Positions 1 through 35,836 of a DNA stretch of 35,836 bases are shown here, one piece after another. Within the stretch, counting starts at the first letter, position 1, and each line of letters begins with the position of its first letter. The DNA comes from Verrucomicrobiota bacterium (GTDB taxonomy: Bacteria; Verrucomicrobiota; Verrucomicrobiia; Opitutales; JAKPNF01). The stretch is taken from positions 1 through 35,836 of the forward strand of contig JAKPNF010000041.1 in the NCBI GenBank assembly GCA_029548565.1, read 5' to 3'. Made by a program: the position numbers and the translations under genes. The notes under the pieces are model-generated. The model searched no databases and was not told where the DNA came from. It saw nothing but the letters and a program-made list of their open reading frames with translations.

Positions 1-143
1 CCTGCTTGGCCCGACGAAAACGCAGCCACGGGCGCTTTGGGCTCGCGGGAACGGAAGATTTCGGAGAAATCTTTCGTGTGTACACGACAGCTCACACATA
101 CAGCGCACCACATCAGAAATCCGGGGCGCCCAGCTAACTTCAT

Positions 144-1271
144 TTACCGAATCCACGGCGTGGCCGCGTCCCATTTTTCCGGCAGCGCCGTGCGCATGCA
201 GGCGGATTGGCCGGGGATGTCTATGCGCAAGTGTGTGTCAACCCACTTGCCTTTTTGCAGTTTGTACACCACCAGATTGCCATGGCCGTATTGCCCGGCG
301 ACGATGTATTTTCCGTTTTGCGTGAAGACGGCTCCCTGCGGAATACCCTTTAGGGGGAAGACCGTGTTTTGCGTCAACTCGCCGCGCTTGTCGATCTCAA
401 AGACATACACCTGCGCGGGTGTGCCGTAGTATTCAAAATTGGGGCTTGTGGGATTGGAGCCTTCAAAGCAGGCGGCGGCCGCCCAGCGCCCGTCGCGCGA
501 GATTTCAATACCCTCGGGAACAAAGCCCACCGGCCAGCTTTTGCCGACCTTCCACTTGCCCTTTTTGTCGGGCGCGACCTTCGTCACGCAGCAGGCAAAG
601 GGGCAGTTGATCAGCGCGAATTTCTGCGTCGGGTGAAAGGCGACGGAATACACGCTCTTGGGCGCGTCCAAGCGGGCGCTCAGTTTCAGCGCGCCTTTTT
701 TGTCGATTGAGATAATGAGAATCTGGCTGAGGCTCTGCAACGCGGCGATGCCCATGGTGCCGCAAGGCGAAACCTGAAAATGATCCATCGTCTGCCCGGG
801 CTTGATAAACTGCCAGCGGCGCACGAGCTTGATCTTGTCCCCGCTCAAATCAAACAGCGCGATCGCACCCTCGGCGCGCAAGGTCACATAAGCGCGGGTG
901 CCGTCGTTGCTCATGCACACGCCGGAAGGCTGCTTGCCCGTCTCGATTTGGTCGAGCTGCCTGAGCGTGTTGTTTTCCCAGCGCAGCAGCGTGAGCTTGT
1001 TGTCGTAAGCGATCTTGGTCGCGTCTTTGGGGTCAACCGTCATGGCGCCGGCCACCAAAATTCGCCGCCCATTGGCCATGCCGTCCAGACAGGTGGGTGG
1101 GCCGATGACGCTCAAAGGCACATTTTCCAAATGGCACACTTTTGGCGGAAAGCTGGCGAAATCAAGCGCCGTGACGCTGCCCTGCCCCGCGTAGGGGCGG
1201 ATGTATTGGCCGCCGGCGAAGTACCCCGTACGGGTATCGTTGGCCGCGTAGATAAGTTGGGGGTTTGGCAT
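144..1271 (-). CDS. Beta-propeller (lactonase/YncE-like) protein
   Basis: The 375-residue product has repeated short motifs typical of seven-bladed propellers of the lactonase/YVTN type, such as GVCMSNDGTRAYV, YSVAFHPTQKFALI, EGIEISRDGRWAAA and GAVFTQNGKYIVAG, each giving one blade. No signal peptide is visible, so a cytoplasmic location is likely. Family members either open lactone rings (6-phosphogluconolactonase type) or are non-catalytic scaffolds; the sequence does not decide between them. I chose the ATG at 1271 (MPNPQLIYAA), which begins right before the first blade. A TTG at 1292 would add seven residues; neither start has a well-spaced ribosome site. The gene stands alone on this strand, more than 500 bases from the upstream gene. 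The propeller fold is a firm call; the substrate is unknown. Confidence 0.75.
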   Translation of the reverse strand: MPNPQLIYAANDTRTGYFAGGQYIRPYAGQGSVTALDFASFPPKVCHLENVPLSVIGPPTCLDGMANGRRILVAGAMTVDPKDATKIAYDNKLTLLRWENNTLRQLDQIETGKQPSGVCMSNDGTRAYVTLRAEGAIALFDLSGDKIKLVRRWQFIKPGQTMDHFQVSPCGTMGIAALQSLSQILIISIDKKGALKLSARLDAPKSVYSVAFHPTQKFALINCPFACCVTKVAPDKKGKWKVGKSWPVGFVPEGIEISRDGRWAAAACFEGSNPTSPNFEYYGTPAQVYVFEIDKRGELTQNTVFPLKGIPQGAVFTQNGKYIVAGQYGHGNLVVYKLQKGKWVDTHLRIDIPGQSACMRTALPEKWDAATPWIR

Positions 1272-1450
1272 AGTCCTTTTAGACTGAAGCAACGCTCGCG
1301 GCGCTTCAATCTTTTTTGAGGGAATAAAGAGTGCGTGCGCCTACGGCGCTGAGTGATTTTTTAGGGGGCTGGCGCAGGTCGTGGCGGCATTGGGGTGACG
1401 AACCCTAGTTTTGACTACCCGAAAGAATATCCCGTTGGGCTATTCTTCCG

Positions 1451-1574
1451 TTCCCGCGGTGAAAATGCTTCAGGGCGGATTTTGCCTGGTCTTACGATGG
1501 GAACAAGTAGTCTCGTACGTGCCCCCATCTATCCTGCGGCAAAATCCGCCCTGAAGCATTTTCACTTGCGGGAA
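1451..1574. repeat. Long inverted repeat (28-bp perfect arms)
   Basis: The arms 1459-1486 and 1538-1565 are perfectly complementary over 28 bases (left arm begins GTGAAAATGC, right arm ends GCATTTTCAC). After a one-base asymmetry the pairing resumes for seven more bases (TTCCCGC at 1451-1457 with GCGGGAA at 1568-1574). The 51-base centre contains a smaller dyad, GATGGG (1496-1501) with CCCATC (1524-1529), around the palindrome CGTACG at 1514-1519. There is no T-tract, so it is not a standard terminator. It could be a MITE-like remnant or a structured RNA or DNA site. No second copy was seen in this window. Confidence 0.85.
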
Positions 1575-1688
1575 AGCTGCACGGAGCAAAGATGGCCAGT
1601 GTGCAGTATTTTTTTAGAAGGAGCTGGCGGGTTGCTTTAGATTATTTTGGAAGGTAAGATTTCGGTGTGCTCCAGCTCCGTAAGGGGG

Positions 1689-1710
1689 TGCAGGGGGCTA
1701 GCCCCCTGCA
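1689..1710. repeat. 22-bp perfect palindrome
   Basis: The sequence TGCAGGGGGCTAGCCCCCTGCA is written here in two parts for clarity: TGCAGGGGGCT (1689-1699) followed by its exact complement AGCCCCCTGCA (1700-1710). It lies about 90 bases past the stop codon of the minus-strand GH-like gene. There is no following T-tract. It may slow transcription or be a dispersed repeat; the function is open. Confidence 0.7.
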
Positions 1711-1799
1711 GGTGCTAAGCATTACCGGGTGCATGGCTGAATAACAAAACGAATGCCTGTTATTTTTCGCCGCCTCCGCCAGCCCACACAGGTGCTATT

Positions 1800-3446
1800 T
1801 CACTTTATCGAAAGATCGACGAACATAATGCGGATGGCGCCGCCTTCTTTTAGTTCCAGTGAGATTTTGTTTTCTCCTTCTTTGAGCAACGAGTGCGGGA
1901 TTTCCCATGCGCGCAGGGTTTCTTCCGTTCCCAATAAATGTGGATACGGAGTTTTGAAGGGCTCGGCGATGTTGGCGATGGGGGTCAGATTTTCGCCGTT
2001 GAAGCGTGCGGTGATGACGCTGCCGGGTGTTATTGGCTGGGCGCTTTGGATACGCAAGCGGGCGCTGGATTTAAAGCCCTCTTTGGGTGGATACAACTGG
2101 AAGGTCAATGCCACGGGTTGCTTTGCGCGCAGGGTTTTGGGCAATTGCACGGAATTGCCATAGGGCGAGCGCCACACGGGAGAGAGGAAATAAAATTGCG
2201 GGGAGTTTGCCACCGCGTTTTTGTCGGCTATTTTTTGGATGACGTGAAAGGGCGGCTCTGAAAAAGGGCCGCGTTCGGGCTTGTGGCCGTATTCGCGGTA
2301 GTAAGCGAAGTTGAACAGGCTCACGCCGTCCAGACGATTGGCGTAGGCGATGTGCGCGGTCGTGTAAAATTGCTCGTCGGTCGTGCGCCGGTAAAAATTG
2401 CTGTCGCCCGTTTTGCGGCCGGGATCGGCGCCGACCACGGTCACGTGCGTCATTTCCAGGTACATCGCCGCGTTGGGCGCCTCGGCGCGGTTGCGTGCCA
2501 GTTCCATGCCGTCTTGCACGGTGTAGTAGTTGGCCGAAAGGTTGATCATATCCACCCCTGCCCGCTCGAGCGCGGCCAGATCAAGCCCTAGGGCGTCTTG
2601 CGCCGCTTTGACCGCGGGCACGCGTACGCTCAGATGGCGACGCTTGCCGTCCTTTTGCGATTTGTCCAAAAGCGAGCGCACCTCTTTCATGAACGCGGTC
2701 ACGATCTCCCGCCGTTGTTCAAGCGTGGTCGTATTAGGATTGAACAGGCGGAAGTGGCGCAAAAAATCCAACTCCAGCCCGTCGATTTCGTACGCGCATA
2801 CCTCGGCGATAAACCCGAGCACCCGCGCGCGCACCTGCGGGTGTGCCCAGTCCATCACTTGGCTTTCGCGCACGGCGAAAGTGTTTTTGGGGTCGATTTG
2901 GCCGCCCGAAAAATTGCCAAGCCTCCATTGCGGATACTCGCGGCGGAAGCGGTCGATGGCCAAGGCGCTGTGCACGTGCAAGCGCGCCCCGGGCGCCGCG
3001 TCCAGATCTTCCACCGCGTGATAATCGTTCATCCGCAGCGAGACAAACGCCGCGACTTTTTTGTCTTTGCAATGATCCAGATAGAGCTGCAAATAGTCCC
3101 CGCCCTGCATCATGTAGGTCGCAAAGCCCGTGCGCGGCGTGCGTGGGAAATTTTTATAAAACCATTCAAAATGCTCCTTCGGCGGGTAAATTTTGCTGTC
3201 CCACAAGGGCACGTACAGCAGCCCCATCGACAGCAGATACGCATCCGCCCCAGCGTCAATGGCCTCGTCGATGGAGGCCTTCAGCACCTGCGGCTCAAAG
3301 GGCGCGCCGCTTTGCGGGTGAAACGGCGCCACGCAGGATTCGAGATTTGTCGTGTCGTTATTATAAAGCACCTTAAACGGCGCCTTTGCCGCCGACGCCG
3401 CGCACAGGCTCGCTGCAAAAATCATGGCTGCCGCGCGAAAATTCAT
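1800..3446 (-). CDS. Secreted TIM-barrel glycoside hydrolase-like protein
   Basis: The 548-residue product opens with a signal peptide (MNFRAAAMIFAASLCAASAA), so it is exported. The middle has features of TIM-barrel hydrolases of the GHL10/DUF187-like kind: DAYLLSMGLLYVPLW, a probable strand-end acid stretch EIDGLELDFLRHF around residues 220-235, and a following helix EIVTAFMKEVRSLL. The C-terminal 130 residues or so look like a beta-sandwich ending. The acidic pair in GLELDFLRHF sits where such families carry a catalytic or sugar-binding acid, but this is by analogy. The ATG at 3446 has AGGGTGG a short way upstream. It is divergent from the DUF481 gene. The substrate is probably a plant or host glycan, which is inference only. 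Confidence 0.6.
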   Translation of the reverse strand: MNFRAAAMIFAASLCAASAAKAPFKVLYNNDTTNLESCVAPFHPQSGAPFEPQVLKASIDEAIDAGADAYLLSMGLLYVPLWDSKIYPPKEHFEWFYKNFPRTPRTGFATYMMQGGDYLQLYLDHCKDKKVAAFVSLRMNDYHAVEDLDAAPGARLHVHSALAIDRFRREYPQWRLGNFSGGQIDPKNTFAVRESQVMDWAHPQVRARVLGFIAEVCAYEIDGLELDFLRHFRLFNPNTTTLEQRREIVTAFMKEVRSLLDKSQKDGKRRHLSVRVPAVKAAQDALGLDLAALERAGVDMINLSANYYTVQDGMELARNRAEAPNAAMYLEMTHVTVVGADPGRKTGDSNFYRRTTDEQFYTTAHIAYANRLDGVSLFNFAYYREYGHKPERGPFSEPPFHVIQKIADKNAVANSPQFYFLSPVWRSPYGNSVQLPKTLRAKQPVALTFQLYPPKEGFKSSARLRIQSAQPITPGSVITARFNGENLTPIANIAEPFKTPYPHLLGTEETLRAWEIPHSLLKEGENKISLELKEGGAIRIMFVDLSIK

Positions 3447-3502
3447 TTAGCCACCCTAGAGGAAAAAGCCGCGTGAAACAAATTATTATTGGAAGTAACC
3501 CG

Positions 3503-3531
3503 TTGCACGAACGCGGGTCGGGTGATATAGT
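3503..3531 (+). promoter_or_regulatory. Candidate promoter of the DUF481 gene
   Basis: A -10-like box TATAGT at 3526-3531 is preceded at a 17-base spacing by TTGCAC at 3503-3508, a weak -35. Only six bases separate the -10 box from the ATG at 3538, so transcription would begin at or next to the start codon, giving a leaderless or nearly leaderless message. The assignment rests on pattern only. Confidence 0.4.
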
Positions 3532-3537
3532 GGGAAA

Positions 3538-4560
3538 ATGTACCGTTTTGCGTCAATCCGCGGCCTTTGTATCCTGGCCGCCGTTTCCCTGAGCCTCACC
3601 GGCATGCTCAATGCAGACACGCTGGTGCTTTCCAGCGGTGAAAAGCTCACCGGCTCGCTCGTCGAGCAGAAAGACGGCCTGATCACCTTTAACCACCCCG
3701 TGCTCGGCCAGATCAAAGTCGAGGCGAAAAACGCCAGCGTCGAAGTCGCCCCGCCCGTCACGCCCGCGCAGGCCGCCGCCGTCGCGCAGGCACCGGCAGC
3801 CGCGCCCGCCGAAGAAAAACCCGCCGAGCCCCCCGCCCCCGAGCCGCCCAAAAGCGTCTTCGTCCAAGCGCGCGACAACTTCAAAAGCTGGTTCCCCGAA
3901 GGGATGGACGGCAAGATTTCCGCGGGTTATTCCTACGTCGACACCGGCGACACCAAGGAAAACCTCTCCCTGGGCTTCAACCTGAATTACAAAAGGGACA
4001 AAGACCTCTACGCCTTCAACGCGTTTTACGATTACAGCACCTCAAAAAACACCGCCGGCGTCAAAACCAAAGACACCGACAAATACGGCGCGGACCTCTC
4101 CTACACGCACGATTTGAACGAGCGCTGGCTCATCAAAAACAAGCTCTCCTACCTCCGTGACGAGGTGAAGGAAATTCACCACCAGGTGGAAGATGACCTG
4201 GGCATCGGCTACCGCATCATCAAAAACGAAAAGATGGAATGGACCGCCAATTTCGGCCCCGCCGTGCGCTATACCGACGCCACCGGCCTAAACGACAACT
4301 GGTACTTCCTGCTGTTCGCCGAGGAAAATTTCAAATACCACTTCAACAAGACACTGCGTCTGGATCACCTGGCCCGCTATAGCGCCGACCCCACCGACTC
4401 CAACAACTACACCTGGCGCGTCTACGTGGGGCTGACAGCCAAGATCACCGAATGGATCGAGGCCACTCTCTCCTACGACTATTCCAAAAACAAGATCATC
4501 GGCCCAGGCAACAAACCCGAAGAAGAACGCATCCTGCTGTCGATCGGCATTCCGTTTTAA
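3538..4560 (+). CDS. DUF481 outer-membrane beta-barrel protein
   Basis: The product is 340 residues. A signal peptide (about residues 1-26) is followed by a short segment DTLVLSSGEKLTGSLVEQ, typical of the N-terminal part of DUF481/YdiY-like proteins. Next comes a proline/alanine/glutamate-rich linker (about 75-105, TPAQAAAVAQAPAAAPAEEK). The rest alternates hydrophobic and polar residues in amphipathic strands and ends in the aromatic residue of LLSIGIPF, the usual signature of an outer-membrane barrel. DUF481 proteins are outer-membrane proteins of poorly known role, salt-induced in enterobacteria. The gene is followed 22 bases after its stop by a two-hairpin repeat. The fold and location are well supported; no transported substrate can be named. 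Confidence 0.8.
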   Translation: MYRFASIRGLCILAAVSLSLTGMLNADTLVLSSGEKLTGSLVEQKDGLITFNHPVLGQIKVEAKNASVEVAPPVTPAQAAAVAQAPAAAPAEEKPAEPPAPEPPKSVFVQARDNFKSWFPEGMDGKISAGYSYVDTGDTKENLSLGFNLNYKRDKDLYAFNAFYDYSTSKNTAGVKTKDTDKYGADLSYTHDLNERWLIKNKLSYLRDEVKEIHHQVEDDLGIGYRIIKNEKMEWTANFGPAVRYTDATGLNDNWYFLLFAEENFKYHFNKTLRLDHLARYSADPTDSNNYTWRVYVGLTAKITEWIEATLSYDYSKNKIIGPGNKPEEERILLSIGIPF

Positions 4561-4576
4561 AAAAATCGCTTTTAAA

Positions 4577-4658
4577 TGGATGCGGGGAACCTTTTTTTAT
4601 AAAAAAAGGTTCCCCGCGCCCCTCCCAAAAAATTTTCAACGCGGATGCTGGCGCATCC
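4577..4658 (+). repeat. Two-hairpin 3'-end repeat, copy 1
   Basis: Hairpin 1 (4582-4617) is a perfect dyad: GCGGGGAACC plus T7, an AT centre, then A7 plus GGTTCCCCGC. A spacer with CCCCTCCC and an A/T run leads to hairpin 2, GGATGC-TGGC-GCATCC (4643-4658). The copy lies 22 bases downstream of the DUF481 stop codon, and hairpin 1 is the proximal one. It separates that gene from the convergent rsfS. The layout matches three other copies in the window. Confidence 0.9.
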
Positions 4659-4710
4659 TAAAGGTCGATAGACCGCCCGTCTTTTAAGACGACAATGGGT
4701 TTCCCAAGGA

Positions 4711-5268
4711 TTAGCGCTTTGTCTTCGTGGTTTTCTTTGCCGTTTTTTTCGCGGCGGGTTTGGCTTTTGTTTTAGGCGCGGATTTTTTCGCAGATTTCTT
4801 TGCGGGCGTCTTTTTCGCCGCTACTTTTTTTGGAGCTGCCTTTTTTGTGGCTGCTTTTTTCGCGGGCGTCTTGGGTTTTGCGGGTTCTTTTCTCTTTTGA
4901 CCCAGCAGTTCCGGCACGTCGATTTGCGGGGCCATGCGCCACAGGCCGTCTATGCGGAAGGCATCGCGGATGGCGGGCAAAAACACGTGCACCATAAAGT
5001 CAAAGGCGTCCACCACCAGCCAGCCGCTGGTGGGCGTGTAGTCGACCCCCACGCGGATGCCCGCCTGCTTGGCGGTTTTGGCCAGCTCCGCGCTCAGCGC
5101 CTTCAGGTGCGGCTCGCTCGTGGCCGTGGCCAGCACGACGTAATCCGTCAGGCTCGAGACCTCGCCCACGCGCGCCACCTGGATATCGCGGGCTTTTTTA
5201 TCGTCCAGCGCGCGCACAAAGTCGGTCAGTTGTTGTATCGTTTTGGAGTTAGACTGGGTTTGGGCCAT
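4711..5268 (-). CDS. rsfS: Ribosomal silencing factor RsfS with lysine-rich tail
   Basis: Residues 8-115 form an RsfS/Iojap (DUF143) domain, with the family motif LTDYVVLATATSEPHLKAL and the later GWLVVDAFDFMVHVF. RsfS binds ribosomal protein uL14 on the 50S subunit and blocks subunit joining when nutrients are short. Residues 124-185 are an unusual extension, almost all Lys, Ala, Pro and Thr in KKAAPKK/AKK repeats like histone H1 tails. Family members usually end near residue 110-120. The gene starts five bases after the nadD stop, the common nadD-rsfS order, so the two are probably one transcript. The tail could bind nucleic acid or rRNA, which is inference. Confidence 0.93.
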   Translation of the reverse strand: MAQTQSNSKTIQQLTDFVRALDDKKARDIQVARVGEVSSLTDYVVLATATSEPHLKALSAELAKTAKQAGIRVGVDYTPTSGWLVVDAFDFMVHVFLPAIRDAFRIDGLWRMAPQIDVPELLGQKRKEPAKPKTPAKKAATKKAAPKKVAAKKTPAKKSAKKSAPKTKAKPAAKKTAKKTTKTKR

Positions 5269-5273
5269 GAATT

Positions 5274-5894
5274 TTATTCGCAGTAGAGCTTATGTTCTTT
5301 AATGTACCGATTCACGTTGCAGGGCAACAAAATTTCCGTGTCCGCCCCCAACGCGCAGGCGTGGCGCGCGCGGCTGGAGGATTGCGGCAGGCGTATGTTT
5401 TCAAGGCGGTGTAGCTTTAAATCCGCAGGCAGGTTCGGCGGCGGGGCGTCCGCATAGCCCTCGCGCGCGGCGCAGGCAAATTCCACGAGTTTGGCGAGCT
5501 TGTCGATGTGTTTCCACTTGTCGAGCTGCTCGAGCTGGTCGGCGCCGATCAGCCAAAACAGCCGCGCCTGCGGCCAGCGGGCGCGCAGGCGCCGCGCCGT
5601 CTCGATGGTGTAGGAAACACCGCCCGTCTCAATTTCCCAATCGAGGATTTCCATGTTTTTTTCGCCTTCCAACGCCAGCTTGAGCATCGCCAAACGGTGC
5701 TGCGCGCCCGCGCACACGGCGCCCTTGAGCGGCGCCTGCCCCGCCGGAATAAAATAGACGCGCCGCAACCCCAGTTGCGCGATCCCCGCGCGCGCCAATT
5801 CGATATGCCCCGTGTGCACCGGGTCAAACGAACCGCCCAAAAAGCCCAGCTTCGAGACCGCCGGGGTGGTCTGCTGGGCGTTAGAGGGTTGCAT
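5274..5894 (-). CDS. nadD: Nicotinate-nucleotide adenylyltransferase
   Basis: This enzyme transfers AMP from ATP to nicotinate mononucleotide to give deamido-NAD, the penultimate step of NAD synthesis. The 206-residue product has the nucleotidyltransferase motif GGSFDPVHTGH (residues 20-30, with the two catalytic-site histidines) and the later SSSRAR motif that corresponds to ISSTxIR and binds ATP phosphates. The line LFWLIGADQLEQLDKWK is the typical GxDxxxxLxxWk stretch. I chose the ATG at 5894, which gives the normal length; an open frame continues upstream to 6026 but that extension has no family character. It is followed directly by rsfS. Confidence 0.93.
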   Translation of the reverse strand: MQPSNAQQTTPAVSKLGFLGGSFDPVHTGHIELARAGIAQLGLRRVYFIPAGQAPLKGAVCAGAQHRLAMLKLALEGEKNMEILDWEIETGGVSYTIETARRLRARWPQARLFWLIGADQLEQLDKWKHIDKLAKLVEFACAAREGYADAPPPNLPADLKLHRLENIRLPQSSSRARHACALGADTEILLPCNVNRYIKEHKLYCE

Positions 5895-6123
5895 TAATAA
5901 ATGAGGCCGCCATCGTTCAAGGTAAGTTTCTGAATAAAAAATAAGCCACCCCCGCCTGTTTTTCAAGCACCGCGCAAAATACTTGTCCGTCCTCCCCGCT
6001 GCCATCGGTGCCGTACACAATGTCATCCATCCGCGACGCCGCGCGGCGATTTCCCGCGCACGTTTCTTTATCTCCTTGCGCCGCCGCCGCGCGCGCGATA
6101 ATCATTGTACTTTAAGTCTCCGA

Positions 6124-6206
6124 GCCCGGATGGCGGAATGGTAGACGCTGCGGACTTAAAATCCGTTGGCCGCAAGGCCGTGGGGGTTCAAGTCCCCCTC
6201 CGGGCA
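6124..6206 (+). tRNA. tRNA-Leu (anticodon UAA)
   Basis: The acceptor stem pairs GCCCGGA (6124-6130) with TCCGGGC (6199-6205), and A6206 is the discriminator. The anticodon loop is CTTAAAA with TAA at 6157-6159, giving UAA for leucine UUA/UUG codons. The gene has a long class II variable arm, GGCC-GCAA-GGCC, and a normal T arm GGGGG-TTCAAGT-CCCCC. CCA is not encoded (ACCCG follows). From 6154 onward its 3' part is repeated at 7332-7386 beyond an AT-rich islet. Confidence 0.96.
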
Positions 6207-6208
6207 CC
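6154..6208 (+). repeat. Left direct repeat (tRNA-Leu 3' part, attL-like)
   Basis: This segment is the 3' part of the intact tRNA-Leu gene, from the anticodon loop to two bases past the discriminator. It matches 7332-7386 at 51 of 55 positions. All four differences lie in the variable-arm stem. Confidence 0.85.
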
Positions 6209-6421
6209 CGTTTGATAATCAGCGAATTAGCCTTCCTCCTCAGAATAAACGATGGAGAAAGGCTTTTTTTGTTTTTCTAATGGAAAACAAAAGACGAAAA
6301 TCTAAGACCAACAACTTGCATGAAACACAACGGATGTTGGTTAGTAGGAAGCAAGCAGCCGAGGGCAAATTGATTTTATATATTTCCTTGCTTAAAACAT
6401 ACCAAATGCCAACATTCTGGC

Positions 6422-7246
6422 ATGGCAGCAAATGGAAAAATATTTGCAGAATTGGCAAAAATTTTACTCTTAGAATTACAGTCAATCGATCCTTCTTTTA
6501 TCCAAAATGAGGATTCTTCTGATCATGATTTGATCGTGACCTATTTCAATTTTTTCTGGCGACATATTCCTGCTTGTATTCGGAAAATCGAAAAAGCAAA
6601 AGGGTTTTTATGCCCGGAAAATCTTTCAAGCGATCTACAACAATTGGAAGAAAAAATATCGTTGGGCTCTGACTTGACACCCTATATGAGTAGGGATTTG
6701 ACCAAGAAAATAAATATTGAAAAACACGACCCGCTTTTAAACGATTGGGGGATTGATCATCTTCATTTCACACCGCAGGGTGGCAAGGAGATAATGTTCG
6801 TGAAAGTCACTGCTGACACGATTTATGAAATAGGCATCTACGACCATAATTCTTGGACAGATATAGATGTACTAAATATAGTAGTCGATAATTGGCCTAA
6901 TTTAATCAAACACTACAAGGTTGTTGGTGACGTAAAACCGGCTTTTGTGTCCGACGGGGATGCAATAAAAAATTTTCGCAAAATTGGGGTGAATTGCCCA
7001 GTGCTCCTCAAAGATGGAAATAACTATTTCCCTCCTGGCGTTGGTGTGATGGCAGATAGAAGTAGTATGGCGGCACACATATGTGCAATGGAATATATCA
7101 ACGATTCATTGTCACGGTTGGCTGAAAAGGTTGTCCATATTACAAAAAACGGAAAGTTCCTATTAATTCATAGCAACCACAAATGCATCGCCCGCATTCC
7201 GCATCCAAAATATTTTATTGAGATTGCACGCAATAATTTTTTCTAG
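6422..7246 (+). CDS. Islet cargo protein of unknown function
   Basis: The 274-residue product is the only gene of the tRNA-Leu islet. It has no signal peptide or membrane segment. The central part reads DWGIDHLHF, then IMFVKVTADTIYEIGIYDHNSWTDIDVLNIV, then NWPNLIKHY; the C-terminal part has FPPGVGVMADRSS. From memory this order (His-x-x-His-Phe followed by a beta-rich segment with a conserved NWP) resembles uncharacterised accessory-genome proteins, but I cannot name a family. The ATG at 6422 is the first start after an in-frame stop at 6371, and it lacks a good ribosome site. Codon use is AT-rich, unlike the flanking genes. Single cargo genes in such islets are often phage-defence or toxin genes, which is only a guess here. 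Confidence 0.7.
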   Translation: MAANGKIFAELAKILLLELQSIDPSFIQNEDSSDHDLIVTYFNFFWRHIPACIRKIEKAKGFLCPENLSSDLQQLEEKISLGSDLTPYMSRDLTKKINIEKHDPLLNDWGIDHLHFTPQGGKEIMFVKVTADTIYEIGIYDHNSWTDIDVLNIVVDNWPNLIKHYKVVGDVKPAFVSDGDAIKNFRKIGVNCPVLLKDGNNYFPPGVGVMADRSSMAAHICAMEYINDSLSRLAEKVVHITKNGKFLLIHSNHKCIARIPHPKYFIEIARNNFF

Positions 7247-7331
7247 GAAAACTTTTAATGAAAGCGCATAACTTATGCATCTTTCAAAAAATGGCCATCG
7301 AAACCCTTTGATAATCAACAATCCGCAACTT

Positions 7332-7387
7332 ACTTAAAATCCGTTGACTGCAAAGTCGTGGGGGTTCAAGTCCCCCTCCGGGCACCA
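7332..7387 (+). pseudogene. Displaced tRNA-Leu 3' fragment (attR-like)
   Basis: The fragment starts at the anticodon loop (ACTTAAAATCCG) and runs through the variable arm, the T arm and the 3' acceptor strand. It has no 5' half, so it cannot make a tRNA. Its variable arm is GACT-GCAA-AGTC, against GGCC-GCAA-GGCC in the intact gene, so both strands of the stem changed together. It ends in ACCA, that is, with an encoded CCA that the intact gene lacks. It probably is the original host 3' end pushed away by the insertion. Confidence 0.88.
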
Positions 7388-7416
7388 AAAAAGGCCGGCG
7401 CGCTTGCGCCAGTTTT

Positions 7417-8316
7417 TTATTCTGTCTGGCTCAGATATTCCTTCATTTTTTCGAGAAAGAGTTTTGCGGGGGCGGAAAAGGGGCGGTCTTTTTTCCATAC
7501 GACGTTCAGGCTTGATTCCAGCTTGGGCATCAGGGGGCGGAAGCAAAGGGGGCTGCTTGGGCTTGTGTCCGCGAGTTTGTCCAAGCCTATGGCGTACCCG
7601 ATGCCTTCGCCCACCATGATCCCGGCGTTGTAGATCAGGTTGTATGTGGCAACGACGTTGAACTTGCCAAAATCCATGCCCAGCCATTGCGCCAGGTCGT
7701 TTTGGGAATGGGGCCGGCTCACAATCTGGCGGGAAAGGATGACCGGAAGATTCAGCAGGTCTTTCTTTTGAATCCTTTTCTTTGAGGCCAGCGGGCTGTT
7801 TTTGCGCATCAGAACGCCCCAAACGTCCTTGTCCTGCAGCTTTAAGTGATCGTATTTGGACAGGTCGGCGGGCTGAATGAGCAGGCCGAAATCCAAAAGC
7901 CCCTTGTCCAGTTTCTCCGTCACGTCGTCGGCATTGCCGCTGTAAAAATGATAACGTATGCCGGGGTTGCTGCGGCGAAGCTTCTGCACGACTCCCGCGA
8001 TCTTCTTCATCGCGAAAGTCTCTCCGCCGCCTATATAAACGTCCCCGCTGACAAGCTCGCTTTGCGCGGCGAACTCCGCCTGCGTCCGTCCAACCATGTC
8101 CAGAATTTCCTCAGCGCGTTTTTTGAGCAGCAGCCCCTCGTCGGTGAGCCTCACGCTATGGCTGGCGCGCACAAACAGCTTGTGCCCGAGTTCTTCCTCC
8201 AAGTTCATGAGCTGGCGGGACAGCGTCGGCTGCGTCACGTGCAGGACGTTGGCCGCCTTTGTCAGGCTTCCCTCATGCGCAACCGCCAGAAAATATCTCA
8301 GCACCCGGATTTCCAT
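7417..8316 (-). CDS. LysR-family transcriptional regulator
   Basis: The 299-residue product has an N-terminal winged helix-turn-helix (MEIRVLRYFLAVAHEGSLTK, then AANVLHVTQPTLSRQL) and a C-terminal LysR substrate-binding domain from about residue 90 (GDVYIGGGETFAMKKIAGVV). The start at 8316 gives the usual LysR length and has AGGA about 11 bases upstream; an upstream GTG/ATG frame to 8352 would add 12 atypical residues. It is divergent from the four-gene hydrolase operon, and a LysR-type operator lies between them. It therefore probably controls that operon in response to a small molecule that the enzymes act on. The ligand is not evident. Confidence 0.93.
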   Translation of the reverse strand: MEIRVLRYFLAVAHEGSLTKAANVLHVTQPTLSRQLMNLEEELGHKLFVRASHSVRLTDEGLLLKKRAEEILDMVGRTQAEFAAQSELVSGDVYIGGGETFAMKKIAGVVQKLRRSNPGIRYHFYSGNADDVTEKLDKGLLDFGLLIQPADLSKYDHLKLQDKDVWGVLMRKNSPLASKKRIQKKDLLNLPVILSRQIVSRPHSQNDLAQWLGMDFGKFNVVATYNLIYNAGIMVGEGIGYAIGLDKLADTSPSSPLCFRPLMPKLESSLNVVWKKDRPFSAPAKLFLEKMKEYLSQTE

Positions 8317-8338
8317 TCCCGGATTTTCCTGTTCTCGT

Positions 8339-8359
8339 GATATGCCTGTCAAGCATATC
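8339..8359. promoter_or_regulatory. Candidate LysR operator
   Basis: GATATGC (8339-8345) and GCATATC (8353-8359) form a perfect inverted repeat with a seven-base spacer. Inside it is the T-N11-A pattern (T8343, A8355) that LysR proteins recognise. It lies between the divergent LysR gene and the hydrolase operon, followed by an AT-rich stretch (8363-8385) that could hold the operon's -10 region. Confidence 0.6.
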
Positions 8360-8430
8360 TTGGTATAAATTATAAGTATTAGCTATTTCTGTGGAGCATG
8401 CGATAATGAGGGCATAACGAAAGAAAGCAA

Positions 8431-8922
8431 ATGAAAACGACACACGGCATTTTTTGGGCGCTGATACTGTCCGCCGCCATTGGAGCCGACGGATTTTGCG
8501 AAAGCAAGGCGGGCAAAGCGGCGCCGGTTTCATTTGACCTTAAAAGCAGCTCGGGCAGTTTCGCCACCCTGCAAGTGGGAGCGAGCCTTTTCACCATCAG
8601 GCTGTACGACAATGCATCCGCAAAGGCTCTTGAAGGGTTGTTGCCCCTTGAAATGAATATGATTGAACTGCATGGCAACGAAAAATACCACCGCCTGCCG
8701 CAGGATTTGCCGGCCAACGCGCGGACGCCCGGAAAAATACGCGCGGGCGAGCTGATGCTGTTCGGCTCTGATTGCCTTGTGCTTTTTTATAAAAACTTCA
8801 CGACTTCTTACGCGTACACAAAACTCGGTTTTATCGAGGATGTTTCCGGCCTTGGCGCGGCGCTCGGACGCGGGAACGCAAAGGTAACATTATCATCATC
8901 AAAAAAGAAGGACCAGATATGA
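8431..8922 (+). CDS. Exported cyclophilin-like domain protein
   Basis: The 163-residue product has a signal peptide (MKTTHGIFWALILSAAIGA). The rest fits the small cyclophilin-like fold family found in gut bacteria: an N-terminal strand pair, DNASAKALEGLLPLEMNMIEL, then KYHRLPQDLP and GELMLFGSDCLVLFYK with the late GFIEDVSGL. Members of this family are usually encoded with alpha/beta hydrolases, flavodoxins or cupins; the biochemical role is not known. The first gene of the operon, it overlaps the next gene by four bases (ATGA). The ribosome site is GAAAG before the ATG. Confidence 0.7.
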   Translation: MKTTHGIFWALILSAAIGADGFCESKAGKAAPVSFDLKSSSGSFATLQVGASLFTIRLYDNASAKALEGLLPLEMNMIELHGNEKYHRLPQDLPANARTPGKIRAGELMLFGSDCLVLFYKNFTTSYAYTKLGFIEDVSGLGAALGRGNAKVTLSSSKKKDQI

Positions 8923-9989
8923 AAAAAGCAATCACCGCAGTCTTGGTCGGCATCGGCGCGCTCTGCGCCGCGGCGGCCGATGAAACCATCAGCGAAAACC
9001 AAACAAACGAACAAAATATGGAAAAATTGAAATTAACCGAACAATGGGACAAGGTGTTTCCCCAAAGCGGCAAAGTGACCCACAGCAAGGTCACTTTCAA
9101 AAACCGTTACGGCATCACGCTGGCCGCCGACATGTATGTGCCGTCAGGCGCAAAGGGGAAGTTGCCGGCGATCGCCGTGTGCGGCCCCTTTGGGGCTGTG
9201 AAGGAACAGGCGGCGGGCCTCTACGCGCAGACGATGGCCGAGCGCGGTTTTCTGACCCTTGCGTTCGATCCGTCCTATACCGGCGAAAGCGGCGGCCAGC
9301 CGCGTTACGTGGCATCGCCGGACATCAACACGGAGGATTTTTGCGCTGCCGTGGACTTTCTCTCGACGCTCGAAAACGCGGATCCCGAACGCATCGGGAT
9401 CATCGGCATCTGCGGCTGGGGCTCCATGGCGATAAACGCCGCCGCCATAGACACCCGGATCAAGGCCACCGCGACCTCCACCATGTACGACATGAGCCGC
9501 GTCAACGCCAACGGCTACTTTGACGCGATGGACGCCGACCAACGCCATGAGCTGCGCGTGCGGCTCAACGCCCAGCGCAGCGCCGACGCCCGAAGCGGGT
9601 TCTACGAGCTTGGCGGCGGCGTCCCCGACACGCTCCCCGAGGATGCCCCCTGGTTCGTCAAAGGCTACCACAGCTACTACAAGACACCGCGCGGCTACCA
9701 CAAGCGCTCGCTCAATTCCAACAGCGGGTGGAACAAGACCTCTGCCCTGTCCTTCATGAACATGCCCCTGCTGTCGTACAGCGGCGAGATCCGCAGCGCC
9801 GCGCTCTTGATTCACGGCGAGAAAGCGCATTCGCGCTATTTCAGCGAGGACGCCTTCAAGAAGCTAAACGGCGGCAACAAGGAATTGCTGATCATTCCCG
9901 GGGCGAGCCATGTCGACCTCTATGACAACCGGGCGGGAGTCATTCCGTTCGACAGGCTGGAATCGTTTTTCAATGAATATCTAAAATAA
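8919..9989 (+). CDS. Exported alpha/beta hydrolase, Cys-nucleophile type
   Basis: The 356-residue product begins with a signal peptide (MKKAITAVLVGIGALCAAAA). The hydrolase core follows with RYGITLAADMYVP, FGAVKEQAAGLYAQTMAERG and the nucleophile elbow IGIIGICGWGSMA around residue 168. In the related YcjY/dienelactone-hydrolase-like group this elbow reads G-x-C-x-G with cysteine as nucleophile; here the last small residue is Trp. The catalytic His is in GASHVDLYD near the C-terminus. A long insert (about 200-270, rich in Tyr and charged residues) probably forms the lid. It starts inside the stop of the cyclophilin-like gene, so translation is coupled. It would hydrolyse an ester or lactone in the periplasm; the substrate is unknown. 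Confidence 0.85.
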   Translation: MKKAITAVLVGIGALCAAAADETISENQTNEQNMEKLKLTEQWDKVFPQSGKVTHSKVTFKNRYGITLAADMYVPSGAKGKLPAIAVCGPFGAVKEQAAGLYAQTMAERGFLTLAFDPSYTGESGGQPRYVASPDINTEDFCAAVDFLSTLENADPERIGIIGICGWGSMAINAAAIDTRIKATATSTMYDMSRVNANGYFDAMDADQRHELRVRLNAQRSADARSGFYELGGGVPDTLPEDAPWFVKGYHSYYKTPRGYHKRSLNSNSGWNKTSALSFMNMPLLSYSGEIRSAALLIHGEKAHSRYFSEDAFKKLNGGNKELLIIPGASHVDLYDNRAGVIPFDRLESFFNEYLK

Positions 9990-9999
9990 AGGAGTTCCA

Positions 10000-10563
10000 A
10001 TGGCAGGCATCAAAAGTAAAAGTGAGCGCGAAAAAATGCTCAGCGGCGAAGAATACCACGGCTTCGACGGCGAATTGGTCGCGATGCGGCAAAGGACGCG
10101 GCGCGCCCTAAGAGACTACAACAGCGGCGCGGACGCCGCCGTTTTGGAGGAGCTGCTGCAATACAAGCCCGAAAACCTGACGCTCATTCCGCCGCTTCAA
10201 TGCGATTACGGCGAGCACATAAAATTCGGCAAGAACGTGTTTGTGAATTTCAACCTCAGCGCGCTTTCATGCGCCGAAATTGAGATAGGCGACAACTGCT
10301 ATATCGGCCCAAACGTGCAGCTATACACCGCCATGCACCCGCTCGAACCTGAAAGGCGAAACAAGGCGGTGAATTTCGCAAGGCCTGTCAAAATCGGCGC
10401 CAATTGCTGGCTGGGCGGCGGCGTGATCGTCCTTCCCGGAGTTGAAATCGGCGAGGGGTGCGCGATCGGCGCGGGCAGCGTTGTCACAAAAAATATTCCG
10501 CCCAGATCCATCGCCGTCGGCAACCCCTGCAGGGTTGTGAGGCAATTGGATGAAAAACAATGA
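10000..10563 (+). CDS. Sugar O-acetyltransferase (Maa/LacA/NodL family)
   Basis: The 187-residue product has the N-terminal maltose acetyltransferase cap (KSEREKMLSGEEYHGFDGEL) and a left-handed beta helix of hexapeptide repeats (IGDNCYIGPNVQLY, IGANCWLGGGVIVLPGVEIG, IGAGSVVTKNIPP). The catalytic His is in TAMHPLEPERR. These enzymes move an acetyl group from acetyl-CoA to a hydroxyl of a sugar or other acceptor. The length is normal for the family. AAGGAG lies about six bases before the ATG, and the gene sits 10 bases after the first hydrolase. With two esterase-type hydrolases in the same operon it may put acetyl groups on molecules that the hydrolases remove them from, which is inference. 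Confidence 0.92.
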   Translation: MAGIKSKSEREKMLSGEEYHGFDGELVAMRQRTRRALRDYNSGADAAVLEELLQYKPENLTLIPPLQCDYGEHIKFGKNVFVNFNLSALSCAEIEIGDNCYIGPNVQLYTAMHPLEPERRNKAVNFARPVKIGANCWLGGGVIVLPGVEIGEGCAIGAGSVVTKNIPPRSIAVGNPCRVVRQLDEKQ

Positions 10564-10575
10564 AAGGAAAAAACA

Positions 10576-11511
10576 ATGAAAACTGAAAAAATCACCTTCA
10601 AAAACAGGGCTTTAAAAGTCGCGGGACTGCTCTTTAAACCGGACAACTTTGACGAATCCCGAAAATATCCCGCGCTGGTTGTCACCCATCCCGGCGGGGG
10701 CGTCAAGGAACAGGTGTCGAGCCTGTATGGCGAAAGATTCGCGCGCGACGGCTACGTTGTCCTGGCCTTTGACGCCTCCCACCAAGGCGAGAGCGAGGGG
10801 GAGCCGCGCTTCCTTGAAGACCCTTTTTCAAGGGTCGAGGACATCAGGTGCGCCATAGACTTTCTTGTCACGCTTGCTTATGTCGACGAACAGCGCATAG
10901 GCGCGTTCGGGGTTTGCGCCGGCGGGGGATATTCCATCAGCGCCGCCCAAACCGAGCACAGAATAAAGGCCGTCGCGGGGATCAGCTCCTGGGACGTCGG
11001 CGACAGCTCCAGAAACGGGCTGGGAAGGTCTTTTGACGAAAAGGACACCCAGCTCCTGCTGGCCAACGTCGCACAGCAGCGCACCAAAGAAGCCCGGGGT
11101 GAAGCGCCGCTATACGTCGGGTATGTTCCAGAAAACGAGGGCGAATTCACGGAAAAAACCTTTGTCATCCAGAAGGAAGCCTCCGAGTATTACAGAACCC
11201 CGCGCGCGCGCCACCCAAACTCGCAGAACAAAATGCTCTATACCAGTTGGGGCCAGCTTGCGGCGTTTGACGCGTTTGGCCACATCGAAATGATATCGCC
11301 GCGCCCCCTGCTGTTAATCGTGGGAAGCGAAGCCGACACCACATATTTCAGCCAGAGTGCCTACGACAAGGCAAGGCAGCCCAAAGAGCTCTATTCGGTA
11401 AAAGGCGCGACGCATGTTGACCTTTACGACAAAGAGCCTTTTGTCTCAGAAGTCTACCTCAAGATGAAGGATTTTTTCGACAAAAGCCTCTCCCCGTCTG
11501 ATAAAAAATAG
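10576..11511 (+). CDS. Cytoplasmic alpha/beta hydrolase, Cys-nucleophile type
   Basis: The 311-residue product is a paralogue of the exported hydrolase in this operon but lacks a signal peptide. The elbow reads IGAFGVCAGGGYS, so G-V-C-A-G with Cys as predicted nucleophile. The acid probably lies in LLIVGSEADTTYFS, and the His is in GATHVDLYD. The pair HPGGGVKEQVSSLYGERFARDG corresponds to the oxyanion region. The ribosome site is AAAGGA before the ATG. The last residues are SPSDKK, followed by a TAG stop. The gene ends the operon, with a strong hairpin terminator about 90 bases downstream. Confidence 0.88.
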   Translation: MKTEKITFKNRALKVAGLLFKPDNFDESRKYPALVVTHPGGGVKEQVSSLYGERFARDGYVVLAFDASHQGESEGEPRFLEDPFSRVEDIRCAIDFLVTLAYVDEQRIGAFGVCAGGGYSISAAQTEHRIKAVAGISSWDVGDSSRNGLGRSFDEKDTQLLLANVAQQRTKEARGEAPLYVGYVPENEGEFTEKTFVIQKEASEYYRTPRARHPNSQNKMLYTSWGQLAAFDAFGHIEMISPRPLLLIVGSEADTTYFSQSAYDKARQPKELYSVKGATHVDLYDKEPFVSEVYLKMKDFFDKSLSPSDKK

Positions 11512-11600
11512 GCACTTGAAGGTTCCGTTCCCTACGCCGCTTTTGAGGCCGAAGTCCGTTTCAGCGGCGGCGAAATGTGGGAACTAAATCACAAAAGTAC
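11512..11600 (+). pseudogene. Possible decayed cupin fragment
   Basis: Right after the hydrolase TAG stop, and in the same frame, the sequence can be read as ALEGSVPYAAF, then EAEVRFSGGEMWELNHKS. GC content and amino-acid make-up look coding, and the pattern V-x-F-x-x-G-x-x-W-x-x-x-H is like the first cupin motif, which often appears in clusters of this kind. There is no start codon and the frame soon runs into the terminator. It may be the remnant of a lost fifth gene. Confidence 0.3.
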
Positions 11601-11602
11601 TG

Positions 11603-11640
11603 ATAGATTGAAAAGGGATTCCTTTTCAATCTATTTTATT
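11603..11640 (+). terminator. Rho-independent terminator of the hydrolase operon
   Basis: The stem pairs ATAGATTGAAAAGG (11603-11616) with CCTTTTCAATCTAT (11621-11634) around a GATT loop, and TTTATTT follows. The stem is perfect over 14 bases. It lies about 90 bases after the stop of the second hydrolase. Confidence 0.8.
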
Positions 11641-11721
11641 TCCCGAATGCCTTGCAGCGTCTTCTCCTTTTAACGAGAATTATGAAAAAGATTCACGCCA
11701 TCCTCGTTAAAGGCACACCCC

Positions 11722-13290
11722 ATGCGTTTCAAAAAATTATTGCTGCTACCGGTGTTATTCACGCTTTGTCTTCAGGCGGACGACAGGGAGCTCCATCTGC
11801 CGCAATACCCGTTGACGCAGCCGACCAAAGAGGCGCTGCCGCGTTGGAGCGGGTTTAATCTCATCGAAAAGCTCAACGGGCGCAATTTGCCGTACCGCGA
11901 GGACGACTTTCGCATGATCGCCTCCTTCGGCTTTAATTTCGTGCGCCTGCCGATGGACTACCGCGCCTGGAGCGGCGTGGAGGAAGACTGGGAGCGCTTC
12001 GACGAAAGGGCGCTTTTGGACATCGACGAGGCCGTTCAATTTGGAATTAAGCACAACGTGCACGTGTGCCTGAATTTCCACCGCGCCCCAGGCTACCACG
12101 AGGTCAAGAAACCCAAGTACGCGCTTTTTTCAGACGACAAGGCGCTGGAAGCCTGCGCGCGACACTGGGCGCTTTTTGCCAAGCGCTACAAGGGCATTTC
12201 AAGCAAGTATCTGAGTTTCAACCTGCTCAACGAACCGCCATCGATCCCCGAAGCGACCTCGGAAAATTATCGCCGCGTGATCGAACGGCTCGTCAACGCC
12301 GTGCGCGCCGAGGATCCAGAGCGTTTCCTAATCGTCGACGGTGAACGCGGGGCCTTCCGCGTGCCCAAGGCGCTCGACGGCCTAAACGTGGCCGTGGCCG
12401 CACACGGTTACCTACCGCACCGCTCACTCACGCACTACGGAGCGGGGTTCACGGGCGTTGACTACAGCGGCCTGCCCGCTCCCATATGGGGAACGCGCAA
12501 CCACTTCAGCGGCGTGCTCAACTCGCGCGGGCAGACATCGCAAATCGTTTTCAAAGAGCCATTGAAATTCCCCACCAGCCTTTCCATTGAAATCGGCACT
12601 GTTTATGAACGCGGCGACATCGCGCTGTTTGTCGACGGCGAGCAGGCGGGCACCTGGCCGCTGGGCAACGGCGCCGAACAAACGCTCCCCTGGAAAACTC
12701 AAAAATCGATTCCAGGCACAAACATTTCCAGCTACGTATTCAACCGCCCGCTATTTTTAGAAACGTTGCCCGCAGGCACACAAAGCGTCTCCTTCCAATG
12801 CGTGCGCGGCAAGCTGAACTTCAACCGCCTGCAACTGGAATGGAAAGACGAGACGAAGGCCGCGCGCACAGCAGTGCTCGAGGCGCGCAACCAAGATCCG
12901 GTGGCCGACGACGAGACCATGCCCGAATGGATGCGCAGCGCCGTCTTCGATCAGCGCACGGGCGCGTTTGAATTTCCAAATTCCCCCGACGGTCGCACAT
13001 TTCTGGAACACCACATCTATGGCTCCTGGCGCGCGTTTTCGCAAGGGACAAAGACTGGCATCCTCATCGGCGAATTCGGCTTTTGCAACACGGTGCCGCG
13101 CAAAGCAGCGCTCGACTGGATGCGCGACAGTCTGGAGGTTTTCCGCAAAAACAACTGGCCGTGGGCCAACTGGCAATTCCGCGGCGTGTGGGGCGTGCTC
13201 GATTCCGAAAACCCGCAAGTGACCTACGAAGATTTCGAAGGCCACAAACTCGACCGCGAAAAACTCAAGCTTTTGCAGTCGTATCGGTAA
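11722..13290 (+). CDS. Secreted GH5-like glycoside hydrolase
   Basis: The 522-residue product has a signal peptide (MRFKKLLLLPVLFTLCLQA). The GH5 barrel shows RWSGFNLIEKLNG, ASFGFNFVRLPMDY, VCLNFHRAPG, the acid/base Glu in FNLLNEPP (E171) and the nucleophile Glu in LIGEFG (E451), plus the late aromatic WPWANWQFRG. Such enzymes cut beta-1,4 glucan or related chains in the periplasm or outside. Between the two catalytic residues an insert of about 120 residues (258-375) reads like a beta-sandwich (SLSIEIGTVYERGDIALFVD), possibly a carbohydrate-binding module. AAAGGC lies seven bases before the ATG. It shares a terminator with the convergent DUF1080 gene. Confidence 0.9.
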   Translation: MRFKKLLLLPVLFTLCLQADDRELHLPQYPLTQPTKEALPRWSGFNLIEKLNGRNLPYREDDFRMIASFGFNFVRLPMDYRAWSGVEEDWERFDERALLDIDEAVQFGIKHNVHVCLNFHRAPGYHEVKKPKYALFSDDKALEACARHWALFAKRYKGISSKYLSFNLLNEPPSIPEATSENYRRVIERLVNAVRAEDPERFLIVDGERGAFRVPKALDGLNVAVAAHGYLPHRSLTHYGAGFTGVDYSGLPAPIWGTRNHFSGVLNSRGQTSQIVFKEPLKFPTSLSIEIGTVYERGDIALFVDGEQAGTWPLGNGAEQTLPWKTQKSIPGTNISSYVFNRPLFLETLPAGTQSVSFQCVRGKLNFNRLQLEWKDETKAARTAVLEARNQDPVADDETMPEWMRSAVFDQRTGAFEFPNSPDGRTFLEHHIYGSWRAFSQGTKTGILIGEFGFCNTVPRKAALDWMRDSLEVFRKNNWPWANWQFRGVWGVLDSENPQVTYEDFEGHKLDREKLKLLQSYR

Positions 13291-13293
13291 AAC

Positions 13294-13324
13294 AAAAAAG
13301 AGAAGGTTCCCCTTCTCTTTTTTT
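13294..13324. terminator. Bidirectional terminator between GH5 and DUF1080 genes
   Basis: The stem AAAAAAGAGAAGG (13294-13306), loop TTCC and CCTTCTCTTTTTT (13311-13323) is followed by T on the plus strand and preceded by A on the other, so it works in both directions. It lies four bases after the GH5 stop and 20 bases after the end of the minus-strand gene. Confidence 0.88.
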
Positions 13325-13343
13325 ATTCGCCACGCAAACGGGC

Positions 13344-14063
13344 TTATAGTTCTTCCGGATTTTGCTCTTTGGATTCTTCTTCGAGGCTCTTGGCCGTTTT
13401 ACCAGTGGGTAGAGGGTGCAAAACGATGTTGCGGTACACGACGCCCTCGCCTTTTCCGTGCAGGCCTTGCAGGCCGATGAAGCCCTTGGTGGGCATGTCG
13501 GCTTTTTTCTGTTTGGCCAGGTGGGCGGGGATTTTGGTCGTGCCGTCGGGCGCGACGTCGAGGCTGGTCCACTCGGCCATGTCCATGCGTGTGGTCAGTT
13601 TGTCGTCGATCCACACCTTGACGAGTTTGCCTTTGGCCAGAATGGTTAGCTTGTGCCATTCATTGAGCGCGGGGTCGATCTCCTTGGCGGGAGCCACATG
13701 GCCGAAAATCGCGCCGCAGCGCGCCCAGGCGTTTTCGCCCGCGGTCTTGTTGTCGCACAGTTGCACCTCAAGCGAATAGGCGGGCCAATCCTCCAGTTGC
13801 GTGCAATAGAGCACGACCCCGGCGTTGGATTTCTCGCCCGCTTTGAATTCCAAGGACAATATAAAATTCTCGTATTGGTTTTTTGTAAAGAGCGTCTTGT
13901 CGGCGGTGGCGCTTAGCACGCCGTCTTTGTCGACGCTCCAGGCTTCCGCCTGCTGGGCGTTGGACAAATCGTTTTCAAACAGGGCGACCGGCGGCAGTTC
14001 GGGCGCGCAGCCGCACATCAGCGTGAGCGCCGCGAGGAGGGAAATGAGGGACAGGTGTTTCAT
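13344..14063 (-). CDS. DUF1080 (3-keto-disaccharide hydrolase) lipoprotein
   Basis: The 239-residue product starts with a lipoprotein signal peptide ending in LTLMCGC, so it should be anchored by the Cys after cleavage. The remainder is a single DUF1080 concanavalin-like jelly roll: NFILSLEFKAGEKSNAGVVLY, YSLEVQLCDNK, EWHKLTILAKGKLVKVWID and GFIGLQGLHGKGEGVVYRNI. DUF1080 proteins of Bacteroidota and Verrucomicrobiota act on 3-keto-glycosides or bind sugars. The C-terminus is a short acidic tail. It converges with the GH5 gene, which fits a shared role in sugar breakdown, although the two are not one transcript. Confidence 0.9.
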   Translation of the reverse strand: MKHLSLISLLAALTLMCGCAPELPPVALFENDLSNAQQAEAWSVDKDGVLSATADKTLFTKNQYENFILSLEFKAGEKSNAGVVLYCTQLEDWPAYSLEVQLCDNKTAGENAWARCGAIFGHVAPAKEIDPALNEWHKLTILAKGKLVKVWIDDKLTTRMDMAEWTSLDVAPDGTTKIPAHLAKQKKADMPTKGFIGLQGLHGKGEGVVYRNIVLHPLPTGKTAKSLEEESKEQNPEEL

Positions 14064-14170
14064 AGGTACGTCCAGTGAATCTTATTTGTGTGCCTGCGCG
14101 CAAGCCTTTTAAAAATCCGCAACGCCCCGTACTTTACTTGGGGGCGGCGGATCATTAAAATAGAAGGCTT

Positions 14171-16057
14171 ATGAGCGAACACAAAACGGAAACACACGCC
14201 TTTCAGGCCGAGGTCAAGCAGGTGCTGGACATCGTCGTCAACTCCCTGTACACCGAGAAGGAAATCTTTTTGCGCGAGCTGGTCTCCAACGCCTCCGACG
14301 CGCTGGAAAAGCTGCGCCACACGCAGCTCAAGGAAAAGGACGTTTTCGAGCCGGACAAGGCGCTGGAGATCTCCATCTCGACCGACGAGGCGGCCGCTCT
14401 GGTCACCATCGCCGACACCGGCATCGGCTTCACGCGCCAGGAGCTGAAGGAAAACATCGGCACGATCGCCCATTCGGGTTCCAAAGCCTTTTTGGAGGCG
14501 CTCAAGGCCACGGGACAGACGCCCAACGAAAACCTCATCGGGCAATTCGGCGTGGGCTTTTACAGCGTGTTCATGGTCGCCAAGAGCGTGAAGGTCTACA
14601 CCCACTCCTGGCAAAAGGACGCCGAGGGGTTGCTGTGGAAAAGCGACGGCTCGGGCTCTTACACGATTGAAGAAGCGCCCGAGGCCGAGCGCGGCAGCAA
14701 GATCGTCATCGAACTGAAAGACGAGTACAAAGAATTTTCAAAGGCCGACCGCGTGAAGGCCGTGCTCGCGCATTACTCGAGTTTCGTGGCCTTCCCTCTC
14801 GCGCTCAACGGCGAGAAGGTCAACACGCAGGAGGCATTGTGGCTCAAGCCCCGCAGCGAAATCACGGACGAAAAAGCGCGCGAATTTTACAAATTCCAAA
14901 GCCAAGCCTGGGATGATCCGCTCACCTGGTTTCATTTCTCGGCGGACGCGCCGCTGGCCGTCAACTCCCTGCTCTTTGTGCCCGGGCATAATTCCGAGTT
15001 GATGGGTCTGTCGCGCATGGAACCGGGCGTGGCGCTGTACTGCCGCAAGGTGCTCATCGACCCCTCGCCCAAAAAGCTATTGCCCGAATGGATGCGCTTT
15101 GTGCGCGGGGTCGTCGACAGCGCGGACTTGCCCCTGAACATCTCGCGCGAGACGATTCAGGAAAGCGCGCTGATCGCCAAGCTCAACCAGGTCATCACGC
15201 GGCGCTTCATCAAATTTCTGGCCGACACCGCGAAGAAAGACGCCGAGCTTTACGAAAAAATCTGGCGCTCTTTCGGCCTCTTTTTAAAGGAAGGCGCCGC
15301 CGGGGATTTCACGCACCAGGACGCGCTTTCAAAACTGCTGCGCTTTGAATCTTCCAGCCTCGAAAAAGGAAAGCTCACCAGCCTCGAGGATTACGTCAGC
15401 CGCATGCGCGAAGGCCAGAAGGAAATTTATTACTTGATGGCCACCGACGGCCGCCAAGCCGCCGAAAGCAGCCCCTACCTCGAGGGTCTCAAGGCTCGCG
15501 GGCTGGAGGTGCTCTTTGCTTACGACCCCATCGACGAGTGGGTCTTCATGCGCCTGTCCAAGTTCGCCGACAAGGAACTTTTCTCTATCGACCGCGACGA
15601 CCTGAAGTTCGAAGACGCCCCCACATCCGACGAAGCGCCCCTAAATGAAGAAGACACAAAAGCCCTCGTCGAATGGCTCAAGGAAAAACTCGGCGATAAA
15701 AAAGTCTCCGACGTGGCCGCCTCCGAGCGCCTCGTGGGTTCCCCCGCCGTCGCCCTCAACGGCGAGCGCATGATGACCCCCCAGATGCGCCGCATGATGC
15801 GCGCCATGCAGGCCGCCAGCGGCAAGCCCGACGAACAACCCGAAAACCCGCCCGTCGTCCTCCAGCTAAACACCCGCCACCCGCTCATCAAGCAACTAAA
15901 CACCTTGCGCGCAAACAACCCCGACACAGCCTCCTTCATCGCCACCCAACTCTACGACAACGCCCTGCTAGCCGCAGGCCTGCTCGAAGACCCCGCCCAA
16001 GCCGCCACCCGCGCCTGGCAACTCATGGAAAAGTTTTTGGAAGGGAAGAAGGAATAA
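14171..16057 (+). CDS. htpG: Chaperone HtpG (Hsp90)
   Basis: The 628-residue product is a full-length bacterial Hsp90. The N-terminal ATPase domain shows VNSLYTEKEIFLRELVSNAS (ATP-binding Glu and Asn), DTGIGF and the lid/phosphate segment IGQFGVGFYS. The middle domain has FVRGVVDSADLPLNISRETIQ with its catalytic arginine, and the C-terminal dimerisation domain follows. It folds and remodels client proteins in the cytoplasm with ATP. AGAAGG lies just before the ATG. No CIRCE-like repeat is visible upstream. Its stop is followed 18 bases later by a two-hairpin repeat. Confidence 0.98.
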   Translation: MSEHKTETHAFQAEVKQVLDIVVNSLYTEKEIFLRELVSNASDALEKLRHTQLKEKDVFEPDKALEISISTDEAAALVTIADTGIGFTRQELKENIGTIAHSGSKAFLEALKATGQTPNENLIGQFGVGFYSVFMVAKSVKVYTHSWQKDAEGLLWKSDGSGSYTIEEAPEAERGSKIVIELKDEYKEFSKADRVKAVLAHYSSFVAFPLALNGEKVNTQEALWLKPRSEITDEKAREFYKFQSQAWDDPLTWFHFSADAPLAVNSLLFVPGHNSELMGLSRMEPGVALYCRKVLIDPSPKKLLPEWMRFVRGVVDSADLPLNISRETIQESALIAKLNQVITRRFIKFLADTAKKDAELYEKIWRSFGLFLKEGAAGDFTHQDALSKLLRFESSSLEKGKLTSLEDYVSRMREGQKEIYYLMATDGRQAAESSPYLEGLKARGLEVLFAYDPIDEWVFMRLSKFADKELFSIDRDDLKFEDAPTSDEAPLNEEDTKALVEWLKEKLGDKKVSDVAASERLVGSPAVALNGERMMTPQMRRMMRAMQAASGKPDEQPENPPVVLQLNTRHPLIKQLNTLRANNPDTASFIATQLYDNALLAAGLLEDPAQAATRAWQLMEKFLEGKKE

Positions 16058-16074
16058 AGGAGAGGATGATGAAT

Positions 16075-16155
16075 GCGGGGAAAACTTTTTTTGAATAAAA
16101 AAAGCCTTCCCCGCACCCCTTTCAAAAAAATTTTAGGACGGATGCTGACGCATCC
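16075..16155 (+). repeat. Two-hairpin 3'-end repeat, copy 2
   Basis: Hairpin 1 (16075-16114) pairs GCGGGG plus AAAACTTTTTTT with an A-run plus GCCTTCCCCGC with small mismatches. Hairpin 2 is GGATGC-TGAC-GCATCC (16140-16155). The spacer CACCCCTTTCAAAAAAATTT is close to the other copies. It starts 18 bases after the htpG stop, with hairpin 1 next to htpG. Confidence 0.88.
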
Positions 16156-16216
16156 TTACGTGGGCGATGCGGCGCGGGTGTTCGCAAGGCAGGATATGTG
16201 ATCGGAAATTTTTGTT

Positions 16217-16250
16217 AAAAAACCCGCCAGAATTTCTCGGCGGGTTTTTT
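16217..16250. terminator. Rho-independent terminator
   Basis: AAAAAACCCGCC (16217-16228) pairs with GGCGGGTTTTTT (16239-16250) around a 10-base loop. Being T-rich on the plus strand and A-rich on the left, it can act in both directions, for the convergent minus-strand gene ending at 16276 and as a backstop for htpG. Confidence 0.85.
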
Positions 16251-16275
16251 GTTGGCGCTTGATTTTAAGACTCGC

Positions 16276-17370
16276 TTAGCGTTTCTTCTTTGCCGGTTTT
16301 TTGGCAGCGGGTTTCGCTTTGGCTTTTGCCTTGGGAGCGGATTTCTTAGGCGCAGCCTTTTTCGGCGCGGGTTTTTTCGCAGACGCTTTTTTCGGAGCAG
16401 GCTTGGCTGGCTTTTTCACCGGCTTTTTGGCGGCAGGTTTCGCCGCTTTCTTTGCGGGCTTGGCCTTTGCCTTGGGCGCGGGCTTTTTCGCGGGCGCTTT
16501 TTTGGCGGCGGGTTTAGACGCCTTTACCAACTTTTTCGGTTCCGGTTTTTTGGCGACTTGTTTCTTGTCCGCCTTTTTGGAAGGTTTTTCTGCCTGCTTG
16601 CCCTTGCCTTTTTTGGGGGAGGCGAACAGTTCCTCGTCGCCTTCTTCGGGTTGCAGGGGGGGGACGTAGTTTTCGTCGTGCTCCTCCTTGCCTTCTTCCT
16701 CCTCGTCCCACTTCATGGTCTCGTCCTCGTCGAGCGAGCCGTCGTCCTCGGCTTCCGGCAGTTCCTCGATCTCGGGGATTTCTTCCTCCTCCACCTTGAC
16801 GGGCTTTTCCTCCTCCTGGGCGGGGTCGTCCAGCTCGTAACCGGCCGGCACGTATTCCAGAATGTCGGTGATCTCGCGAAAGGCGTGGATCGTGCGGCCT
16901 TCCAAAAAGGCGTTGTGGTGGTCTTCGCGGATCTCGTCCTCCAGGTCGTCCACCGTCAGGCGCTGCTCAAAGTCGATGCTGTCGTTGAGCATCTTCACGC
17001 GCACCTTGGTGATGTGGTTCAAAAAGTCCGCGTAGGCGCTGCGGTCCTCGTCGAGCGTGTCGCCGAGCCAAAACAGCGGCTCCTCGGATTCAAAAATATT
17101 GTCCGTCACGCGCACGAGCCTCAGGCGCTTGTCGGGCATCGGCTTGTCGACCGCGAAGGGGAAGAAGGCCGCGCGCACGATGTCGGTGTCCAGCCCGTGG
17201 TCGCGCAGCGGCTCGAGCAGATCGATGATGTGCGCGCCCTGGCGCGGGTCGATGATGCTTAGGCCCTCGGTGTCCCAACGCACGGGGTCGCTCGTCTCGA
17301 CGACCCACCAGTTGAGATCCTTGGAAAGGCTTATGATGCACCAGTTTAATTTCGGAGAACTCTTGGACAT
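16276..17370 (-). CDS. Acidic/lysine-rich tailed protein, unknown
   Basis: The 364-residue product has three parts. Residues 1-185 form a globular domain with no family I can name (NWCIISLSKDLNWWVVETSD, GAHIIDLLEPLRDHGLDT, FWLGDTLDEDRSAYADFLN). Residues 186-265 are strongly acidic with Glu/Asp runs. Residues 270-364 are a histone H1-like tail of Lys, Ala and Pro (AKKAPAKKPAPKAK repeats). The acidic stretch could mask the basic tail or bind another partner. The same kind of tail is on RsfS in this window. The gene is divergent from pyrD, and nothing nearby explains it. A role in nucleoid or ribosome binding is inference. Confidence 0.75.
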   Translation of the reverse strand: MSKSSPKLNWCIISLSKDLNWWVVETSDPVRWDTEGLSIIDPRQGAHIIDLLEPLRDHGLDTDIVRAAFFPFAVDKPMPDKRLRLVRVTDNIFESEEPLFWLGDTLDEDRSAYADFLNHITKVRVKMLNDSIDFEQRLTVDDLEDEIREDHHNAFLEGRTIHAFREITDILEYVPAGYELDDPAQEEEKPVKVEEEEIPEIEELPEAEDDGSLDEDETMKWDEEEEGKEEHDENYVPPLQPEEGDEELFASPKKGKGKQAEKPSKKADKKQVAKKPEPKKLVKASKPAAKKAPAKKPAPKAKAKPAKKAAKPAAKKPVKKPAKPAPKKASAKKPAPKKAAPKKSAPKAKAKAKPAAKKPAKKKR

Positions 17371-17516
17371 AAAAAAACGCGTGTGTATTCTATACGGGAA
17401 AATCGAGTTTTCGCCCCTTTGTCAACTTCTTATCGTTTTTTTCTGAAAATAGTCGCTGACTTCCCTCTGAAGAACGGCTTGCCATCGGGGAGCGTTTTTG
17501 GGATTCTAAGGAATCT

Positions 17517-18581
17517 ATGATGGACATCCTTTACGAGAAGGTGTGCAGGCCGCTGTTTTTCCGGATGGACCCGGAAAAGGTGCACGAGCAGGCGATTTTC
17601 GCGCTGCGGCTGATGGGCAAGGTGCCGCTGATGCACACCCTCATGCGCCGTTACAACGCATCGAAAGGCAAGCCCGTGCGCCTGTTTGGCGTGGATTTCC
17701 CCAACCACGTGGGCGTGGCCGCGGGCTTTGACAAGGACGCCCAGGCCTGGCACCTGATGGACGCGCTGGGTTACGGGTTTGTCGAGATCGGCACCGTCAC
17801 GGCGCTCAAGCAGCCGGGCAACCCGCGACCGCGCGTGTTTCGCGCCGTCAAGGAACAGGCGCTGATCAACCGCATGGGCTTCCCCAACGACGGGGCCGAG
17901 CAAATCGCCGCGCGCCTGAAGGCCGACCTGCGCAAGCACAAGCGCCACCTGCCGCTGGGCATCAACATCGGCAAGTCCAAGATCATCCCGATCGACCAGG
18001 CCGTGGCCGACTACACCGAATGCTTTCTGGCGCTGGCCGATTACGCCGACTACATGGTCGTCAACATCTCCAGCCCCAACACCCCCGACCTGCGCAAACT
18101 CCAAGGCGACACTTACCTGCCCGACCTGCTCGGCCACCTGCAAAAAACCAACCGCGAGCGCGCCAAAAAGCTCGGCCAGAACCCCCTGCCGCTGGTGCTG
18201 AAAATCGCGCCCGATCTGTCTTATCCCGAGATCGACGCCATTTTAACACACATCCAGCAAAACGAGTTCGCGGGGCTGATCGCCACCAACACCACCGTCG
18301 CCCGCCCCCCGCAATACCATTTGCCCGCCGAAACCGGAGGCCTCTCCGGCCGCCCGCTCTCGCAAAAAGCCCTCGACATCGTGCGCTACATCGCCCTGCG
18401 CACCGAAGGCAAACTGCCCCTGATCGGCTGCGGCGGCATCATGGACACGGCAGACGCCGGCCGCCTGATGGACGCCGGCGCCCACCTCCTGCAAATCTAC
18501 ACCGGCATGATCTATCACGGCCCCTTCTTCGCCAGAGAAATCGCCGACTCCCTGTCCTGGCGGCAGAGGGACTGGGTGTGA
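17517..18581 (+). CDS. pyrD: Dihydroorotate dehydrogenase (quinone), class 2
   Basis: It oxidises dihydroorotate to orotate and passes electrons to quinone at the membrane, the fourth step of pyrimidine synthesis. The 354-residue product has the N-terminal helical extension of class 2 (LYEKVCRPLFFRMDPEKVHEQ), FMN-binding VGVAAGFDKDAQAW, INRMGFPNDGA, NIGKSK, and the active-site loop VNISSPNTPDLRKLQ with the class 2 serine. The closing GCGGIMDTADAGRLMDAGA and LQIYTGMIY bind FMN phosphate. The start at 17517 has AAGGA five bases upstream; the next ATG at 17520 is equally possible. A two-hairpin repeat follows the stop. Confidence 0.97.
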   Translation: MMDILYEKVCRPLFFRMDPEKVHEQAIFALRLMGKVPLMHTLMRRYNASKGKPVRLFGVDFPNHVGVAAGFDKDAQAWHLMDALGYGFVEIGTVTALKQPGNPRPRVFRAVKEQALINRMGFPNDGAEQIAARLKADLRKHKRHLPLGINIGKSKIIPIDQAVADYTECFLALADYADYMVVNISSPNTPDLRKLQGDTYLPDLLGHLQKTNRERAKKLGQNPLPLVLKIAPDLSYPEIDAILTHIQQNEFAGLIATNTTVARPPQYHLPAETGGLSGRPLSQKALDIVRYIALRTEGKLPLIGCGGIMDTADAGRLMDAGAHLLQIYTGMIYHGPFFAREIADSLSWRQRDWV

Positions 18582-18608
18582 GAGCATTTGGGAATAGGAT
18601 TTAAGAAT

Positions 18609-18686
18609 GCGGGGGAAGCTTTTTTTATAAAAAAAGCTTCCCCCGCACCCCCTTCAAAAAAATTTATGACGGATGCTGGCGCATCC
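18609..18686 (+). repeat. Two-hairpin 3'-end repeat, copy 3
   Basis: Hairpin 1 (18609-18646) is a perfect dyad, GCGGGGGAAGC plus T7, then A7 plus GCTTCCCCCGC. Hairpin 2 (18671-18686) is GGATGC-TGGC-GCATCC. It begins 28 bases after the pyrD stop, hairpin 1 proximal. Here the next gene is in the same direction, so the element is not limited to convergent gene ends. Confidence 0.9.
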
Positions 18687-18721
18687 TTGTGTGCGTTCCC
18701 ATGTGAATTGTTCTCGTATAT

Positions 18722-19378
18722 ATGTCTGAATTTCCTGATACACCGCGTACGGCCATTGGTTTCATGGCCAAGGATCCCAATGCAGTCGACAGAATACTCT
18801 GGGAAAAATCCTGGCGTACGTTCCACCGGATTTACTCAAATTTTATCCGCGCCTGCGTCATCTGGCGCTTTCGCAAATACAACTGGAATCCTAGCGAATC
18901 TCTTGTCGACGAAGCCACCTCCAACGTCTTCAAGGTACTGCTGACAAAAGTCCCCGATTATGACGAACAGCGCGCACATTTCCACCAGTATTTAAGAGGT
19001 ATCGTCTGGCGGGTCGTCTGGGAACTCATCAAGGCCAGAAAAAACGACAACCACGCCACCTCGCTGGACGAGGCGCACATGGAATTAACAAGCCCGCCCG
19101 ATCAACTCGATGCCCTGTGCGAAGACGAACGCACCTGCGCCATCGAGGCATTGCACGCAGAAATTCTGGATCTGGCGAAAAAACGCTGTTCCCCGCGCAT
19201 GGCCATGATCTTCCACATGCGCACCACCGAAAATAAAACCCCCGAGCAAGTCGCCGCCGAGTTAGACATCCCCCGCAGCACCGTCGATAACGAAAAATAC
19301 AAATTCACCAAGCTGCTCGAAAAAATCGCGCAAGAAGAACCGTTTAAGGATGATTTTGGACGAGTATGTCACTCTTAA
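18722..19378 (+). CDS. ECF-type RNA polymerase sigma factor
   Basis: The 218-residue product has region 2 in the first half (IYSNFIRACVIWRFRK, then DEATSNVFKVLL and FHQYLRGIVWRVVWELIK) and region 4 at the end with the helix-turn-helix KTPEQVAAELDIPRSTVDN. There is no region 1 or 3, as in ECF sigma factors. It should direct RNA polymerase to a small regulon. The gene converges on a membrane Ser/Thr kinase gene and overlaps its end by 35 bases. ECF sigma factors next to such kinases are known in planctomycetes and relatives, where phosphorylation may control the sigma factor; that link is inference here. I see no clear ribosome site. Confidence 0.88.
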   Translation: MSEFPDTPRTAIGFMAKDPNAVDRILWEKSWRTFHRIYSNFIRACVIWRFRKYNWNPSESLVDEATSNVFKVLLTKVPDYDEQRAHFHQYLRGIVWRVVWELIKARKNDNHATSLDEAHMELTSPPDQLDALCEDERTCAIEALHAEILDLAKKRCSPRMAMIFHMRTTENKTPEQVAAELDIPRSTVDNEKYKFTKLLEKIAQEEPFKDDFGRVCHS

Positions 19379-20836
19379 ATAGAGCATCCTGCATATCTTC
19401 GAGCGAATCATCTTCCCTCGACGCATTTACCCTAATTCCTGGATCCAAAAGTTCTGGATAATCTTTGTGCAAACGATGAAAAATTTCAGAGGCACCGCTT
19501 ATCATTTTATGACGATTTACTTTCTCATAAAAAGTTTTGTTCATCAGGATAGCCCATTCTTGTCTCGAAAAATATTCATCATTCCGCCTTATAGCCGCGA
19601 GAAAACAGATCACCGTTTTCATATCATCGTAAGACAGTTTCAGAAATTCCAACAATAAGGCAGAGGGCGCGTCATTACCTTTGGGTGGATTTTTGTTTGC
19701 GCGAGCCTTCCGTTGGCAGGTTTCCAAAATTTGGAACGCCTTTGGATCTTCGGCATATTGGCGCACCTTCGTCTTCAATTTTTCATTAAAACGCGTATCC
19801 ACACTCAAGCAATAGGGCATATGGTATTGAATTATAGTCTCGATCGAATGCGCGCGATCTGCTGCAGGAAAAAGTGGAACTATTTCCGGATAAGGATCCG
19901 GTGCTGAAATTTTTAATAGCGCTGCCGTATAAATGCCCAACGCCACCAACGCGGCGGCAAACCCAAAAAACAATTTTCTCTTTTTGCGAAGAGACATCCG
20001 TCCAAGCACATCGTTTCGAAATTCAAGAGCGCTACGATACTGCTCGCGCGAATGCAAGGTCGTGGCGCGGTTGATCACCAGGTTGCGCAAGCGCTGGTAT
20101 TCTTTTTGTGTGTCGGGGTGAAATTCGCCCTGCGGTGGCTTCCAATTGTTGCTCCAGTTCCAGAATTGCGGGCTTTTGGCCGTGAGAATATAAAACAGCA
20201 CACCCGCCAGGCTCCAATAATCGGGGTTGGAATTTATGTCGGCGGGCTTGCGAAAATAATCTGTGCCGTACGCGGCCGTGGTCTCGTCCGCGATTTTCAA
20301 AAGCCCAATGTCCGCCAGGGTCGCAATACCGCCGATAAAGAGAATATTACTTGGCTTGATGTCGCGGTGGCACAAACCCGTTTGCTCCAAAAAGGCTACC
20401 GCCTCGAACAATGGCCGCATAAGTGCCCGTGTTTCAGCTATCGAAAACCAATCGGGACGCTGCAGTCGCTGTTGCACATAGCTTTCGAGCGTCTGCGGCC
20501 GCCAATCGGGGTCGGCAGGGTCTTTTTGGTCAATGCCGTCGGCCAGGGGCATTATATAATACAAAAACCCCTGTGCTGTCTGCGCGAAGTCCGTGATCGC
20601 CAAAAGCCCGCTGACCGACTTTCCACAAGCGCGCTGATACAAGGCCGCGGCGTTTTGCTCGTGATTCTTAAAATGGGCGAGCGCTTCATTGACGATTTTC
20701 ACCGCGCAATACTGCTCTGCGCCGTTTTTGGCCAAATAGACACGTCCAAAGGCTCCCCGCCCGATTTCGGCACAAGCTCATACCCCGCAACGGTAAATTG
20801 CTCTGAGGAAGGCCCGTTTTCGCATTGGGGTGGCAT
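19344..20836 (-). pseudogene. Membrane Ser/Thr protein kinase, frameshifted near the N-terminus
   Basis: The long frame (463 codons from a TTG at 20735) has the kinase core but lacks the glycine loop: AVKIV (ATP Lys), HRDIKPSN (catalytic Asp and Asn), ADIGLLK in place of DFG, and the DYWSLAGV stretch. One transmembrane segment follows (KLFFGFAAALVALGIYTAAL), then about 190 extracytoplasmic residues. The missing start can be read upstream: an ATG at 20836 gives MPPQCENGP and then FTVAGYELVP, and the perfect glycine loop EIGRGAFGRVYLAK continues in the next frame. One base appears to be lost near 20768-20771. The gene is either a fresh pseudogene, read with a sequence error, or frameshifted. 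Restored, it is an ordinary full-length kinase. Confidence 0.8.
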
Positions 20837-20844
20837 TGTTGAAA

Positions 20845-20872
20845 ATTATAGGCCGTTTAAAATCCCCTTCAA
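20845..20872 (-). promoter_or_regulatory. Candidate promoter of the Ser/Thr kinase gene
   Basis: Read on the minus strand, TTGAAG (20872-20867) is followed after 16 bases by a perfect TATAAT (20850-20845). Only eight bases separate the box from the restored ATG at 20836, so the message would be leaderless or nearly so. It supports the upstream start for the kinase. Confidence 0.5.
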
Positions 20873-21036
20873 TAATGATTTTTTGAAAATAATTTCTGAT
20901 AGGACATCCTTTGTCCCCTCACTATTGGTAAAATCCTTTTCTATTAAAAATACCAAAAAATCTCCGGAGAGAAATCATCCCAAAACGCCAATAACTGTTT
21001 GAACACCCAAACACAGTCCTCTCTTACCGGGCCACC

Positions 21037-21300
21037 ATGAACAAGAAAATACACACACGAGCGCCGCTGCGGCGAATGCTCCTCATCCACCAGCTCATCG
21101 AACGCGAAAAATATCCCAACTCCCGCACCCTCGCCGAAACACTCGAAGTCTCACGCAAAACAGTCCTGCGCGACATAGAATTTATGACCCTACAACTAGA
21201 ACTACCCATCAAATACAACGCCGCAAAACGCGGCTACTATTACGCCAGGCACTTCACCCGCGCTAAAAATGAGAATTTTGTGAAGAAATTGTTTAAGTAA
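21037..21300 (+). CDS. Short HTH protein (WYL-regulator N-terminus-like)
   Basis: The 87-residue product is a winged helix-turn-helix: RMLLIHQLIEREKYPNSRTLAE and LEVSRKTVLRDIEFM form the DNA-reading helices, and KYNAAKRGYYYA is the wing. Exactly this arrangement opens DeoR/YafY-type regulators that go on to a WYL ligand domain of about 200 residues. Here the protein stops 20 residues after the wing. It may be a truncated regulator or a stand-alone binder. It is the first gene of an AT-rich block on the plus strand and divergent from the kinase. Confidence 0.65.
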   Translation: MNKKIHTRAPLRRMLLIHQLIEREKYPNSRTLAETLEVSRKTVLRDIEFMTLQLELPIKYNAAKRGYYYARHFTRAKNENFVKKLFK

Positions 21301-21364
21301 TAATTTTCCGCCTCAACAATAAGACCATCCAATCTATAAAAACATTCTATAAAAATAATCTCAC

Positions 21365-21613
21365 ATGAACGAATATTTCGGCATAGCAGTCATCCTGATC
21401 ATCATCGCGGTCGCCGTTGTCCTAGATAAATACTACGGCCTGGAAAAAGTTATGATCGGCTTTTTACAAATCGTGGCCGTAATCGCTCTATTCGTGTGCG
21501 TTCCTGCCACATTTTCCAATTATATGGAGAATAATTTTCAAGCCACAATAATTTTTACACTCTGGGGAATGACTGCTCTTTATTTTCTGATGGAGACAGT
21601 GGAGAGAAAGTAG
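21365..21613 (+). CDS. Small membrane protein, unknown
   Basis: The 82-residue product has three probable transmembrane helices: FGIAVILIIIAVAVVLDKYY, VMIGFLQIVAVIALFVCVPA, and TIIFTLWGMTALYFLM. It ends in a charged tail (ETVERK). No family is recognised. It lies in the AT-rich block between a short HTH protein and two zinc-ribbon membrane proteins, spaced 40-65 bases apart, and lacks a clear ribosome site. Confidence 0.5.
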   Translation: MNEYFGIAVILIIIAVAVVLDKYYGLEKVMIGFLQIVAVIALFVCVPATFSNYMENNFQATIIFTLWGMTALYFLMETVERK

Positions 21614-21653
21614 CGAGAATATTAATTTTATATAAACACAACTTTCAATTATC

Positions 21654-22004
21654 ATGTTCTGTTCTAATTGCGGGAATCAACTGGAAGATAGGGATGCCGT
21701 CTGCATGAAATGCGGGTGTCCAACAGGAAATTCCTTCCGACTATTACCAACTGCACCTATTGCTGGCCTTTTAGGTCTTTTGGGAGTGTTATATTCGTGC
21801 ATAACTCCGGCGTCGCTAATTTTTTCTGCTCTGAGTATATTTTTAGGAAAAAGAGCACTTACAATTATAAAAAAGGATCCTAATTTTCAAGGAGAACGAT
21901 GGGCGCGCTGGGAGATTGTTTTGGGAATAATATCACTATTATTAACATGCTTTGTCGTTCTAAGCCCCGGCGCCTTCGCTTTCATTGAAAATTTACTGTC
22001 ATAA
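21654..22004 (+). CDS. Zinc-ribbon membrane protein
   Basis: The 116-residue product opens with a zinc ribbon, MFCSNCGNQLEDRDAVCMKC, with the C-x-x-C...C-x-x-C pattern. Two or more hydrophobic segments follow (APIAGLLGLLGVLYSCITPA and IVLGIISLLLTCFVVLSPGA), the layout of DUF4190-like membrane proteins. The ribbon should face the cytoplasm. The function is unknown. A second zinc-ribbon membrane protein follows 26 bases downstream, which suggests duplication or joint work. Confidence 0.65.
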   Translation: MFCSNCGNQLEDRDAVCMKCGCPTGNSFRLLPTAPIAGLLGLLGVLYSCITPASLIFSALSIFLGKRALTIIKKDPNFQGERWARWEIVLGIISLLLTCFVVLSPGAFAFIENLLS

Positions 22005-22030
22005 CCGAATTAATTAAATATACATATATT

Positions 22031-22591
22031 ATGTTTTGCCAAAAATGCGGAACCGAAATCAATGACTTTGCCGTTATCTGCGTACACTGCGGTAAAAAAA
22101 TAAGCGCTCATCCCAGCAGCACTCCCATAGTAAAAAAAGAAGCGGACGGTTGTACGTCTTTTTTGGCCATAATCGGCATATTAGCGATCGTCGGCGTGGG
22201 AGCATTGTTTATTTCTGGTCCATCGTTAAGTGACTACTCAAGTCCATCAAACTATCACGATGCAAGTTCATCTCCAACCAATTCAGAAATGCTCGAAAAA
22301 ATAGAAACAAAGGGACATTGGGGGAAACTTTTCACGGAAGCCTGTTCATTTTACAATGCGACACGAAGCGTCAGGCAACATTCTAATGGTCGTTACAGGG
22401 TGACAATAGAAGGCACGATGATCATGTCGCCCGTTCACTCATCTCACGTGAAATTTGAATATTTTTGCGACGACGATGGAGACATTATTAGATCAATGGG
22501 CTGCAGTGCCGAACTTGATGGCAAACCAACATCAACCGAAACGCTTATGAATGCCTTGCTGGGGCTTGGCAAAATGAATATGGGAATGTAA
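22031..22591 (+). CDS. Zinc-ribbon membrane protein with extracytoplasmic domain
   Basis: The 186-residue product has an N-terminal zinc ribbon (MFCQKCGTEINDF, then VICVHCGKK), one transmembrane segment (FLAIIGILAIVGVGALFI) and a C-terminal domain of about 120 residues beginning after a Ser/Pro-rich linker (SSPSNYHDASSSP). The C-terminal domain (RSVRQHSNGRYRVTIEGTMI) looks beta-rich, with no known family. Its stop overlaps the start of the next gene by one base (TAATG), so the two are coupled. Confidence 0.65.
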   Translation: MFCQKCGTEINDFAVICVHCGKKISAHPSSTPIVKKEADGCTSFLAIIGILAIVGVGALFISGPSLSDYSSPSNYHDASSSPTNSEMLEKIETKGHWGKLFTEACSFYNATRSVRQHSNGRYRVTIEGTMIMSPVHSSHVKFEYFCDDDGDIIRSMGCSAELDGKPTSTETLMNALLGLGKMNMGM

Positions 22592-23646
22592 TGAAAAAAT
22601 TTCAAAGAACACCTAAAATCGCATTCGTTATGAAAAATAAAATTATTCGTCTGACTTTATTGATGATTGGGGCATTCAATCTTTCCACAACCACATGCAG
22701 GAGTGCAGAGGAAGAATTTACAGCGGCTCAAAACGGAGATATCGAAGCTCAAATGCATTTGGCTGACGCTTATTACACGGGAGCATCGAAATACATCCCG
22801 AAAGGCGAATTCCAAAGAGACAAAGAAAAAGCATTGGAATGTTATTGCAAGGCAGCAAAACAAGGAGACAGTGATGCTTATTTAAATATAATATCCCTAA
22901 TCGCACTAAACACTTTGTCCGAAAAAAATATCACGACAAACGAACTGTTTGAGGCATATCTAAAAGGATGGGAGGACTCCATGCAATATCGTCCATCCAA
23001 TGACGAAAAGTACGAGCCATCTAGACTAAGAGTTGCCAAAAAAATATCTACTGTTATCGAAAGGAGAAAATTTTTGCGCGAGGCATTTTCTGGAGGTATA
23101 GATTATAATAGTGCAACTCGCACTTTTTCATCTGATCTCCGTAATAATGGAGCGGCCGCGAAAGACTTTTTCTCAAAAGTAGTTCAGGTTTGCACGAAAG
23201 AGGAACTTGCTTTCTTCGGCGAAATTGTCAAACGCGCTGGACCTTTAAAAGGATGGCTAGATGATATAAGTGAAGGGCTTTCTCCAGAAATTGGGGCTAT
23301 ATACAAAAGCGGTTTGAGCGTGAGAAATGACATGAAAATCATACAAATCATCGATGGGAAAGAATTACTTGTTCGCAGCGTTGCAGGCCCTGGATGGCCG
23401 CAAATTCTAGGAAGTCATATCCTACACATAACTCTCGCTAGCACTAGAGAATTTAAAAAATACGATACAACACTGGATACTGATTTCTATAAGTATATGG
23501 GAGAAAAGACATATACCACCGTTAGAGGATTTAAGAACACAATTCACTCTTTTGCGGAAGTACTCGACCCAAAACAAATTTCTTTCATTTTTCAATCATG
23601 CTTATTCCCAAAGGATACTTATCCATCTGCTCGAGAACGTTGGTGA
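22591..23646 (+). CDS. Sel1-repeat-like secreted protein
   Basis: The 351-residue product carries an internal hydrophobic signal (IIRLTLLMIGAFNL) and then TPR/Sel1-like repeats: EFTAAQNGDIEAQMHLADAY with YTG, and KALECYCKAAKQGDSDAYLN. The remaining 230 residues are not recognised. The ATG at 22591 is coupled to the preceding gene by TAATG; an ATG at 22630 (MKNKIIRL) gives a shorter, more usual signal peptide. Sel1 repeats bind other proteins, and many are exported. The C-terminal end overlaps a minus-strand stretch with a faint resemblance to the end of HemB. Codons are AT-rich, like the rest of the block. Confidence 0.65.
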   Translation: MKKFQRTPKIAFVMKNKIIRLTLLMIGAFNLSTTTCRSAEEEFTAAQNGDIEAQMHLADAYYTGASKYIPKGEFQRDKEKALECYCKAAKQGDSDAYLNIISLIALNTLSEKNITTNELFEAYLKGWEDSMQYRPSNDEKYEPSRLRVAKKISTVIERRKFLREAFSGGIDYNSATRTFSSDLRNNGAAAKDFFSKVVQVCTKEELAFFGEIVKRAGPLKGWLDDISEGLSPEIGAIYKSGLSVRNDMKIIQIIDGKELLVRSVAGPGWPQILGSHILHITLASTREFKKYDTTLDTDFYKYMGEKTYTTVRGFKNTIHSFAEVLDPKQISFIFQSCLFPKDTYPSARERW

Positions 23647-23698
23647 TGACAAAATTCTGCAGCGCCTCAAAAACGGACAGCAGCGATTCTTTGCGCCA
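23628..23698 (-). pseudogene. Degenerate hemB-like 3' fragment
   Basis: Aligned without gaps to the hemB-like fragment at 23800-23870, this stretch agrees at about 42 of 71 bases. Read on the minus strand it gives KESLLSVFEALQNFVIT against DESLLSIFRAGADFVFT of the better copy. The match is far above chance but weak. It overlaps the end of the Sel1-like gene on the other strand. Confidence 0.35.
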
Positions 23699-23777
23699 TC
23701 CTAAATAAATATATCAACAACGTACCGCGACATATTATTATTTTCTCACCAGTCATGCACATTTTAAAAATTATACT

Positions 23778-23983
23778 TCAAACGTTTCCCTCTGCCACCT
23801 GCTCGGCAAAGTAGGTGAAGACAAAATCGGCACCGGCGCGGAAAATCGATAAAAGAGATTCGTCACGGGCTTTTTTCAGGTCGAGCCAGCCGTTTTGGGC
23901 GGCGGCGTGAATTTGGGCGTATTCGCCGGAAACTTGGTAGGCGGCTAATGGGATGCGGGTGGCATCGCGCAGTTCGCCCTCAG
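23778..23983 (-). pseudogene. Displaced hemB 3' end
   Basis: Read on the minus strand this gives the last 65 or so codons of porphobilinogen synthase, from ELRDATRIPLAAYQVSGEYA through HAAAQNGWLDLKKARDESL to FTYFAEQVAEGNV and a stop. The stretch 23857-23945 equals 27381-27469 of the intact hemB at 86 of 89 bases, with lower identity on both sides. There is no 5' part and no start. It looks like the original hemB tail left at the far end of an inserted island. Confidence 0.88.
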
Positions 23984-24035
23984 CAGACAGGAAAAGTGGC
24001 GGCAGTCGATGGGTTTATATCACCTGATTTGAATA

Positions 24036-25775
24036 TCAAAGGCGAAGGGTTGCCGAGCAGGATGAAGCTGAATTTGTCGTGGGGGCTTGTTCGCAGGTGG
24101 GCATTAGCGGGCGGTAGCGTTCCGATTGGGGAACATTTTCGCGGATAAAGACCGTGTAATCGCGCCAGCTGCGGACATTTGATCCCAGCATTGCCAAAAG
24201 CAGGGCGATCATAATGACTATCCTGACGCGCGTGTTTTTCACAAGCTTTTCCAAAAGCAGAACCATCAATCCCAGGTACGCCCATTGAAAATAGTAAGAA
24301 TACAAGGTCGCCGATTTTTCGGCACAACCCCACCCCACAATAACGACGATAAAAACACTCGCAAAAACCCAGGTCGCGCTCACCTTGGCTATCAGCAAGC
24401 GCCTATTGGCATAAAGGCTCAACAAGGCGAGCAGAAAAATAAACCCGCCCAAAAAGACAAAATTATATTCAGTGCAATTCGAAATATAGGCGGCGTAATT
24501 ACCACTGTCTGAAAGGGTCGGGCTATCCAAACTGTAGAGGGTGTTGGGCTGCACAAAAATGCCGCTGAGGGAATCGGAAAATTGAACCACATTGTTCGAA
24601 TCGCGGCTCGCAAAGCGGCCCACCAGCGCGTCGGCCGCGAGAAATTTGACCACGGTGTGCAACTGGCCGAATATCAAAATAAGAGCCACGAAAATCAACC
24701 CCCACTTCAAGAGCGAGCCGATCCATTTTTTAAACGTGTTTCCCGCGCCCGCAAAAAATATCAGTATCCCGCTGCTCAAAAGCATGGTCGTGCTGGCCAT
24801 ATAAAGGGGCGTTCTGGCCGGGTCTTTGCGCACGATCGCCAAAACTGTCAGCGACACAAAAAAGATGCTCATCACATATTGTTCGGGGAAAATGGCGTTC
24901 ATAATCGCCGAGAAGGAAAAGCAGTACAAAAGAATGAAGCATGTCGAAGACACCCGCCCCAGTCCAAACGCCCGCGAAAAATTAAGGGCGCTGAAAACAA
25001 TCAGGCCAATGTTCGCGAAACAGGCCAGCAGGGGAAAAATATCCTTGCAGCTGACCGCCTCAACCGCGAAAGCCAGCAATGCAAACGGCACCATTATCGG
25101 CATTGAAAATATCCCGAATGTGCTTTCCTTTAGCAGGTTGGCCTGGTGGCATATGTATGTGTAGGCATTCGATATGCTGTTAAATGAATCGCTGTACCAG
25201 TTGCGAAGCTGCCACAGTGTGTCGGTGTCGTAGAAAAACAGGTTCGCCTGGACATTGTAGGCGAACAAATAGTAGGCCGCAGCAGCAAACAAAACGACCC
25301 AGGCAAACACGCCCGCAGCCGCCTCGCAAACACAAATGCCGCGCAAAAAAGCCGGCAGGCGGTCAAAGACGAATTTCATGAGAAAAACGTAGATCACATA
25401 CAAGGCGTAAACACTCGCCACGCCAACCAGGATCACCGCCACAGTGCCGCCGCAGCGCAACAACGCCGAAAGGGAAGGATATACCTTTACGCTCAAGAAA
25501 AGCCAAAAGTTGCCAATAAACGCGACCGCGGTCATCACGGCCCACAAAAAAGAGACATGCCCTATTCTCTTATTTTCGGACACAATCGCGCAGGCGCGGC
25601 GTACCACGTCGAGTTTTTTCAGCAAAACAATGCCCACGAGCAAAACAATGGGCGGGGTCAGCGCATAACCTATCAAGGACTGCATCTGGTTCGTGTTTGT
25701 CGCTATCTGCAACAATCCTATCGACATTAGCGAAACAACAAAACACGCGTTCTTCAATTTGGGCGGGAAGGTCAT
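24036..25775 (-). CDS. Polytopic membrane protein, GT-C-like
   Basis: The 579-residue product is almost all hydrophobic, with about 12 transmembrane helices. The longest outside loop begins after the fourth helix and contains FFYDTDTLWQLRNWY (residues 180-195), an acidic DTD motif where GT-C glycosyltransferases carry their sugar-donor site. A second large loop lies at about 395-440. GT-C enzymes take a sugar from a polyprenyl-phosphate carrier in the outer leaflet. That fits with the next gene, an enzyme that loads such a carrier. The C-terminal tail (CEQAPTTNSASSCSATLRL) looks like run-on sequence at the island end. The fold call is an inference from topology and motif; no family was recognised directly. 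Confidence 0.5.
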   Translation of the reverse strand: MTFPPKLKNACFVVSLMSIGLLQIATNTNQMQSLIGYALTPPIVLLVGIVLLKKLDVVRRACAIVSENKRIGHVSFLWAVMTAVAFIGNFWLFLSVKVYPSLSALLRCGGTVAVILVGVASVYALYVIYVFLMKFVFDRLPAFLRGICVCEAAAGVFAWVVLFAAAAYYLFAYNVQANLFFYDTDTLWQLRNWYSDSFNSISNAYTYICHQANLLKESTFGIFSMPIMVPFALLAFAVEAVSCKDIFPLLACFANIGLIVFSALNFSRAFGLGRVSSTCFILLYCFSFSAIMNAIFPEQYVMSIFFVSLTVLAIVRKDPARTPLYMASTTMLLSSGILIFFAGAGNTFKKWIGSLLKWGLIFVALILIFGQLHTVVKFLAADALVGRFASRDSNNVVQFSDSLSGIFVQPNTLYSLDSPTLSDSGNYAAYISNCTEYNFVFLGGFIFLLALLSLYANRRLLIAKVSATWVFASVFIVVIVGWGCAEKSATLYSYYFQWAYLGLMVLLLEKLVKNTRVRIVIMIALLLAMLGSNVRSWRDYTVFIRENVPQSERYRPLMPTCEQAPTTNSASSCSATLRL

Positions 25776-25802
25776 AGTGATCTCAAAAAATCAAAAGCAC
25801 TG

Positions 25803-27290
25803 TCAGGGTGCAAGGGGCTGGGCCAAAAGAAAAAAACAGACAAACAACAGCCCTAGAAAATAATTTTCCTTCGTCTTCAAGGCATAAACAACAGGGTCGT
25901 GGTGAACCGCGCCGCGCATGGCCATGACCCAAATCTTAGTGAAGAAATAAATAAAAATAACCGTCGTGTAATACAGGTAATCGGCGCGCTGATAATACCT
26001 GAATGCCTCCAGCGCGATGTAAATAACATAAACAAGCACCGCAATCATCCCCGCCGCCACGCCGACGGACAACAGCACCTGGGTGTCGCTTTTGACATAA
26101 CCCCTGCCCGCCAACGCCTCCGTGGCGGCTTCGCGCACTTCCACAAAACGCTTGAGCATACCCAGGCTAAAAAAAGCGAACAGCGCAAAACCCAGCAACC
26201 AGGGCGATATGCGGATATCCAGCGCGACGGCGCCGGCGAAAATCCTCAGCATATACAAAACCGCCAGGGCTATCACGTCTACCACGACGAGGCGCTTGAG
26301 ATAGAAGGAATATGACAATGTCAAAACGATGTAGCACGCCAAAATCGCGATCAACCCGCCACCGGGGTTCGCAATAAAGCCCAATACCAGCGAAAACAAA
26401 AGCATCGCCGGTATCGCAACCAGCGCAAACGCTATCGACAGACGCCCTGCGGCCAAAGGCCGCCTGCGTTTGTGCGCATGCGCGCGGTCGGCCTCCAAGT
26501 CGAGCAAATCGTTGAACAAGTAGGTGCCCAAAGAGCAAAAACTAAACGCCGCGAACGCAAGTACCGATAATCCGATCGAGGCCAAATCACCGTACAGGTG
26601 CCCCACGAACAAAGGAACAAAAATCAGGAAGTTTTTCGCGATCTGGTGAATGCGTATCGCCTTGAAAAAATTTCCAAGAAAAGAACCGCTTTTCAAAATG
26701 ATCACATCCACGCCTTTTTCTCGAAACCGCCGCGTCGCACGGCGCGCCAACGCTGCGGGAGCGTTCACCACAATCGCCTTGGACGATCGTTCCCACACAG
26801 GCATATCGCAACGGGCATTGCCGGCGTATTCATAGTGCTGAAATCCGAGCGTTTTTTCTATGAAATCCGTCTTGGCCGTCCCTTTCAAATTGAGAGAGCC
26901 TTTGGTTCCGAACACCCCGTCAAACAAAGCAATTGCGCCTTGAGTTTCAGCCGTGGCCACAATTTTTTTTGCCAAAGACTCCTCACAGGCGGTTATCACA
27001 AAAATCCTATGGCCGAGTGCCTTCTTTTCGCGCAAATAATCAAGCAGCTTTTCGTTGACGGGCACATGATTGAGGTAGCGGGCGCCCAATGCCGTCATTT
27101 TGTGTTTCAGCGCCGCGATACCACCGCAAAAAGGCAGTGACAAAAGCGAAAGCGGCCTATGTTTTAAAATCCTGACAAACAGTTCAAAAAGCGTGTCCGT
27201 GCAAATAAGTGTCCCGTCCAAATCGACAAATATCGGATCAAGCGCGTTGTTTTTCGACGCCGCCAAAGCTGGAGACTCAGGAGTTTGCAT
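25803..27290 (-). CDS. HAD phosphatase-UbiA prenyltransferase fusion (DPPR synthase-like)
   Basis: Residues 18-200 are a HAD phosphatase domain (FVDLDGTLICTDTLFELFV with the nucleophile D23 and D25). Residues 205-495 are a UbiA membrane prenyltransferase with NDLLDLEADRAH and then KRRRPLAAG at about 260-282, the signature of the decaprenyl-phosphate phosphoribosyltransferase branch. Such enzymes join phosphoribose to polyprenyl phosphate, and the HAD domain would then remove the 5-phosphate, giving a polyprenyl-phospho-ribose sugar donor. The order is known as two separate proteins in mycobacteria and as fusions in many bacteria. The start codon overlaps the hemB stop (TAATG), so translation is coupled to hemB. 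The likely acceptor is a cell-surface glycan. Confidence 0.85.
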   Translation of the reverse strand: MQTPESPALAASKNNALDPIFVDLDGTLICTDTLFELFVRILKHRPLSLLSLPFCGGIAALKHKMTALGARYLNHVPVNEKLLDYLREKKALGHRIFVITACEESLAKKIVATAETQGAIALFDGVFGTKGSLNLKGTAKTDFIEKTLGFQHYEYAGNARCDMPVWERSSKAIVVNAPAALARRATRRFREKGVDVIILKSGSFLGNFFKAIRIHQIAKNFLIFVPLFVGHLYGDLASIGLSVLAFAAFSFCSLGTYLFNDLLDLEADRAHAHKRRRPLAAGRLSIAFALVAIPAMLLFSLVLGFIANPGGGLIAILACYIVLTLSYSFYLKRLVVVDVIALAVLYMLRIFAGAVALDIRISPWLLGFALFAFFSLGMLKRFVEVREAATEALAGRGYVKSDTQVLLSVGVAAGMIAVLVYVIYIALEAFRYYQRADYLYYTTVIFIYFFTKIWVMAMRGAVHHDPVVYALKTKENYFLGLLFVCFFLLAQPLAP

Positions 27291-28306
27291 TACAAAGAAT
27301 TTTGTGCGATGTTTCTTGCATACGCCAGGGCGAAGTAGGTGAACACGAAATCCGCGCCCGCGCGGAAGATGGCGGTTAGGGATTCGTCACGGGCTTTTTT
27401 CAGGTCTAGCCAACCGTTTTGGGCGGCGGCGTGGATTTGGGCGTATTCGCCGGAAACTTGGTAGGCGGCGATGGGCAAACGAGTTTCGTTACGTAATTCG
27501 TGCAGGATGTCCAGATAAGGCAAGGCGGGTTTGACCATTAGGATGTCCGCGCCTTCTTGTTCGTCTAAAAGGGCGTCGCGCAGGGTTTCGCGGCGGTTGG
27601 CGGGAGGGAGCTGGTAAGTACTTTTATCCGCGGGGCCGCCCCCTTGGGAGGCGCCGACGGCTTCGCGGAAGGGGCCGTAGTAGGCGCTGGCGAATTTGGC
27701 GGCGTAGGCCATGATGCCGGCTTGAGAAAGCCCTGCCCTATCCAGCGCCGCGCGGATCGCGCCGACGCGGCCGTCCATCATGTCGGAGGGCGCCACAAAA
27801 TCCGCGCCAGCTTGGGCGTGCAGGACGGCCATGTTGCAAAGAATTTCGACGGTCGCGTCGTTGTCCACGTCCGAGCCGTCGGGCGTCAGCACGCCGTCGT
27901 GGCCGTGGGTGGTGTAGGGGTCGAGCGCAATATCGGAAAAACACGGCAACTGCGGCGCGGCTTTTTTAATCTCGCGGATCGCCCGCAGCACGAGGGTGTC
28001 GGCGTTGAGCGCCTCGGTGCCCTGCTCGTCTTTAAGCGCGGGGTCTATTTTCGGGAAAACCGCGATGCCGCCCAGTCCCAAGTCCGCCAATTCGCTTGCG
28101 TGCGTACCAATGTCTTTTAAGGGGATGCGGAAAATTCCCGGCAACGAAGCAATCGCCTCTTTTTCGTCGCCCTTGATGATAAAAACGGGCTGCACGAGTT
28201 TGCTAACCTCCACGCGCGTCTCACGCACCAGCGCGCGCACGGCGGCGCTTTTGCGCAGGCGGCGCGGGCGGATGGGCAAACGGGACGCGTTTTCGGAAGG
28301 TTTCAT
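27290..28306 (-). CDS. hemB: Porphobilinogen synthase (delta-aminolevulinate dehydratase)
   Basis: The enzyme joins two 5-aminolevulinate molecules into porphobilinogen for heme and other tetrapyrroles. The 338-residue product has the two Schiff-base lysines (MAYAAKFASAYYGPFR and ILMVKPALPYLD), SDMMDGRV and the late AAYQVSGEYA. The metal site reads DIALDPYTTHGHDG without cysteines, so the enzyme should be of the Mg-type, not the zinc-cysteine type. I chose the ATG at 28306 (AGGGAGA about 11 bases upstream); 28372 would add 22 residues and overlap the cysS region. The last 14 residues (FALAYARNIAQNSL) differ from the displaced copy at 23778-23983. It is divergent from cysS. Confidence 0.96.
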   Translation of the reverse strand: MKPSENASRLPIRPRRLRKSAAVRALVRETRVEVSKLVQPVFIIKGDEKEAIASLPGIFRIPLKDIGTHASELADLGLGGIAVFPKIDPALKDEQGTEALNADTLVLRAIREIKKAAPQLPCFSDIALDPYTTHGHDGVLTPDGSDVDNDATVEILCNMAVLHAQAGADFVAPSDMMDGRVGAIRAALDRAGLSQAGIMAYAAKFASAYYGPFREAVGASQGGGPADKSTYQLPPANRRETLRDALLDEQEGADILMVKPALPYLDILHELRNETRLPIAAYQVSGEYAQIHAAAQNGWLDLKKARDESLTAIFRAGADFVFTYFALAYARNIAQNSL

Positions 28307-28407
28307 AAGCGTAAACGTCTCCCTATCTTCGCTTAAATGCGGATGCCTTTCCAGTAAAATTCGTCTTTTCATAAGGTCTCGCCGTGCATTAGGATAGAAG
28401 GCTGTCC

Positions 28408-29883
28408 ATGCCCATAAAACTTTTCGACACGCTGACACGCGAAATCCTGCCGCTGGAGCCTACAAGCCCCGCCGAGCCTTTTCGCATGTACTGCTGCGGC
28501 CCGACGGTCTACGGCCCCGCGCATATCGGGAATTTTCGCACCTTCATTTTGCAGGACGTCTTGCGCCGCGCGCTGGAGTTGCAACTGGGCAAACAAAACG
28601 TCATCCACGCGCGCAACATCACGGACGTGGACGACAAGACCATCCGCCGCTCGGGCGAGGAAGGTCTGAAACTTTCCGCCTTCACCCAAAAGTGGACGGA
28701 CAAATTCCATGCGGACTGCGAGGCGCTCAACCTGCGCCCGCCGGCCTTTGAGCCGCGCGCCACGGACACGATCGCCCAGCAGGCCGCCCTCATCGAAAAG
28801 ATCATGGAAAACGGCCACGCCTACCAGGGCAAGGACGGCTCGATTTATTTTCGCCTGTCCAGTTACAAAAATTACGGCGCGCTCTCTCACCTGAACCGCG
28901 ACGAGTTGAAAACGCAGGACACGAATTCCGCCGGACAGGCCAACGATGCCGACGAATATGTGCGCGACAATGTCGGCGACTTCGCCCTGTGGAAAGCCCG
29001 CAAACCCGAGGACGGCGACAACTTTTGGCCGGGCCCGCGCGTCAACGGCCAACCCGTCGAAGGCCGCCCAGGCTGGCATATCGAGTGCTCTGCCATGATC
29101 GACGACGTTTTCCAAGGCAAGACCATCGACCTGCACGGCGGTGGTGTCGACCTGTGCTTCCCGCACCACGAAAACGAGCTGGCTCAATCGATGTGCGCGC
29201 ACCCGCACGATTGCGGCTACCGCTTCGTGCGCCACTGGTTCCACAGCACACACTTGCTCGTGGACGGCAAAAAAATGTCCAAGAGCCTCGGCAATCTCTA
29301 TACGCTCGACGACCTCAAACAAAAAGGATTTTCGCCCACAGCGGTACGCTACGCGCTGATCGCGGGGCATTATAAAAAACAGCTCAACTTCACGCTCGAA
29401 GGCGTCGCCGCCGCGCAGACCGCTCTGGAAAAAATTCGCCATGGACTTTCCCAGGCACTAAAAGAATTTAACGCACCTTTGGATTTCTCAAAGCTTATAG
29501 CTGAGAGTGCTCAAAACGAAACAACCTCTCTGCTTTGCAACAATGAGAGTTTTTTCTGGAAAGCATTTACAGACGATTTGAACACCCCAAAAGTGCTCGG
29601 CGAATTGTTCATCGCGCTGGGGCAGCTTAAGGAAAATCCGTCCGTCGATTTAATAAAACAAATCGCCTTCGCCTGCTACGGTCTGGGAATCGATCCCTTT
29701 GCCGACGCCGATGAAAAAGCGCCCGCGCAGATTCCCGAAGACGTGGCCGCGCTCGGGGCGCAGCGCTGGCAGGCCAAGCAGGACAAAAACTGGCCCGAGG
29801 CCGACCGCCTGCGCGACGAGCTGGCTACCAAGGGGTTCAAATCGCTCGACCGCAAGGACGGTTACGAGATCGTGCCGCTTTAA
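28408..29883 (+). CDS. cysS: Cysteinyl-tRNA synthetase
   Basis: The 491-residue product attaches cysteine to tRNA-Cys. Class I motifs are complete: the zinc-binding CCGPTVYGPAHIGN with the HIGH-like PAHIG, WHIECSAMI, the HGGGVDLCFPHHENE zinc ligands, and KKMSKSLGN for ATP. The closing NWPEADRLRDELATKGF is typical of the tRNA-binding end. There is a short stretch of AT-rich codons near residues 350-385. It is followed 37 bases later by thrS, so both synthetases may be transcribed together. Confidence 0.98.
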   Translation: MPIKLFDTLTREILPLEPTSPAEPFRMYCCGPTVYGPAHIGNFRTFILQDVLRRALELQLGKQNVIHARNITDVDDKTIRRSGEEGLKLSAFTQKWTDKFHADCEALNLRPPAFEPRATDTIAQQAALIEKIMENGHAYQGKDGSIYFRLSSYKNYGALSHLNRDELKTQDTNSAGQANDADEYVRDNVGDFALWKARKPEDGDNFWPGPRVNGQPVEGRPGWHIECSAMIDDVFQGKTIDLHGGGVDLCFPHHENELAQSMCAHPHDCGYRFVRHWFHSTHLLVDGKKMSKSLGNLYTLDDLKQKGFSPTAVRYALIAGHYKKQLNFTLEGVAAAQTALEKIRHGLSQALKEFNAPLDFSKLIAESAQNETTSLLCNNESFFWKAFTDDLNTPKVLGELFIALGQLKENPSVDLIKQIAFACYGLGIDPFADADEKAPAQIPEDVAALGAQRWQAKQDKNWPEADRLRDELATKGFKSLDRKDGYEIVPL

Positions 29884-29920
29884 AACACGTATTCAAATTT
29901 AAAATACAAAAGAATTTCTC

Positions 29921-31777
29921 ATGGACTACAAGCATTCGATCGACGCCCTGCGCCACAGCGCCTCGCACGTGATGGCCGCGGCCATCCTGCGCCTTTATCC
30001 GACAGCCAAGCTGGACATCGGCCCGGCCACCGACAACGGGTTTTATTACGACGTGGAGCTGGACAAAAAGCTCACGCAGGAAGACCTCGAAAAGATCGAG
30101 GCCGAGATGAAAAAAATCATCAAGGAAAACCAGCGCTTCGAGCGCAAGGAGCTCACGCGTATTGAGGCGCAGGAACTGATCAAAAAGATCGGCCAGGAGC
30201 GCTTCAAACAAGGCCGCCTCGACGACGTGCCGGAGGGCGAGACGATCACGTTTTATTTCAACGGCGAATTTTGCGACCTGTGCGCGGGCCCGCACGTGCC
30301 CTACACCAAGCAGATCAAGGCGTTCAAACTGCTCTCGATCGCAGGGGCGTATCATCGCGGCGACGAGAAGAACGTCCAGCTCCAGCGCATCTACGGCACG
30401 GCCTTTGCCACGCAGGAGGAACTCGCCCAATACCTCGAGCGCCTCGAGCAGGCCAAGCTGCGCGACCATCGCAAACTGGGCAAAGATCTCGACCTGTTTC
30501 TTATCGACGAATCCGTCGGCCAGGGCCTCGTGCTGTGGACGGGCAACGGCTCCATCATCCGCCAGCAATTGCAGGATTTCATTTCAGAACAACTGCGCGC
30601 GCAGGGCTACCAGCAGGTCTTCACCCCGCACATCGGGCGGCTGGGACTGTACCGCACCTCGGGGCATTTCCCGTATTACAAGGAGTCGCAGTTCAGCCCG
30701 ATCATCGACCGCGAGGATTTGGAAAAATACGCGCACGAGGGTTGCACCTGCGGGCAACTGGCCAACGACATTGAAAAGGGCGAGGTGGACGGCTTTTTAT
30801 TGAAGCCGATGAACTGCCCCATGCACATCAAGATTTTCGACTCCCAGCCGCACTCATACCGCGACATGCCGGTGCGCCTGGCCGAGTTCGGCACCGTGTA
30901 CCGCTGGGAGCAGTCCGGCGAGCTCAACGGCATGACGCGCGTGCGCGGCTTCACGCAGGACGACGCGCATTTGTTTGTCACCCCCGAGCAGCTCGATGGC
31001 GAAATCCAGGGCTGCCTGCAGCTTGTCAAAACCGTGTTCGGCACGCTGGGCATGAAAGACTACCGCGTGCGCATCGGCCTGCGCGACCCGGATTCCAGCA
31101 AATACGTCGGCGAAGCCGCCGACTGGGACGCCGCTGAAAACGCGCTGCGCAAGGCCGCGCAAACCTTGGGCGTGCCCTTCACCGAGGAGGCGGGCGAGGC
31201 GGCGTTTTACGGGCCAAAAATCGACTTTGTTGTCAAAGACGTCATCGGGCGCGAGTGGCAGTTGGGCACGGTGCAGGTGGATTACAACCTGCCCAAGCGC
31301 TTCGATTTGTCCTACATCGGCGCGGACAACCAACCGCACCGCCCCGTGATGATCCACCGCGCGCCGTTCGGTTCGATGGAACGTTTTTGCGGCGTCTTGA
31401 TCGAACACTTCGCCGGCAACTTCCCGACCTGGCTCGCACCCGAGCAGGTGCGTCTGCTGCCGATCAACGACGAGCTTGTTTCCTACGCCGAGGAAATCGG
31501 CGCGCAGCTAAAGGCCGTGGGCGTGCGCTTTTCCATCGACGCCAAGGCCGACAAACTCGGCGCGAAAATCCGCCGCGCGGAAGTTGACAAGGTTCCGCAG
31601 ATGCTTGTGCTGGGCGCCAAAGAACGCGAGGCGGGCAAAGTCTCCGCGCGCTCGCGCATCAGCACAGCGCTGACGGGCGATTTTTCCGTGGCCGCCTACA
31701 TCGCCAAAATTCGTGAGGAGATCGAAACGCGCGCGCTGCCGACCCTCGACCCTTCCGCCCAAAAACAGGGCAAATAG
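29921..31777 (+). CDS. thrS: Threonyl-tRNA synthetase without TGS domain
   Basis: It attaches threonine to tRNA-Thr and edits seryl-tRNA. The 618-residue product begins directly with the editing domain (IDALRHSASHVMAAAIL with the H-x-x-x-H metal motif, then CAGPHVPYT), and the N-terminal TGS domain found in most ThrRS is absent. The class II catalytic core has YRTSGHFPYY, FLLKPMNCPMHIKIF, YRWEQSGELNGMTRVRGFTQ and HRAPFGSMERF, followed by an anticodon domain (VRLLPINDELVSYAEEIG). A short insert EKYAHEGCTCGQLANDIEK precedes the NCPMH motif. No coding sequence upstream could supply a TGS domain because cysS ends 37 bases before. No good ribosome site is visible. Confidence 0.97.
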   Translation: MDYKHSIDALRHSASHVMAAAILRLYPTAKLDIGPATDNGFYYDVELDKKLTQEDLEKIEAEMKKIIKENQRFERKELTRIEAQELIKKIGQERFKQGRLDDVPEGETITFYFNGEFCDLCAGPHVPYTKQIKAFKLLSIAGAYHRGDEKNVQLQRIYGTAFATQEELAQYLERLEQAKLRDHRKLGKDLDLFLIDESVGQGLVLWTGNGSIIRQQLQDFISEQLRAQGYQQVFTPHIGRLGLYRTSGHFPYYKESQFSPIIDREDLEKYAHEGCTCGQLANDIEKGEVDGFLLKPMNCPMHIKIFDSQPHSYRDMPVRLAEFGTVYRWEQSGELNGMTRVRGFTQDDAHLFVTPEQLDGEIQGCLQLVKTVFGTLGMKDYRVRIGLRDPDSSKYVGEAADWDAAENALRKAAQTLGVPFTEEAGEAAFYGPKIDFVVKDVIGREWQLGTVQVDYNLPKRFDLSYIGADNQPHRPVMIHRAPFGSMERFCGVLIEHFAGNFPTWLAPEQVRLLPINDELVSYAEEIGAQLKAVGVRFSIDAKADKLGAKIRRAEVDKVPQMLVLGAKEREAGKVSARSRISTALTGDFSVAAYIAKIREEIETRALPTLDPSAQKQGK

Positions 31778-31791
31778 GACTGCCCTCTCCT

Positions 31792-32778
31792 ATGCGCAAA
31801 TTTGTACGCGAAAACGAATTTGTGGTGGGAGTGCTGTGCGCGATCCTGCTGGCCACGCTGTGGCCGGAGGGTGGCCGCGACGGTGGCGTTCTTCACGGCG
31901 AAATTTTGTCAAACCTCGCGGTTGTGACCATCTTCTTCTTGCAAGGCGTCTCGTTGCCGACGGACAGCCTTGTCAAGGGTCTGCTCAAGTGGCGCGTGCA
32001 TTTATTTATCCAACTGACGATCTTCGGCGTCATTCCGCTGATCATGTGGGGGATTATGCACCTGGTTGGCGGGGCGCTCAACGAAAGTTTGCGGCTGGGC
32101 TTTTTATTTTTGGCGATGCTGCCGTGCACGATTTCCTCCGCCGTCGTTTACACGGCGCGCATGGGTGGCGACGCGGCGGTCGCGCTGTTTAACGTGACGA
32201 TCGCCAACATCGCGGGCATTTTCATCGTACCGCTGTGGATGACGTGGTTGGTGAGCCAAAGCGGTGAAAGCATTGCGCTGGGGCCGCTGCTGCAAAACAT
32301 CTGCCTGACCCTTTTGTTGCCGCTGATCGTGGGGCAACTGCTGCGCAAATTTCTCATCACCCGCGCGCGCGCGGCGCGCTGGCCGATCCCGCGCATCAAC
32401 ACCTCGCTGGTCTTCGTGATCCTTTATTTCTCCTTCGCCAACGCCGTGCACGAACGGTTTTGGGAGAGCGTCACATTTTGGCAGATGGCGCTCACGGTCG
32501 TGCTGGCGGCGGGGTATTATCTGATCGCCACCTTTGTCGCGGTGGGCGGTGGGAAACTTTTAAAATTGCCGCACGCCGACGCCGTGGCCGCCGCCTTCTG
32601 CGGCTCGCACAAAACAACGGCGGCCGGCGTGCCCATGGCCAAGGCGATCTTCGCCGCCATTCCCGGAGCCAATCTCGGCCTCGCGCTGCTGCCGCTGCTG
32701 ATCTACGCGCCTGTGCAATTGGGATTGGGAGGGATCGCCATCTCACGGCGTGAAAAGAAACTGAAAACACAAGCGTGA
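31792..32778 (+). CDS. SBF-like (PF13593-type) transporter
   Basis: The 328-residue product has about 10 transmembrane helices and the layout of the bile acid:sodium symporter-like family of the YfeH type: VTIFFLQGVSLPTDSLVKGL, FLFLAMLPCTISSAVVYTA, NVTIANIAGIFIVPLW and the late FCGSHKTTAAGVPMAKAIF. Members move organic anions or sodium-coupled solutes; which one is not evident. It starts 14 bases after thrS, and its stop overlaps the GTG of a longer amidase frame. An operon with thrS is likely by spacing only. Confidence 0.88.
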   Translation: MRKFVRENEFVVGVLCAILLATLWPEGGRDGGVLHGEILSNLAVVTIFFLQGVSLPTDSLVKGLLKWRVHLFIQLTIFGVIPLIMWGIMHLVGGALNESLRLGFLFLAMLPCTISSAVVYTARMGGDAAVALFNVTIANIAGIFIVPLWMTWLVSQSGESIALGPLLQNICLTLLLPLIVGQLLRKFLITRARAARWPIPRINTSLVFVILYFSFANAVHERFWESVTFWQMALTVVLAAGYYLIATFVAVGGGKLLKLPHADAVAAAFCGSHKTTAAGVPMAKAIFAAIPGANLGLALLPLLIYAPVQLGLGGIAISRREKKLKTQA

Positions 32779-32795
32779 GCCAACCGCTTTTTCAC

Positions 32796-33851
32796 ATGCG
32801 CATCCCCATCTATCTTTCGTTGCTTCTCGCCCTGCCCTTGTGCGCGCAGCTTTCATGGGAAGACTTGAACGCGCACCAAAACACGCTCACACGCGAGACG
32901 TTTGAGCAGCGTCTGAACGAACGCTATGCCCCTTACGAGGCGGCCAAAGGCTGGATTGAGGTTTGCGACGCGCACGCCCTTATCCGCATGGGAACCGATC
33001 CGACGACGGAAAAATTCTACCGCCTGCGTTTTCTAAAAGAGGACACGCAAGACACCCCCGCGAAAAAGCACGCGCTCAACGGTCTGCACATCGTGCTGGA
33101 CCCCGGCCATGTGGGCGACGAGTTCGCGGTATTGGAAAGCCGTTTTTTCAAAATCAACGACGACGAGCCCGTGCGCGAGGGCGACCTTAATTTGCAAGTC
33201 GCCCGCCTGGCCGCCGAAAAACTGCGCGCGCGCGGAGCCACCGTCACGCTCACGCGCGACGACGCGCAACCTCTGACAGACACACGCGGGCGCGACTTCG
33301 CCGTGCGCGAAATTCAGGCACGCGCGCAAAAAATCAACCAGGATATAAAGCCCGACCTTGTGCTAAGCATCCACTTCGACGCCCTGCCCTGGACAGACCC
33401 CGCCCACCCCGCCCTATTCAAGGGCCCGTCAAAATCACACCTGCTTGTCAGCGGTTGCTTTTCACAAAAGGAACTGGCCGACGAACAGCAGCGCCTGCAC
33501 ATGTTAAAGCGCCTGCTCTCAAACATGAGCGAAACGGAACTGGACTTGGCGGAAAAACTGGGCGCCTCAATCAAACGCAACACCGCCTTGCCGCCCGCCC
33601 GTTACAGCTCGCGCAACGCCCTGCCCCTGCGCCCCTACGTGTGGGCGCGCAACCTCGCCGCCACGCGCCTGTACTTATCTCCGACCGTGCTATGCGAACT
33701 GTTCGTCATGAACAACGAAACCGACTACGCCCGCATCCAACAAGGCCGCTACGAAGGCACCCGCGAAATAAACGGCCAACAACTCCCCAACATTTTTGAG
33801 CAATACGCCGAAACGCTCGCGCAGGCAGTAACAGACTACTGCAACGAATAA
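32796..33851 (+). CDS. N-acetylmuramoyl-L-alanine amidase (Amidase_3)
   Basis: The enzyme cuts the bond between muramic acid and the peptide stem of peptidoglycan. After a signal peptide (MRIPIYLSLLLALPLCAQ) and about 80 residues of unknown linker, the Amidase_3 domain starts with LHIVLDPGH (zinc His105), VREGDLNLQVA (zinc Glu128) and SIHFDAL (zinc His near 193). A catalytic Glu would be expected near LCELFVMNNETD. I chose the ATG at 32796, which gives a clean signal peptide; a GTG at 32775 overlaps the preceding stop and would lengthen it by seven residues. It acts in the periplasm during cell separation or wall recycling. Confidence 0.9.
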   Translation: MRIPIYLSLLLALPLCAQLSWEDLNAHQNTLTRETFEQRLNERYAPYEAAKGWIEVCDAHALIRMGTDPTTEKFYRLRFLKEDTQDTPAKKHALNGLHIVLDPGHVGDEFAVLESRFFKINDDEPVREGDLNLQVARLAAEKLRARGATVTLTRDDAQPLTDTRGRDFAVREIQARAQKINQDIKPDLVLSIHFDALPWTDPAHPALFKGPSKSHLLVSGCFSQKELADEQQRLHMLKRLLSNMSETELDLAEKLGASIKRNTALPPARYSSRNALPLRPYVWARNLAATRLYLSPTVLCELFVMNNETDYARIQQGRYEGTREINGQQLPNIFEQYAETLAQAVTDYCNE

Positions 33852-33856
33852 AAAAA

Positions 33857-33941
33857 GGATGCGCCAGCATCCGTCATAAAAGTCTTTTGGGAGGGGGCGC
33901 GGGGGAACCTTTTTCTTCCAGAAAAAGGTTCCCCCGCATCC
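33857..33941 (-). repeat. Two-hairpin 3'-end repeat, copy 4
   Basis: The copy is in reverse orientation: hairpin 2 (GGATGC-GCCA-GCATCC, 33857-33872) comes first on the plus strand and hairpin 1 (33899-33937, GCGGGGGAACC with T-run, then A-run and GGTTCCCCCGC) second. Relative to the minus-strand pyruvate:ferredoxin oxidoreductase gene, hairpin 1 is 27 bases after the stop, as in the other copies. It also lies six bases after the stop of the amidase gene on the plus strand. Confidence 0.9.
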
Positions 33942-33964
33942 AATCAATTCCCATCCACCACCTC

Positions 33965-35836
<1,872 letters not shown>

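What the first reader, a model, noticed from the sequence alone, without database searches (positions are those of the whole stretch)
1451..1574. Perfect 28-bp inverted repeat with structured centre
The arms are identical over 28 bases and extend by seven more after a bulge; the 51-base centre has its own dyad and a CGTACG palindrome. Perfect arms of this length in a stretch without genes point to recent mobility or strong selection. There is no T-tract.
Basis: seen in the sequence. Interest (0 to 1): 0.5.

Follow-up and report, generated by a model that had tools for sequence, protein, structure and literature searches.

The report
Dispersed nested-hairpin repeat between genes
The perfect inverted repeat is the central hairpin of a non-coding repeat about 490 bases long that has spread to dozens of places between genes in this bacterium, and a folded relative with the same hairpin tip turns up in one distantly related genome, which suggests a little-studied kind of mobile or structured repeat.

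Summary
In detail: arms 1459-1486/1538-1565 match 28/28 and the strand folds far better than shuffles (z -10). It is not single-copy. It is the central hairpin of a modular, gene-free repeat (window about 1317-1805) found at 40 places in its own 2.14 Mb genome, plus 8 places of a second sequence type with the same fold. Between copies the stems change on both sides: 18 of 57 pairs, at most 3 when partners are slid. The perfect arms are special to this copy: in 15 of the 17 aligned copies of its type one arm pair is A.C, so perfection does not itself mark recent arrival. Copies sit mostly between convergent genes (17 of 33; background 17 of 129), usually starting right after a stop codon. A relative with nearly the same hairpin tip occurs at several places in one other genome of the order, not in its 13 genus-mates searched. 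Best reading: non-autonomous mobile repeats of the BOX/BIME/MITE kind, hairpins kept by structure and by template-switch repair. No mobilising enzyme was found; the REP transposase family is absent.

The parts
1317..1805 (+). whole repeat element (one copy of the dispersed family, type I)
   Evidence: extent shared with at least 2 of 31 other copies; flanks beyond it are not shared
1331..1362 (+). 5' module: GC-rich hairpin followed by T6; the module also occurs at places outside the list
   Evidence: by eye; for dispersal
1366..1378 (+). outer inverted-repeat arm (pairs with 1773-1785, 92%)
1420..1450 (+). side hairpin S1, with compensated changes between type I and type II
   Evidence: helix 1: 5 of 10 pairs with change on both sides
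1451..1457 (+). outer 7-bp extension of the long stem, 5' side
1459..1486 (+). 28-base arm, 5' side
1496..1529 (+). apical hairpin with conserved tip motif; four pairing variants among copies
   Evidence: helix 3
1538..1565 (+). 28-base arm, 3' side
1568..1574 (+). outer 7-bp extension of the long stem, 3' side
1577..1615 (+). small stem (1577-1583/1601-1607) followed by T7
   Evidence: not listed by the terminator scan
1622..1805 (+). 3' module with hairpins (for example 1689-1710 palindrome); found at other places without the core
1773..1785 (+). outer inverted-repeat arm, 3' side
1..130 (-). type II relative of the same element, cut off by the contig end, on the other side of the ORF 144-1292

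Best explanation
The inverted repeat is the central hairpin of a non-coding, modular, interspersed repeat of about 490 bp. Shown: many dispersed copies in different flanks, no gene inside, a shared fold kept through compensated changes, a strong leaning to convergent gene ends, and a relative with the same hairpin tip in one other genome of the order. Inferred: the copies are non-autonomous and were moved or copied by an enzyme acting in trans that knows the folded hairpin, most likely its tip; insertions survive mainly in the short spacers after stop codons; between moves, replication template switching within the hairpin homogenises the arms, which is why this copy is perfect while most sister copies keep one mismatch.
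For: 40 places in the own genome with different flanks. Two sequence types with one architecture; on 21 copies 18 of 57 pairs change on both sides, 0 of 500 shuffles reach that and slid pairings give 1-3. Tip variants pair as GTA/TAC, GCA/TGC, GTG/CAC next to CA/TG, GC/GC, GCC/GGC. 17 of 33 copies between convergent ORFs, 1 divergent, against 17 and 19 of 129 in the background (orientation). In 13 of the 14 copies with a well-scored head-on gene the element begins within roughly 20 nt of the stop codon. Relative in G091, at 6 places, starting at stop codons; pattern found in G000 and G091 with the conserved tip out of 372 genomes of the order, reversed control 0. Arm repair: columns 63-132 and 52-143; mechanism known from template-switch papers (PMC7202029, PMC8794818: abstracts in listing).
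Against: No target-site duplication and only a 6-base similarity of the two ends seen by eye. No REP-type transposase in G000 or in G091 and three relatives; other transposase families were not searched. No copy with an enzyme gene was seen. No strain-level empty site in this genome's own lineage. Double-sided changes can arise from template switching without selection. 'Further pair types' did not exceed shuffles (157 of 500).
Confidence: 0.7

Rival explanations
1. A multi-copy structured RNA or 3'-end RNA element (terminator, mRNA stabiliser or regulator) kept by selection at gene ends; dispersal is secondary.
For: Stems kept by compensated changes; copies start at stop codons and avoid divergent promoters. 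Non-standard pairs are uneven by strand: in 17 type I copies A.C or C.A 34 cells against 2 G.T/T.G, so the minus strand as RNA would have G.U there. By my count this is 8 pair positions against 2, not tested for significance.
Against: No Rfam family at gathering score in the window apart from a tRNA, and only weak sub-threshold matches elsewhere. No promoter- or terminator-like site by the scans. Several copies have lost the whole hairpin. Patchy occurrence: 2 of 372 genomes of the order with the tip motif in multiple true copies.
Confidence: 0.2
2. A BIME/REP array moved by a REP-associated tyrosine transposase.
For: Mosaic of palindromes in non-divergent spacers, as REPs (PMC3733652 passages, which also say Opitutus terrae, a verrucomicrobium, is rich in GTAG REPs).
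Against: PF01797 absent from G000 (97% complete) and G091, while the control genomes ring; the unit is about 490 bp, not 20-40 bp.
Confidence: 0.04
3. Integron-like attC recombination sites behind cassette genes.
For: Hairpin whose fold is conserved better than its sequence, placed directly after stop codons.
Against: Half of the copies lie between convergent genes and on many contigs, unlike same-direction cassette arrays; the apex, not the base, is the most conserved part. attC features are recalled; no integrase search was run.
Confidence: 0.02

Closest known systems
Pneumococcal BOX/RUP/SPRITE repeats (PMC3049150, passages read)
   Same: modular, variable in size (BOX 67-637 bp), highly folded if transcribed, over-represented between convergent genes, inserted into one another
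   Different: host group; no shared sequence family was tested; BOX and RUP have inverted ends and target duplications, not shown here; here a second, sequence-divergent type keeps the same fold
REP / BIME palindromes (PMC3733652, passages read)
   Same: palindromic, intergenic, mosaic, mainly between convergent or same-direction genes
   Different: units of 20-40 bp with GTAG or CGTC end and often a RAYT gene; here a 490-bp unit, no RAYT found
MITEs (PMC10969869, search listing only)
   Same: short, gene-free, folded, dispersed
   Different: no clear long terminal inverted repeat or target duplication here
Quasipalindrome correction by template switching (PMC7202029, PMC8794818, abstracts in listing only)
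   Same: explains arm homogenisation copy by copy
   Different: a mutation process, not an element

Membership tests
REP/BIME with RAYT | RAYT (Y1 transposase, PF01797) in the genome | tested here: not met
   0 of 1 and 0 of 5 genomes; controls positive in 5 of 14
REP/BIME with RAYT | unit of 20-40 bp with GTAG or CGTC at one end | tested here: not met
   unit about 490 bp; no such fixed end in the alignment (by eye). Four of five G091 junctions have GTAG at the stop codon, noted only
MITE | no coding gene, under about 600 bp, dispersed copies with unrelated flanks | tested here: met
MITE | target-site duplication | tested here: not met
   12 copies, 3.08 against 3.08 in permutations
MITE | terminal inverted repeats shared with a transposon in the same genome | not tested
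   only a 6-base AAATAG/CTATTT likeness by eye; no transposon search beyond PF01797
BOX-like modular repeat | modules that occur in different combinations | tested here: met
   5' and 3' modules and an 80-bp module occur apart from the core
BOX-like modular repeat | sequence homology to BOX | not tested
   no BOX model was compared
Rfam structured RNA families | match at gathering score | tested here: not met
Integron attC site | same-direction cassette array with an integrase | tested here: inconclusive
   half the copies in convergent spacers on many contigs; no integrase search
Intrinsic terminator | GC-rich stem directly followed by a T-run | tested here: inconclusive
   scan lists none; two stems with T6/T7 seen by eye

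The most novel reading that the evidence does not exclude
A new class of structure-recognised mobile repeats: the folded hairpin tip (GGGRGCAGYA..TRCAGCCCC), not the sequence ends, is the tag read by an unknown mobilising protein. It is carried between distant members of the order and reinserted at stop codons, and further modules (the 80-bp repeat) enter specifically at hairpin tips, so that hairpins grow like nested dolls.
Probability: 0.2. Interest if true: 0.75.

Novelty: new variant of a known kind. Interest (0 to 1): 0.45.

Why it matters
Short folded repeats make up much of the spacer DNA of some bacteria, yet for most it is unknown what moves them and whether the fold is read as DNA or RNA. 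Here one genome supplies two sequence-divergent types with one fold, an apical tip shared with a distant genome, copies with the hairpin lost, and modules nested at hairpin tips. That makes both questions testable, and shows that a perfect hairpin need not be young: arm repair can make it perfect in place.

Tried and rejected
Single-copy relic of a transposon: rejected by the 40 places. Perfect arms as a sign of youth: rejected from the column counts. REP/RAYT: PF01797 absent. Known RNA family: nothing at gathering score except the tRNA. Phage or plasmid origin: no phage match and only two 27-base plasmid matches. Pattern of the arm in 84,980 species genomes and in viral contigs: 0 and 0, own genome possibly left out there. 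The tip pattern in viral contigs gave 30 contigs; none holds the rest of the structure (best E 0.64), so I take them as chance. The two other genomes of the order with a pattern match, G117 and G071, gave no R1 match.

Weak or failed tests: the first helix test for the 80-bp module at hairpin tips gave 7 of 24 places with 9 or more gapless pairs against 0.35% of random places; the folding version is less clear because random GC-rich flanks also pair (17 of 24 with 15 or more cross pairs against 538 of 2000; null energies). In one search my label for the two 3' modules was faulty (it calls L006 and L010 'A' against the alignment), so I do not use it. Model R1 was scored on only 12 candidates per genome, and alignment A2 is off by one base in the apical stem of the type II rows, which lowers, not raises, the pairing counts there. 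The background sample (15 stretches, 143 kb) left out most contigs already known to hold copies; it serves gene orientation only, together with the window. Rows dropped from A2: L005, L013, L022, L031, L047 (of the 26 found).

Full report
Observation. Arms 1459-1486 and 1538-1565 are complementary over 28 of 28 bases with 51 between; seven more pairs follow after a small bulge; folded as RNA the stretch is 10 standard deviations better than shuffles. It lies between two minus-strand ORFs, 144-1292 (lactonase/SMP-30-like) and 1800-3446 (weak glycosyl hydrolase 18).

It is one copy of a dispersed repeat. With window 1380-1640 as query the own genome (G000, 2.14 Mb, 170 contigs) shows matches that I group into 40 places by hand; later calls brought nine more (C9:400 and C24:1; the others). 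Eleven of the 40 stop within 60 bases of a contig end, so some may be halves of one copy. Comparing 32 copies with their surroundings, the shared stretch runs from about window 1317 to 1805 and the flanks beyond are unrelated. No ORF of note is shared. The repeat is modular: the 3' module (window 1640-1810) also occurs without the core, the 5' module occurs at further places, and an 80-bp repeat sits in the hairpin loop of several copies and at many other places.

Two types, one fold. Reading upstream of orphan 3' modules revealed a second core (type II, 8 places including the cut-off piece at window 1-130) that differs in most stem letters but keeps the order: side hairpin, TTCCCGC/GCGGGAA stem, long arms, apical GGGG..CCCC hairpin. 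On an alignment of 17 type I and 4 type II copies, 18 of 57 pairs show a change on both sides and 92.4% of cells pair; 0 of 500 shuffles reach the first three measures, and slid partners give 1-3 such pairs. 'Further pair types' is not above shuffles (157 of 500). Within type I alone the apical stem exists as several compensated variants.

Why this copy is perfect. In 15 of 17 type I rows the pair of A2 columns 63-132 is A.C; the window copy changed the 5' arm (G-C) and L010 changed the 3' arm (A-T). At columns 52-143 the forms C-G, G-G, G-C and T-A coexist. Such repair of one arm from the other is what template switching in quasipalindromes does (PMC7202029, PMC8794818; abstracts seen in the listing). 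So double-sided changes need not all be selected, and perfect arms are not a clock. Other copies have lost the hairpin (L036, L037, L039, L040, L042, L055, L057, L060 among those read), by eye between short direct repeats.

Where copies sit. With a codon-usage gene caller trained on the window, 36 places were examined (30 type I, 6 type II); both neighbours were called in 33: 17 convergent, 15 same direction, 1 divergent. In 179 kb of background the counts are 17, 93 and 19 of 129 (Fisher P 8.8e-6 for convergent). In 14 copies with a well-scored gene running towards the element, a landmark about 16 bases inside the element lies 9-34 bases after the stop codon in 13 and 74 in one, where a normal-looking terminator stands in between. 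Short convergent spacers, in which an insertion does least harm, explain much of this.

A relative elsewhere. Model R1 searched in 223 genomes of the order hit G000 and, at 27.7 bits (E 0.002), G091 of another family. That weak hit proved real: in G091 the stretch is repeated at six places, starts at stop codons and carries the tip GGGAGCAGTACTTCAGTACAGCCCCC, nearly that of G000. Three genus-mates have the same gene without the element; their reading frames end one or a few codons away from where the G091 frame meets the element (I take the gene for pyruvate:ferredoxin oxidoreductase by eye). The tip pattern occurs in 4 of 372 genomes of the order: 11 times in G000, 6 in G091, and in G117 and G071 without the rest of the structure; the reversed pattern occurs in none. 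Of the 14 genomes of G091's genus in that list only G091 has it. In 387 genomes of the phylum only G000 matches (one reversed control match). The pattern covers only some tip variants, so absence means absence of those.

How it works. Shown: dispersal, modularity, a kept fold, placement, patchy occurrence. Inferred: transposition or copying in trans, recognition of the folded tip, arm repair. The mobilising enzyme is unknown; PF01797 is absent from G000 and G091 and no other enzyme family was searched. Whether the fold acts as single-stranded DNA or RNA is open. In type I non-standard cells are A.C/C.A 34 times and G.T/T.G twice, which would be G.U on the minus strand; 8 positions against 2 by my count.

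Comparison. It behaves like pneumococcal BOX repeats, which are modular, folded, enriched between convergent genes and inserted into each other (PMC3049150, passages), and like REP/BIME mosaics (PMC3733652, passages), but fails the RAYT and size tests of the latter and the target-duplication test of MITEs. I found no earlier description in four searches; most subscription papers are not in that library. I file it as a new variant of modular interspersed palindromic repeats.

Noticed in passing
window 1-130 (minus): A type II relative of the element, cut by the contig end, directly after the stop codon of ORF 144-1292, so that this gene has an element on each side.
   Followed up: yes
L034:1608-1690 and 23 other places: An 80-bp structured repeat with compensated inner hairpins that often sits exactly at the tip of other hairpins: the loop of type I and type II cores and the loop of terminator-like palindromes.
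   Followed up: partly
L047, L049, L050, L052, L053, L056: The 3' module follows type I cores, type II cores, or stands alone.
   Followed up: partly
L022 and L031: Two type I copies carry a different side hairpin in place of S1.
   Followed up: no
L036, L037, L039, L040, L042, L055, L057, L060: Copies that have lost most of the long hairpin, by eye between short direct repeats.
   Followed up: partly
contig ends of G000, for example L020, L021, L023, L024, L026: Many contigs end inside the element; the repeat breaks the assembly, so the copy number is uncertain.
   Followed up: no
L121 1537-1541 and sister copies L125, L127, L128: In G091 four of five junctions read GTAG at the stop codon just before the element, as in GTAG REPs, although no RAYT gene was found.
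   Followed up: partly
window 6124-6208: tRNA-Leu (TAA), ordinary.
   Followed up: no

Follow-up and report, generated by a model that had tools for sequence, protein, structure and literature searches.

What event placed a second 3' end of hemB, the gene for porphobilinogen synthase, 3.5 kb downstream of the intact gene, with two further genes lying between them? The window analysed here is a whole contig (C107; 35,836 nucleotides) from a genome of 2.14 Mb that is 97% complete in 170 contigs, and core genes flank the hemB unit on both sides of the contig (Table 1). The intact hemB is divergent from cysS and thrS. Its closest counterparts (~65–69% identical) belong to the order's other families or to MAGs that bear the titles Puniceicoccales and Opitutae/Verrucomicrobia; the relatives compared include no genome of the window organism's own family. 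The original prediction had taken the duplicated gene end to mark a two-gene island that used the 3' end of hemB as a target for integration.

Table 1. Coordinates of the features at and near the hemB locus (window positions).
Feature	Position	Strand	Description
First gene of the pair adjoining hemB in relatives	16276-17370	-	function unknown
Second gene of the pair adjoining hemB in relatives	17517-18581	+	dihydroorotate dehydrogenase
Orphan hemB 3' fragment	23778-23975	-	65 codons, ELRDATR to its own stop TGA (23778-23780)
Counterpart of the 89-bp block in the hemB fragment	23857-23945	-	
Joint linking the membrane-protein gene's end to the hemB fragment's truncated 5' end	23976-24035	.	upstream without visible hemB homology
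Polytopic membrane protein	24036-25775	-	579 aa
HAD-UbiA fusion prenyltransferase, decaprenyl-phosphate phosphoribosyltransferase-like	25803-27290	-	NF006088; PF01040 + PF12710
Intact hemB (porphobilinogen synthase)	27290-28309	-	PF00490, 1.7e-125; NF006762, 442.7 bits (cutoff 297)
89-bp near-identical block in intact hemB, inferred recombination or conversion tract	27381-27469	-	

Protein and DNA searches of the 97%-complete genome find hemB in these two places only, with no third copy. The intact gene closes with ...FALAYARNIAQNSL and a stop (the ending also given as ALAYARNIAQNSL). The orphan fragment is without a start codon while its frame is intact, reading ELRDATRIPLAAYQVSGEYAQIHAAAQNGWLDLKKARDESLLSIFRAGADFVFTYFAEQVAEGNV to the stop, and its tail (AEQVAEGNV) is unlike the C-terminus of the intact gene, as the original prediction had described for a fragment of the last 65 or so residues. 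Both tails resemble genuine hemB tails among relatives, and the match of the fragment to hemB is not due to chance (E = 9e-30 in the whole-protein search, 2.4e-45 for DNA). A profile search extended the homology of the fragment to 24134, but the upstream part of that match belongs to the membrane-protein gene and nucleotide homology stops at 23976-23978. The two copies have in common F44 and V51 (numbering of the 57-residue compared region), each of which is found in 0 of 92 relatives, indicating that the second hemB came from the organism's own close lineage. The grouping of the fragment with the host hemB, on which the original prediction had staked its reading, is thereby supported.

The duplication is more extensive than the 89 bp first noticed. 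In the same orientation, 172 bp of the hemB 3' region (27329-27500) recur without gaps at 23805-23976, at an offset of 3524 and with 82% identity overall, and within them the predicted near-identical block stands out sharply. In the block the copies differ at three of 89 bp (23883, 23889 and 23910), all at third codon positions and synonymous, whereas the 84 flanking bases compared contain 28 differences (~33% DNA divergence). Outside this core identity falls to ~60–70% and the homology then ends at either side, in agreement with the drop predicted on both sides of the block. The sequence that borders the block, on both sides and in both copies, is still hemB at the protein level, only diverged. 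Exact matches between the two copies reach 35 bp at most.

Codons that specify the same residue show the contrast as well: the block has 3 differing codons out of 28, the flanks 13 out of 21 (Fisher P = 2e-4; a segment-scan permutation that allows for the post-hoc choice of segment gives 25/4000), or 14 out of 22 in a second count for the flanks. Comparison of relatives with one another rules out that silent sites of the block are under special constraint, since over 4,278 pairs silent divergence is nearly the same in the block (0.57) as in the flanks (0.59). Among the 2,034 pairs of relatives with comparable flank divergence, none has a block as alike as the one here, which argues that the block was homogenised by recombination. 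From the sequences compared, two well-diverged hemB genes appear to have been made alike over ~90 bp, either through a crossover whose heteroduplex was then repaired or through gene conversion. Compared with relatives, the block is also better conserved than the flanks (80% versus 63% mean amino-acid identity), which fits a place where crossing-over between diverged genes can begin. The open frame of the orphan fragment, together with the synonymous nature of all three block differences, indicates that the fragment is young.

Two genes lie between the copies, as had been predicted. The first encodes a HAD-UbiA fusion that passes the curated cutoff of its family (476.8 bits against NF006088, cutoff 351, residues 13–491), and its start overlaps the hemB stop (TAATG), which couples ubiA to the hemB tail now in place. 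The second encodes the membrane protein, which matches no Pfam or NCBIfam family and has no PDB relative, nor any phage or plasmid relative in the collections searched. An alternative frame considered as the true end of this gene is unsupported by homologues. In the phylum sample, all three other genomes with a homologue of the membrane protein (G389:C174:8559-10408, G107:C2:206414-208346 and G151:C19:21432-23326) carry it directly upstream of a UbiA-family gene, showing that the pair recurs; it is apparently an uncharacterised conserved two-gene pair. The order differs here: the gene for the NF006088 protein (PRK08238) belongs to a hemB operon and precedes the membrane-protein gene. The membrane protein is likely a glycosyltransferase-like partner of UbiA, and the pair probably acts in the synthesis of lipid-linked sugars or envelope glycans.

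Composition and gene order set the unit apart from its surroundings. Its GC content is 50–51% and its GC3 61–64%, compared with 58–61% and 73–82% for neighbouring core genes. Behind hemB, relatives carry a conserved convergent gene (at 32 of the 32 loci where that gene was found) and a dihydroorotate dehydrogenase gene, an arrangement seen for example at L002, L033 and L041. None of the relatives' 130 hemB loci contains a UbiA gene or a second hemB copy, and each of 62 other genomes of the same order with hemB yields a single hemB match. Because the convergent gene, and never UbiA, follows hemB in relatives, the hemB unit of the window is derived. To this extent the predicted island holds, as both gene order and GC mark the unit as derived; the part of the prediction that cast hemB as a tRNA-like integration target is not supported.

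In the window the relatives' pair is present, but inverted relative to hemB, ~9 kb away and next to htpG (14171-16057). The zone behind hemB has thus been rearranged more than once, and what lies to the left of the fragment is no longer the flank that hemB had ancestrally. Between the hemB unit and the inverted pair lies an AT-rich stretch (18722-23646, 39–51% GC versus ~58%) encoding ECF-like sigma factor, Ser/Thr kinase-like, HTH, two zinc-ribbon and Sel1-repeat proteins, which looks like a separate acquired region. Elsewhere on the contig, an open reading frame of 38% GC (6422-7246) that has no Pfam match lies behind a tRNA-Leu (TAA) gene, a possible small insertion at a tRNA gene (6124-7246).

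The explanation we favour, at a probability of roughly 0.45, is that ~3.5 kb of the hemB-ubiA operon of a related bacterium was inserted by a single homologous crossover in a conserved segment of hemB. The donor piece would have run from codon ELR inside hemB, through the tail and ubiA, to just past the membrane-protein gene, and would have been joined end to end (circularised) before insertion. One crossover in the conserved YQVSGEYAQIHAAAQNGWLDLKKARDES segment of the host hemB would then fuse the host 5' part to the donor tail and donor operon, leaving the truncated start of the donor hemB joined to the original host tail at the far end as an orphan fragment. Repair of the heteroduplex at the crossover would render the 89-bp block near-identical in both copies. 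No integrase is required by such an insertion, after which the unit would run as a hemB-ubiA-membrane protein operon.

In one event the single crossover accounts for the truncated start of the fragment at the membrane-protein gene, for the putative hybrid flanks and for the block, and the direct repeats that bound the 3524-bp unit count in favour of a Campbell-type insertion, in which two direct copies of the target flank the insert. The earlier proposal that the tail of the intact gene arrived with the incoming DNA is compatible with the data and is what a single-crossover insertion predicts. In E. coli, with ligated linear DNA, single crossing-over, which gives duplications, is far commoner than one-sided illegitimate insertion (PMC3240628). 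Three observations weigh against the single crossover. RecA exchange is disfavoured by the ~33% DNA divergence of the flanks, unless a well-matched patch was there beforehand, the non-ancestral left flank of the fragment means that further rearrangement occurred, and GC3 is uninformative as to which upstream flank goes with which tail, the four segments being too short for a parental assignment.

The main rival, which we consider less probable, is that incoming DNA with an entire or almost entire hemB, ubiA and the membrane-protein gene replaced the host hemB and left a remnant of it behind. Here a crossover would have taken place upstream of the compared region while the other end was joined illegitimately inside the host hemB, sparing its last 65 codons, and a later short conversion between copies 3.5 kb apart would have homogenised the 89-bp block. 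Such a history predicts the differing flanks on both sides of the block, and the joint (Table 1) is without homology, as in homology-facilitated illegitimate recombination. Orphan 3' regions of matching geometry have been proposed in T6SS immunity arrays and Rhs genes (PMC5361080). However, replacement requires two events, an insertion and then a conversion, and one-sided insertion of this type is rare (PMC3240628). In addition, all three block differences are synonymous, which is less expected of a pseudogene drifting after conversion, though this concerns three sites only.

An origin within the genome itself is less probable still. An old tandem duplication of hemB around ubiA and the membrane-protein gene, with most of the second copy deleted and the block converted, would need no external donor and would explain why the residues absent from every relative are common to both copies. 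However, the silent divergence of the flanks equals that between members of the order, so that two hemB genes would have had to coexist for a long time, which sits poorly with the single hemB of the other genomes of the order and with a fragment whose frame is still open.

A genomic island integrated by an integrase at the 3' end of hemB, with the 89-bp repeat as attL and attR and with the integrase since lost or supplied in trans, is very improbable. Direct repeats at both ends, a restored gene end and a GC content below that of the surroundings are what such an island would display. The scanned genes (Pfam/PHROGs) include no integrase or mobility gene, however, either between the repeats or at 17–24 kb, and insertion at hemB does not recur among the 62 genomes of the order. 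Furthermore, hemB homology continues for ~30 bp past the block on the element side, and a single integration exchange would not homogenise 89 bp. No hemB was found in viral contigs, and no report of hemB as an integration site was found in the literature searched. Equally improbable is an artefact of assembly or binning. Two diverged hemB ends on one contig of a 170-contig assembly could represent two strains, but the longest exact match is below usual final k-mers, the joint lies outside any repeat and the contig has core genes on both sides.

The hemB locus is a real and well-supported recombination scar, ordinary in kind. It looks like the product of ordinary recombination between two related bacteria and not of a mobile element that targets hemB. 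As a fossil it is clean, recording how plain homologous recombination with a diverged relative can give a housekeeping gene new operon partners downstream, and the tract of the crossover or conversion can still be seen. A second lesson is that direct repeats of gene ends should not be read as integrase att sites unless their borders have been checked. A more far-reaching reading, for which we see little chance, is that the conserved hemB 3' segment is where incoming pieces of operons naturally land in this unsampled Opitutales-like family, in which case family members should carry differing hemB tails and differing downstream cargo. T6SS and Rhs loci with their orphan-tail arrays would be the parallel, except that a housekeeping gene is involved here.

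Three known systems bear comparison with the locus. Genomic islands are established at the 3' ends of protein-coding genes such as icd, guaA and prfC. As in those islands, the gene end is directly repeated at both borders, and the end of the intact gene would have been supplied by the element; unlike them, the hemB unit has no integrase that could be found, its repeat is embedded in longer diverged hemB homology and the insertion does not recur.

For orphan immunity genes and Rhs tails, it has been proposed that a host gene was displaced while its tail stayed behind (PMC5361080). The Rhs/CDI and T6SS orphan 3' regions share with hemB a 5' part that is kept, a new 3' end accompanied by downstream genes, and an old 3' end left downstream. 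They differ in that a housekeeping enzyme is the target here, its displaced tail would be equivalent in function, what remains of it is a pseudogene and the downstream genes are envelope biosynthesis-like. Campbell-type insertion-duplication likewise yields two partial direct copies of the target flanking the insert and involves no integrase, whereas the event at hemB would have been a natural one between strongly diverged genes, in which the crossover block was homogenised and the donor piece came without a vector.
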